Origin: Spirochaetales bacterium
GTDB taxonomy: Bacteria > Spirochaetota > Spirochaetia > Sphaerochaetales > Sphaerochaetaceae
Assembly: GCA_022788185.1 (NCBI GenBank)
Contig: JALEVV010000007.1
Location: 1 to 44,837 of the forward strand
Reading direction: 5' to 3'
Length of the DNA stretch: 44,837 nucleotides
The position numbers and the translations under genes are program-made. The notes below the pieces were generated by a model. The model worked only from the letters and a program-made list of their open reading frames with translations. It searched no databases and was not told the origin of the DNA. Position 1 is the stretch's first letter. Every line of letters starts with the position of its first letter. Shown here piece after piece: positions 1 through 44,837 of the stretch.

Positions 1-613
1 CATGAACAACAACACTCGGTATTCCCTGAAGCAGTGCCAGGTACTGAAATGATCTGGCAAAACCGGCACATACTCCAATTCCTCTGAAGAATACACTCCA
101 CATGCTCTGATCAAGATAGTCAAGAGAATATTCGATGGTGGATCCAAGGTAATCATAAATATGATAAAGTTTGATCCAGTCATTCGGATCATCTTTTATG
201 TAGTCAGAGAATCTGGAAACCACTCGTATAAATTCCTGTTTGTCTTCCTTCAGTGATTCCTGATGGGTATATGACAGACAGACGATACCAGCCAGTTCGT
301 CGGCAATCAGCGTTGGTTTATAGGTGGTTTTCAGCCGGTCCACCCAGAAAACACCTGGATTATCATCAAGAAATCCTTCAAAGATTCTTAATGCATCTGA
401 TCTTGGCAGTATGGTGGAAACCTCGGTTTCACAGTTATACACGGCATCCTCTATTTCATTATAGAGAATTTGTTCTTTGTCATTGAGGGTATTGTAAAAC
501 CAATCTGTTGATGGTACTTCAGCATTAAGAGAATGTGCACACGAGAACATTATAATAAGAAAGATAAGCTTTCTGATCTGCTCAATGTACCTTCTCACGA
601 TTAGTCTCCTCAT
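1..613 (-). CDS. Transglutaminase-like secreted protein (3' end outside window)
   Basis: No in-window stop codon; the frame stays open from an ATG at 613 to the left edge. The start is preceded by a GACCAGG/AGGAG-like stretch. About 204 residues are visible. An N-terminal basic stretch and hydrophobic run (LIFLIIMFSCAHSLNA) look like an export signal. The last visible part reads GVCAGFARSFQYLALLQG, the usual setting of the catalytic cysteine in transglutaminase-core (papain-fold) domains; the His and Asp would lie beyond the edge. It follows a terminator that ends the lipoprotein operon, and a weak TTTACG-N17-TACATT promoter candidate (627-655) lies just upstream. Family knowledge: such proteins are peptidases or cross-linking enzymes, often extracytoplasmic. 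Substrate unknown. Confidence 0.75.
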   Translation of the reverse strand, partial: MRRLIVRRYIEQIRKLIFLIIMFSCAHSLNAEVPSTDWFYNTLNDKEQILYNEIEDAVYNCETEVSTILPRSDALRIFEGFLDDNPGVFWVDRLKTTYKPTLIADELAGIVCLSYTHQESLKEDKQEFIRVVSRFSDYIKDDPNDWIKLYHIYDYLGSTIEYSLDYLDQSMWSVFFRGIGVCAGFARSFQYLALLQGIPSVVVH

Positions 614-653
614 CCTGGTCTGAAAAAATGTATTGTCAGACAGGATAAGCGTA

Positions 654-681
654 AAAGCCACCGGGCTTACCCGGCAGCTTT
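654..681 (-). terminator. Rho-independent terminator after the lpo operon
   Basis: On the minus strand AAAGC-TG-CCGGG, loop, CCCGG-TG-GCTTT forms a near-perfect hairpin followed by TTTTACG. It lies 15 nt after the stop of the LPP20-like lipoprotein gene and before the transglutaminase-like gene. Confidence 0.7.
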
Positions 682-696
682 CACACCTTGAATGCT

Positions 697-1239
697 TTAC
701 TTTCTTCCGAAGTATTTATCGATTGCTGCATTCATCTTGTCTGTTGCTTCAATGGCAGCGGCATTTGTCTGGAATGTCTGCTGGTTTTCAGCAAATGTGG
801 TTTTCAAAATCTCTGCAAAATCCTTGATTGGCATTTTTGCAAGGACATAAACACCGTCATCCTGCTGAGCATACTTGTAGACTACTCCGGCAATGATGGC
901 TTTAGCACTCTGTTTTGATACAGACTCAAAGGCCTGTAAAGACTGCATGTTGTTTGTTGCCAGTTCACCGGCATCATTAAGATATGTAGTTACAATTGTA
1001 TCAACGGAATTGCTGACATACTGAGCAAGAGCTGCGTTTACATTAGCTTTTGCCCATTCTCTTGAAGTCATCAGGTTGCTTCCTTTTGCATAACCTACCT
1101 CATAGTGATACTCTTCAGTATCTGCCGGAGGATTATTCCACCAGTCTTCAGGAATCTTTTCCGTAGGCTTTGTGGCGCATCCGACAAAACATAGCAGAAT
1201 AGCTGCTATTACAAACATTGATAAGATAGTTCTTTTCAT
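697..1239 (-). CDS. LPP20-like lipoprotein
   Basis: About 180 residues. The start chosen is the ATG at 1239 (MKRTILSMF), 5 nt after AGAGGAG, rather than an upstream in-frame codon at 1269 that lacks a ribosome site. The signal peptide ends in a lipobox (LLCFVGC), so it is probably a lipoprotein. After the Cys come a proline-rich segment (EDWWNNPPAD) and a YHYEVGYAKGSNL stretch resembling the LPP20 pattern (W..P....YI.A.G.g.s...A). The rest is helical and alanine-rich, with no catalytic motif. It is last in the lpoB-COG3014-LPP20 set and is followed by a terminator. LPP20-type proteins are envelope lipoproteins of unknown biochemical role; membership here is by pattern and neighbourhood. Confidence 0.7.
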   Translation of the reverse strand: MKRTILSMFVIAAILLCFVGCATKPTEKIPEDWWNNPPADTEEYHYEVGYAKGSNLMTSREWAKANVNAALAQYVSNSVDTIVTTYLNDAGELATNNMQSLQAFESVSKQSAKAIIAGVVYKYAQQDDGVYVLAKMPIKDFAEILKTTFAENQQTFQTNAAAIEATDKMNAAIDKYFGRK

Positions 1240-1251
1240 ATTTACTCCTCT

Positions 1252-1269
1252 TTGCATCCTGTGATGCAA
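1252..1269. promoter_or_regulatory. Short palindrome in front of the LPP20-like gene
   Basis: TTGCATC-CTGT-GATGCAA is a perfect 7-bp inverted repeat just upstream of the ribosome site of the gene starting at 1239. It could be a small mRNA hairpin in the 106-nt intergenic region or an operator; no T-run follows, so it is not a terminator. Confidence 0.35.
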
Positions 1270-1345
1270 TTGTTCTTATTTGATTATCGGGCTTTATGCC
1301 CTCATTTACTAATTCATGTACGGGACAACATATGATGATGTATGT

Positions 1346-2350
1346 TTACAGATTGAATGCTTTTGAAAACTTCTGATCAAAATATCCATTAAGTTTTTTT
1401 CTCATGACAATTATTGCCCTTGCTTCAGCAGCATCATGTGTATACTGACCTTCTCGCCCCGAACACTTCCAGGTAAAGATGTTTTTGTTCTGCACCTGGT
1501 CCCGTATGATAACAGTCATTGAATAACTGATGAATTTCAGATCGTTTCCAGGAACATCAGTCGGCTCCATGGAAATATTGATGGATATGACGAACCTTGA
1601 GTCTTCATCCATTATGCTTATTCCATGGGAGGACAGTAACGAGTAAAAATCATCACTTAGGTTATCCCATGCTTCATCATTACATTCCACTGAAACTCCT
1701 GCATTATACTTCAGGTTTTCAATAAGGGATGATATTTCATTTCGTGCAGGTATCTTCTCTGCCAGCGATGCAAGCGGCGGTGCCACAACACTGAGAATCC
1801 TCATAGCCTCATCATATTTTACTAGACTGTCGGAAATGTTCCGGACCAGATAAAAGTTCACAAAAGAAATCTCGGACATATTCATATTGAAAGCCTGTTT
1901 GAGGCTCTTAGCTGAATCATTTGCCTGAGAGTAATAGTATTCCTTCGTTTTTTTCCTGTCTATCACGGCAAGTGAATAGTAATCCTTTCCATTATCCCAC
2001 CTTTCCCTGAATGATGTTCCCACCATGTTGGAAAGATTCACGCTGAGCGTTGAACCAGAGTCAAACAGATTCCGGTAACTGTCCTCAGAATAGTTATATG
2101 ATGAAGTGAATGCATTGCTGGTACTCACTGAAGTGCTGGTTGAGACTGAAGTTCCGAAAAAGGCTGCAAGCTGAGCCAATCCATCCTGGTCCGCGGATGA
2201 ACGGCTTCTTCCGTATCCGACGGCACAGATATAGGAATCCTCAGGATAATAACTGCTCCAATTATCAATCCATCCAGGCTGCTCTGCGGAAGCTGTAAGG
2301 GCCATTGAAGCAATGGCCCATACAACCATAGTGATCACTATTTTGCGCAT
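1346..2350 (-). CDS. LPP20-family secreted protein
   Basis: 334 residues. Cleavable signal peptide (MRKIVITMVVWAIASMALTA|SA) without a lipobox Cys. Residues about 25-60 carry the LPP20 signature: PGWIDNWSSYYPEDSYICAV, followed by GYGRSRSSADQDGLAQLAAF, a tryptophan-rich start, a 'YI.AVG' strand and an Ala/Leu helix. A Ser/Thr/Asn-rich stretch follows, then a mixed alpha/beta C-terminal region (roughly 220-330) of the kind seen in longer LPP20 homologues. The start overlaps the end of the COG3014-like gene by 13 nt, implying translational coupling. Likely periplasmic or envelope-associated with its neighbours; molecular function not known. Confidence 0.75.
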   Translation of the reverse strand: MRKIVITMVVWAIASMALTASAEQPGWIDNWSSYYPEDSYICAVGYGRSRSSADQDGLAQLAAFFGTSVSTSTSVSTSNAFTSSYNYSEDSYRNLFDSGSTLSVNLSNMVGTSFRERWDNGKDYYSLAVIDRKKTKEYYYSQANDSAKSLKQAFNMNMSEISFVNFYLVRNISDSLVKYDEAMRILSVVAPPLASLAEKIPARNEISSLIENLKYNAGVSVECNDEAWDNLSDDFYSLLSSHGISIMDEDSRFVISINISMEPTDVPGNDLKFISYSMTVIIRDQVQNKNIFTWKCSGREGQYTHDAAEARAIIVMRKKLNGYFDQKFSKAFNL

Positions 2351-3714
2351 GATGCAAAAATCAGATTGCTCTTTCCTTCACTGACTTCCACGCCTGTGAA
2401 GGTCCTGACGATATCACTTCCACCGGAGAGTTTGTATGTGACGGTAAAGTCATATGTTCCGGGATCCAGACTGAGACCAGCAACTGAAACTCTTGCTGGC
2501 AGGTACTGTCCCATTCTGGTATCCGCAACCTCAGTCTTATTCACTTCTTCCAAAGCCTTTGATCTTGCGTCTTCAGCTGCATCAAGTGCTGAAGAGCGAG
2601 CAGCACCTGCCAGTATGCCTGCTAATTTATTCTTTGACATGGCTGCTGAATAAGCTGCATCTGCAGCCTTTACTGCTGCTTCATATGCCTCATCGGCAGC
2701 TGCCTTAGCAGCAATAACTTTTGTATAGCCTCTGTAGAAACTCTTCAGATATGACACCTTTACTTCCATTGCCAATGCTCTCAAAGCTATGTCATTGAAG
2801 TCTTCAAGAACAGCTGTGTTAACACTCTGTCCATTTGAACACGTAAGAGTAACAGACTTTATCTGACTGGTACTTGGTTCGAACCAGGGCCATGAGACAA
2901 CATGATTTGCACCATTGGATCCCGGAACCATGACCTGGATTCCTTTCTTCTGTCCGATAAGTCCTTCAAAACTTACAAGATTTACCCTGACCTTGCCGCT
3001 TTCAACGTTGATTTCATCCTCCTTGACAGCACCTGCATAGGAATCAGAACCTTTAATTCTGTTAAGATCAACGGAAGCATTGGAAAGATCATTGTTGTTC
3101 CTGTACATGATAAGACTCATGTATGATGCCAGATTCGATCCGGTGAAGTCTTTAACTTTTGGTACATCAAGATACCTGAATGGATTTGGCGTGATAGCAA
3201 GGACAAGCTTTTCTAGGAAGCCTTCCTGTTCCTGCATGTTTGCCTTGAAATCCTTGTAAATCACTTCTGCCTGTCTGAGTTCGACCATTGCATCTTCTTC
3301 ATTACCCATCATGTAGTAAGCAATTGCCGAGAAGATGTTTACCAGCAGTTCCTCATATTTTTCTCCCGGATAGGCAATGGAATAATCATTTACAAGCAGT
3401 GCTTCCACATTTTCAGAGACGCTTGCAATACCGTATTCATCAATTGCATCCTGTGCGACTGCAAAGCTGTCAACAGCTTCCTGATACTGACCCGCATAAA
3501 GCTGTGCCATACCAAGATCCAGATAATATAGCACCTTGTCCTTATACGAATCTGCCTGAGACTTGATACTGGCAACAGACATTGCTGCATCATCAGCTTT
3601 CATCATGTTCTGAGTTTTGGCGTATTCGCTTTTTGAGACACCGGTCGAAGATGCGCATGAAAACAGTAATACCAATATAAGTCCCGCTACGATAAATCCA
3701 ATTGTTCTTTTCAT
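2338..3714 (-). CDS. COG3014-type lipoprotein with TPR-like region
   Basis: 458 residues. The signal peptide ends in lipobox LLFSC, so probably a lipoprotein. Residues about 55-170 contain helical repeats like tetratricopeptides (YYLDLGMAQLYAGQYQEAVD; later AIAYYMMGNEEDAMVELRQA). A Lys/Asp-rich beta region follows, then an alanine-rich helix of about 40 residues (AAADEAYEAAVKAADAAY) and a C-terminal beta domain. The order lpoB-COG3014-LPP20 recurs in many Gram-negative genomes, and the proteins are thought to act around the peptidoglycan/outer-membrane interface; that role is inference. It sits 24 nt downstream of lpoB and overlaps the next gene. Confidence 0.78.
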   Translation of the reverse strand: MKRTIGFIVAGLILVLLFSCASSTGVSKSEYAKTQNMMKADDAAMSVASIKSQADSYKDKVLYYLDLGMAQLYAGQYQEAVDSFAVAQDAIDEYGIASVSENVEALLVNDYSIAYPGEKYEELLVNIFSAIAYYMMGNEEDAMVELRQAEVIYKDFKANMQEQEGFLEKLVLAITPNPFRYLDVPKVKDFTGSNLASYMSLIMYRNNNDLSNASVDLNRIKGSDSYAGAVKEDEINVESGKVRVNLVSFEGLIGQKKGIQVMVPGSNGANHVVSWPWFEPSTSQIKSVTLTCSNGQSVNTAVLEDFNDIALRALAMEVKVSYLKSFYRGYTKVIAAKAAADEAYEAAVKAADAAYSAAMSKNKLAGILAGAARSSALDAAEDARSKALEEVNKTEVADTRMGQYLPARVSVAGLSLDPGTYDFTVTYKLSGGSDIVRTFTGVEVSEGKSNLIFASCAK

Positions 3715-3738
3715 GAATATATTCCCCCTGAAATATGA

Positions 3739-4353
3739 TTACCAGCGCACCGATGCTTCGGTTACAACCTTCTTAATCGAATCGTTTTCACCTGTCCAAA
3801 TAACCATTCCGCTCTCGATGTCGATAAGTTCTGCATATACAAAATATGTTCTTACAGATCTTTTTCCGCTCTTCTGTACAATGGTTTTGACTGATCCCTG
3901 AAGCATGAAATCGGCAGCAGCCTCGTTTGCGATTGATTTTGCATCATCAGGATTGGACCAAGCCTGCTGATTCATTATTTCCTTTCGAGTTTCAGTTCTC
4001 TGGCTATTGCTTGCCATGAAATCCGCTCTACCACTGTTGATAATTGAATTCTGCATCTTGGATGTGATGATTGACGTATCAATGTGTTCATCACTGTCAT
4101 TCCTGAAAGTCCCAACCAAAACGATGGGAAGACGGTTGTTCTGAGCCTCGAATCTGGCAAGTCTTGGTGATGAAAGACAAGCATCAACCAGATCATCACA
4201 GACAAGTCTCACATCAGTATCGTTCCAGTCTCCGGTCAAATCAATAACAGCTTCTGATGATACACGACTTACATTTGTAGATGCACATGAGACCAAAATG
4301 GTCACAGAGATAAGGCATATTGTCATCATGACAATACTCAATAATCGTTTCAT
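3739..4353 (-). CDS. lpoB: Penicillin-binding-protein activator LpoB-like lipoprotein
   Basis: 204 residues. The signal peptide ends in lipobox TILVSC. The mature start contains the LpoB hallmark VIDLTGDWNDTDVRL, followed by LPIVLVGTFRNDSDEHIDTS (predicted core strand and helix), FMLQGSVKTI and a final strand with MVIWTGE. Length and motif order match the LpoB/COG3417 family, outer-membrane lipoproteins that stimulate PBP1B-type peptidoglycan synthases in Enterobacteria. Spirochaetes carry related proteins, but the partner synthase is not in this window. First gene of the operon, with a sigma-70-like promoter 27-56 nt upstream of its ATG. Confidence 0.85.
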   Translation of the reverse strand: MKRLLSIVMMTICLISVTILVSCASTNVSRVSSEAVIDLTGDWNDTDVRLVCDDLVDACLSSPRLARFEAQNNRLPIVLVGTFRNDSDEHIDTSIITSKMQNSIINSGRADFMASNSQRTETRKEIMNQQAWSNPDDAKSIANEAAADFMLQGSVKTIVQKSGKRSVRTYFVYAELIDIESGMVIWTGENDSIKKVVTEASVRW

Positions 4354-4379
4354 TATTCTCCCTCCACATAGTTTTAATC

Positions 4380-4409
4380 ATTATATAGGTGAAATTCAGT
4401 CATTTTCAA
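4380..4409 (-). promoter_or_regulatory. Sigma-70-like promoter of the lpoB operon
   Basis: Minus-strand TTGAAA (4404-4409), 18-nt spacer, TATAAT (4380-4385). It is followed by a short leader with a GGAGGGAG ribosome site in front of lpoB. Confidence 0.7.
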
Positions 4410-4439
4410 TAAAAAAGTGATATTGAAGATTACTAAATT

Positions 4440-4625
4440 ATGGAACTCCACACTTTGACAGCCTGACCTGGAAGTGTGACCTCTCCGATTCATGAACTGT
4501 ACTCCTTCGGGCTATTGTAAGATGGAACATGGATGTTCTCCTCCTTCATGAGCCTTCTTACTACCTTCTCTGAAACGATATCCCCAGCATCCCTTGTCGG
4601 GGGGAGTTTCTTTATCGGATTGTAT
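4440..4625 (-). pseudogene. IS3-family transposase (OrfB) remnant
   Basis: The minus strand translates in one frame through SEKVVRRLMKEENIHVPSYN, then SPKEYSS, a TGA stop, and IGEVTLPGQ. That succession (helix-turn-helix ending in RRLMKEE, then a K.YSSY.GE-type segment) is typical of the N-terminal part of IS3-family OrfB transposases. The stop replaces the usual Tyr after YSS, no orfA or DDE catalytic domain is present, and the frame is lost on both sides, so this is a dead fragment of roughly 60 codons. It occupies most of the gap between the lpo operon and the lipoprotein pair. Confidence 0.65.
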
Positions 4626-4693
4626 GCGTCATTTCAGAATATCCAAATGACATCACATAACTCTGAATCAGGACGCCGAACAATGATTTTGTT

Positions 4694-4725
4694 ACAAAAC
4701 AGTGATTTTCAGTGTCCTGTTTTGT
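4694..4725. promoter_or_regulatory. Inverted repeat abutting the lipoprotein promoter
   Basis: ACAAAACAG (4694-4702) and CTGTTTTGT (4717-4725) are perfect 9-bp inverted arms separated by 14 nt. The right arm touches the -35 hexamer of the promoter at 4725-4753. Candidate operator; a remnant IS end is the alternative. Confidence 0.4.
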
Positions 4726-4753
4726 TGATTCAGTGAATAACCATGGTTACAAT
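4725..4753 (+). promoter_or_regulatory. Promoter of the tandem lipoprotein pair
   Basis: TTGATT (4725-4730), 17-nt spacer, TACAAT (4748-4753). The first gene starts 22 nt after the -10, behind an AAGGGGGAAA ribosome site. Confidence 0.5.
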
Positions 4754-4774
4754 GGGCCTATAAGGGGGAAAATT

Positions 4775-5725
4775 GTGAAAAAACTTATTCCTGTATTATG
4801 CATCATTCTTATTCTGTTTACGGCAATAAGCTGTAACTCAGACAATGCACCATCCGTAGGTGGCATTAAGATTTCTATCAATGACGGCATAAGCCGTGGA
4901 ATCGAGCCTAACATATCTCTGGATGCTGCTGAATACGTTGTAAGAGGATCAGGACCGAATGGTCAGGAGTTCAATGTTAACATTTCATCCTCAAAGGCAA
5001 CCTATACAAAGACAGATCTGATACCCGGAGAGTGGACAATAACTGCAGATGCCGTTAACTCCGGGAAGCAGGTAATAGGCTCTGACACCGTTACGGTTAC
5101 CGTAAAGCCGGGGCAGACAACGGAAGCCAGATTAACGATAACTGAAGAAGAAGGAGAAGGCACAATCGACATCTCCCTCACCGCACCCTCTGCAGGATAC
5201 ACTGCCGTAATCTCAAAAGTAACGGATGGAAGTCTGAAAGAACACACCTCAGCAAATATGGTTGTACAGGATAACGGTTCATATTCCGCATCGTTCTCCC
5301 TTATGAACGGGTATTACACCCTGAGCTTCACAAGTGATAACCCTGCAGTAAGCCTTCCCGCTCCGGTTGCATTCCGTATCGTAAAGGGTGACACCCTCAG
5401 CGTTTCATTCATGGCAGAATCAAAGGATGGCGGCTTTAATGTCACCATCAATGATAATATAGTCTCCACTCCCGTACTCACGCTCACGGCAAGTCCTGAT
5501 ACAGCCGGAAAAGGAGGAACCATCAGCGTAAATGCATCTGCGGATGAAGGAACATATGCTTACCAATGGTATGTTGACGGTCGATATATTGACAATTTGA
5601 GCAGTTCCCTTCAGGTATCCTTCACGGAAGCAGGTAACCATGAGGTTTCATGCATTGCAGCTGATTCCTCAACAGGCATATGGATATCAGCAAAAACAAC
5701 CGTCACGGTAAAGGAGGAGGATTGA
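4775..5725 (+). CDS. Lipoprotein, paralogue of the next gene
   Basis: 316 residues from a GTG at 4775, chosen because a strong AAGGGGG site sits 8 nt upstream and the signal peptide (KKLIPVLCIILILFTAISC) begins there; an earlier in-frame ATG would place junk ahead of it. Cys at the end of the hydrophobic run makes it a probable lipoprotein. The mature part is all-beta: an N-terminal domain (IKISINDGISRGI ... PGEWTITADA ... VTVKPGQTT), a middle domain (GEGTIDISLTAPSAGY), and a C-terminal Ig/PKD-like domain (GTYAYQWYVDGRYID). The same order recurs in the N-terminal 310 residues of the gene 4 nt downstream, so the pair arose by tandem duplication. Surface or periplasmic location inferred; function unknown. 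Confidence 0.8.
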   Translation: MKKLIPVLCIILILFTAISCNSDNAPSVGGIKISINDGISRGIEPNISLDAAEYVVRGSGPNGQEFNVNISSSKATYTKTDLIPGEWTITADAVNSGKQVIGSDTVTVTVKPGQTTEARLTITEEEGEGTIDISLTAPSAGYTAVISKVTDGSLKEHTSANMVVQDNGSYSASFSLMNGYYTLSFTSDNPAVSLPAPVAFRIVKGDTLSVSFMAESKDGGFNVTINDNIVSTPVLTLTASPDTAGKGGTISVNASADEGTYAYQWYVDGRYIDNLSSSLQVSFTEAGNHEVSCIAADSSTGIWISAKTTVTVKEED

Positions 5726-5729
5726 CATC

Positions 5730-8030
5730 ATGAAAAAGAGTTTTGTTTTTATAACCATCATCGCCCTTCTCTTCTCTCTCATCGGATGCAGCACAGACAA
5801 TGCCCCCCTTACGGGAAGTATCAAAGTGTCGGTAAATGACTCCACTTCAAGAACAATTACTTCTGATGTATCACCTGAAGCAGTAAAGTATATGGTTGAA
5901 GGAACAGCTCCTGATGGCTCTCCTGTTTCATTTGAACTCAGTGAAAGCACCCCTTCATGGACAAATGCGGAAGCCGCACCCGGAAACTGGAGCTTCACAG
6001 CCACAGCATACAATGCTGACGGAAAGGCAATAGGAGATGGATCCTCATCTGCCACTGTCGTGCCCGGCCAGGGGACATCTGTTACGATTGAGGTCAATGA
6101 ATACAGCGGTACGGGAAATCTTACCGTCAACCTTACAGGATTAACCTCTGATCGGGTCAGATATACTGCAACAATCTATAATACGACAGAATTAGTTAAA
6201 TCAGCCACATTCACTGAAGGGAAGGTAACATTCACGCTCCCGAATGGTTTCTATGCACTGGTTCTGTCCTGCGACAATGCATCAATAAACATGCCCGCTG
6301 CTGAAGCCGTCCGTATCATGAAAGACGATAATCTGAGTGTATCCTACTCCATCTGCGATCACGGCGGTGTTGAAGCCGTAATCAGTAACGGGATAAAGCC
6401 ATGTCCTGAGATGAGCATTACACTGAGCAGTGAAAGTATAAATGTCGGTGAGGAAGTAACCGCAGCAGTCTCCATTACTCCGGGAACCTACAATTATGTC
6501 TGGTACGTGAATGATGTCATGCTTGAATCAGTTAACGGGAATTCCGTAGACATCACACTTGAAGACGAAGGTGGCTATAAAATCACCTGTATTGCATACG
6601 ACACGGAAACAGGTGTTGTATGGTCACAGGAGGCAACGGTAAATGTTATTACACCTCGGATGAATACGGTATCATTCTACAGCGGCAATAAACTCATTGA
6701 GACAAGGGAGTGTCCAGCCGGTAGTACCCAGACATTCCCGACAATCGAGCTGGGTGAAGGTTTTACACTTTCAGGCTGGAAAGCTGAAGATAGTGATGAC
6801 CTGATTACGGATGAGAGCTTCTCATTGCCCTACTCGGAGGAAGAATATAAGTATTATGCAGATATTGATACAGAGCTTTTGAGGATCGATAAGACCGGTG
6901 CTGTTTATGGAACGGATTCTCTTAAGAACTCCAGTACAATTACAGAAGTTGTCATTCCATATTCAATTAATGGAAAGGCAGTTACTTCGATAGGATACGA
7001 GGCTTTCTACTATAAAGGTACACAACTAACAAAAATATCAATCCCTGACTCTGTCACTTCCATCAAATACGGTGCATTCTCTGACTGTTCCAGCCTAACT
7101 GAAATCACAATCCCTAACTCTGTCACTTCAATTGGGGACGGTGCTTTCGGCGGCTGTTCCAGCCTTATCGGCATCACCATCCCTGACTCTGTCACTTCCA
7201 TCGGAAGCTCTGCTTTCTCCTACTGTTCCAGTCTCACCAGTATCACCATCCCTGACTCTGTCACTTCCATCGGGGAATCTGCTTTCAAATATTGTTCCAG
7301 CCTCACAAGCATCAATGTTTCAGATAACAACAAGTATTACAAATCAATAGATGGAGTATTGTTTGACAAGAATGCTGAAACAATCATAGCTTATCCTAAT
7401 GGTCATGGCTCCGAGTATGTAATCCCTGACTCTGTCACTTCCATCGGAGTGAGGGCTTTCAAGGACTGTTCCAGCCTCACCAGTATCACCTTCCCTGACT
7501 CCGTCACTTCAATCGGAGAATGGGCTTTCTCAGGCTGTTCCAGCCTCACCGACATCAATGTTTCAGATAACAACAAGTATTACAAGTCAGTCGATGGAAT
7601 ATTGTTTGATAAGAATGTACAGACAATCATTGTATATCCTTGTGGTAGAAGCTCGAATTACTACGCCATCCCTAACTCTGTCACTTCTATCGGATACGGT
7701 GCCTTCAACCGCTGTTCCAGACTTACCGGCATCACCATCCCTGACTCTGTCACTTCCATCGGAAGCGCTGCTTTCGGCGGCTGTTCCAGCCTTATCGGCA
7801 TCACCATCCCTGACTCTGTCACTTCCATCGGAGAAAGTGCCTTCTCCGGCTGTTGGAGACTCACCGGCATCACCATCCCTGACTCTGTCACTTCCATCGA
7901 AGACCGGGCCTTCGCATGGTGTTCCAGCCTTACCAGCATCAATATCAAGCAGAATCAGCAAACAACAAAACTTAAAGGAGCACCATGGGACGCACCTAAC
8001 GCCACGGTCAACTGGGATTACACAGACTAA
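5730..8030 (+). CDS. BspA-type leucine-rich-repeat lipoprotein
   Basis: 766 residues. Signal peptide with lipobox FSLIGC. Residues about 25-310 repeat the three beta domains of the preceding gene. Residues 310-380 form an InlB-B/Listeria-Bacteroides-type repeat (MNTVSFYSGNKLIE ... LSGWKAED). From about 385 to 750 come eleven LRR_5/BspA repeats of 23 residues (ITIPDSVTSIGSSAFSYCSS), interrupted twice by a DGVLFDKN-type hairpin repeat usual in this family. The end, GAPWDAPNATVNWDY, is a typical BspA cap. BspA proteins bind host matrix proteins or other bacteria in oral and gut species, so an adhesin role is plausible. The ribosome site (GGAGGAGG) lies inside the end of the previous gene, indicating coupled translation. 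A terminator follows. Confidence 0.88.
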   Translation: MKKSFVFITIIALLFSLIGCSTDNAPLTGSIKVSVNDSTSRTITSDVSPEAVKYMVEGTAPDGSPVSFELSESTPSWTNAEAAPGNWSFTATAYNADGKAIGDGSSSATVVPGQGTSVTIEVNEYSGTGNLTVNLTGLTSDRVRYTATIYNTTELVKSATFTEGKVTFTLPNGFYALVLSCDNASINMPAAEAVRIMKDDNLSVSYSICDHGGVEAVISNGIKPCPEMSITLSSESINVGEEVTAAVSITPGTYNYVWYVNDVMLESVNGNSVDITLEDEGGYKITCIAYDTETGVVWSQEATVNVITPRMNTVSFYSGNKLIETRECPAGSTQTFPTIELGEGFTLSGWKAEDSDDLITDESFSLPYSEEEYKYYADIDTELLRIDKTGAVYGTDSLKNSSTITEVVIPYSINGKAVTSIGYEAFYYKGTQLTKISIPDSVTSIKYGAFSDCSSLTEITIPNSVTSIGDGAFGGCSSLIGITIPDSVTSIGSSAFSYCSSLTSITIPDSVTSIGESAFKYCSSLTSINVSDNNKYYKSIDGVLFDKNAETIIAYPNGHGSEYVIPDSVTSIGVRAFKDCSSLTSITFPDSVTSIGEWAFSGCSSLTDINVSDNNKYYKSVDGILFDKNVQTIIVYPCGRSSNYYAIPNSVTSIGYGAFNRCSRLTGITIPDSVTSIGSAAFGGCSSLIGITIPDSVTSIGESAFSGCWRLTGITIPDSVTSIEDRAFAWCSSLTSINIKQNQQTTKLKGAPWDAPNATVNWDYTD
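7030..7945 (+). repeat. Tandem 69-bp repeats encoding BspA repeats
   Basis: About ten near-identical 69-bp units, each containing CCCTGACTCTGTCACTTCCA or a close variant, in two or three blocks separated by a different repeated segment (about 7312-7430 and 7554-7665). Identity at DNA level implies recent expansion or gene conversion. Confidence 0.85.
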
Positions 8031-8042
8031 TATCCCTCCCCT

Positions 8043-8073
8043 AAGTCCGAAGGTACTCCGCCTTCGGACTTTT
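8043..8073 (+). terminator. Terminator of the lipoprotein pair
   Basis: AAGTCCGAAGG, 7-nt loop, CCTTCGGACTT followed by TT; an 11-bp perfect stem just after the BspA gene. Confidence 0.8.
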
Positions 8074-8079
8074 GCCATG

Positions 8080-8490
8080 TGCACCGCTGCACCGGCATTT
8101 CTACACCATAGGGGTCTTTATATACATAATAAAATATGAGAGAGGGTTAAATTTATAGTCCTATATATACCCTTATTATTATGGTGCTAGCGGTGCATCG
8201 GTGTTCTCTATATATAATATATAATAATATAAAATGAATAATATAATATTATTATATAATTATTATTGGATTATTTCACCTTTGACTGCACCGCTAAGAA
8301 GTATCGCTACCGGGAACGGGTGGTGCATAACTGGTCATTTTCCGGTCATGATGGGTGCCTCTGCCATTATTGCCCTACTCTGACATGGGTTTCTAAAGGA
8401 GAAAACCATTACTCATCAGCCCGAAGGAAGGAATCTGCGCCATAATGCGGTGCATCAGTACAGGGATGGCAATTGAATAGCGGTGCACGA
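8080..8490. other. Iteron-like GGTGCA repeats around an AT-rich tract (possible phage origin)
   Basis: At least seven GGTGCA/TGCACC hexamers lie in 410 bp: 8080, 8089, 8192, 8287, 8322, 8449 and 8482. Some are spaced 9 bp (GGTGCTAGCGGTGCATCGG). Between them, about 8200-8275 is almost pure A/T. No gene is visible here. Clustered short repeats next to an AT-rich block are the usual look of a plasmid or phage replication origin; with phage genes next door this is a candidate prophage origin. No initiator gene is in the window. Confidence 0.4.
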
Positions 8491-8594
8491 TTATCACTCC
8501 GAAGGACTTTTCAGGAACAAAAAGAAACTGAAAAACGTGAATAGTCAGTGATGAAGCCACATCATGATTTCAGTCTGTGCTCTTACCCGACCCC

Positions 8595-8795
8595 TTATCT
8601 GGAAGCTTCTATCCAGGAGGATAATCCCTCCCGCTCCTCCACGATCCTGTCATGGGGCACGATGCAGTACAGTCCGTATCCTCCATGCCCAGTGGAAAAC
8701 CACAGTCCCTCAAGGTACACATGGTTACATAATCCCAGGTGCCTTACGTTTGACCTTATCATCTCTCCGTACCTTATGAATCCAAGCTCCTTCAT
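8595..8795 (-). CDS. Small hypothetical protein (prophage region)
   Basis: 66 residues from an ATG at 8795, preceded at 7 nt by GGAGGAG; the longer reading from 8837 has no ribosome site and overlaps the upstream terminator. The sequence is MKELGFIRYGEMI..., then HLGLCNHVYLEGLWFS and GGYGLYCIVPHDRI. There are no transmembrane segments or known motifs. It lies after a terminator, so it is outside the tail-gene transcript, at the left edge of the prophage remnant. Not recognised. Confidence 0.5.
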   Translation of the reverse strand: MKELGFIRYGEMIRSNVRHLGLCNHVYLEGLWFSTGHGGYGLYCIVPHDRIVEEREGLSSWIEASR

Positions 8796-8815
8796 GAAAA
8801 ATCTCCTCCAAAACA

Positions 8816-8855
8816 AAAAGCCCGGAATCACAGCCAAGCTGACTGCAATCCCGGG
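8816..8855 (-). terminator. Terminator of the prophage tail gene set
   Basis: On the minus strand CCCGG plus a G-U-rich extension pairs across a small loop with CCGGG, followed by CTTTTTG. It ends the transcript carrying the gene at 8864-9121. Its arm (AAAAGCCCGGAATCACA) resembles the one at 12147-12174. Confidence 0.6.
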
Positions 8856-8863
8856 TTAGTCCT

Positions 8864-9121
8864 TCATCGAATAAGTCTGTAAACGGTCACGCCGTCATCC
8901 TGTTCTGCATTAACCGCAATGAGTCCTTTTGAGAGGAGCTCCTCAAAGCACTCATCAGCACTCTTTTCAGTATCCGTGACAACGGATGAATACATCCTCT
9001 CAAATCCGTCAAGGGTGAGCACCACATCGTCATCTCCGGTTGCCTTATACACGTATGAGTAAATCATCTTCGAGACGTTCGAAAGCGTCTTATCCATCAT
9101 CACTTCATCAAGTCTTGTCAT
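8864..9121 (-). CDS. Small hypothetical phage protein
   Basis: 85 residues. The likely start is the second ATG of a tandem pair (9121), 6 nt after AGGAGG; it overlaps the end of the upstream gene by 14 nt. The sequence is MTRLDEVMMDKTLSNVSKMI ... DDDVVLTLDGFERMYSSVVT ... ECFEELLSKGLIAV, ending TVYRLIR. The helix-helix-strand pattern ending in a beta hairpin resembles a winged-helix domain, but no confident family is seen. Part of the minus-strand prophage block. Confidence 0.55.
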   Translation of the reverse strand: MTRLDEVMMDKTLSNVSKMIYSYVYKATGDDDVVLTLDGFERMYSSVVTDTEKSADECFEELLSKGLIAVNAEQDDGVTVYRLIR

Positions 9122-9401
9122 CATTATCCTCCTCAAAACTTATCGTATGGTCATCAAGCCTGAACTCTGAAGGAAGGTGAAAAGCCTTCCTGAAAATGTG
9201 GTACAGATGCCGCTCACGGATCATCACCTCAATGTAATCCCTTACGAGAGTCCCCATGTACCGTCTGAGTTCTTCAGCAGTGAGATCCGATGTATCAACT
9301 GCAAAGAGGCCACCCAGAACTGCTCTTTCCCGTGTCATGTTCTCATAGTACGGCTTCAGGTATGATTCATACGCCTGATCTGTCAGTTCATATGTTTTCA
9401 T
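9108..9401 (-). CDS. Hypothetical phage protein
   Basis: 97 residues from an ATG at 9401 with GGAGGA 3-4 nt upstream. Overlaps the end of the SPASM gene by 14 nt and the next gene by 14 nt, so the three are coupled. Mostly helical and charged (LTAEELRRYMGTLVRDYIEV), with no membrane segment or catalytic motif. Small helical proteins after the tape-measure gene are common in siphophage tail modules, but this one is not recognised. Confidence 0.55.
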   Translation of the reverse strand: MKTYELTDQAYESYLKPYYENMTRERAVLGGLFAVDTSDLTAEELRRYMGTLVRDYIEVMIRERHLYHIFRKAFHLPSEFRLDDHTISFEEDNDDKT

Positions 9402-9888
9402 CAATCCTCCTCCAGTATACGGCAGCCGCCTCAGACTGTATCCGCATGATCGGACAGATATGCATCGTCCGCTTCAGCTCTCCGTACTCTCTGTAGCATC
9501 CTGCAGGGCAGAATGCGCACTGCTCTTCGTACTCACACTCCATGCAATGCTCATGACATGTGATGGCTGACCTATTCGAGTCATCAGCAATAAAACGTGC
9601 CTTATCAGGGAAATAATCCCCGGTCCTGACATCACCTATGGAGATGGTGTTCTTCCCGATTGCGAACGGACACCAGCGCGGACATGCATAGAGTTTCCCG
9701 TCAATGTCCATCGTAGGCATGACGCCAGAGCCGCAGCGGGGAATGGCGGGTATTCTCTCATTCATCTTCTTTCTTTTCGTGTACACCCTGTCCAGCATCG
9801 ACCAGTAGAGATTATTCTTATGCTTATACACATAATCTGAGCACTTCCCCATCTGAGTGCAGAAAATCTCGAGGTCTGTAGGCCTCAT
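9388..9888 (-). CDS. SPASM-domain protein lacking a radical-SAM core
   Basis: 166 residues. The C-terminal half shows the SPASM iron-sulfur pattern: RCGSGVMPTMDIDGKLYACP, then CHEHCMECEYEEQCAFCPAG and a final HICPIMR. This is the auxiliary-cluster domain of anaerobic sulfatase-maturase-type radical-SAM enzymes. The CxxxCxxC radical-SAM core (about 200 residues) that normally precedes it is absent, and the frame is closed by a stop just upstream of the ATG. The start overlaps the tape-measure stop (ATGA). Either a deletion fused the tail of a radical-SAM gene to the end of the tape-measure gene, or it is a stand-alone cluster-binding protein. Truncation is favoured. Confidence 0.7.
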   Translation of the reverse strand: MRPTDLEIFCTQMGKCSDYVYKHKNNLYWSMLDRVYTKRKKMNERIPAIPRCGSGVMPTMDIDGKLYACPRWCPFAIGKNTISIGDVRTGDYFPDKARFIADDSNRSAITCHEHCMECEYEEQCAFCPAGCYREYGELKRTMHICPIMRIQSEAAAVYWRRIDENI

Positions 9889-12128
9889 ATAGGTCTGACA
9901 ATGCCCCAGAGGACATCGAGCTCGGAGATGATTTCATCCTTAAAGCTTACGTCCCACTCGGTAAGTGTCTTTCCGATCGATGCGAAGGACTTCATTGAGG
10001 CGTCAAGGTAATCGTCTAAGGATTTTGCTGTCCATGCGGTAAGCTGCTCACCGATGGTCTCGCCAGACTCCTTCTCCCAGCGTTCGATCTCGGGTGAAAG
10101 AAGGGCTGCAAACTTTCCGGTAATCTCGCGCCACTCGACGGTGTTGTCCTCTGTCTTCTCCGCAAATCTGTCGGAGAGTGAGAGAAGTGCCTCGGTGAGA
10201 CGCCCCGTTTCCTTTATCTCTGCAGCAACCTCTGTGTATTCGGGAACAGACACCTTGATACCGTCTATCGATGAGTATAGATCTGAGATATCCTTGGTAT
10301 TGTCTTTTATAAGCGCTGCGGCATCGACTACATCCGAGACTGCTGTCTCGAAGCCCTGACCTACGGAGGAGAATGCCCTGACGGATTCGGACAGGAGTTT
10401 CTCCTCACCTGATCTGTCGATTCCGAAGTCCAATCCGGCAAGCGCCGAGCCAAGACCGAAGAGCTTATCCACCCAGGTGCCCTGAAGATGGGGACCTGCG
10501 TCTCTTATGAAGTTCTGCACGGCCTCGACCAGGGTGTTCTTAAGCCTTACGCCAAGATAGCCTCCCCATGAGATTACACCGTCACAGATTCCCGTAAGCA
10601 TCGATGGAATGTTCACGAAGAGTGTCTTAATGGCTGCGGATGCAACTGCTCCCAGGTTTTTGAAGAGGACCGTCACTGAGGTCTTCAGTGTCTCCCAGGA
10701 GAAGGTGTCCCTCAGTACCTCCCCGATGCAGCGGAATGTGTCCTTTGCAGTCTCTCCTATGGCAGAAAACCATGAGCCCATCCTGCCGAACACATTGGTA
10801 ATATCTGTTCTGATATTCTCGATTCTCTGTGCCAGATTCAGCGTTTCCAGAAGCTGTCCGGCTTTCAGGAACGTATCCGAAAGCGAGCCGAAGAACCAGT
10901 TCTTAAGGCTGGTGAATATGTTTCTGAGGATTGCCTCTCCGTTCTCAGCCACAATGGAAATCATCTCGGGAATGTTCCTCAGAAGTGTGCCGATAAGCCT
11001 TATCCCGTTCACGGCGGTGCTGACTACGGAATCGATTATCCTTCCCACAGGACTTTCAGTGAGCAACGATCCTATGCTGTTTATGAGCTCCGTAACACTG
11101 AAGCCTATCTCGTCACAGGCATTGGTGACGATGTACATCACGTAGTTCCCGATTCCGTCCACAACGCCTTTTACCGCATCCGGTATGGCGTTCAGGAACA
11201 GATCCAGTATGAGTGACATCCTCTTCAGCATCGTTTCAAAAAGCTTCGGGACCGCTTCCACGACTGAAAGGACAATGGTCTTAACGTTGTCGTAGCTCAC
11301 CAGCTTCGAGAACATCGAGCCCATGGTTTCAGAGAGCTTTGAGAGGAACTCGGGAAAGTTCCCGAGGATGATCTTCACATCCTGTATCCATGAGTCGAAC
11401 TTCGTCTGTATGTTTCCGATTGCCTCATCGAATGATGCGATCATCGGCGCAAACGAGAAGTTCACAAGATCCCCGACCGACTGCTTTATGTCACCCCATG
11501 CGTTTGCGATGTTCGTCAGGTGCTATCTTGTGTCTGTCCTGGCAAGCTCCTCGGAGTAGACCTGAAGGGATGCGATGACACGGTCGACAGCGGCACCGTT
11601 CTTAAGCTCTGCCGCGGCGAGGTCTGAAACATCGATTCCCAGTCTCTTAAGCTGAGTGGTCGTTCCTGAGAAGGTGTTCATGAGCGTCGTCATCGAGGAG
11701 TTGAGGTCACGCCCCGTGACGTTTGAAAGATACACTGCAGCCTTCGAGATTCTGTCTATGTCATCAGATGACTTACCGAGTGCGGCAAGCTCAGCAACCA
11801 TCGTCTCGATTGAATCCTTGCTTTCCAGGGGCTGGCGGGAAAGATCCGCTATGGTGTCCTTGGCCCTTGAGAAGGCTTCGCCTCCTCCCAGTGCGATCTC
11901 AAGCTGCCTGTACTTCCTGTCAGCCTCCCCGAAGTCGGAAAAGCACCCGTAGAGGGCGTCCCCGAGCTGCTTGACTGATGCTACCACCGCAGTGAAGCCA
12001 AGGGCGTTCTTAAGGACGCTGCCCATCTTAACCGCAGCGCCTTCGAGTGATGATAATGAATTCTTCGCAGAGTTTACGGCCTTCGTGATGTTGTCCTCTG
12101 CCTTTATGATGACTTTGGCCTGTGCCAT
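9885..12128 (-). pseudogene. Phage tail tape-measure protein, interrupted by one in-frame TAG
   Basis: 748 codons in a single frame from the ATG at 12128 (ribosome site TGGAGG) to 9885, broken only by a TAG at 11523-11525 (codon 202, after ELARTDTR); the frame resumes with HLTNIANAWGDIKQSVGDL. The N-terminus (MAQAKVIIKAEDNITKAV; KNSLSSLEG; GRDLNSSMTTLMNTFSGTTT) is typical of tape-measure proteins, and the C-terminal two-thirds is long amphipathic and hydrophobic helix. The protein spans the tail tube and sets its length. The amber could be a CAG-to-TAG mutation inactivating a decayed prophage, or a recoded codon. If only conventional starts are used, the halves are 11523-12128 and 9885-11465. 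Confidence 0.8.
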
Positions 12129-12146
12129 GATGCCTCCAGAATGAAG

Positions 12147-12174
12147 GAAAAGCCCCGGGAATCACACCGGAGCT
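12147..12174 (-). terminator. Terminator-like hairpin upstream of the tape-measure gene
   Basis: Minus strand AGCTCCGG, 8-nt loop, CCGGGGCT, then TTTCC. It lies 19-46 nt upstream of the tape-measure ATG, where a phage tail operon would normally read through. It probably came with the inserted lipoprotein cassette or marks a rearrangement. Confidence 0.5.
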
Positions 12175-12208
12175 TATAAAAAAATCACTGAATTGACCTC
12201 TGAAACAT

Positions 12209-12236
12209 TTGACAGTAGCATTCCTTGGGGTATAAT
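12209..12236 (+). promoter_or_regulatory. Strong promoter of the prophage-region lipoprotein
   Basis: TTGACA (12209-12214), 16-nt spacer, TATAAT (12231-12236). A leader of about 120 nt follows before the ATG at 12361, containing several CCTTCG/CTTCGGG-type hairpin pieces. Confidence 0.75.
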
Positions 12237-12360
12237 GCAGTTGTTGAGGGTGGATTATTCATTGGTTTATCTCCCTCATCCGCAATCCAGGTGTTACGCC
12301 TTCGGGCTTCACATATGCCTTCGTATGGAGGCAGAAAATCAGAATTGAGGGGAAAACGGA

Positions 12361-12825
12361 ATGAAGAAGTTTTCAGTTTTATTCGTGGCAATGCTCATTG
12401 CATTGATGCTTTTTGTCGGCTGTGAGAACAAGCCTAAGGAGAGGGCTGCAACTGCAGATGACGCCAAGGTCTTTTATGCCATTTATGGTGGTGCAATGAA
12501 GATGTCATCAGAAAATCCTGCAAGGAAAGGTGTTACTCTTGATGAAAAAACATTGACTGTAACATATGATAACGCAAAGATGACAGCAGAAGAAAACCCC
12601 ATGAAGGTTGCTATTGTTCTTTGCGGTAAAGCAACCGCATCGTATAGCGAAGACAAAACTCTGACAGCTGTTCTTGATTTTACAAACGGAACTTCAGTTG
12701 GCGGTAAAGCACATACTCTTTATGCAAAAATGGTTGTGAATAAAGATGAACCTTCAAAGTATACTGCTGAAATCATACTCGATGGCTACAAGCTGACAGA
12801 CCTTGATAAAGTAAAAATTGACTGA
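12361..12825 (+). CDS. Small lipoprotein inside the prophage remnant (moron-like)
   Basis: 154 residues. Ribosome site GAGGGG 8 nt upstream. Signal peptide MKKFSVLFVAMLIALMLFVG followed by the lipobox Cys. The mature protein of about 133 residues is soluble and beta-rich (GVTLDEKTLTVTYDNAKMTA ... YTAEIILDGYKLTDL) and has no known motif. It is encoded opposite to the flanking tail genes, with its own consensus promoter and a strong terminator, i.e. an autonomous cassette. Phage lipoproteins such as Streptococcus TP-J34 Ltp block superinfection by interfering with DNA injection, in that case through the tape-measure protein; the position next to a tape-measure gene invites that comparison, but no sequence similarity is claimed. 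It may equally be a host lipoprotein. Confidence 0.75.
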   Translation: MKKFSVLFVAMLIALMLFVGCENKPKERAATADDAKVFYAIYGGAMKMSSENPARKGVTLDEKTLTVTYDNAKMTAEENPMKVAIVLCGKATASYSEDKTLTAVLDFTNGTSVGGKAHTLYAKMVVNKDEPSKYTAEIILDGYKLTDLDKVKID

Positions 12826-12847
12826 TTCTTTGCTATTACCAGAATCG

Positions 12848-12875
12848 GAGTGCTCATAACGGGCACTCTTTTTTT
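12848..12875 (+). terminator. Terminator of the lipoprotein cassette
   Basis: GAGTGC, 9-nt loop, GCACTC followed directly by seven T. Confidence 0.85.
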
Positions 12876-12919
12876 CATTTACCATTATGTTTCCTCATCT
12901 TATCCGCAAGATGCTTTCT

Positions 12920-13052
12920 TTAGTTAAGCTGTATAAGCTTTATCACCTGCATCGTCATGTACGGCTGGTCCGCTATCGAGCCCGGGAAGGGAAGTGACCT
13001 CAGACCCCCTGTCTCCGAATCATCGATCGGGAGGAATAGGTCGTTGACGTAT
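12920..13052 (-). pseudogene. Fragment of a phage tail-assembly protein (C-terminus)
   Basis: The minus strand ends in DSETGGLRSLPFPGSIADQP, then YMTMQVIKLIQLN and a stop. The LPFPG...DQP....M.VI..I pattern is common in the small proteins encoded just before tape-measure genes (tail-assembly chaperone region). The upstream part of the same open frame is antisense to a recombinase fragment and does not look phage-like, so only about 40 codons are considered real. The position, upstream of the tape-measure gene in the same orientation but separated by the lipoprotein cassette, fits a tail module. Identification is by pattern only. Confidence 0.35.
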
Positions 13053-13244
13053 GAAAGCCATGACATGAAACGAAGAGCCCGCATCACTGAGTACTTCATT
13101 GAACAGCTGAAATCATCGGAAGATGTCTTCACGAAGTTCACGGAAGAGATGTTCAGGGGACTCTGTGACAGGATGACGGTCTGCAAAGAAGGTTTTGTGC
13201 GGGTAAGGTTCGGGAACGGGGTTGAGATTGACGTGGAGTACTGA
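13050..13244 (+). pseudogene. C-terminal fragment of a large serine recombinase
   Basis: The reading frame gives MKRRARITEYFIEQLKSSED, then VFTKFTEEMFRGLCDRMTVC and EGFVRVRFGNGVEIDV before the stop. A helix followed by 'F.eelf..l.drvtV...g.v.f.f..G.ei' is the usual end of large serine recombinases (phage/ICE integrases). The resolvase catalytic domain and zinc-ribbon part are absent. The ATG at 12957 only gives a longer frame by reading through the antisense of the tail-gene fragment. A remnant of the prophage integrase or of another element. Confidence 0.5.
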
Positions 13245-13260
13245 CACCCATAAACATAAA

Positions 13261-13297
13261 GACATCCTGAGGTTACGAGCCTCAGGATGTCAGTTCT
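13261..13297 (+). terminator. Strong hairpin terminator after the recombinase fragment
   Basis: GACATCCTGAGG, 7-nt loop, CCTCAGGATGTC; a 12-bp perfect stem followed by AGTTCTTTT. Also usable on the minus strand as a strong stem. Confidence 0.7.
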
Positions 13298-13299
13298 TT

Positions 13300-13908
13300 T
13301 CCCGATATAGCTGAGGGTATCACCGCAAATCCCCTTCATACATGTTAATGAACCGTAGGGGCTCTCCCGACTTTAGGACTTGAGACCGCCTGAAAAAATG
13401 GAAAAGTCCCGTTTGAGAGCTTCAAACAGGTTTTTAGAGCAAATTCAGAGAATTATTTTTTTTCCTACTAATTTCATTAGATCTAGCCCGGTCAGGGCCC
13501 TGAACCTGACCGGAGACATGTTTTTCTGCAGCAGCGGCATGCCAAGCAGGGAAGATATCATGATATAGTCGTCGGGAACGCTGACACCAAGGACAGGTCC
13601 GTCTCCTTCACCTATTATTATTCATTGACTGCTGACATTACTTCCTCTCCCTTGGAAAGCATGTAATTCTGCAGATAGCTGATCACGGAAAGTACCAGAT
13701 AACACCTCAGAAGTGACAAACCCTGTCCTTTTTTAAACTGTTTAACGAAATTCTTTGTTTTGTTAATACAGTATTTACAAAACCGAACGGGAATTAACGT
13801 AATTGAACAGGTTCATGGGAATTTCCTTCAAAAAGCACTGTTTGAGAGGGTTTCCCGTTCAATTCCGTTACAGGCAGAGGGAAAAAAATCCTTTACATGA
13901 AAAGAAAT
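13300..13908. other. Gene-poor stretch with a possible gene relic
   Basis: No intact gene. On the minus strand 13445-13615 reads IGEGDGPVLGVSVPDDYIMI, SSLLGMPLLQKNMSPVRFRA, LTGLDLMKLVGKKIIL and stop, a coding-like stretch of about 57 codons without start or ribosome site. Another coding-like piece in a different frame lies at about 13625-13735 (GLSLLRCYLVLSVISYLQNY). They may be parts of one frameshifted gene, probably mobile or phage debris; family not recognised. About 13740-13880 contains two CCCGTTC-type repeats and AT-rich sequence with no evident role. Confidence 0.3.
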
Positions 13909-13941
13909 AAAAAAAGGGAACCTTTTTGTATCAAAGTTCCC
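13909..13941 (-). terminator. Terminator of tRNA-Pro
   Basis: Minus strand GGGAAC, 14-nt loop, GTTCCC followed by seven T; 9 nt after the tRNA 3' end. Confidence 0.75.
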
Positions 13942-13949
13942 ATACGAGA

Positions 13950-14022
13950 TCGGGATGAATGGACTCGAACCATCGATATTCTGCTCCCAAAGCAGACGCC
14001 ATAGCCGCTAGGCGACATCCCG
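13950..14022 (-). tRNA. tRNA-Pro (anticodon UGG)
   Basis: Read on the minus strand, acceptor arms CGGGATG/CATCCCG pair over 7 bp, with the C1-G72 pair typical of bacterial tRNA-Pro and discriminator A. The D-arm contains CCTAGCGGC. The anticodon stem TCTGC/GCAGA encloses loop TTTGGGA, giving anticodon TGG. The T-arm contains GGTTCGAGTCC. CCA is not encoded. It has its own promoter and terminator. Confidence 0.95.
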
Positions 14023-14034
14023 GTAACCTTCGTT

Positions 14035-14063
14035 ATCATGCAACAAAGCTTGGGAATTGTCAA
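14035..14063 (-). promoter_or_regulatory. Promoter of tRNA-Pro
   Basis: Minus strand TTGACA (14058-14063), 17-nt spacer, CATGAT (14035-14040); the tRNA 5' end is 12 nt downstream. Confidence 0.5.
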
Positions 14064-14083
14064 GGCGGCAGAAGCCTGCCGCC
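14064..14083 (-). terminator. Hairpin after argD
   Basis: GGCGGCA, 6-nt loop, TGCCGCC, 16-35 nt past the argD stop. The U-tail is poor (TTGACAATT), so termination may be incomplete; the T's are part of the tRNA promoter. Confidence 0.45.
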
Positions 14084-14098
14084 CTGTGACGTAAAGAG

Positions 14099-15280
14099 TC
14101 AGTTCAGGCTTTCATCAATTGCCTCATCAAGGACGCTCACCGCAATGTCAATTTCCTCCTCAGTGATGACGAGAGGCGGAACGAAACGGACAACATCATA
14201 TCCTGCACTGCAGAGGATAACGCCCTTCTCACGGCACTTTGCGATGATGGAAGCGGGAGGAAGTGTCACTTCAAGTCCCATCATGAGGCCCAAGCCCCTT
14301 ACATCGGTGCAGACCTGAGGGTATTTGACCTTCAGCTCTTCCAGCTTTGCCCTGAGATGCTCACCCTTTGCAAGTACGCTATCAGCAAGACCGCCCTCAA
14401 GTTCATCAATCACTGTTACTGCCAGTGCCGATGCCACCGGGTTTCCTCCGAAGGTGGAGGCATGGTCACCGGGTGTAAAGACATCCGATGCCTTACCGTA
14501 GCCGCAGAGGGCTGAAAGGGGAAGCCCGCCGCCCAGGGCCTTTGCCAGAGACATCAGATCGGGTCTGACTCCGTAGTGCTGCCAGGCGAAGAGCTTTCCC
14601 GTCCTGCCCATTCCGCACTGCACGCAGTCATAGATAAGAAGCATGTCCTTCTCATCGCAGAGCTGCCTGAGTCCCTGAAGGAACGCCGGATCGGCAGGTA
14701 TAATACCGCCCTCCCCCTGCACTGGTTCGACTATGATGGCGATGTATGAGTCATCAACCTTTGCCTTTACGCTTTCAAGGTCGTTGTAGGTGGCATATTC
14801 GATATCGGGAACCATCGGGGCAAAGCCCTTATGGTACTTTTCCTGTCCCGTCAGCGTGATGGCACCGTAGGTCCTGCCGTGAAAGGAGTGCTCAAAGGAC
14901 AGCACCTTTGTCCTTCCCGTGGGATAGCCGTACTTTCTGGCAAGCTTCAGTGCGGCCTCATTGGCCTCTGCACCGCTGTTGGCAAAGAACACCCTGTCAG
15001 AGCCTGCGGCCCTGTTGAGTCTCTCAGCGGCCCTGACGGTGTACTTGTTGTAGTAGAGATTTGAAACGTGGAAGATACCTTCCTTCATAACCTTTTCGGC
15101 AGTGGAAATGAGCTTCTCATTGCCATATCCGAGGGCATTGACGGCAATGCCTCCAACGAGGTCGAGGTATTTCTTTCCGTTTGTGTCATAAAGCCAGCAG
15201 CCTTTGCCTCTGTCGAAACAGACATCGAGCTGGGCATAGGTATGCATGAAGTTATCCTTACCGGTCTGAATGTAATCCAT
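14099..15280 (-). CDS. argD: Acetylornithine aminotransferase
   Basis: 393 residues, usual length. PLP-dependent class-III aminotransferase that converts N-acetylglutamate semialdehyde and glutamate to N-acetylornithine and 2-oxoglutarate. Visible motifs: GNGEKLI-type substrate region (ALGYGNEKLI), FFANSGAEANEAALKLARKY (phosphate-binding), LLIYDCVQCGMGRTGKLFAW (the PLP-ring Asp), LMSLAKALGGGLPLSAL (Schiff-base Lys near residue 245) and ASTFGGNPVAS. Last gene of argCJBD; its ATG is 9 nt after the argB stop, the SD (TTAGGAG) overlapping that stop. No frameshift. Confidence 0.93.
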   Translation of the reverse strand: MDYIQTGKDNFMHTYAQLDVCFDRGKGCWLYDTNGKKYLDLVGGIAVNALGYGNEKLISTAEKVMKEGIFHVSNLYYNKYTVRAAERLNRAAGSDRVFFANSGAEANEAALKLARKYGYPTGRTKVLSFEHSFHGRTYGAITLTGQEKYHKGFAPMVPDIEYATYNDLESVKAKVDDSYIAIIVEPVQGEGGIIPADPAFLQGLRQLCDEKDMLLIYDCVQCGMGRTGKLFAWQHYGVRPDLMSLAKALGGGLPLSALCGYGKASDVFTPGDHASTFGGNPVASALAVTVIDELEGGLADSVLAKGEHLRAKLEELKVKYPQVCTDVRGLGLMMGLEVTLPPASIIAKCREKGVILCSAGYDVVRFVPPLVITEEEIDIAVSVLDEAIDESLN

Positions 15281-15289
15281 AGTTTGCTC

Positions 15290-16165
15290 CTAACCGTTCA
15301 GCATGGTTCCGATACCATCCTCGGTGAAGATTTCGAGGAGGATCGAGTGGGGAATCCTTCCGTCAAGCACGTGCACGCTCATGACACCCTTTTCAAGGGC
15401 ATCGAGACAGCACTCAGTCTTGGGAATCATGCCGCCGTTGATCGTGCCGTCGGCGATGAGTGCAAGGGCCTCTGATTTGGACAGCCTCTTGATAAGACTC
15501 TCAGGATCATCCTTGTCCCTCATGATGCCGTCCACATCGGTCATGAAGACCAGCTTCTGGGCGTGCAGTGCACCTGCAACGGCAGATGCCGCATAGTCGG
15601 CATTGATGTTGTATGTGAAGCCGTCCTTATCGGTTCCGATCGGGGAGATGACGGGAACAAAGCCCGCATCCATAAGAGTGTCCATGAGAGTGGTGTCGAT
15701 TTTATCAATCTGTCCTACAAAGCCCAGGTCCCTGCCCTTCTCGTCCTCCTTCTTTGAGGCAGTGAAGGTGTTACCGTCCTTTCCGTTAATCGAACAGGCA
15801 TGGATGCCAACTGACTCAAGGTCCTTTACGAGACTCTTTCCGATGGAACCGGAAAGGACCATTTCAGCCACATCGGCTGTCTCACTGTCGGTGACCCGGA
15901 GACCGTCGATGAATACCGATTCCTTTCCCATTCTTTTCAGAAGTGCCGAGATCTCCTTACCACCGCCATGGACGACGACGGGCCTGAGTCCCAGGAACTT
16001 GAGCATTGCGATATCCGTGATGACTGCCTTCTTGAGGGTGGCATCCACCATTGCGGAGCCACCGTACTTGATAACGACGGTAGTACCCCTGAACTTCCTG
16101 ATATAGGGAATTGCCTCAATGAGGACTTCCGCCTTTCTGACGCTGTTTTCCTGTCTTTCCGTCAT
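15290..16165 (-). CDS. argB: Acetylglutamate kinase
   Basis: 291 residues. Amino-acid kinase fold, phosphorylating N-acetylglutamate with ATP. Motifs: RGTTVVIKYGGSAM near residue 30 (phosphate loop and Lys), RPVVVHGGGKEIS, and a C-terminal IPKTECCLDALEKGV segment. An N-terminal helix (RKAEVLIEAIPYIRKF) is usual for bacterial ArgB and, in hexameric forms, is linked to arginine inhibition. The start at ATG 16165 follows AGGAG at 8 nt. It overlaps the annotated argJ end by 50 nt only because of the argJ frameshift; in the ancestral reading the argJ stop would be 2 nt before this ATG. Confidence 0.93.
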   Translation of the reverse strand: MTERQENSVRKAEVLIEAIPYIRKFRGTTVVIKYGGSAMVDATLKKAVITDIAMLKFLGLRPVVVHGGGKEISALLKRMGKESVFIDGLRVTDSETADVAEMVLSGSIGKSLVKDLESVGIHACSINGKDGNTFTASKKEDEKGRDLGFVGQIDKIDTTLMDTLMDAGFVPVISPIGTDKDGFTYNINADYAASAVAGALHAQKLVFMTDVDGIMRDKDDPESLIKRLSKSEALALIADGTINGGMIPKTECCLDALEKGVMSVHVLDGRIPHSILLEIFTEDGIGTMLNG

Positions 16166-17375
16166 TGTCAGCTCCTGTAATCGCCGTTGATGCGGACATA
16201 CTCATAGTGAGGTCACAGCCCCACGCCTCAGCGGAGGCACTGCCGTCGGAAAGCTCAGCAAGCACTCCCACTTCCTTCTCAAGGAGGATCTTCTTGGCAA
16301 GCTCCTCATCAAATGCAAGGGGCTCACCTGCCTTAAGGGTCTGGATCTTTCCTGCCGCGGAGGTGAAATACAGATCAACTCTGGAAGGATCGAATTCGGC
16401 ACCGGAGTATCCCATGGCACAGAGGATTCTGCCCCAGTTGGCATCGGAACCGAAGAAAGCTGCCTTCACCAGATTGGATGAAACGATGGAGCGGGCAAGG
16501 ATCTTTGCATTCACATTGTCCTTTGCACCGTTTACCCTGACCTCGATGAACTTCTCTGCACCCTCGCCGTCCTTTACCAGCATCTTTGCAAGCCCCCTGA
16601 GGACTTCCTTAAGGGCGGATGCGAACCAGATATATGCTTCACCTGAGGAGCACTCAGCTCCGGACATGCCGTTTGCAAGCACGAAGCATGAGTCATTGGT
16701 GGAAGTATCCCCGTCAACGCTTATCATGTTGAAGGTATCGTCGACACTCTCGCCCACAAGCTTCTGAAGGACTTCAGTGGAAACTGCTGCATCGGTCATG
16801 ATGAAGGAAAGTGTCGTTGCCATGTTGGGGTGAATCATGCCGGATCCCTTGGAGAAGCCGGTTACGGTAACCTTCTTTCCGCCGGTTTCAAACTGGGCGG
16901 AAACGCACTTCCTGTGGGTATCTGTGGTAAGGACTGAGTCGGAGCAGGCATTCATGTGCTCCTCATCCCTTCCGAGTGTGGATGCGGCACTCTCGATTCC
17001 CGCAATTATCTTATCCATGGGAAGGGGAACCCCGATTACGCCGGTGGAGGCAATGAAGTAGTCAGCGGCCTCACCACCCAGGAGCTCTGCAGCCTTTGCC
17101 GCCATGGCCCTGGTGTCCTCATAGCCCTTCTCACCGGTACATGCGTTCGCATTACCGCTGTTCATGACCACACCGAGTTTCGGTGTTCCCTTTATCGACA
17201 TGTCATAGACCACCGGAGCGGCCTTGACCCTGTTTGTCGTATATGCTGAGCCGGATGTGCACGGTACATCGCTTTTGATGATACCCATGTCCAGCTTTAC
17301 CTTCTTTATTCCTGCATGCACTCCGGAAAGGGAAAAACCCTCCGGAAGGATCATGTGATTCTTAACTTCTATCAT
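16116..17375 (-). CDS. argJ: Bifunctional ornithine acetyltransferase / N-acetylglutamate synthase, frameshifted at the 3' end
   Basis: 419 codons as read. Moves the acetyl group from acetylornithine to glutamate, recycling it in the cyclic arginine pathway. Motifs: KSDVPCTSGSAYTTNRVKAA, GVIGVPLPM, KGSGMIHPNMATTLSF (autocleavage before the catalytic Thr in MAT) and VDGDTSTNDS. The protein should end WGCDLT-YEYVRINGDYRS, but those residues are in another frame: after GACCTCAC one base appears to be missing (about 16206), so the frame runs on into argB with 17 unrelated residues (ending KGGSPH). In the shifted frame the stop (TGA, 16168-16170) abuts argB. Sequencing error, true mutation or frameshifting cannot be separated here. 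Starts in a 4-nt overlap with argC. Confidence 0.88.
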   Translation of the reverse strand: MIEVKNHMILPEGFSLSGVHAGIKKVKLDMGIIKSDVPCTSGSAYTTNRVKAAPVVYDMSIKGTPKLGVVMNSGNANACTGEKGYEDTRAMAAKAAELLGGEAADYFIASTGVIGVPLPMDKIIAGIESAASTLGRDEEHMNACSDSVLTTDTHRKCVSAQFETGGKKVTVTGFSKGSGMIHPNMATTLSFIMTDAAVSTEVLQKLVGESVDDTFNMISVDGDTSTNDSCFVLANGMSGAECSSGEAYIWFASALKEVLRGLAKMLVKDGEGAEKFIEVRVNGAKDNVNAKILARSIVSSNLVKAAFFGSDANWGRILCAMGYSGAEFDPSRVDLYFTSAAGKIQTLKAGEPLAFDEELAKKILLEKEVGVLAELSDGSASAEAWGCDLTMSMSASTAITGADNDGKTGKQRQKGGSPH

Positions 17376-18403
17376 ACTCCGCCTGCTGCTTCGAGGCCTG
17401 CCGTCTCGGCAAGGCCGAAGAGGATGTTCATGTTCTGTACCGCCTGACCGGCAGCACCCTTAACCAGATTGTCTATCGCACCAAGGGCCGTTATCCTTCC
17501 GGTACGCCTGTTTATCTTCCATGCAATGTCCACCCTGTTCGTGTTACGGACAAAGCGTGTCTCGGGGAGGTATGATGCAAGTCTTATGAATGCTTCCCCG
17601 TCATAGGCCGTGTGGTATGCCCTGCTGACATCTTCCTCACTGACTCCGTCCTTCAGCTTTGCATAACACGTTGAAAGGATGCCCCGCTGCATCGGGACAA
17701 GATGCGGAGTGAAGTCGAGGACGATATCGCTTCCCGCGGCAAGGGAGAGTTCCTGCTCGATTTCGGGAGTGTGTCTGTGTCCCGCAACCGAGTACGCCTT
17801 GATGCTCTCATTGACCTCACAGAAGAGGTTTGCGGTCTTCTCACTGCGGCCCGCCCCGCTGGTTCCGCTCTTTGCGTCGATGACGATGGTGTCATTGTCG
17901 ATAAGACCGTTTTTTACCAGCGGATAGAGGGTGAGGATTGAGCATGTGGTGTAGCATCCGGGATTTGCCACGAGACGCGTCTTTTTTATTTCATCCCTGT
18001 GAAGCTCGGGAAGCCCGTAAACCGCCTTCTCAAGAAGGCCCTTTGACATGTGCTCTGTTTTATACCAAGCTTCATATACATCGGCATCGTGAAGGCGGTA
18101 ATCGGCACCGAGATCAATCACGAAACACTTTGAAAGGACGTTTTCATTTACATGTGATGATGCGATTCCGTGGGGAAGGGCAAGAAAGAGCACGTCGCAC
18201 TCCTCTGCCGCCTTTTCCACGCTGTCCTCGGAGAGGACCATGTCGCAGATTCCATAAAAGAAAGGATATATGTCAGAATACTTTTTTCCCGCATAGGAAT
18301 GGGATCCCAGATATGTGATTTCAGCCTCAGGGTGAGAGGTAAGGATCCTTACCAGTTCGCTTCCTGCATATCCTGTTGCCCCGATTATTCCGGCTTTGAT
18401 CAT
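17372..18403 (-). CDS. argC: N-acetyl-gamma-glutamyl-phosphate reductase
   Basis: 343 residues from an ATG at 18403, chosen for the AGAGGAGG site 7 nt upstream and because the Rossmann start IKAGIIGATGYAGSELVRIL follows directly. NADPH-dependent reduction of acetylglutamyl phosphate. Motifs: DVLFLALPHGIAS, VIDLGADYRL, and the catalytic-Cys site LVANPGCYTTC near residue 150; C-terminal GAIDNLVKGAAGQAVQNMNI is the conserved tail. First gene of argCJBD; ARG-box-like palindromes lie just upstream. Confidence 0.94.
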   Translation of the reverse strand: MIKAGIIGATGYAGSELVRILTSHPEAEITYLGSHSYAGKKYSDIYPFFYGICDMVLSEDSVEKAAEECDVLFLALPHGIASSHVNENVLSKCFVIDLGADYRLHDADVYEAWYKTEHMSKGLLEKAVYGLPELHRDEIKKTRLVANPGCYTTCSILTLYPLVKNGLIDNDTIVIDAKSGTSGAGRSEKTANLFCEVNESIKAYSVAGHRHTPEIEQELSLAAGSDIVLDFTPHLVPMQRGILSTCYAKLKDGVSEEDVSRAYHTAYDGEAFIRLASYLPETRFVRNTNRVDIAWKINRRTGRITALGAIDNLVKGAAGQAVQNMNILFGLAETAGLEAAGGV

Positions 18404-18419
18404 ATTATGACCTCCTCTA

Positions 18420-18494
18420 TGCATATTTATACATTTCATGCCATTTTGTCTAGGCACTTTTGAATATTATTACATTTTCGATGTATTTTATTCA
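18420..18494 (-). promoter_or_regulatory. ARG-box-like operators upstream of argC
   Basis: TGCATATTTATACA (18420-18433), TGAATATTATTACA (18461-18474) and TGTATTTTATTCA (18482-18494) each resemble the ArgR box TGAAT-WWWW-ATTCA with two mismatches or one missing base. They lie 17-91 nt upstream of the argC ATG. Arginine repression through ArgR is likely; no clear -35/-10 pair was assigned between them. Confidence 0.5.
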
Positions 18495-18572
18495 GTTTTC
18501 CGAGCAATACAACACAGTACCGTACAGGAGAGTATGCATTACACCGAATTATTTGTTATGTCAACAGGGAGG

Positions 18573-18603
18573 AAAAAGATCGGGCTGCCCTTCCGGACAG
18601 CCC
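18573..18603 (-). terminator. Terminator of the xdh operon
   Basis: Minus strand GGGCTGTCC, GGAA loop, GGGCAGCCC, then GATCTTTTTCC; 10 nt after the xdhD stop. Confidence 0.85.
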
Positions 18604-18612
18604 TTATCGTAA

Positions 18613-21486
18613 TCAGAATTTACCCATTCCTTTCAGAATCTTTTCGGGTGTTATCGGCCAGGTGCGTACCCAGACGCCCGTGGCATCGGCAATTGCCATC
18701 GCTATGGCGGGAGCCGCACCATTGGTTGCGATCTCGCTGATACTCTTCGCACCGTACGGACCGTACTGGTCGTTGACGTCGATGAGCACTGCCTTAAAGT
18801 CATCGGGTGCTTCCCCGATCATCGGGGTTCCGTAGTCGGTGAAGTTCGCATTGTGGCATACGCCGTCCTTATCCAGGACCATGCCTTCATAGAGCGTGTG
18901 TCCGATACTCTTCATCGCGGCACCGTACATCTGGCAGAGCGCGATTTCCGGGTTGATCGGGGTTCCGGCATCCTGAAGTGCGTAGAACTTCATGACCTTC
19001 ACTTCTCCGGTCCTCTTATTAACTGCAACCTGGGCGAAGTGGGCACCGTATGGAATTGCCGAGTTGGCGGTAACGAAGTATCCGGTACCGACCAGCTGGC
19101 CGCGGCCGTCACCCGCAAGGGTATCATGACTGAGCTTTGCGTATGAAAGCGTCTTTCCCGTCTTTGCGGAAACGACTTCACCCGGAGCCCTGAAGGAGAG
19201 ATCCTCCTCGCATTCACCCATCTGGATCGCGGCTTCCTTAATCATCTTTTTAACCAGATCCTCGGTCGCACGGAGCGTTGCCGAAGCGGAGAAGTAGGTG
19301 CCGGATGATGCGTATGCGCCGGTGTCAAAGAGACAGGAGTCGGTGTCACCTGAGACAACAGAAATCTTATCCAGGGAAACCTTCATGTTCTCTGCAACGA
19401 TCTTTGCCGAGATGGTGTCCAGTCCGGTACCGATGTCGGCACCGCCGCTTAAGACGAGGAAGGTACCGTCGGTAAGCAGCTTGACCTGACAGTTGGAGTG
19501 GTCCAGTCCGGGAAGACCGGAGCCCTGCTGGATCATGGCAAAGCCCTTTCCGATTGTCCAGTCAGGATCATCGGAAACTTCCTTCTTACCCCACTCTATC
19601 ATCTCGGCACCCTTTTCCAGAGCTTCCTTCACGCCGCATGAGCCAACAGGCACGATGGCACCCTCACGGCCCTCTCCGAGGCCCTTGAGGATCTCAAGCA
19701 TGTAGCCTTCCTCAACGACGTTCTTCTTTGCAACCTCAAGGGGATCAAGTCCCAGTTTCCAGGACAGCTCGGCAAGAGCCGACATGATTGCAAAGTAGCC
19801 TTTGGGAGCACCGTACCCCTGATATGCACCGGTGGGTGCGATATTGGAGTAGTAGGTGTTCAGGTCATAGAACATGTTCTTCACCGCAAAGAGCGGGAGG
19901 GTCTTACTGGATGCATTCATCGGAACGGTGAGACAGTGGTTGCCGTAAGGCCCTGTGTTGGCCCTGACATCCATGTAGATTGCCGTGATTGTTCCATCCT
20001 TCTTACCACCCATCTTAACCGTGAGTCTCATCGGGTGACGGGTGGAGTTGGCGATGAACTCCTCCTCTCTGGTATTCCTGTAATAGATTGGCTTTCCGGT
20101 GATGTACGTGCAGTATGCACAGAGATCCTCGACCAGGATGTCCTGCTTTGAGCCGTAGCCGCCGCCAACTCTTTCCTTGATGACGTGAACCCTGTTCTCG
20201 CTTATACCGCAGACAGTGGCAACGATTCTTCTCAGATGCCAGGGTACCTGGGTTGAGGCATGAACCGTCAGTCTGCCGTTCTCGATCAGGGAGTAGCACA
20301 CATGGGGTTCAAGCGGGGTGCACTGAACCTGGCTGGTCTGGTAGGTCTCCTCTACGATGGCATCGGCTTCACGGAAGCCTTCCTCCAGAGAGCCTATGCC
20401 GCCGTGGGCACCGGCTGCGATGTTGTGTCTGATGTCTCCATGGAGCGGGAACTGGTAAATTACCTTTCCGTCCCTCTCATCATACTTTTCATTCTGCTTA
20501 TCGAGATCTGCGGGAGCTCCGGCGACGTACTCGATCTTTCCGTTGTGGACGAGGGGGGCGCCCTCGGCCATTGCCTCTTCCACCGTCAGTACGGGAGTCA
20601 GGGGCTCGTAAGTGACCCTGATAAGGGCCTTGGCCTTCTCGCAGGTTTCCTTATCCTTTGCCACGATCGCGGCAACGCGGTCGCCGACATGGCGTACCTT
20701 ACGGTTGATGAGCTTCCTGTCATGGGGGCTGGGTTCGGGGTTACCCTGACCGGCAGACATGTAGTAGACGTCGGGAACGTTTTTCCACGTGATGACTGCC
20801 TCGACGCCTTCAAGCTTTTCGGCTTCACTGGTGTCGATATCTGTTACATAGGCCATGGCATAGGGGCTTCTGAGGACCTCAAGGGCGTATGCTCCGGGCA
20901 TTACCTTATCCTCAACGAAGACCTTCTCACCGCGGACCAGGCTGTCACCATCAATCTTGCCGGTAGGCTTTCCGATCACATCCAGTTCTGGACGGAATGA
21001 AGGGGATACGGGAGTGACGTAGTGACCTTCCCTTCTCTCTTCCTGTACAAGCTTCACTGCAAGGTAGAAGTGCTCATAGCCCGCATCGCGGATGAATACT
21101 GAGGAAAGGGCATCCTTAACGTCTTCCCTTGTGGCATCGCCCTTATGCTCGAGAAGGTGCGTGAGAATGAGGGCCACCGTTGGCGAATTGTAGGCGCTCT
21201 GAACGACACCGGCGGCCACCATGGCCCTCTGGACGTCATTGAGCTTCCTGTCCTTTATCAGGGACTCGGCAGTCCTGATCTCGGCTCCCTCTGCCATGAA
21301 GAGCGGGATGAGGTTTGAGTATCTTACCTCATCATTGAAGATGACTGAATCGCTTCCCGCAAAGCCTTCCCCGTCATCACTGTCACGGACGGTTGAACAG
21401 CCGAGGGCGACCAGAGCCTCCCTGAGGCTGGTCATGGGATCGAGGGCCGATGATACTTTCTTACCGTTTAAGATGAAACTAACCAT
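18613..21486 (-). CDS. xdhD: XdhD-type molybdenum hydroxylase with cysteine-free ferredoxin-like N-terminus
   Basis: 957 residues, matching E. coli XdhD (YgfN) in length and order. Residues 1-145 follow the [2Fe-2S] subunit fold of xanthine dehydrogenases, but the cluster cysteines are gone: DDGEGFAGSD (37-46) stands for the C..GECGAC loop, QSAYNSP (96-102) for QCGFCxPG, FIRDAGY (131-137) for xCRCTGY. Residues about 165-957 are the molybdopterin domain: ERVGGGYGSKQDI, GAYQGYGAPKG, GGADIGTGLDTI (where TEMGQG is usual) and GAKSISEIATNGAA with the expected active-site Glu. Family link: YgfK, SsnA and XdhD are markers of selenium-dependent molybdenum hydroxylases. Overlaps ygfM by 8 nt. Substrate not provable from sequence; a purine is likely. 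Confidence 0.88.
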   Translation of the reverse strand: MVSFILNGKKVSSALDPMTSLREALVALGCSTVRDSDDGEGFAGSDSVIFNDEVRYSNLIPLFMAEGAEIRTAESLIKDRKLNDVQRAMVAAGVVQSAYNSPTVALILTHLLEHKGDATREDVKDALSSVFIRDAGYEHFYLAVKLVQEERREGHYVTPVSPSFRPELDVIGKPTGKIDGDSLVRGEKVFVEDKVMPGAYALEVLRSPYAMAYVTDIDTSEAEKLEGVEAVITWKNVPDVYYMSAGQGNPEPSPHDRKLINRKVRHVGDRVAAIVAKDKETCEKAKALIRVTYEPLTPVLTVEEAMAEGAPLVHNGKIEYVAGAPADLDKQNEKYDERDGKVIYQFPLHGDIRHNIAAGAHGGIGSLEEGFREADAIVEETYQTSQVQCTPLEPHVCYSLIENGRLTVHASTQVPWHLRRIVATVCGISENRVHVIKERVGGGYGSKQDILVEDLCAYCTYITGKPIYYRNTREEEFIANSTRHPMRLTVKMGGKKDGTITAIYMDVRANTGPYGNHCLTVPMNASSKTLPLFAVKNMFYDLNTYYSNIAPTGAYQGYGAPKGYFAIMSALAELSWKLGLDPLEVAKKNVVEEGYMLEILKGLGEGREGAIVPVGSCGVKEALEKGAEMIEWGKKEVSDDPDWTIGKGFAMIQQGSGLPGLDHSNCQVKLLTDGTFLVLSGGADIGTGLDTISAKIVAENMKVSLDKISVVSGDTDSCLFDTGAYASSGTYFSASATLRATEDLVKKMIKEAAIQMGECEEDLSFRAPGEVVSAKTGKTLSYAKLSHDTLAGDGRGQLVGTGYFVTANSAIPYGAHFAQVAVNKRTGEVKVMKFYALQDAGTPINPEIALCQMYGAAMKSIGHTLYEGMVLDKDGVCHNANFTDYGTPMIGEAPDDFKAVLIDVNDQYGPYGAKSISEIATNGAAPAIAMAIADATGVWVRTWPITPEKILKGMGKF

Positions 21487-22174
21487 TAAGCGCCTCCTTC
21501 AGGATCTCATAATTCTCTTTGACAAGATACTTCTTGTATGCGGCACTTCCGGTGATGTCATCCTTTATGTCAGCTGAAAGCGCTTCCTCTGCGGATGAAT
21601 ATATGCTTCCACCGGAAACGGCGGTGAAGTATCCCTTTCCGCTCATGGCGGAGGTTACTGCCGCATGGGAGGAGGAAGTCAGAGACTCCCGTCTCGTCAC
21701 GACCTTCACCAGGGGATCTATGAGAACACCCAGTATGATGCAGTCGCAGGAGCGATTCACATATTTGGAAAGCTCACATGTCTTTTCCCTGTCTGAGAAG
21801 ACCACGAGCTTTGCTCCGTAGGCAAGCAGCACGGGAATAAGGTAGCTGTCAGCTCTCCTGGAAGCGATGTTTCCGCCCAGGGTTGCCGCATTCTTAAGGG
21901 CGCGGGAAGCCATCTTACCGGCAGCCTCCTTAAGGGGAGCCGGCACGATCGGGGATGATTCGAGATCGGAGAAAGTCAGGGCTGAAGAGAGGAAAACTTC
22001 CTCCCCTCTCACTTCTGCCTTCCTTTCGATCAGACCGGTAAGGGGAATGACGGCTGAGGGCCTGTCGGCCTTCAGGCGAAGATCCTCGGTTCCTCCCGCG
22101 ATATACCGGGCGGAAGGAAATTCCTTCTTTTTCAGGAAACACTCGGACAGTGTTGCCGCAGTGACTTTCTCCAT
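21479..22174 (-). CDS. ygfM: FAD-binding subunit partner of XdhD
   Basis: 231 residues from the ATG at 22174, which has GGGAGG 4 nt upstream; an in-frame TTG at 22186 overlaps the ribosome site. CoxM/XdhB-type FAD domain: ARYIAGGTEDLRL (flavin-binding loop) and ALKNAATLGGNIASRRADSY near residue 100. The order xdhB-ygfM-xdhD and the pairing with xdhD match E. coli ygfM-xdhD. Shorter than XdhB, with a minimal C-terminal domain. Likely carries electrons from the Mo centre to an NAD- or ferredoxin-linked acceptor; since XdhD has no Fe-S cysteines, a separate 2Fe-2S protein (XdhC?) or YgfK would be needed in between. Confidence 0.8.
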   Translation of the reverse strand: MEKVTAATLSECFLKKKEFPSARYIAGGTEDLRLKADRPSAVIPLTGLIERKAEVRGEEVFLSSALTFSDLESSPIVPAPLKEAAGKMASRALKNAATLGGNIASRRADSYLIPVLLAYGAKLVVFSDREKTCELSKYVNRSCDCIILGVLIDPLVKVVTRRESLTSSSHAAVTSAMSGKGYFTAVSGGSIYSSAEEALSADIKDDITGSAAYKKYLVKENYEILKEALNG

Positions 22175-22188
22175 AACGCCTCCCAAAG

Positions 22189-23049
22189 CTATTCGATTAT
22201 GCCTGCCGGTGCACCGGACGCCACTTCAGAGAGGAAGTGATCAAGCATTCTTCTTGTCGTGTTTCTTCTCCACTCAGGCATTGCATGAGGGGAGATTACA
22301 GTGTCGTGGGTATCAAGGATATCTGCCTTGAGACCTTCTATCTCGGAAATACTCTTTCCGATTAACTTTTCCTCATTGGCACGGGAGCGTGCCACCTTGG
22401 GACCTGCCGCTCCGCTGGATACCCTGAAGTCCTTTATCACGCCATCCTCTGCCAGGATGAGGGCGGATAGGGAGAGCTTGCTGATGGCATTGGCCTTTCT
22501 GGTTCCTATCTTCCTGTAGTAACCATAGGTCCACTCTGCCTTGGGGATGCGGATTTCCGTGATGATCTCATCATCCCGGAGCTCTGTCTTCTTGCTGCCC
22601 TTTATGAAGTCATCAAGCAGGATGGTCCTCTCACCGCTGATGCTTTTCAGCACGACTGAGGCATCAAGGAGGATGAGGGGCTGGGGCAGATCCCCCTTGG
22701 GGGATGCGTTTCCGATATTTCCTCCGATGGTTGCACTGTTCCTGAGTGAAATTGCACCCATTAGGGAAGCGGCCTTCCTGACGAAGAAAGGAACCATTTC
22801 ACTCTCCGCAATCTCGGCAGAAGTGGTGAGGGCTCCGATGACGACGGTGCCGTCATCCTCTGTCCTGATGCCCTTAAGCTCATTAAGACCGGTAATGATC
22901 ATAATGGGAGAGGAGAACTCGGGAACGACACCCGTGCCCTTCCTGTGCTGTACCATGAGGTCAGATCCGCCTGCAAGCGGGATCGCATGCTCTTCGGCCC
23001 TTATCTTCAGAGCCTCCTCAAGGCTCTGCGGGATGAAACTTTTTACCAT
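22189..23049 (-). CDS. xdhB: Xanthine dehydrogenase FAD-binding subunit
   Basis: 286 residues. FAD_binding_5 and CO-dehydrogenase flavoprotein C-terminal domains. Motifs: AIPLAGGSDLMVQHRKG near residue 25 and ISLRNSATIGGNIGNASPKG near residue 105 (both contact FAD), then GYYRKIGTRKANAISKLS and the SSGAAGPKVARSRANEEKLI stretch of the C-terminal domain. The start overlaps the xdhC end by 7 nt. Second of two FAD subunits in the same operon, pairing with XdhA and XdhC. Confidence 0.9.
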   Translation of the reverse strand: MVKSFIPQSLEEALKIRAEEHAIPLAGGSDLMVQHRKGTGVVPEFSSPIMIITGLNELKGIRTEDDGTVVIGALTTSAEIAESEMVPFFVRKAASLMGAISLRNSATIGGNIGNASPKGDLPQPLILLDASVVLKSISGERTILLDDFIKGSKKTELRDDEIITEIRIPKAEWTYGYYRKIGTRKANAISKLSLSALILAEDGVIKDFRVSSGAAGPKVARSRANEEKLIGKSISEIEGLKADILDTHDTVISPHAMPEWRRNTTRRMLDHFLSEVASGAPAGIIE

Positions 23050-23516
23050 AGACCTTCCCCCTTCCTGCTTGCCAGCAGTATCGACTCGACAATGAGGTCA
23101 TAGCCCGTGCAGCGGCAGATGTTGCCGCTGATGGCAAGACGAACATCGGCTTCGCTGGGATGCGGGTTCTTAAGCAGAATTGCCTCTGCGGCCATTACCA
23201 TTCCCGGAATGCAGAAACCGCACTGTACGGCACCGCCTTCGGCAAAGCTTTCGACCAGGCATTTGCCCTGCTCCGTCTCACGGAGTCCCTCGATCGTGAC
23301 GATCTCACATCCGCCCACGGCTCCCACAGGGATGATACAGGAGGTAACGAGCTTCCCGTCCTTAAGGACAGAACATGCACCGCACTCACCCTCGCCGCAG
23401 CCTTCCTTAGTGCCCGTGATGCCGAAGTCATCGCGGAGCACATCCAACAGTCTCTTAAGCGGGTTACCGTCAAAGGCAACCGGCTTTCCGTTCAATCTGA
23501 ATTCGATCATGCTCAT
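23043..23516 (-). CDS. xdhC: Xanthine dehydrogenase [2Fe-2S] subunit
   Basis: 157 residues, standard length. N-terminal plant-type ferredoxin cluster: C40, C45, C48 (CGEGECGAC) and C60. C-terminal helical cluster domain: C99 and C102 (QCGFCIPG), C134 and C136 (ICRCTGY). All eight cluster ligands are present, in contrast to the degenerate domain of XdhD. ATGA overlap with the xdhA stop. Transfers electrons from the Mo centre of XdhA to FAD on XdhB. Named after E. coli xdhC (Fe-S subunit), not the XdhC-type maturation factor. Confidence 0.92.
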   Translation of the reverse strand: MSMIEFRLNGKPVAFDGNPLKRLLDVLRDDFGITGTKEGCGEGECGACSVLKDGKLVTSCIIPVGAVGGCEIVTIEGLRETEQGKCLVESFAEGGAVQCGFCIPGMVMAAEAILLKNPHPSEADVRLAISGNICRCTGYDLIVESILLASRKGEGLW

Positions 23517-25645
23517 TTTCTCAGGCCCTCAATATCCTCAACGGGGATAGGGATCTTTGTGCAGCTGATTCCGAGCGCACGCTCGACCGCATCCACATAT
23601 GCGGCATCAGCACCGTTAAATACCAGCTCGCCCATGCCCTTGGCACCGAATGGTCCCCAGGGGTACGGGTTATCGACGAAGAAGTACTCCTGCTTCGGGA
23701 AGTCCATGCTGGTGGGAATGACATAGTCTGACATGCTGGACTGTCTGAAGTGGCCATTTCTGTTTTCCATCTTCTCCATTGCGGCATATCCAAGGGACTG
23801 CATGACTCCGCCGTTTACCTGACCGTGAACGATGAGTTCATCGATCGGGTGTCCGATGTCATGGCTTGTCCAGATTCCCTTTACATTGACTTCATTGGTT
23901 ATCTTGTCAACCTCTACCTCGACACAGGCGGCACCCCATCCGTAACCCAGGTATGCATCACCCTTGAACGTGGTCTGATCCCAGGGATGACCTTCGGGAT
24001 GTTCGTACTGAACCTCAACCTCAGCGTGCTCCTCACCCATCTTTTCCTTCATCTGGAGGGCAGCCCTGTAACCGAGGTTACCTACGATCATGGTGGATCT
24101 GGATGCGGCGGTAGGGCCTGAGTCGGGAACCATGTCGGTGTTGGGTGCATCAAAGATGACGTCATCCATGCCTACTTCAAGAGTGGCCGCGACAATCTTT
24201 CTGAGGGCGGTTCTGAAGCCCTGTCCCATCTCGGTCTGTCCGCAGAGAATCGTGAAGGTGTTACCATCCTTAATAAGTCTCAGGCGTCCCTTGATGATGG
24301 CCTGCTCACCGTTACCGGTGAATGCACCGCCGTGGTTGTAGAAGCTTATGCCGATTCCCTTACCGGATCCGATCTCATACTCAGCGCTCTTTCGGAAGTA
24401 ATCGCTGGCAGATGTGATCTGCTCCATCATCTCATTGAGCTTCACGTCCTCAATGATGTGACCTTCGGTAACGGTCTCATCACCCTTTTTGAGGAAGTAC
24501 TTCTTCTTGTAGATTGCAGGATCAATTCCGAACTTCCTCGCAATGTGGTCCATATGCGTCTCGATCGCAAAGAGTGTCTGAGGTGCGCCGAAACCGCGGA
24601 ATGCACAGGATGGGAATGTGTTTGTGGCCATGCCGTAACCCTCAATCCTAGTGCATGGGAAGAGGTAGACGCCATTGGCATGGAACACGCCTCTCTGGAG
24701 GACAACGTAGGATGATGAAAGGTAGGCACCGCAGTTGTAGTAAACCTTGATGTCCGATCCAAGGATGTTTCCATTCTCATCAACACCTGTCCTGAAGACA
24801 ATTTTTGACGGATGTCTCTTGACGGAGTAAAGCATATCCTCTTCCCTGTCAAAGCTGAGCTGGATCGGTTTCTTTATGATGCTTTCGGCAATGAGAAGCG
24901 GTCCTGCCAGAACATCGGGGAAGTGTTCCTTACCGCCGAAGGCACCGCCTGTAACGGTCTGTTTCACCACGATGTCTTCAGGATTGAGGCCGAGAAGTCC
25001 GCAGATGCTCTTTCTGATGTAGAAAGGACACTGGGCTGATGCGTAGATTACATACTTACCGTCCTCAATCGTTGCAATGGCACCATTAGTCTCCAGGTGC
25101 ACATGCTCCTGGAAGCCTGTTTCAATGGTTTCCTCTATGATCTCGGAAGCCTTTGCCAGGGCTTCATTTACATCACCGCCCCTCTCACTTACAAGAGAGC
25201 ACATGACATTGTTTTCCCCGCAGAGCGGTGCGGCTTCATTGTTTATTGCATCATCGATTGAAATGACAGGAGTCTCTTCCTCATATTCAACACTGAATTC
25301 ATCGAATAACTTATTGAGAACTCCCCTGTCCGAACCTACAAGTATACCGATTGTCTCACCGACATACTTCACGTCCCCGTCAGCAAAGCATCTCCAGTCA
25401 TCCGCGATCATCTTGAGGGCATTCTTGTTTCCTTCAGGAATATCCTTTGCACTGATGAAGTAGTATCCTTCAGGCAGTGACGGAACCCTGATATTCCTGA
25501 TCTTACCCCTTGCGATCGTGGAACGGATAAGACGGGAATACAGCATGTTTTCAAATTTCAGGTCAGCAAGATATTTGGCTTCGCCCCTGGCTTTTTCCAG
25601 GGCATCTACTCTCGTGATCCTGTCATCAATGTGAGTAACTGACAT
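23513..25645 (-). CDS. xdhA: Xanthine dehydrogenase molybdopterin subunit
   Basis: 710 residues. N-terminal Ald_Xan_dh_C domain (RVDALEKARGEAKYLADLKF), then the Mo-cofactor domain: TGGAFGGKEHFPDV, SCAFRGFGAPQTLFAIE, CGQTEMGQGFRT and PFGAKGMGELVFNGADA, whose Glu is the expected active-site base. Slightly shorter than typical 750-residue subunits. First gene of xdhA-C-B-ygfM-xdhD, transcribed from the promoter at 25728-25755; start ATG after GGAGGC. The presence of ygfK, ssnA and xdhD suggests a selenium-containing purine hydroxylase acting on xanthine, hypoxanthine or 2,8-dioxopurine; which one is not decidable here. Confidence 0.92.
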   Translation of the reverse strand: MSVTHIDDRITRVDALEKARGEAKYLADLKFENMLYSRLIRSTIARGKIRNIRVPSLPEGYYFISAKDIPEGNKNALKMIADDWRCFADGDVKYVGETIGILVGSDRGVLNKLFDEFSVEYEEETPVISIDDAINNEAAPLCGENNVMCSLVSERGGDVNEALAKASEIIEETIETGFQEHVHLETNGAIATIEDGKYVIYASAQCPFYIRKSICGLLGLNPEDIVVKQTVTGGAFGGKEHFPDVLAGPLLIAESIIKKPIQLSFDREEDMLYSVKRHPSKIVFRTGVDENGNILGSDIKVYYNCGAYLSSSYVVLQRGVFHANGVYLFPCTRIEGYGMATNTFPSCAFRGFGAPQTLFAIETHMDHIARKFGIDPAIYKKKYFLKKGDETVTEGHIIEDVKLNEMMEQITSASDYFRKSAEYEIGSGKGIGISFYNHGGAFTGNGEQAIIKGRLRLIKDGNTFTILCGQTEMGQGFRTALRKIVAATLEVGMDDVIFDAPNTDMVPDSGPTAASRSTMIVGNLGYRAALQMKEKMGEEHAEVEVQYEHPEGHPWDQTTFKGDAYLGYGWGAACVEVEVDKITNEVNVKGIWTSHDIGHPIDELIVHGQVNGGVMQSLGYAAMEKMENRNGHFRQSSMSDYVIPTSMDFPKQEYFFVDNPYPWGPFGAKGMGELVFNGADAAYVDAVERALGISCTKIPIPVEDIEGLRK

Positions 25646-25671
25646 TTAGCCTCCATCGAACCATTATATTT

Positions 25672-25702
25672 ATTTGGATATAATGGATTTATCCATCCAA
25701 AT
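25672..25702. promoter_or_regulatory. Inverted repeat in the xdhA leader
   Basis: ATTTGGAT (25672-25679) and ATCCAAAT (25695-25702) are perfect inverted arms, with a second small palindrome GGATTTATCC between them. It lies about 20-50 nt downstream of the expected start of transcription. Candidate operator for a repressor, or an mRNA hairpin. Confidence 0.45.
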
Positions 25703-25727
25703 TCAATAACGGCAGTTATCTAGCTTC

Positions 25728-25755
25728 AGTATACATCACCAATTCAAAATGTCAA
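25728..25755 (-). promoter_or_regulatory. Promoter of the xdhA operon
   Basis: Minus strand TTGACA (25750-25755), 16-nt spacer, TATACT (25728-25733). The short spacer and upstream boxes suggest activator dependence. Confidence 0.65.
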
Positions 25756-25765
25756 AACAGAAAAT

Positions 25766-25783
25766 GAAACAAAACGCAACAAA
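25766..25783 (-). promoter_or_regulatory. Putative activator boxes, xdhA promoter
   Basis: Minus strand TTTGTTGCGTTTTGTTTC: two GTT(G/T)C motifs 10 bp apart, the nearer one 10 nt from the -35. The same layout occurs upstream of ygfK (32995-33012). Confidence 0.5.
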
Positions 25784-25796
25784 TGACTAAAGACAT

Positions 25797-25819
25797 AAAA
25801 AGAGGGAGCCGAAGCTCCC
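25797..25819 (-). terminator. Terminator of the secreted-protein gene
   Basis: Minus strand GGGAGC, TTCG loop, GCTCCC, then TCTTTTT. Confidence 0.85.
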
Positions 25820-25846
25820 TGTACCAATGCCGGTTAAGATGTCAGA

Positions 25847-26407
25847 TTATGGCGCTGTGAAATAAAACTCAATTACACACTCATATTCACCGGCAGTCCA
25901 GTTATAATTGCCATCCCAGGTTGGAGTGAACTCTGCAATTATGTAAGAACCGACAGTGTAAGGTTCAGCTGTGTATGATACTCCGCAGTGTCCATATGCG
26001 GAAGCCCTGGTAACAGTACCTACGGTTTTTCCATTATCAGTGATTGCAAATGATTTATCTCCGGTTGATTCGATACCATCACCGATAAACAGAACGGGAA
26101 CAGGTTCTTCATCCTTAACAGCCTTTTCATTGACGAAACCATTCGTCACAATATCAACACGCAGGCTTTTTACATCATCATTCGTATTTCCAATCCACTT
26201 TACAGCCATAGGCTTTGCCTGCCCGGAAGTAAGAACAATAGAGTTATCAACATTATCATTTCCGTCAATGGCTACTTCATCATAGAGAACCTGTAAAGAT
26301 TGGCTGGAATCAACTGTATTCTGTAATTTTATCGAACTGCTGTCTGCTGCAAACACTGTACCTACTATTGCCAGTGTAATGATAAGAACTGAACATACTT
26401 TCTTCAT
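25847..26407 (-). CDS. Small secreted beta-rich protein
   Basis: 186 residues from the ATG at 26407 (GGGGAAAA upstream); the longer frame to 26467 lies in the promoter. Signal peptide MKKVCSVLIITLAIVGTVFA with AxA-like cleavage. The mature protein is beta-rich, with an acidic strand pattern and a C-terminal strand pair (NYNWTAGEYECVIEFYFTAP) like the closing 'aGtY...v.i.f' strand of pilin-type or DUF4402-like beta sandwiches. The second secreted gene at 27546-28097 has the same design and promoter. Lies between the two halves of the purine locus, with its own promoter and terminator. Two Cys, about 20 residues from each other in sequence order, may pair. Function unknown. Confidence 0.7.
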   Translation of the reverse strand: MKKVCSVLIITLAIVGTVFAADSSSIKLQNTVDSSQSLQVLYDEVAIDGNDNVDNSIVLTSGQAKPMAVKWIGNTNDDVKSLRVDIVTNGFVNEKAVKDEEPVPVLFIGDGIESTGDKSFAITDNGKTVGTVTRASAYGHCGVSYTAEPYTVGSYIIAEFTPTWDGNYNWTAGEYECVIEFYFTAP

Positions 26408-26453
26408 TTTATTTTCCCCTATCAATAATTCATGCAAGTATTTGATACTTTGG

Positions 26454-26482
26454 AATATAACAAACAACCAATCTTATGTCAA
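26454..26482 (-). promoter_or_regulatory. Promoter of the secreted-protein gene at 25847
   Basis: Minus strand TTGACA (26477-26482), 17-nt spacer, TATATT (26454-26459), followed by CCAAAGT. The TTGACATAAG start and TATATTCCAA end match the promoter at 28145-28174. Confidence 0.75.
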
Positions 26483-27489
26483 CTGTTTTATATATTATTT
26501 AATAAATAATACTTATCTACTATTGTTATAAGAACTTAAATAAGTCATATGAATTTCCATTCCCCAAAAGGATGCGATAAATCATATAAACATATGACAT
26601 ATTATTGTTTTTCGCATCCATAAACGAACCAAATACAGTTTTTGACAGTACAGCCTCTGATATTACGATCAGACGATATGATCCTTCTTATTACAGGCTG
26701 ATTATTCAGTATGCTTTAACTGCGCCCGAATGGAGTACCAAACCGAGAACTTAGGATAAGCTGAACGCTCAATATGGATATCATCAAAGGGTATAGGGCT
26801 TTTACAGGATACAAGGTGCCTGCTCCATAGATAATATCTGTGCTCTATCCGGAAAGAGTTCTATAGTACTGATCCCAGTCTGAGGCGTACTGAATTAGTG
26901 GTACACTGGAGGAAGCATGCAAACCGGACACTCATCAATAGCTTCACATATAACTTTGCATCAAGGCTCAGGAAGATAATAATAAGCGTGATTACTATTC
27001 CAGGCACTGTTACCCCGGATGATTGTTGCCAGTCATAAACTATATCCGTCCATGGAAGGACTGAGCATGAATGAGTTGCCTGTACGTGCCTTGGATAGCT
27101 GCCTTTCATTACTTTAGGAAATAAACAGCCTTCTCCGTATTCAGCGGTAGCGTTACCCGTATTGTTGCTGTCTCACTCTACTGTGTCATACCGAGGCTCC
27201 ATTTTACGGAGGATATGTTATCCTATTTGTGTCGGTCTGATTATCCGTTCACCCTTTCGGGTTTCGCTACTGACGGTTTGAATATCCATATTATCTCGTT
27301 TTGTTTATTCCCTCAAAGTCTGGCAACCTATACGAAAACTGACGCTGAATGCAATCAGTATTCATTCGAAGGGGTAATTCAGCAAAAGACCCATGTTAAA
27401 ACAATTGTGTTACATCTGAGGTAATGCAATTTATCCGAATTCACAACAAATCTAGTTGCGATCCTAAGCACATTATAAATATAACACAA
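26483..27489. other. One-kilobase gene-poor gap
   Basis: No gene with a ribosome site and credible product. The longest frames (about 70-82 codons, at 26861-27109 minus and 27215-27424 plus) have unlikely composition and no homologous look. A minus-strand stretch at about 26715-26865 (ending DIHIERSAYPKFSVWYSIRA, then QLKHTE and a stop) reads as coding-like debris of unknown origin. About 26483-26620 is AT-rich. No IS terminal repeats or RNA structure could be assigned. Confidence 0.4.
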
Positions 27490-27492
27490 AAG

Positions 27493-27515
27493 CAAAAAAG
27501 CCTCCCGAAGGAGGC
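27493..27515 (-). terminator. Terminator of the second secreted-protein gene
   Basis: Minus strand GCCTCC, TTCG loop, GGAGGC, then TTTTTTG. Confidence 0.85.
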
Positions 27516-27545
27516 CTGTCTGCTGTTGCCGTTATTTACGACCGA

Positions 27546-28097
27546 TTACTCACCATCAATTGTAACAGTGACAGTGGACTGGTAGTTACCTGCAACAAGG
27601 TCAGTTGCAGTATTTGCCCAACTAAGTGATGCTGTTGCAACAATATGATTTGCAATATTTGAGTATGCCTTGTAAGTAACAGAGAGAGTGTCACCGCTGT
27701 AGGAAGCTTTAGCATACGTGCCAAGGTTGCCAGCAACAGGAGTAACGGAGAATTTTACAGGTACCTGATATGTTCCATTGTTTGGTACTTTCTTTTCCGT
27801 ATAATTCTCATTGTAAAGTTCAAAAGGAGTTACAGTGAACTTGACTGTGTGATCCTGGTCTACAGCCTTGTTACCGGAAAGTCTGACATCGAAATATCTG
27901 GAACCACCGGCAAGATCAATATTCTCTGCATCACGATCAGTATTGAGTGCTGTTGCGTGGTTCGCATCAATACCGTAATAAACTGCGATAGAGGAATCAG
28001 TACCCTCAACTTTATTTCTAAGTGTGATTGTTCCATCTGCGAACACTGAAACAAGTGCAACCATCATGATAACTAAAACTGCTAATGCTTTTTTCAT
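27546..28097 (-). CDS. Small secreted beta-rich protein (second copy)
   Basis: 183 residues from the ATG at 28097, after an AGGGAAAAG-type purine stretch; the frame to 28187 crosses the promoter. Signal peptide MKKALAVLVIMMVALVSVFA. The mature part starts DGTITLRNKVEGTDSSIAVY, parallel to SSSIKLQNTVDSSQSLQVLY in the gene at 25847, so the two are diverged paralogues. It ends with LVAGNYQSTVTVTIDG, a closing strand as in spore-coat-U/DUF4402-like beta sandwiches. No Cys. Probably periplasmic or surface-exposed; possibly a small fibre subunit. Own promoter and terminator. Confidence 0.7.
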   Translation of the reverse strand: MKKALAVLVIMMVALVSVFADGTITLRNKVEGTDSSIAVYYGIDANHATALNTDRDAENIDLAGGSRYFDVRLSGNKAVDQDHTVKFTVTPFELYNENYTEKKVPNNGTYQVPVKFSVTPVAGNLGTYAKASYSGDTLSVTYKAYSNIANHIVATASLSWANTATDLVAGNYQSTVTVTIDGE

Positions 28098-28144
28098 TTC
28101 TTTTCTTTTCCCTTTGTCGTGTACTATTTTTTGTTTACACTTGG

Positions 28145-28174
28145 AATATACACTGGGATTATGACTTATGTCAA
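28145..28174 (-). promoter_or_regulatory. Promoter of the secreted-protein gene at 27546
   Basis: Minus strand TTGACA (28169-28174), 18-nt spacer, TATATT (28145-28150), followed by CCAAGTG. Immediately upstream, AAATATTTTCA (28176-28186) and TGAAAAATATTT (28193-28204) form an inverted repeat that could be an operator or UP-like element. Confidence 0.7.
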
Positions 28175-28343
28175 TAAATATTTTCATATTTGTGAAAAAT
28201 ATTTATTTTTGATATGTAAACCGGTTAAACTTTGTCATACTTCTTACATTTTTGGGGTTTACTTATTACTTTTTATGGGTTTTTATGAGTGAAGTTCATG
28301 TTAGATGTATGTACTTAGTTCGTAACTTCTGACATTTGATGGC

Positions 28344-28374
28344 AAAAAGAAGCCACCGGTGGCTGTCCGGTGGC
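28344..28374 (-). terminator. Terminator of ygfK-ssnA
   Basis: Minus strand GCCACCGG, 7-nt loop, CCGGTGGC, then TTCTTTTTG; 38 nt past the ssnA stop. Confidence 0.85.
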
Positions 28375-28411
28375 AGGGGGGTTTCAGGACTGACTATCCA
28401 GTTTCAGTCGA

Positions 28412-29746
28412 TTACGGTTTGATTTTGTCAACAGTGTTCCAGACACGCTGGGCGACACGACGGGCTTCGGCATAGATCTTAGCTTCGTCAATGCCGATCA
28501 TCTTACGGTTCTCCATTACAAGCTTTCCGTCGATGATCACGCTGTCAACGGCATTGCTGCTCATGCCCCAGACGAAGTGTCCGGCGGCATTGGCGCTTAC
28601 GAGCGGAGTCGGAGCGTTGTAGTCGAGCAGTGTAAGGTCGGCAGTGTAGCCTTCCTCCACCCTTCCCCACTTCCTTCCGTCATTGAAGCTCTTTTCAATG
28701 AGGCGGTTACCGCGGTTGAGGGCGGCAACGAACTCTGACGGCCAGAACGGGAGACCTTCATCCTTATGCTTGAAGAACGAAATCTTGAGTTCCTCGAACA
28801 TATTGCCGCCGCAGCCGTCGGTTCCGATGACAAGATTCTTAATCATAGGGAGTGTCCTGCAGTAACCGACGTGGTTGTTCATGTTGCTTCTGCCGTTGTG
28901 GGCGAAGAAACAGTTCCTCTCGTTGATGGTTGCGATTTCCTTCTCTGAAAGATGGAGACCGTGTACCAGGAGAGTGTTGTCCGTCAGCAGACCGAAGCGG
29001 TCAAGACGGTCGATGATGTCCTCATTGTAGTGGTGATGGGACCATACAACATCGTATTTGTCCTCAGCCACATGGAGGTGCATTCCGCGTCCGGTTTCCT
29101 TCATGGCATCTGCCATGAGCTGAAGTCCGGCATCGGGAATCGTGAAGGGAGCATGTCCTCCGATCATGGATTCAACAAGGACGGGACCTTTCTTCTTCTT
29201 TTCATCCACTTCCTTTGCAAAGCGGATGTTTTCCTTGACGCCGTCCTCAACTTCCTTCATGCCTCCGTTACGGTCAGTAACTTCGTAACAGGTGGAACCT
29301 CTGAGTCCGATCTCTTCCATGCCCTTTGCGATTACGGAAAGGGATCCGTCTATGAAGGACGGGGATGCATGGTGGTCGATGGCACAGGTGGTACCAGCCT
29401 TCACTGCATCGATGGAGCAGATAAGTGATGAGTAGTAGAGTGCTTCCTCATCAAGGCCCCTGTCGAGGCGCCACCACCACTCCTTCAGTACCTGGATGAA
29501 GTCGGTCTGGGGACCTGCCGAAATTAGCATGCCCCTGGAAAGGCCTGAGTAGTAGTGATGATGTGAGCATACATTGCCCGGGATAAGGGTCTTGCCGGTG
29601 GCATCGATGACCTTATCGGCTCTCTGCGGGAGCCCTGCTCCCACAGCCTTTATCCTGCCGTCCTCAATGAGGACATCCATGTTCTCCTTCACGTCAAAAG
29701 GAGGCTCAGTCTGCATTATGCGTACGTTTTTAATGAGAATTGACAT
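28412..29746 (-). CDS. ssnA: SsnA-type amidohydrolase
   Basis: 444 residues, close to E. coli SsnA (442). Metal-dependent amidohydrolase fold: N-terminal beta cap (MSILIKNVRIMQTEPP), metal site at GNVCSHHHYYSGLSRGM near residue 60, GMHLHVAEDKYD, LLVHGLHLSE and NLVIGTDGCGGNMFEEL with the metal-binding Asp; C-terminal cap ends the protein. Family relatives deaminate or hydrolyse purine and pyrimidine rings; in the purine-degradation cluster SsnA is expected to act on a purine-derived intermediate, e.g. as an aminohydrolase. Follows ygfK with a 3-nt gap, one transcript ending in the terminator at 28344-28374. Confidence 0.9.
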   Translation of the reverse strand: MSILIKNVRIMQTEPPFDVKENMDVLIEDGRIKAVGAGLPQRADKVIDATGKTLIPGNVCSHHHYYSGLSRGMLISAGPQTDFIQVLKEWWWRLDRGLDEEALYYSSLICSIDAVKAGTTCAIDHHASPSFIDGSLSVIAKGMEEIGLRGSTCYEVTDRNGGMKEVEDGVKENIRFAKEVDEKKKKGPVLVESMIGGHAPFTIPDAGLQLMADAMKETGRGMHLHVAEDKYDVVWSHHHYNEDIIDRLDRFGLLTDNTLLVHGLHLSEKEIATINERNCFFAHNGRSNMNNHVGYCRTLPMIKNLVIGTDGCGGNMFEELKISFFKHKDEGLPFWPSEFVAALNRGNRLIEKSFNDGRKWGRVEEGYTADLTLLDYNAPTPLVSANAAGHFVWGMSSNAVDSVIIDGKLVMENRKMIGIDEAKIYAEARRVAQRVWNTVDKIKP

Positions 29747-29749
29747 CGC

Positions 29750-32700
29750 TTATTCCTCCACTGCATTGAGAAGATATGAGTAGCGTGTGAGCACCGCATC
29801 GATCATGGCGGAAAGCTCATCACTTACATCCACATCCGCATGTCCTTCCTTAACGCTGCCTTTCATGATCTTTCCTTCAACCCTCACCGTGATCTCGTCG
29901 CCTGATACGAGGAAACCGCTGTTGGTGCTGTTCTCAAAGTCATCGGCCCTGGAGAAGAGCGTGAACTTCTTAAGGTACGGTCCTCCGTCATGGGGACAGA
30001 ACGTTGCGCAGTTGCCGCATTCGTTGCAGTATGCATCGATGTGCAGGATCTGGAAGGGATCATCGAAGAGGCCGGTATCCCTTAAGTCGAGTGCCATGTT
30101 GGCCCTGTTGGGACATACCTCAACACACTTGTTGCAAAGGTATGAACACTCGACACAGCGGCATGCTTCCCTCTTCATGAAATCTTCTGAAGAGCACTTA
30201 TCGCATGAGCGTACGACCTTGGACTTCCTCTGTCTGATGGATTGGAAGAACTCATCCTCGGCAGCTTCAAGCTCCTCATCGCTGATCTCTTCCTCCTCTT
30301 CCTCATCGCTGTCATGACAGCCGCAGGTGCAGTCCTCACCATGTTCCTCGCAGCCGCAGTCGCATTCATCGTCATCCTCATCTGATGAGGCGAGCTTCTC
30401 CAGACAGTCATCAATCGCGCGGGAGACCGCATCGCGGGCACTTGCGATACAACGGACAACAGTCGTGGGTCCCGTGAGGGAGTCACCGACGATGTAGATA
30501 CCTTCTCCGTCAGTCGGGAAGCCGTCCACGACCTCAACACCGAGAGCCTGGAAAGTTTCGGTATCAGGCTTGTTACCTGTTGCCGTAATAAGGGCGGAAC
30601 ACGGCAGTGTGATGACTTCACCTGTGTCCTCAGGTCTTCTTCTTCCGCTTCTGTCCTTCTCTCCGAGCTTCATGACGGAAAGCGTGAGCACACCGTCATT
30701 GAGAGCCTTCGGGTTGGTAAGGAATGCGAAGGATACTCCGTCATCCAAGGCAAATTCATACTCTTCCCTGTCGGCAGGCATTTCATCAAAGCTTCTTCTG
30801 TACACGACGGTTACCTTTGCACCGGTGCGGAGGGCCGCACGGGCCGCATCCATTGCGGTGTTACCGCCGCCGACAACGACCACGTCCTTGCCAAGACCGC
30901 TGTCGATACCCTTCTTCTCATCACCGAGGAAGGTTACGGCATCAATGACCTTACCCTCACCTTCGAGACGGATCTTATTCTCCTTCTCTGCACCGATAGC
31001 ATAGAAGATGTAGTCAAAACCGGCCTTTTTGAGGTTTTCAGCCTTCACGTCATCCACAGTCACTCCGTAGTGGATGTCCACACCGTTGCTGAGGATGAAG
31101 TTGACGTCCCGTTCAACCACCTCACGCGGGATCCTGAACTCAGGAATGATGTTGCTTACGACACCGCCTGCGGTCTTTTCACGCTCGAAGATCTCTGTTT
31201 TGAAACCGGCACGGGCCAGGAAGAGAGCTGCGGAAAGTCCTGCGGGACCTGCACCGACGACCGCTGCCTTCACATCCGCGGGGTCCTCAGGCTTAACCCA
31301 GATTTCGGAAAGGAACTCGCTGAGACCTTCCTCTGCGGCAAGCTTCTTCATCTGCCTGATCTTAACCGGGCCTTCGTAATCGAGTCTGGTACAGTGGTTC
31401 TGACACTGATGGTCACAGATCCAGCCTGTGATGTTCGGCAGTGCGTTCTTGTCGAGAATGACTGCAAGGGCTTCTGCAACCTTGCCTTCGCCCATGAGCT
31501 GGATGTATTCAGGAATGTCCTGATGGATCGGACATGCCTCAACACAGGGAGAGACATAACAGTCAGTAAGTGTAAGCGGTGTTACGACCTTAGCCTTATT
31601 CTTACCGCGGAAGTCCTTGCTGATGATATTCTTCCTGTCGCGGGCCCAGGTATTGAGGGTCCTGAGTTTTTCAACATCGATCTTCTTCATATCCCAGGCA
31701 TCGCTTTCCGAGAGGATTGAACAGAGCTGTCCCATTCTGTTGTACCCGCCCGGCTTCAGCATGTCGGTTGCCAGGGTTATCGGCCTGATGCCTGCTTCGA
31801 AGAGTGCCTTGACCGTAAGGGCATTGGCACCGCCTGAGTATGATACGGGAAGCGCACCGCCGAACTCCTCTGAAAGCTTAAGAGCAACGCTGGTGGAGAT
31901 GGGAAGCAGCGTGCGGCCTGACATGTACATCTCGTCACCGGGGAGCACTCCCTGGTCATTGACGGAGCCAAGGGTGTTGGTAAGCTTCACGCCGAAGCCC
32001 CTGCCCTCCTTTGCGGCGAGGTCCACGAGACGGTGGAGCATTGAAACCGCATCCGGGTACTGAAGGTCATGGTCGAAGCTTTCCCTCTTAAGACCGACAT
32101 AGGCGTATCCCAGGTCATTGAGGATTCCCCTCACGCCGTCGAAACCGAGCAGTGTGGGATTGAGCTTTACGAAGGTGTCGATCTTCTTCTCGGTAAGCAT
32201 GTATGTACAGATTGCCTCGATCTCCTTAGGAGGACAGCCGTGCATCGTTGAAATAGTCACGGACGGGGAAATCCTCTTTGAAATCTTAGGAAGCATTGCA
32301 ACGACACTTTCCTCAAGACCGGCCCAGGGAGTGCCGTCCAGATAACCCTTCACGAACACTCTCTTTACATCTTCAATATAGCCGTCGAATCTTCCGTCCA
32401 CATCGGCATCGAGCATAGAGTTGATGAACTTCTGCATGCGTTCGGTCTTAATGCCTTCCAGGTTGTAACCGACACTCATGTTGAAGATGAATGAGGGGCT
32501 TTCGAAGGAACCCTTGTTCTGAAGTGTCTCGATGATATGAAGGATGATCCAGGCCTTGAGATACTCATCATAGGCCTTGGGCAGGGTATATTCTGTGGAC
32601 CACTCGACGTTGTAGCCCTCATCGCGTGCATCGATACACGGCTTTGCTATCTCAAGCGTGTCCATGATCTGGACGGTCTTGAGCTCTATGAATCTTGATC

Positions 32701-32926
32701 CGGTAAGATATGCAGCTATTATGTTCTGTGCAAGCTGGGTATGGGGGCCTGCTGCAGGACCGAGCGGTGTCACGCACTTCTGCGAGAACACATTGACACT
32801 TTTATCCCCGGAAGGTGTGTAAAACTCACTCTCATGAATAGAGAATATCGAACCTTCATTCCTGTACTCCCCGACGATCCTGTCAAACAGGTTCACAAAG
32901 GGAACCGGTCTCATTTTATCAGCCAT
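29750..32926 (-). CDS. ygfK: YgfK-type iron-sulfur oxidoreductase ('putative selenate reductase')
   Basis: 1058 residues from the ATG at 32926 (GCGGAGGAA upstream; MADKMRPVPF matches the E. coli MGDIMRPIPF start). Order: dihydropyrimidine/dihydroorotate-dehydrogenase-like region (1-450; GPAAGPHTQLAQNI, STMHGCPPKEIEAI); Fe-S segment (CVEACPIHQDIPEYI, ICDHQCQNHCTRLDY); FAD and NAD(P) Rossmann domains (VVGAGPAGLSAALFLARAG, VVVGGGNTAMDAARAAL); a Cys/His-rich acidic insertion (about 846-892); and a ferredoxin-like end (CVECSYLCNKCVEVCP, CNECGNCATFCPHDGG). The name is historical; the family is tied to selenium-dependent Mo hydroxylases and purine breakdown, probably as an electron-transfer or ring-reducing enzyme. 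Promoter at 32958-32985. Confidence 0.92.
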   Translation of the reverse strand: MADKMRPVPFVNLFDRIVGEYRNEGSIFSIHESEFYTPSGDKSVNVFSQKCVTPLGPAAGPHTQLAQNIIAAYLTGSRFIELKTVQIMDTLEIAKPCIDARDEGYNVEWSTEYTLPKAYDEYLKAWIILHIIETLQNKGSFESPSFIFNMSVGYNLEGIKTERMQKFINSMLDADVDGRFDGYIEDVKRVFVKGYLDGTPWAGLEESVVAMLPKISKRISPSVTISTMHGCPPKEIEAICTYMLTEKKIDTFVKLNPTLLGFDGVRGILNDLGYAYVGLKRESFDHDLQYPDAVSMLHRLVDLAAKEGRGFGVKLTNTLGSVNDQGVLPGDEMYMSGRTLLPISTSVALKLSEEFGGALPVSYSGGANALTVKALFEAGIRPITLATDMLKPGGYNRMGQLCSILSESDAWDMKKIDVEKLRTLNTWARDRKNIISKDFRGKNKAKVVTPLTLTDCYVSPCVEACPIHQDIPEYIQLMGEGKVAEALAVILDKNALPNITGWICDHQCQNHCTRLDYEGPVKIRQMKKLAAEEGLSEFLSEIWVKPEDPADVKAAVVGAGPAGLSAALFLARAGFKTEIFEREKTAGGVVSNIIPEFRIPREVVERDVNFILSNGVDIHYGVTVDDVKAENLKKAGFDYIFYAIGAEKENKIRLEGEGKVIDAVTFLGDEKKGIDSGLGKDVVVVGGGNTAMDAARAALRTGAKVTVVYRRSFDEMPADREEYEFALDDGVSFAFLTNPKALNDGVLTLSVMKLGEKDRSGRRRPEDTGEVITLPCSALITATGNKPDTETFQALGVEVVDGFPTDGEGIYIVGDSLTGPTTVVRCIASARDAVSRAIDDCLEKLASSDEDDDECDCGCEEHGEDCTCGCHDSDEEEEEEISDEELEAAEDEFFQSIRQRKSKVVRSCDKCSSEDFMKREACRCVECSYLCNKCVEVCPNRANMALDLRDTGLFDDPFQILHIDAYCNECGNCATFCPHDGGPYLKKFTLFSRADDFENSTNSGFLVSGDEITVRVEGKIMKGSVKEGHADVDVSDELSAMIDAVLTRYSYLLNAVEE
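30250..30390 (-). other. Acidic Cys/His-rich insertion coding segment within ygfK
   Basis: Encodes about 47 residues with two CxCGC motifs, each followed by His (CDCGCEEH and CTCGCH), then a run of Asp/Glu (DSDEEEEEEISDEELEAAED). As I recall the E. coli YgfK sequence, it has no such segment at this place, between the NAD-binding domain and the last Fe-S domain. It could bind Zn, Ni or Cu, or chaperone a metal or selenium species; inference only. Confidence 0.7.
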
Positions 32927-32957
32927 AATGATTCCTCCGCGTAGTATGTCTACCTTC

Positions 32958-32985
32958 ATTGTACCTTACTTTACCCATAAGTCAA
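32958..32985 (-). promoter_or_regulatory. Promoter of ygfK-ssnA
   Basis: Minus strand TTGACT (32980-32985), 16-nt spacer, TACAAT (32958-32963); short leader to the ATG at 32926. Confidence 0.7.
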
Positions 32986-32990
32986 CAAAG

Positions 32991-33012
32991 AATTGCAACA
33001 GATTGCAACAAA
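32991..33012 (-). promoter_or_regulatory. Putative activator boxes, ygfK promoter
   Basis: Minus strand TTTGTTGCAATCTGTTGC, then AAT: two GTTGCAAT direct repeats 10 bp apart, the nearer GTTGC 9 nt from the -35. Same arrangement as at xdhA (25766-25783). Confidence 0.55.
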
Positions 33013-33133
33013 GTACAACCATCATATCATATGATTATCCTGCAGGAACCAATACTTATGCATACATGAACAGCCATCACTGAATTGTATTGCTGCCTGT
33101 GATGCAAAGGATTTCCGGCCTTACTTTTCAGAT

Positions 33134-33234
33134 AAAAAAACATCCCGCCATTCTGGTCCTAACAGAGTTGAGCGGGATTAATTTCTCAAACTTTTAATAA
33201 GGTAACCACCGTCTATCGGCAGTGCCTTTTTCTG
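33134..33234 (-). ncRNA. Candidate small RNA between glyA and ygfK
   Basis: About 100 nt on the minus strand, bounded by a TTGACT-N17-TACACT promoter and an intrinsic terminator, with no open frame having a ribosome site. The 5' hairpin is ACTGCCG-ATAGA-CGGTGGT. A single-stranded A/U-rich middle (CCTTATTAAAAGTTTGAGAA) follows, then the terminator hairpin ATCCCGC...GCGGGAT with an inner TCTG/CAGA stem and seven T (33134-33140). It lacks the SRP core GGAAGGAAGCAGC, the 6S closing stems and tRNA features. Function unknown; a trans-acting regulator or a conserved housekeeping RNA not recognised here. Confidence 0.5.
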
Positions 33235-33240
33235 AATATA

Positions 33241-33269
33241 AGTGTAAAGATGTTTTATTCGGGAGTCAA
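33241..33269 (-). promoter_or_regulatory. Promoter of the candidate small RNA
   Basis: Minus strand TTGACT (33264-33269), 17-nt spacer, TACACT (33241-33246). Confidence 0.55.
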
Positions 33270-33307
33270 CGGCAAACCGCCACTGAGCTTTAAGGTACAG
33301 TGGCGGT
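33270..33307 (-). terminator. Hairpin terminator of glyA
   Basis: ACCGCCACTG, 12-nt loop, CAGTGGCGGT; a 10-bp perfect stem 12 nt after the glyA stop. Only three T follow (TTTGCC), so the tail is weak. Confidence 0.6.
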
Positions 33308-33318
33308 CTTGCTTAATG

Positions 33319-34824
33319 TCAGTTGAATTTTGCTTTCAGGTAATCAAGGTCGATCTCAGGATAGAGCACGAAGCGCTCCAGCAGGGCCTTCACCCTATTC
33401 TTTGCCTCTTCCTGGATCTCTGCGGGGCACTTGGCCTTATTTCGGCTGAGCTGTCCTGCCTTCTCACCCTTGGTAAGCTTCACGGGCCTTGCGTTCTTAA
33501 TTACCAGTGAGATGATGTCTGCGATCTCACGCATCTCGCATTCCTTCATGCCGAGGGTCGTGACGGCTGCAGTTCCGACACGAAGGCCAGATGTGTACCA
33601 GGGACCGTTCACGTCGAAGGGAAGCGCATTCCTGTTGAGCGTGATGCCGCACTCCCTGAGCAGTGTCTCGGTCATCCTGCCGTTGAGGCCGAAGGATGAG
33701 ACATCAACGAGCATGAGGTGGTTGTCGGTTCCGCCGGTGAGTACGGGAACACCTTCCTTGATGAACTCCTCGGCCATGGCCTTTGAGTTTTTCACGATCT
33801 GGGCGGCATATTCCTTATATTCAGGGGAAAGTGCTTCGGTGAAGCACACTGACTTGGCCGCGATCACGTGGGGAAGCGGTCCTCCGATCACAAGCGGACA
33901 GCCCTTATCCACAGCTTCGGCAAACTCCTCCTTACAGAGGATCATGCCGCCGCGCGGTCCGCGGAGCGTCTTGTGGGTAGTGGTGGTGACGACGTCTGCC
34001 CAGGGGAACGGGGAGAACTCTCCGGTGAACACTCCTCCGGCAACGAGACCTGAGAAGTGGGCCATGTCAACCATGAAGACGGCACCGACGCTGTGGGCTA
34101 TCTCGGACAGGGTGCGGAAGTTGATCGCCCTGGGATAAGCTGAATATCCGGCCAGCAGGATGAGGGGTTTAACTTCCTCTGCCTGACGCATTATTGCCTC
34201 GTAGTCAAGAAGACCTGTCTCTTTATCAACTGTATATGAGTATGCGTCGAAGAGCTGGGCCGAGATGTTCTGGCGGTAACCGTGGGTAAGGTGTCCGCCG
34301 GAGTAGTAGTCCAGTCCGAGGAGCTTCTGGTCATGAAGGAGCTTCCTGATCTTCATCCAGTCCTCCCTGGACATCTCACTTACGTTGGTCACTCCCATTT
34401 CCTCAAGGGCGGGAATCTGGACCCTGGTGCTCAGGATCGCCCAGTAGGCGCAGAGGTTTGCATCGGCGCCGGAATGGGGCTGGACATATGCATGCTCGGC
34501 TCCGAAAAGCTGCTTTGCCTTTTCGCAGGCATCGGCCTCAATCTCATCGACGTTGGCACAGCCCGCATAGAATCTGTGAAAGGGAAAGCCTTCGGCATAT
34601 TTGTCAGTCAGGAGGTTGCCCATGGCAGCCTGAACCGATAGGGATGAGAAGTTCTCGCTGGCGATGAGCTTCAGATCGTGACAGCGCTGGTCCTCAAGCT
34701 CCTTAACGATGAGGGAAGCCAGGCGGGCGTCCCTTTTCGCCACCAGCTCCAGCTGTGAGAGATACATGACCATTTCGGGTGTCACGTCATGTGTGTTGAT
34801 GTAGTCCTTTATGATGGAATCCAT
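33319..34824 (-). CDS. glyA: Serine hydroxymethyltransferase (long form)
   Basis: 501 residues, longer than the usual 415-420. PLP enzyme interconverting serine and glycine with tetrahydrofolate. Motifs: LKLIASENFSS, DKYAEGFPFHRFYAG, YVQPHSGADANLCAYWAILS, VDMAHFSGLVAGGVF and TTTTHKTLRGPRGGMI with the Schiff-base Lys near residue 283. Two extra parts account for the length: an N-terminal helix (1-40) and an insertion of about 50 residues after YWAILS (PALEEMGVTNVSEMSREDWM). This long form is known in Treponema-type spirochaetes and supports the lineage call. SD GGAGGA 7 nt upstream. Glycine production may feed one-carbon and purine metabolism. Confidence 0.93.
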   Translation of the reverse strand: MDSIIKDYINTHDVTPEMVMYLSQLELVAKRDARLASLIVKELEDQRCHDLKLIASENFSSLSVQAAMGNLLTDKYAEGFPFHRFYAGCANVDEIEADACEKAKQLFGAEHAYVQPHSGADANLCAYWAILSTRVQIPALEEMGVTNVSEMSREDWMKIRKLLHDQKLLGLDYYSGGHLTHGYRQNISAQLFDAYSYTVDKETGLLDYEAIMRQAEEVKPLILLAGYSAYPRAINFRTLSEIAHSVGAVFMVDMAHFSGLVAGGVFTGEFSPFPWADVVTTTTHKTLRGPRGGMILCKEEFAEAVDKGCPLVIGGPLPHVIAAKSVCFTEALSPEYKEYAAQIVKNSKAMAEEFIKEGVPVLTGGTDNHLMLVDVSSFGLNGRMTETLLRECGITLNRNALPFDVNGPWYTSGLRVGTAAVTTLGMKECEMREIADIISLVIKNARPVKLTKGEKAGQLSRNKAKCPAEIQEEAKNRVKALLERFVLYPEIDLDYLKAKFN

Positions 34825-34844
34825 AAAAATCCTCCTGCCATCAA

Positions 34845-34874
34845 ACCATACACAAGATGTAATGCCTTTGACAA
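34845..34874 (-). promoter_or_regulatory. Promoter of glyA
   Basis: Minus strand TTGTCA (34869-34874), 18-nt spacer, TATGGT (34845-34850); moderate match. Confidence 0.4.
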
Positions 34875-34907
34875 CAGGGCGGAAAAAACTAACAGAAAAA
34901 CCTGTCC

Positions 34908-36665
34908 ATGTACTATACTGATAACATGCAGAGACATTCGGCGTCTGTGGGCAACAGACTTCTCATATACTTTCTCATTATTATGCTGATCCCGCTCATC
35001 ATCTTCCTGGTGTTCTACAACTTCTTCGCCTCGAGAAGTCTCTCCAGTGCCCTGGAGGAACAGGCGAAGGTGCTGATAAAATCCGACGGCATGCTGCTGG
35101 AGAAGAAGATGGAGGAGTACAGGCACACCGCATACACTCTCAGCACCGATGATAGGATAATCGCATCGCTGGAGGATGACGTGCTCTCCGACAGCGAGCT
35201 CACTGCAATATACAACATGATGTACACGGCGCTCACGGAGGAGCTTAAGAATGCCGATGTACACATAGTTTCCAAAAGCGGTAAGGTCAGGATCTCATCG
35301 GGAATCTTCCCTTCCGAATATGACACGAGAATACAGGGCAATGAGTGGAACAGGAAGAACATCATAGCAGAGGCCACGACCATCAGGGATCTGGGAAGGC
35401 AGTCCCTGATCTTCATAGGGGACCACAGGATCAATGAGGACGGGGAGCAGATCCTTTTCTCAATCCTGAGAAACGTCTTTGCCTCCGATGACACGATACT
35501 CGGCTATGTTATCATAGACGTCTACACGGAAGCGGTCATCCCGGAGCTTACCAACGCCTCCCTTTTCAGGGACGTCCTTCTCGTTGACAACACGATCTAC
35601 CAGGCCTTCTCCCTCAACCACCCCAACAGCTACGGAAGCTTCGACCGCTTCCCGTTCCTGACCGATGAGGGCATTAAGAAGTACTACTACCACTTCCCTT
35701 CCGGGACGTTCTCCGTAATAGGCTACATAGATACGGACATATATAAGGGAAACAGCGAGAGAATGTTCCTCTCGGCAACCCTTGCCCTGATGCTGGGAGC
35801 ACTGGTCTCGGTAATCCTCTCAGTCCTCTTCTCCCGCTCCATATCAAAGCGCGTCAACACGCTGACAAAGAACATGAAGTACATCGAGGAAGGTAACCTC
35901 AACATCTACCTCGGCGAGACGGGAATAACGGAGTTTGATGAGCTTTCAACATCGTTCAACACGATGGTTACCAAGATCATCTATCTCATACAGCAGCGGA
36001 GCGAGGAGGAGGCAAAGGCTGCGGAAGCGGAGCGCAAGGCGCTGGAAAGCCAGCTCAACCCCCACTTCATCTTCAACACCCTCAACACGATCAAGGCACT
36101 GGCGAAGCTCCATGGGGAGAGTGAGATCTACACCATCTCCCTCCAGCTGGGCAAGCTTCTGCGCTCTTCCCTGAAGAACCACTCCTCCACCTGCCTTCTC
36201 TCCGAGTCGCTCTCGCTCACGGAGAGCTATCTGGCGATCCAGAAGATCCGCTTCAGTGAGAAGCTGACCTACTCGGTGAATACTGACGGTGTCATGACCG
36301 ACAGGATCATAACGCCGAAGCTGATGATCCAGCCGCTGGTGGAAAACGCGGTCGTTCACGGTCTTGAGCCCCAGAACGGAAGCGTTCACATCGACATAAA
36401 CCTCTCAATTGATGGTGACAGGCTTCATGTCACTGTCTCTGACAACGGGGCCGGAATGGAGATGATACCCGCCTTCCGCGATCCCGGACTGCTGAAGGAC
36501 ACGTCCCACGTGGGACTATACAACATTTACAGGAGACTTGACCTCAGGTACAAAGGTGACTTTACTTTCAATATAGAGACAGAAAGCGGAAAAGGCTTTA
36601 AGGTATCGATAACAATCCCGGTGGAGGAAGCGGAAAATGGAAACACTGACGATGGTGATAATTGA
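34908..36665 (+). CDS. YesM-type sensor histidine kinase
   Basis: 585 residues from ATG 34908; an in-frame ATG at 34926 (MQRHSASVGNRLLIYF) is equally possible and neither has a ribosome site. TM1 is LLIYFLIIMLIPLIIFLVFY; an extracytoplasmic sensor of about 240 residues follows (Cache-like); TM2 starts near 285 (ATLALMLGALVSVILSVLF); HAMP at about 308-365; His_kinase domain with the phospho-His in LESQLNPHFIFNTLNTIKAL near 386; HATPase with LMIQPLVENAVVHGLE, DNGAGM and HVGLYNIYRRL. Overlaps the response-regulator gene by 29 nt. YesM/YesN pairs usually sense or control carbohydrate uptake, and a carbohydrate ABC transporter lies just beyond. Confidence 0.9.
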   Translation: MYYTDNMQRHSASVGNRLLIYFLIIMLIPLIIFLVFYNFFASRSLSSALEEQAKVLIKSDGMLLEKKMEEYRHTAYTLSTDDRIIASLEDDVLSDSELTAIYNMMYTALTEELKNADVHIVSKSGKVRISSGIFPSEYDTRIQGNEWNRKNIIAEATTIRDLGRQSLIFIGDHRINEDGEQILFSILRNVFASDDTILGYVIIDVYTEAVIPELTNASLFRDVLLVDNTIYQAFSLNHPNSYGSFDRFPFLTDEGIKKYYYHFPSGTFSVIGYIDTDIYKGNSERMFLSATLALMLGALVSVILSVLFSRSISKRVNTLTKNMKYIEEGNLNIYLGETGITEFDELSTSFNTMVTKIIYLIQQRSEEEAKAAEAERKALESQLNPHFIFNTLNTIKALAKLHGESEIYTISLQLGKLLRSSLKNHSSTCLLSESLSLTESYLAIQKIRFSEKLTYSVNTDGVMTDRIITPKLMIQPLVENAVVHGLEPQNGSVHIDINLSIDGDRLHVTVSDNGAGMEMIPAFRDPGLLKDTSHVGLYNIYRRLDLRYKGDFTFNIETESGKGFKVSITIPVEEAENGNTDDGDN

Positions 36666-37389
36666 GGATGAGAAGATAATCCTGGAGGAGCTGGTAAGCA
36701 CCTTCGACTGGTCGAAGCTGGGCATTACAGTGATCGGGACTGCCGAGGACGGCATCAGCGGGGAAAAACTCATCATGGAGAGCAGTCCCGACATAATCCT
36801 GACGGACATCAGGCTTCCCCTTCAGGACGGTCTCACCATGCTCTCGAAGTGTCCCTCCGTGGACCAGAATGCGATAGTGCTCTCGGGATATACCGACTTC
36901 GGCTACACGAGACGCGCCATCCAGATCGGGGTCTATGACTATCTGGAAAAGCCCGTTGATGATGAGGAGCTGGAGAATGTCTGCGGCAGGCTGGCCGAGC
37001 GGATCAGGCAGGAGCACATGAGTGAAAAGCAGGAGGAAGGCACCATGAGGATCGAGCTGCCCACGGATTTCCACAACCACCAGATCAGCTGTGCCGTCAC
37101 CTTCATAAAGGAAAACTACGAGAAGCCCATCGGACTGTCGGATGCGGCGGCCTATGTCAGGCTCAGTGAGAACCACCTCTCCACCCTTTTCAAGGAGGTG
37201 ACGGGCATAAACTTCCTCCAGTACCTCAACGGGTACCGCCTCAACATGGCAACTGACATGATGAGGAAGGAAGGCGTCAACATCTCCGAGATCGCACCGC
37301 GCTGCGGCTTTGCCAATCCAGGATACTTTGCCAAGATCTTCAAGCGCTACTACGGCATGACGCCGACCCAGTTCCGCGACTCACTTTAA
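36637..37389 (+). CDS. YesN-type response regulator with AraC DNA-binding domain
   Basis: 250 residues, shorter than most YesN proteins (about 400-540) because the linker is minimal. Receiver domain 1-125: acidic pair in IIEDEKII, phospho-acceptor Asp57 in ILTDIRLPLQDGLTM, Lys in YDYLEKPVDDEEL. AraC-type double helix-turn-helix about 150-250: LSDAAAYVRLSENHLSTLFK and ISEIAPRCGFANPGYFAKIF, KRYYGMTPTQFR. SD GGAGGAAGCGG within the kinase gene. Its 3' end overlaps the convergent solute-binding gene by 9 nt. Probably activates sugar-transport genes; targets not shown by sequence. Confidence 0.92.
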   Translation: METLTMVIIEDEKIILEELVSTFDWSKLGITVIGTAEDGISGEKLIMESSPDIILTDIRLPLQDGLTMLSKCPSVDQNAIVLSGYTDFGYTRRAIQIGVYDYLEKPVDDEELENVCGRLAERIRQEHMSEKQEEGTMRIELPTDFHNHQISCAVTFIKENYEKPIGLSDAAAYVRLSENHLSTLFKEVTGINFLQYLNGYRLNMATDMMRKEGVNISEIAPRCGFANPGYFAKIFKRYYGMTPTQFRDSL

Positions 37390-38703
37390 CCGGCCCTCGT
37401 CAATGACCTCCTGGGCAGCGCTCTTAAGCCTGAGATAGGCGTTTCTCGGGCTCTCGCCCTGCAGCATCACCGAGCCGACCGCACTCCTGATAAGGCTCTG
37501 AAGCTCACCGGAGGCAGCACCGTAATAGACTATGTGGCCGCGTTCGAAATCGGAGCGGAACACATCCGCATAGGGCATGCTTTTGAAAGTCTCACTCTCG
37601 AAGAGGGCCTTAGTAGGCTGGATTATCGCAACCTGCTCCAGATACTCCTCCCCATGGGAGAGCATGTAGGAGATGAACTCCCAGGAAGCCCTGCGGGTGG
37701 CCTCATCCGCATCGGCATTCACCATGTAGTAGTGGCCGTAGTAACAGCATGCAGTGTCGCAAAGTGCATCCTCAAAGACCGGGAAGGGCACTACCATCCA
37801 TTCCCCGCTCTCATAGAACGCAGGATTGTCGTACTTTATCCTCGCCTCCTGATAGAGGCCCGTCAGCGCCATGGCGATGTCCCCGTTGTCATTGTTGAAA
37901 AGCGAGCGGGCATTGCGATAGGTCGGAGAGCCAAGATTCAGTCCGTTGGGCCCCCACTCCTGCATGAAGGTAAGCCACTTCACCCAGGCCTCCTCACCAA
38001 CTATCGCTTCCCTGCCGTCATCGCTGATGAGCTTTCCGCCGAGCTGCTCGACCATGGGAACCATCGACTCCAGGAAGTAGGGATAACGGAAGTCGAAGCC
38101 GCGGCGGGTAAGGATGTTGCCGTCCCTCTTCACTATCTGCTCTGAGATTCTAACCACATCCTCCCACGTTCTGGGGTAATCGGTTTCGGGGTCAAGTCCT
38201 GCATCCCTGAAAACCTTCTTATTAATGAATATGCACCAGTTGGTAAGCTCCAGCGGAAGGCCGTAGACCTCACCCCCATAGACCACCGGGGAGATCATGC
38301 CGTCAAGATATGCTTCCTCCACATCGGCACGGTCCCTGAAACCTGCGGCTTCGTAATCAATCGGGGCCACACGCCCGTTCACGATATACGGATATTCATC
38401 ATTTACCGAGAGATTGAAGATCGTCGGGCCTTCCCCGGCAGCGAAGGCGGTCTGGACAAGCTCTATAAGCTTGGTGGAGGACTGTCTTGTTATCCTGATC
38501 TCCACATTGGGATGCAGTTCCATGAACTCTGCCGCATATCTGTCCTCAAGGGCGGCACGGTTGGCATCCTCATGGGTCCAGAACTCGATGACGACGTGTT
38601 CATCCACCTGGGAGGAGCGCATGAGGCCGGAAATAATGAGAAAAGCACACACCACGACTGCAAGCAGTGCGATACAGCATAGAGATAAACTCTTTTTCGT
38701 CAT
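37381..38703 (-). CDS. ABC transporter sugar-binding protein (orphan paralogue)
   Basis: 440 residues. Family-1 extracellular solute-binding protein: N-terminal hydrophobic segment (SLSLCCIALLAVVVCAFLII), then VVIEFWTHEDANRAALEDRY, FAAGEGPTIFNLSVNDEYPY, KVFRDAGLDPETDYPRTWED and NDNGDIAMALTGLYQEARIK, all strongly similar along the whole length to the protein at 41062-42360. The signal region is longer and lacks the QGAKEE mature start of that paralogue, so it may stay membrane-anchored. Separated from the permeases by infA and read from its own promoter. Substrate not identified; carbohydrate likely. Confidence 0.88.
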   Translation of the reverse strand: MTKKSLSLCCIALLAVVVCAFLIISGLMRSSQVDEHVVIEFWTHEDANRAALEDRYAAEFMELHPNVEIRITRQSSTKLIELVQTAFAAGEGPTIFNLSVNDEYPYIVNGRVAPIDYEAAGFRDRADVEEAYLDGMISPVVYGGEVYGLPLELTNWCIFINKKVFRDAGLDPETDYPRTWEDVVRISEQIVKRDGNILTRRGFDFRYPYFLESMVPMVEQLGGKLISDDGREAIVGEEAWVKWLTFMQEWGPNGLNLGSPTYRNARSLFNNDNGDIAMALTGLYQEARIKYDNPAFYESGEWMVVPFPVFEDALCDTACCYYGHYYMVNADADEATRRASWEFISYMLSHGEEYLEQVAIIQPTKALFESETFKSMPYADVFRSDFERGHIVYYGAASGELQSLIRSAVGSVMLQGESPRNAYLRLKSAAQEVIDEGRLK

Positions 38704-38719
38704 ACATCCTCCTGATTAG

Positions 38720-38748
38720 ATTATACACAAAGGCCGTTGTGTTCACAA
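38720..38748 (-). promoter_or_regulatory. Promoter of the orphan sugar-binding protein
   Basis: Minus strand TTGTGA (38743-38748), 17-nt spacer, TATAAT (38720-38725), followed by AGGAGG 5 nt before the ATG. Confidence 0.7.
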
Positions 38749-38777
38749 AACAATCTTTCACTCCCGTCTCCAGCCCA

Positions 38778-38807
38778 TTGACGAAGACACGTACTTGGTC
38801 CTATACT
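38778..38807 (+). promoter_or_regulatory. Promoter of infA
   Basis: TTGACG (38778-38783), 18-nt spacer, TATACT (38802-38807). Confidence 0.65.
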
Positions 38808-38848
38808 GTCTAAGGCTTTGCTGATAAAGCATTTATTATGGAGGAAAC

Positions 38849-39067
38849 GTGGCTAAGGAAGAAGCTATTGAAGTTGAAGGCGTAGTTAAGGAGGCTCTCC
38901 CCAATACAAGGTTCAGAGTTGAGCTCCAGAACAAGCTCGTCATTCTCGCTCACCTCTCAGGTAAGATGAGAAAGCACTACATCAGGATCGTTCCGGGTGA
39001 TGTCGTTAAAGTTGAACTCTCACCCTATGACCTTTCAAAGGGCAGAATCGTTTACAGGGAACACTGA
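38849..39067 (+). CDS. infA: Translation initiation factor IF-1
   Basis: 72 residues, exact family length, from a GTG 4-5 nt after GGAGGAAAC. Single OB-fold: [40 protein letters not shown] and [19 protein letters not shown]. Binds the ribosomal A site during initiation. Monocistronic, with its own promoter and terminator, and encoded between two parts of a sugar-transport locus rather than in the usual ribosomal-protein cluster. Spirochaete infA genes are often free-standing. Confidence 0.96.
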
Positions 39068-39075
39068 CATCTAAG

Positions 39076-39100
39076 GCTTCCGAAAGGCGGAAGCTTTTTT
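39076..39100 (+). terminator. Terminator of infA
   Basis: GCTTCCG, 5-nt loop, CGGAAGC, six T. Confidence 0.85.
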
Positions 39101-39116
39101 ATTTCATTGCATGAAA

Positions 39117-39147
39117 AGGAAAAAGTACACGACAGGCGTGTACTTTT
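39117..39147 (-). terminator. Terminator of the sugar transporter operon
   Basis: Minus strand AAAAGTACACG, 5-nt loop, CGTGTACTTTT, then TCC; 19 nt after the permease stop. The A/T flanks make it usable in both directions. Confidence 0.8.
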
Positions 39148-39165
39148 CCTTTTTTCTGCCTTCTC

Positions 39166-40047
39166 TCAGCCCTTTCTTGACTCGTAGACGGCGGCACCGC
39201 CGAGGAAGTATTTGGAGAGGGAGAAGAAGAGGATGAACATCGGGATCGAGGCAAGCAGTGCGCAAGCCATCAGGGCACCCTCATCGGTCTGCTTCTCTTC
39301 GGCAAACTTCGAGATGTAGAGCGGAATCGTCTTCATCTTCTCTGCCTGGGAGCAGAGCAGCGGCCAGAGGAGGTTGTCCCACTGGTTACGGAAGGAAAGG
39401 ATTCCGAGCGTCGCAATTACCGGAGTGGAGTTCGGAAGCACTATCCGGTAGTAGATCTTAAACTCAGAAAGACCGTCGACACGGGCGGCATCCAGGTACT
39501 CACCGGGGAATGTGATGAGATACTGTCTCATCTGGAAGACTCCGAATGCACTTACCAGGAACGGGATTATGAGGCCCGGTATCGTGTTTATGAGCCTGAA
39601 CTTCGAGGCAACGAGATAGAGCGGTATCATGATCGCCTCAAAGGGGATCATCATTGTGCTCATGATCGCCATGAAGACCGCGGTCTTTCCGCGGAAGTTG
39701 AACTTGGCAAGTCCGTAACCGCAGAGGGATGCCATGAGGACCGTAGTGAGCGAACAGGTGAAGGCCACAACGAGGGAGTTAATCAGGTTGCGGAAGAAAA
39801 TCTTCTCCCCATGGTTTCCGAGAATTGCCTTCTGGAAGTTCGTGAAGAACGTCCTTGTTTCGGTTGTGAAGTACTTCCTGCTCGGGATCCAGGTGTATGG
39901 CATGCTCATTATCTGCTTTGCATCCATGAAGGCCGCCGTGACCATGAACAGAAGGGGCATCAGCGTGAAAATGAGCACCAGGATCAGGACGACATAGGTG
40001 AGGATTTCACCGATTCCGACTTTTCCGACGAATTTGTTGTTGTTCAT
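39166..40047 (-). CDS. Sugar ABC transporter permease (MalG/UgpE type)
   Basis: 293 residues, six predicted membrane segments starting with ILTYVVLILVLIFTLMPLLF. The cytoplasmic EAA loop that contacts the ATPase reads YLDAARVDGLSEFKIYYRIV, then LPNSTPVIATLG. The second half has FILFFSLSKYFLGGAAVYES at the C-terminus. Lies 16 nt after the partner permease gene, last in the operon. Membrane subunit for import of a carbohydrate; the ATPase (MsmX/UgpC-like) is not in this window and is probably shared. Confidence 0.92.
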   Translation of the reverse strand: MNNNKFVGKVGIGEILTYVVLILVLIFTLMPLLFMVTAAFMDAKQIMSMPYTWIPSRKYFTTETRTFFTNFQKAILGNHGEKIFFRNLINSLVVAFTCSLTTVLMASLCGYGLAKFNFRGKTAVFMAIMSTMMIPFEAIMIPLYLVASKFRLINTIPGLIIPFLVSAFGVFQMRQYLITFPGEYLDAARVDGLSEFKIYYRIVLPNSTPVIATLGILSFRNQWDNLLWPLLCSQAEKMKTIPLYISKFAEEKQTDEGALMACALLASIPMFILFFSLSKYFLGGAAVYESRKG

Positions 40048-40063
40048 TTGCTATCCTCCCCTA

Positions 40064-40987
40064 TCAGTATTCCACGTCCTCATCGCCCTTCTGCGTCTTG
40101 AACTGCAGGAACGTGAAGAAGAGCATGATGACGAAGAGGATGATGGACATGGCGCTGGAGCGTCCCAGCCTCCTGTTCACGACACCGGTGTAGTAGATGT
40201 TCATCGTTATGACGTCGATCGGTTCCCTGGCCGTTCCGCCCTGCACGAACATGTACTGGGTACTGAATGTCTTGAGACACTGGAGCATTGCCATGATCGA
40301 GACGAGCATGATGGTGGGCTTCAGCAGCGGAAGGGTTATCTTCCAGAAGGTGTGCCATCTGGAGGAGCCGTCCACGATTGCAGCCTCATAGATCGTCGGC
40401 GGAATCGAGGCCAGGCCGGTGATGAACAGAATCGTGAAGTAACCGATGTACTTCCAGAAGTAGACTATGATGGTCGATGCCCTGAGCATCGCATCGCTTG
40501 TCAGCCACTGATAGTCCCTTCCGCTGGTTCGCATGATGGTATTGGTCAGCTGGTTGAAGAGACCTGTGGGCTGGAAGAGAATCATCCAGATGGTGGCAGC
40601 GACTACCGATGAGAGCACTGCCGGTGTATAGAATGCAAGCTCGAAGATCTTTGAGTGGGACGGCCTGCGTAACTGCATGATCAGTACGGCCAGAAGGAGG
40701 GATACGACGACCATCGGAATGAAGGTTCCGATCGTGAAGATTCCCGTGGCCTTGAGGGAGTTCATCAGGGAAAAACCGCCGTTTGACTGGGTGAAGAGGT
40801 AGACGTAGTTGTCGAATCCTATGAAATCCCATGTGCGCTTGATGGCGTCACGGTTCGTGAGACTTGTGATGAATGCGCTTATGATCGGGTAAAAGCTGAA
40901 TATGGCAAAGAAGACAAGGCAGGGAACGGTGAATGCAAAGCCCCATCTGGCCTGTTTTCTTTCAATACTGTATTTTTTCGTTTTCAT
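40064..40987 (-). CDS. Sugar ABC transporter permease (MalF/UgpA type)
   Basis: 307 residues. Six predicted membrane segments; first FTVPCLVFFAIFSFYPIISA, then GTFIPMVVVSLLLAVLIMQL and others. EAA loop: IPPTIYEAAIVDGSSRWHTF, followed by WKITLPLLKPTIMLV. Start ATG with AGAGGAT upstream, 74 nt after the solute-binding gene, the gap containing a strong hairpin. Forms the heterodimeric channel with the following permease. Confidence 0.92.
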   Translation of the reverse strand: MKTKKYSIERKQARWGFAFTVPCLVFFAIFSFYPIISAFITSLTNRDAIKRTWDFIGFDNYVYLFTQSNGGFSLMNSLKATGIFTIGTFIPMVVVSLLLAVLIMQLRRPSHSKIFELAFYTPAVLSSVVAATIWMILFQPTGLFNQLTNTIMRTSGRDYQWLTSDAMLRASTIIVYFWKYIGYFTILFITGLASIPPTIYEAAIVDGSSRWHTFWKITLPLLKPTIMLVSIMAMLQCLKTFSTQYMFVQGGTAREPIDVITMNIYYTGVVNRRLGRSSAMSIILFVIMLFFTFLQFKTQKGDEDVEY

Positions 40988-41008
40988 TGCATGATCCTCT
41001 TAAATGGC

Positions 41009-41033
41009 TGCGGGCCGTTGATTCCGGCCCGCA
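41009..41033 (-). promoter_or_regulatory. Intercistronic hairpin between binding protein and permeases
   Basis: TGCGGGCC, 9-nt loop, GGCCCGCA; a very GC-rich 8-bp stem with no T-run. Such structures protect the upstream mRNA or attenuate read-through, giving more binding protein than permease. Confidence 0.6.
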
Positions 41034-41061
41034 ACTCTCAGCTGTCGGTGTGATCCGGGCC

Positions 41062-42360
41062 TCAGTCAGCGAGGATCTCCATGACGTTCTTCTGAAGTGC
41101 ATCGTAAGCAGCTGCGGGATCAGCACCCTGGAGCATGACCTGCTTGATTGCGCTGTTGATTGCACTCTGGATCGCTGTTGCACCCTTTCCGTAGTATGTG
41201 ATGTGAGCTCTTGCGAAGTCATTCTTGAATACATCGGAGTAAGGCATTGAAGCGTAGGTGTCGCTTTCGAGAAGGGCCTTTGTGGGCTGGATGAGACCGA
41301 CGTTGGTCAGGTACTCTTCAGCATGTCCCGGTGTGAGGAGCATGTACTTGATGAGTTCCCATGCCATCTTCTGCTCTGCAGCGGAAGCATCAGCATTTAC
41401 CATGTAGAAGTGGGCGTAGTAGCAGCCTGCAACGTCCTTGACTGCATTCTCGAATACGGGGTAAGGAACTACCATCCACTCACCGCTGTTGTAGAAGTTC
41501 GGGTTATCGGAGAGGATTCTTGCTTCCTGATAGAGACCGGTGTTACACATTGCGATGTCGTTGTTGTCCTTGTTGAAGAGCTTTCTAGCAGCCGTGAGGG
41601 TCGGGTTACCGAGGTTCTCACCCTGGGGTCCCCAGTTCTGCATGAAGGTAAGGGCCTTGACCCATGCATCCTTGTTGACGCAGCCTTCACTCTCCGAAAG
41701 CGCACCGCCGAGCTGCTCTACCATCGGAACGAAGTATGTGAGCTCATAGGAATACCTGAAGTCGAAACCGCGGCGCTGGATGATGTCTCCGTCACGGATG
41801 ATGATCTTCTTGGATACTTCAACCATGTCTTCCCATGTCTTGGGGTAATCCTTTTCAGGATCGAGACCGGCATCGCGGAAGACCTTCTTGTTGAGGAAGA
41901 TTGACCAGTTGGTTGTCTCAAGGGGAAGTCCGTAAATGTCGCCGTCATAGTAGACTGCATCGATCATGCCGTCTGCATAGGCATTGAGGAGGTCCTTTGC
42001 ATCCTTGAAGCCGAGGGTCTCGTAATCTGCGGGAGCCACGCGTCCTGCCTCGATATACTGGAACTCATTCTCGATCGGAAGGTTGAAGAATGAGGGACCT
42101 TCGCCGGCAGCGAATGCGGTCTGAACGAGCTCTCTGAGTTTCTCAGCGCTCTGCCTGGTGACGTTGACCGTCACATTGGGATGGAGTTCCTGGAACTCTG
42201 CGATGTATCTTTCCTCGAGAGCCTGTCTTGCATCATCCTCATGCGTCCAGAACTCGAGTGTGATCGGCTGATTTGTGTCAACCTCTTCCTTTGCGCCCTG
42301 AGCGAAAACGGAAGAAATGATTGTAATCAGACAAAGCAACAGTACTAATGCTTTTTTCAT
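41062..42360 (-). CDS. ABC transporter sugar-binding protein
   Basis: 432 residues. Signal peptide KKALVLLLCLITIISSVFA followed by QGAKEE, the mature start common among spirochaete solute-binding proteins. Family-1 fold: PITLEFWTHEDDARQALEER, FAAGEGPSFFNLPIENEFQY, KVFRDAGLDPEKDYPKTWED, NKDNNDIAMCNTGLYQEARI and YYAHFYMVNADASAAEQKMA. Delivers an unidentified carbohydrate to the two permeases downstream. First gene of the operon; SD AAGGAGG. No clean -35/-10 was found upstream (a TTGAAA lies at about 42424), consistent with activation by a regulator such as the nearby AraC-type response regulator. Confidence 0.92.
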   Translation of the reverse strand: MKKALVLLLCLITIISSVFAQGAKEEVDTNQPITLEFWTHEDDARQALEERYIAEFQELHPNVTVNVTRQSAEKLRELVQTAFAAGEGPSFFNLPIENEFQYIEAGRVAPADYETLGFKDAKDLLNAYADGMIDAVYYDGDIYGLPLETTNWSIFLNKKVFRDAGLDPEKDYPKTWEDMVEVSKKIIIRDGDIIQRRGFDFRYSYELTYFVPMVEQLGGALSESEGCVNKDAWVKALTFMQNWGPQGENLGNPTLTAARKLFNKDNNDIAMCNTGLYQEARILSDNPNFYNSGEWMVVPYPVFENAVKDVAGCYYAHFYMVNADASAAEQKMAWELIKYMLLTPGHAEEYLTNVGLIQPTKALLESDTYASMPYSDVFKNDFARAHITYYGKGATAIQSAINSAIKQVMLQGADPAAAYDALQKNVMEILAD

Positions 42361-42480
42361 TGAAATTGCCTCCTTTTTGGCTTTTCTGATTTAATCTTCC
42401 CGTACAGGGAGGCAGTTTTTCAATTGAAAAAATCTATCCTTTTCTGAACAATTTTCCCCGGTTACCATCCCGTAAATGGT

Positions 42481-42505
42481 GAAAAGCCGCCCTTAAGCGG
42501 ACGGC
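42481..42505 (-). terminator. Terminator of the smr gene
   Basis: Minus strand GCCGTCC, 6-nt loop, GGGCGGC, then TTTTC; the stop codon of the Smr gene lies in the loop. Confidence 0.65.
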
Positions 42506-44430
42506 TCCTCATTTGTCTGTTTTCTTAAAATGACCCATACGGCCCCACTTCCGCCGTACTGAGGCTTGGGTACCGTGAGCTCCCTCACGAGGCCTCTGGC
42601 TTCCAGTATGGAGTATACAAGCTCCCTCAGAACCCCCTCCCCGTCTGCCGAGTGGAGGCCCTTGCCGTGGATGATGGCGACCTTCTCGATGCGGGACGAT
42701 ACGGCCTCATCCAGGAAGCGGTTCACTTCCCCTTCAGCTTCCGTATACCCCATGCCATGGAGATCAAGGGTTGCCATTGGAAGCATTATCCTGAGTTCGT
42801 TCAGTGTCTTCTCCCTGGGCTTCTTTTTCATCTCGCCCTTCTCCTTCAGGATCTCCTCGAAGGTCTTCTCGGGCATTTTCTTCACGCTCTCGCTGAAAAG
42901 ACGGGACTTCCTGGGCTGTACGCGGGGCGGAGGCGAAGGCTTTTTCTCCTGGACAGGTTCCTTCCTTTCCGGCTGCTCCGGCTTCACCGGTCTTTCGATG
43001 GGCTTATTGTCACCGAAGACTGACCAGGCAACCGTTGCGGGACGCTCGTCATCCTCTTCCTTCTCGCGGAAGAAGGTAGCCTTCTTCACTTCCGGCTCAC
43101 TCTTTTCGGGAGCTTCACTTTCGCTCACCCTCCGGGGCTTACTGCCTTCAAACTCCTCAAGCAGGGCACCGAAGTCCTTTGTGGGCTTATATTCCTCAGA
43201 TACTCTGACGCTCACGGGGTCTTCGGTCTTCTCAGCTTCCGGCTCTGCCACAGTTCTTTCGATCGGCTTGTTGTCACCGAACACGGACCAGGCAACGGAT
43301 GAAGGACGCTCGTCATCCTCTTCCCTCTCGCGGAAGAAGGTGGGCTTTTTCACTTCAGTTTCCTTCGTCCGATCCTCAGGGACCTTCCCTGCTTCAGGAA
43401 TGCTTTTCAGCTCTTCACTTTCTTTCTCTGCTGGGGCAGGTTTCCTGCCTTCAAAGGCATCGAGCAGGGCTCCGAAGTCCTTTGTGGGCTTATACTCCTT
43501 TGAAACCCGCTTTTCCTTCTCTTCAGGCGCTTTCCTTTCAGGCTCTACAGCCTTCACGGGTCTTTCGATAGGCTTGTTGTCACCGAATACGGACCAGGCA
43601 ACGGATGAGGGACGCTCGTCATCCTCTTCCCTCTCACGGAAGAAGGTGGGCTTCTTCACTTCAGGCTGTACTGCAGGTGCCTTCCTTTCTTCAGGAACAC
43701 TTTTCAGTGGTTCAGTTTCCTTCTTTGTTTCAGCAGGTTTCCTTCCTTCGAAGGCATCGAGCAGGGCTCCGAAGTCCTTAGTGGGCTTATATTCCTTTGA
43801 AACCCGCTTTTCCTTTTTCACGGGAGCAGCTGTTTCCTTTTTCTTTTCAGGCTCGGCTTTCTTTTCCGCATTGCCGCCGAAGACGGACCAGGCAACGGAT
43901 GAGGGGCGCTCGTCATCCTCTTCCATCTGACGGAAGAAGGTTGCCCTGCTCACGCTGTCCTTTTCCTTCCGGCGGGGAAGCGCTTCAGCTGTCTTCTGAG
44001 GAACCTTTCCCTCATACTGATCAAGAAGGGCGCCGAAGTCCTTTGTGGGCTTATACTCGGGAGATACCCTCTTCGCTTCCTTCTTCTTCCTCTGTGCCTC
44101 AGGATCATTCATGCGGTCCCAGGAGGCCAGGATGTCACCGAAGGAGGCCTGCTTAGTGACAGAAGCTTCCTTTTTCTTCTCATGGGGAAGTGCATATGGA
44201 TTTCCCGTCCTCTCCCAGTTGGAAAGGATGTCAGCGAAGGACGCACCGGGATCATACCCCTGAACGATTTCAGAGGGCTTCTTCTTCACAGCCTGGGGCT
44301 TTTTCTTTACGGGTTCTTCCTTTTTTTCCTTAAGAACTATGTTTTTGAAGGGTGAGTCAATTGACTCATCCTCCTCCGTTTTAAAAGAGCGACTGTTTAC
44401 AGCCGCTCTTTTGTCCTTCTTCCTGCCCAT
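42493..44430 (-). CDS. Smr-domain protein with repetitive charged N-terminus
   Basis: 645 residues. C-terminal Smr domain (about 545-640) as in MutS2: LPMATLDLHGMGYTEAEGEV, KVAIIHGKGLHSADGEGVLR and GGSGAVWVILRK; family members nick or cleave nucleic acid, recently RNA/ribosome-associated. The first 500 residues are low-complexity Lys/Glu/Pro sequence with repeats: two SF(A/G)DIL..W(E/D)R..(N/D)P motifs, then four alternating pairs of KPTKDFGALLD.(F/Y)EG and TFFR..EEDDERPSSVAWSV. The repeats look like short linear binding motifs. Smr proteins of spirochaetes often have FGDIL..WE near the N-terminus; this one is much longer. Starts 2 nt after the CBS-ACT gene. Confidence 0.85.
   Translation of the reverse strand: MGRKKDKRAAVNSRSFKTEEDESIDSPFKNIVLKEKKEEPVKKKPQAVKKKPSEIVQGYDPGASFADILSNWERTGNPYALPHEKKKEASVTKQASFGDILASWDRMNDPEAQRKKKEAKRVSPEYKPTKDFGALLDQYEGKVPQKTAEALPRRKEKDSVSRATFFRQMEEDDERPSSVAWSVFGGNAEKKAEPEKKKETAAPVKKEKRVSKEYKPTKDFGALLDAFEGRKPAETKKETEPLKSVPEERKAPAVQPEVKKPTFFREREEDDERPSSVAWSVFGDNKPIERPVKAVEPERKAPEEKEKRVSKEYKPTKDFGALLDAFEGRKPAPAEKESEELKSIPEAGKVPEDRTKETEVKKPTFFREREEDDERPSSVAWSVFGDNKPIERTVAEPEAEKTEDPVSVRVSEEYKPTKDFGALLEEFEGSKPRRVSESEAPEKSEPEVKKATFFREKEEDDERPATVAWSVFGDNKPIERPVKPEQPERKEPVQEKKPSPPPRVQPRKSRLFSESVKKMPEKTFEEILKEKGEMKKKPREKTLNELRIMLPMATLDLHGMGYTEAEGEVNRFLDEAVSSRIEKVAIIHGKGLHSADGEGVLRELVYSILEARGLVRELTVPKPQYGGSGAVWVILRKQTNEEPSA
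42990..44240 (-). repeat. Alternating peptide-repeat region in the smr gene
   Basis: Four copies of an EYKPTKDFGALL-coding unit and four of an EEDDERPSSVAWSVFG-coding unit alternate. The central two pairs are nearly identical in DNA (around 43261-43340 and 43561-43640), pointing to recent duplication. Confidence 0.8.
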
Positions 44431-44432
44431 CC

Positions 44433-44837
44433 TCAGACTTCTCTGATATCGAGGATCTCTTTCACGTGGGGAGAGAGGAGTTCAAGCAGGGCTTCCCTGG
44501 TGCACCCCTGTACCTTGATGGTACAGATGGCATTTGAGGGATCGGTTCCCATAAACGTTCCGAAGGAAATTATGTCGTAACCGGCATCGCTGATCACACG
44601 GCTTACGGCTGCGATCGTACCGGGCTTGTCATCGACAAGGAAGGAAAGACGGATTCCGAAGTGGCGCGCCCCGAAGAGCTCGAGGAGGATCTTGAACATG
44701 TCGCTCTTGGATACGATACCGACAAGCTTTCCGTCCTCAACCACGGGAAGGCAGGAAAGATCCTGGTCGACCATGAGACGTGCGGCTTCCTCGACGGTGG
44801 TCGTGCGGCTGATCGTGACGGGATTCTTCGTCATGAG
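44433..44837 (-). CDS. CBS-ACT domain protein (5' end outside window)
   Basis: The visible 134 codons run off the right edge. The first ATG in the window (44834) begins MTKNPVTISRTTTVEEAARL, which is the start of the second CBS motif of a pair, so the true start lies further right. The CBS part ends LPVVEDGKLVGIVSKSDMFK; an ACT domain follows (GIRLSFLVDDKPGTIAAVSR, VISDAGYDIISFGTFM). CBS-CBS-ACT is the AcuB-like arrangement, a ligand-sensing regulator that usually binds adenosine nucleotides and amino acids. Target unknown; transcribed with smr. Confidence 0.85.
   Translation of the reverse strand, partial: LMTKNPVTISRTTTVEEAARLMVDQDLSCLPVVEDGKLVGIVSKSDMFKILLELFGARHFGIRLSFLVDDKPGTIAAVSRVISDAGYDIISFGTFMGTDPSNAICTIKVQGCTREALLELLSPHVKEILDIREV

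Follow-up and report, generated by a model that had tools for sequence, protein, structure and literature searches.

The xdhD locus and its Mo domain

We analyzed a window of 44,837 nucleotides from a Spirochaetales bacterium, covering positions 1 to 44,837 of the forward strand of contig JALEVV010000007.1; all genes and features named below lie on the minus strand. The open reading frame at 18613 to 21486 starts with ATG and encodes 957 amino acids, and the limits assigned to it earlier hold. A profile search matches its product over the full length to TIGR03313 (1183.6 bits; curated cutoff, 1101.9), identifying it as XdhD, a Mo-binding subunit fused to a cysteine-less ferredoxin-like domain. 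The adjacent ygfM (21479 to 22186), which overlaps xdhD by 8 bases, encodes a short FAD-binding partner of 235 amino acids with no CO_deh_flav_C match in profile searches. Profile searches and alignment further identify the genes of a neighboring intact Mo enzyme: xdhB (FAD subunit; 22189 to 23049), xdhC ([2Fe-2S] subunit with all eight cysteines present; 23043 to 23516), and xdhA (Mo subunit of 710 amino acids with a TEMGQG motif; 23513 to 25645). Farther along lie ssnA (28412 to 29746; TIGR03314, 546.6 bits; cutoff, 455.5), an aminohydrolase of the reductive uric acid pathway, and ygfK (29750 to 32959; TIGR03315, 1284.8 bits; cutoff, 835.3), an Fe-S flavoprotein reported to be a yanthine reductase (PMC12507026). 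With ssnA and ygfK alongside xdhD, the window holds a reductive uric acid pathway locus, for which we looked for ssnA together with ygfK or uacX. No riboswitch was found in the window; among Rfam families, only one tRNA scored over threshold.

Residues 175 to 957 of XdhD (18616 to 20964) carry the Mo cofactor domains (Pfam hammerhead, MoCoBD_1, and MoCoBD_2), and scores of 240.3, 218.7, and 89.4 bits for MoCoBD_1, MoCoBD_2, and Ald_Xan_dh_C place the protein in the xanthine oxidase family. Glu605 (19672 to 19674) is the equivalent of E. coli Glu606, for which a computed model proposes a substrate-orienting role (PMC12507026). In an alignment that omits seven short rows, this residue is Glu in 72 of 72 XdhD rows, with and without cysteines, and the ADIGTG motif (19423 to 19440), which replaces TEMGQG, reads [AST]D[IL]GTG in all 72. 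The KSISE motif (18733 to 18747) reads KS[IV][SG]E in all 68 of the 72 rows that extend that far and aligns with GxGE in the XdhA rows, the position of the family's catalytic glutamate; from what is known of xanthine dehydrogenases, we take its Glu to be catalytic. These active-site signatures are common to XdhDs with and without cysteines.

An emptied ferredoxin-like domain

Profiles, solved structures, and alignment indicate that residues 1 to 150 (21037 to 21486) have the skeleton of a ferredoxin-like [2Fe-2S] subunit without the cluster ligands. Residues 2 to 147 match NCBIfam XdhC (61.1 bits) and residues 72 to 145 match Pfam Fer2_2 (45.1 bits), with no Fer2 match listed at E ≤ 1 in the Pfam search. 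Two solved [2Fe-2S] subunits also match the domain, 4zoh_C over residues 3 to 152 (E, 2.2e-12) and 3hrd_D (E, 9.9e-9). Alignment with the window's own XdhC (27% identity over 139 residues) gives a replacement at every ligand column. The first four, Cys40 to Asp37, Cys45 to Ala43, Cys48 to Asp46, and Cys60 to Asn58 (21313 to 21378), presumably belonged to the N-terminal, flavin-side cluster, and the last four, Cys99 to Ser97, Cys102 to Asn100, Cys134 to Ile132, and Cys136 to Asp134 (21085 to 21198), presumably to the second, Mo-side cluster; both sets were placed in an alignment of 60 cysteine-less rows. The earlier note on this DNA, which had described replaced ligands on a retained [2Fe-2S] skeleton, was correct, and the motifs that it listed (QSAYN, IRDAGY, GEGFAGSD, and GGADIGTG) are present as given. 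With none of the eight ligand cysteines, the window XdhD departs from the two-cluster pattern of the xanthine oxidase family. The E. coli K-12 protein likewise has none of the eight, as that note had stated. By sequence, both members lack ligands for two clusters, contrary to the NCBIfam label "Mo/Fe-S-binding."

The loss has no intermediate state. By locus, all three cysteine motifs are kept in 13 and none in 50, with no mixed cases; this count omits six loci with missing N termini (L065, L136, L137, L140, L141, and L142, the last two being split forms). By row, none of the eight ligands is present in 48 of 60 cysteine-less sequences and a single Cys, at column 43 only, in the other 12, while all eight are present in 12/12 cysteine-bearing rows. 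Among 48 spirochaete XdhDs over the cutoff, 37 have lost the sites (33 lack Cys entirely and 4 have a single one, at column 43), and the other 11, from other families of the same class, keep eight cysteines. The earlier reading, under which close spirochaete homologs should not retain the cysteines, stands within the window's own family, where every XdhD over the cutoff has lost the sites, but not for these 11.

Several observations indicate that the cysteine-bearing state came first. All eight cysteines are found in the Cetobacterium XdhD, in 12 spirochaete XdhDs of the same class, and in the XdhC subunits that accompany four split XdhDs of the outgroup. In a tree of the N-terminal domain from which the ligand columns were excluded, cysteine-bearing and cysteine-less XdhD domains group together (support, 100), apart from XdhC; on this grouping, we reject the idea that the cysteine-bearing form arose by a domain swap. 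The cysteine-less domains form one group (97), and the cysteine-bearing rows are weakly joined (75). The Mo domain tree places Cetobacterium XdhD at the base and rejects a single clade of all cysteine-bearing XdhDs (AU P = 0.0066); its support for one cysteine-less clade is only 62, with E. coli and Cetobacterium on long branches. Near-identical rows were removed before tree building, and E. coli and Fusobacterium are each represented by only a single XdhD. The Firmicute survey found XdhD over the cutoff in 1 of 398 genomes, and the Firmicute rows came mostly from another source; of the 20 Firmicute SsnA loci inspected, 19 belong to the 86 that score over the cutoff. The loss is all-or-none and derived, and the trees fit one ancient event; the "ancestral trait" of the earlier note is not supported, the loss being ancient but derived.

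Constraint on the domain and parallel change in YgfM

Six of the eight former ligand columns hold near-fixed polar residues in the cysteine-less rows: Asp37 (60/60), Asp46 (60/60), and Asn58 (55/60) and, at the second site, Ser97 (59/60), Asn100 (60/60), and Asp134 (58/60). The same columns are Cys in 12/12 cysteine-bearing rows. The pattern exceeds chance, as 60 rows carry these replacements. Of 14 cysteine-less pairs, 10 allowed an estimate of the dN/dS of the domain, which is 0.035 to 0.157 and exceeds that of the Mo domain in 8 of these 10. At matched divergence, the ratio of N-terminal to Mo domain divergence is 1.81 and 1.59 in cysteine-less XdhDs versus 1.68 and 1.55 in cysteine-bearing ones, and the YgfM ratios are 3.0 and 2.44 versus 2.77 and 2.26; no clearly faster emptied domain or YgfM was found in the cysteine-less group in this comparison, which includes 8 cysteine-bearing rows only. 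The cysteine loss is, by these measures, not decay, and the domain keeps about the same pace relative to the Mo domain as in its cluster-bearing sisters. Purifying selection, unchanged relative pace, and conserved replacements support the earlier suggestion that the domain is retained for a nonredox role. The missing ligands could in themselves point to a decaying or inactive paralog, but purifying selection and the catalytic signatures common to both XdhD types argue against this, as does the presence of at least 80% of the xdhD gene in 5,130 of 5,426 E. coli genomes. Further, an E. coli strain deleted for xdhD gave no yanthine (PMC12507026). Since activity is reported for the E. coli enzyme, this reading is already contradicted, and we consider it highly improbable.

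A ygfM-type gene adjoins xdhD in 63/63 loci. CO_deh_flav_C is found in 8/9 partners of cysteine-bearing XdhDs and in 29/29 XdhB controls (of 39 listed) but in only 2/56 partners of cysteine-less XdhDs; the other 54 have no match at E ≤ 1e-6, with weak remnants below the cutoff in some. These scans used 56 and 8 partners kept after removal of near-identical rows, with Cetobacterium added. A mere length effect is not fully excluded, although longer YgfMs also stay under the 25.5-bit cutoff (E. coli, 259 amino acids, 22.8 bits; L112, 263 amino acids, 24.2 bits; L115, 278 amino acids, 17.1 bits). In addition, one Asp, probably on the flavin side, is present in 10/10 other partners and in 0/66 cysteine-less-type YgfMs. 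FAD_binding_5 is found in 56/56 partners of cysteine-less XdhDs; the window YgfM matches it with 65.3 bits and provides, by profile, the FAD subunit typical of the xanthine oxidase family. At the sequence level, YgfM has changed in parallel with the XdhD cysteine loss while retaining its FAD-binding domain, and the loss of CO_deh_flav_C and the Asp may weaken its use of NADH.

This joint change of the electron-entry chain (Fe-S ligands, CO_deh_flav_C, and the probable flavin-side Asp) beside common Mo-site signatures would also suit a purine transhydroxylase independent of external electrons, in which Mo takes two electrons from one purine (e.g., xanthine to urate) and dehydroxylates urate to yanthine. 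The omission controls in the available text of PMC12507026 name enzyme or substrate and not NADH, which leaves room for such a reaction. On the other side, FAD-binding motifs are kept in 67/67 partners, and Li et al. (PMC12507026) report yanthine from urate plus NADH with no xanthine added, yanthine accumulation in an xdhA deletion in LB, and no consumption of xanthine by an xdhA deletion in glucose medium, though glucose represses the locus. We regard a transhydroxylase as improbable. Slightly less probable still is its fully redox-neutral form, in which XdhD-YgfM would have discarded the electron-input chain and would convert xanthine to yanthine, urate serving as the relay; a ferredoxin fold free of clusters and an eroded flavoprotein would then persist as structural subunits.

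Electron entry and comparison with known systems

The reading that we favor, and think probable, is that of a cluster-free urate reductase with the ferredoxin-like domain as a scaffold. The window XdhD would be the Mo subunit of an enzyme that reduces urate to yanthine and is encoded in a reductive uric acid locus. One ancient event would have removed the ligands of both [2Fe-2S] clusters in the XdhD lineage, polar and aromatic residues would have refilled the emptied sites, and the cluster-free domain would have stayed as a bridge between the Mo domain and YgfM. Since the E. coli XdhD is reported as a urate-to-yanthine reductase (PMC12507026), electrons should enter the Mo center, and the earlier question of how they leave it is reversed. 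With the ligands of both relays lost and the domain under strong selection, their path becomes a testable question. Purified E. coli XdhD with a partner of ~30 kDa makes yanthine with NADH, and XdhD-YgfM was modeled after a xanthine dehydrogenase, the reductant being NADH (PMC12507026). We tentatively suggest, at somewhat less than even chances, that electrons still enter through the YgfM flavin and reach the Mo cofactor with no cluster in between, either slowly or via closer docking. A point against this is the length of the flavin-to-Mo gap in a cluster-free enzyme: at an assumed edge distance of approximately 25 Å, tunneling is estimated at 0.001 to 0.01 per s.

Two other routes appear unlikely to about the same degree. 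In the first, an intact stand-alone XdhC, usually that of the neighboring xdhA-xdhC-xdhB enzyme, would lend XdhD its [2Fe-2S] relay in trans by docking or displacement. Where the fetched stretch reaches at least 6.5 kb upstream, it contains such an xdhC at 33/42 cysteine-less loci (30 of the window type and 3 others; 17 kb away in E. coli) versus 0/12 cysteine-bearing ones, and a stand-alone Fer2_2 protein (frame of up to 300 amino acids, over the Pfam cutoff) occurs in 41/41 cysteine-less genomes searched whole. However, 11/12 cysteine-bearing genomes also have one (open frame of up to 350 amino acids), and 10/12 have another Fe-S protein (frame of 468 to 555 amino acids) on the XdhD contig, ~15 kb off and outside the fetched stretch. 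xdhC is absent from the stretch at 9/42 cysteine-less loci, two of which (G318 and G349) have xdhACB elsewhere, and xdhACB also accompanies a cysteine-bearing gamma subunit at a Firmicute split-XdhD locus (L197; L189 partly, by pattern). The docking site is already filled by the fused domain, and the only partner named in the E. coli pull-down text is the ~30-kDa protein (PMC12507026). The association between xdhC and cysteine loss reflects a single cysteine transition and not independent cases. In the second route, another redox protein (YgfK, a ferredoxin, or a flavodoxin) would dock near the emptied domain and reduce the Mo center directly. The window locus has ygfK, as do 27/42 cysteine-less loci with sufficient flank, but the gene does not track cysteine loss, because it is also present in 10/12 cysteine-bearing loci, and the in vitro reductant given for XdhD-YgfM is NADH only (PMC12507026).

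In E. coli, XdhD is reported to catalyze the first step by which urate is broken down anaerobically, and this pathway has been discussed in relation to gout. The terms "2Fe-2S" and "cysteine" do not occur in the main text of PMC12507026, and its "Fe-S" passages concern YgfK; a printed statement that XdhD lacks Fe-S ligands was not found in the open-access literature, covered mostly below the full-text level. What sequence comparison appears to add is the all-or-none derived loss, the absence of decay, the shared active-site signatures, and the parallel YgfM change. The window XdhD is 50% identical to its E. coli counterpart over the full length and shares with E. coli XdhD-YgfM the cysteine-less domain, the ygfM neighbor, the Glu606 equivalent, and ADIGTG. 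It differs in that xdhA-xdhC-xdhB lies directly upstream of ygfM-xdhD, in the length of YgfM (235 versus 259 amino acids), and in that its urate reduction is predicted, that of the E. coli enzyme being reported.

Relative to the xanthine dehydrogenase/oxidase family, MoCoBD_1, MoCoBD_2, the hammerhead domain, the ferredoxin-like skeleton, and the FAD partner are held in common, whereas the window XdhD has ligands for neither of the two [2Fe-2S] clusters general to that family (PMC3958847). The cysteine-bearing XdhDs of other spirochaete families and Cetobacterium have the same fused layout, ygfM neighbor, Glu606 equivalent, and ssnA locus but differ in their eight cysteines, in the CO_deh_flav_C domain of YgfM (8/9), and in the absence of xdhACB from the fetched stretch (0/12). 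Given the shared signatures, these sisters form a matched pair with the cysteine-less form, which makes relay-free Mo reduction directly testable in E. coli K-12. In D. gigas-type aldehyde oxidoreductase, the Fe-S and Mo domains are likewise fused in one chain, with the clusters kept. This enzyme has no FAD domain (PMC3958847), and its clusters without an FAD domain are the reverse of the arrangement in the window XdhD.

Genomic context of XdhD

The xdhD open reading frame, on the minus strand at 18613 to 21486, matches TIGR03313 over its full length at 1183.6 bits (cut-off, 1101.9) and belongs to an operon-like run, xdhA-xdhC-xdhB-ygfM-xdhD, with ygfK (TIGR03315, 1284.8 bits) and ssnA (TIGR03314, 546.6 bits) upstream. 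The source assembly is 2.27 Mb in size, and at 91% identity Bullifex porci is the closest named relative among the matches listed. For E. coli, the available portions of PMC12507026 and its commentary PMC12990295 report conversion of urate to 2,8-dioxopurine (yanthine) by XdhD with a partner of ~30 kDa, putatively YgfM, followed by reduction of yanthine by YgfK and ring opening by SsnA. We infer that the spirochaete XdhD likewise reduces urate.

A GuaD/SsnA-like amidohydrolase, matching GuaD or SsnA at about 25 to 28%, is encoded directly upstream of ygfM-xdhD at loci without, and some with, xdhACB (L115, L116, L118, and L101 to L111), and may be an additional purine deaminase of the pathway. 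XdhA (23513 to 25645; 710 aa) falls in a clade separate from E. coli XdhA, and this type recurs next to XdhD in spirochaetes and some Firmicutes. The window's genome encodes a second fused Fe-S/Mo hydroxylase (G000:C62:7486-9981; open frame of 856 aa), whose XdhC-like N-terminal domain is 51% identical to the window XdhC. The window also carries a 766-aa ORF with BspA-type leucine-rich repeats (5730 to 8030, plus strand) and a tRNA gene adjoining arg genes (13950 to 14022, minus strand), its sole Rfam match over threshold.

Loss of the cluster ligands

The earlier note had claimed that XdhD has lost its cluster cysteines; indeed, alignment with the window's own XdhC finds all eight [2Fe-2S] ligand columns replaced. 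Across cysteine-less rows, the columns read in order D (60/60); A, T, C, V, or S; D (60/60); N (55/60); S (59/60); N (60/60); I or V (56/60); and D (58/60), and the 12 cysteine-bearing rows have C at all eight. Forty-eight XdhD rows have no ligand cysteine, 12 have one, and 12 have eight, with no intermediates; the single cysteine is restricted to the second column, residue 43. The preceding residue, F in 59/60 cysteine-less rows and mostly S (9/12) in cysteine-bearing ones, looks as if it filled a cavity.

An XdhD that scores above the cut-off is encoded in 48 of the 392 spirochaete genomes surveyed; all 48 proteins were read, and 33 have no ligand cysteine, four have one, and 11 have eight. 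The cysteine-bearing set was enlarged by a partial XdhD from a 12th spirochaete (G344) and a Cetobacterium plasmid copy. By distinct locus, all three cysteine motifs are matched in 13, none in 50, and some in 0. Next to the four split outgroup XdhDs, XdhC carries all eight cysteines.

In a tree of the N-domain (residues 1 to 150) with ligand columns removed, both XdhD types cluster (support, 100) separately from XdhC; cysteine-less XdhDs, including that of E. coli, form one group (97), and cysteine-bearing ones are weakly joined (75). The Mo-domain tree places Cetobacterium XdhD basally, rejects a single clade of all cysteine-bearing XdhDs (AU p, 0.0066), and groups the cysteine-less rows with weak support (62) amid long branches that include Cetobacterium and E. 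coli; another tree does not settle the order in which E. coli and the two types of row branch. Absence of the cysteines is an ancient but derived state, rather than the ancestral trait previously proposed: 11 of 48 spirochaete XdhDs, Cetobacterium XdhD, and the outgroup XdhC subunits keep the cysteines. The most parsimonious scenario starts from a cysteine-bearing gamma subunit encoded separately, which was fused to the Mo subunit before a single loss took place.

The flavoprotein partner and the electron route

The flavoprotein changed alongside XdhD. A ygfM-type gene adjoins xdhD in 63/63 loci, and FAD_binding_5 is found in all partners of cysteine-bearing (9/9) and cysteine-less (56/56) XdhDs. 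In contrast, CO_deh_flav_C (E ≤ 1e-6) is found in 8/9 partners of cysteine-bearing but 2/56 of cysteine-less XdhDs, and some partners of the latter keep a remnant below the cut-off; the domain is present in 29/29 XdhB proteins taken as controls from these loci. One YgfM column is Asp in 10/10 partners of cysteine-bearing XdhDs and 0/66 others, but is of limited weight because its presumed location at the flavin rests on analogy with xanthine dehydrogenase, and because the window's XdhB likewise lacks the Asp. The overall rate of YgfM shows no clear rise (the cysteine-bearing comparison comprises eight rows).

We tentatively choose the YgfM flavin as the point of electron entry, a route that falls short of an even chance. 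For an assumed, approximate flavin-Mo edge distance of 25 Å, the calculated rate is 0.001 to 0.01 electrons per second, or about 2 to 18 turnovers per hour. Such turnover could suffice for detectable yanthine under the assay conditions given in the available text of PMC12507026 (10 µM enzyme, 1 mM urate), and that assay alone is therefore no proof of a competent relay; the omission controls named there are of enzyme or substrate, not NADH.

Stand-alone XdhC might instead supply the [2Fe-2S] relay in trans, as xdhC lies near XdhD in 33/42 cysteine-less loci versus 0/12 cysteine-bearing ones. This is unlikely, given that the other nine cysteine-less loci have no xdhC nearby, that stand-alone Fer2_2 proteins occur in 11/12 cysteine-bearing and 41/41 cysteine-less genomes, that in 10/12 cysteine-bearing genomes the contig carrying XdhD encodes another Fe-S protein ~15 kb away, and that the same xdhACB stands beside split XdhD at Firmicute loci (L197, whose gamma subunit has cysteines, and in part L189). 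Also unlikely is that cysteine-less XdhD is a purine transhydroxylase: this would account for how the entire electron-input chain was able to erode, but FAD motifs are retained in 67/67 partners, and the E. coli data in the accessible part of PMC12507026 point away from it.

Constraint on the emptied domain and comparison with the known family

The emptied domain is not in decay. Its dN/dS is 0.035 to 0.157 (10 estimable of 14 cysteine-less pairs), exceeding that of the Mo domain in 8/10; the N-domain values for two cysteine-bearing pairs are 0.179 and 0.094. N-domain/Mo-domain divergence in two bins is 1.81 and 1.59 for cysteine-less versus 1.68 and 1.55 for cysteine-bearing rows (eight of the latter). 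D37, D46, S97, and N100 are invariant in a 25-sequence alignment, as are R133, D134, G136, and Y137, and N58 is almost so. At least 80% of the xdhD gene is present in 5130/5426 E. coli genomes.

Both types probably catalyze the same reaction with a different relay, because the equivalent of E. coli Glu606, proposed to orient substrate, is E and the motif [AST]D[IL]GTG is present in 72/72 rows. Fifty-nine columns distinguish the types, 15/150 in the N-domain and 44/803 elsewhere; the Mo domain has therefore changed too.

NCBIfam and RefSeq currently annotate both the window XdhD and E. coli XdhD (L009:21317-24187) as "Mo/Fe-S-binding subunit." The family includes proteins with and without the cysteines; for those without, this name is misleading and needs correction. 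The xdhD gene, pathway, and family are already known. Since the accessible portions of the open-access literature searched yielded no statement that E. coli XdhD has no cluster ligands, since the xanthine oxidase family is held in general to have two [2Fe-2S] clusters (PMC3958847, as available), and since XdhD is annotated as Fe-S binding, the cysteine-less XdhD clade is a new variant within a known family.
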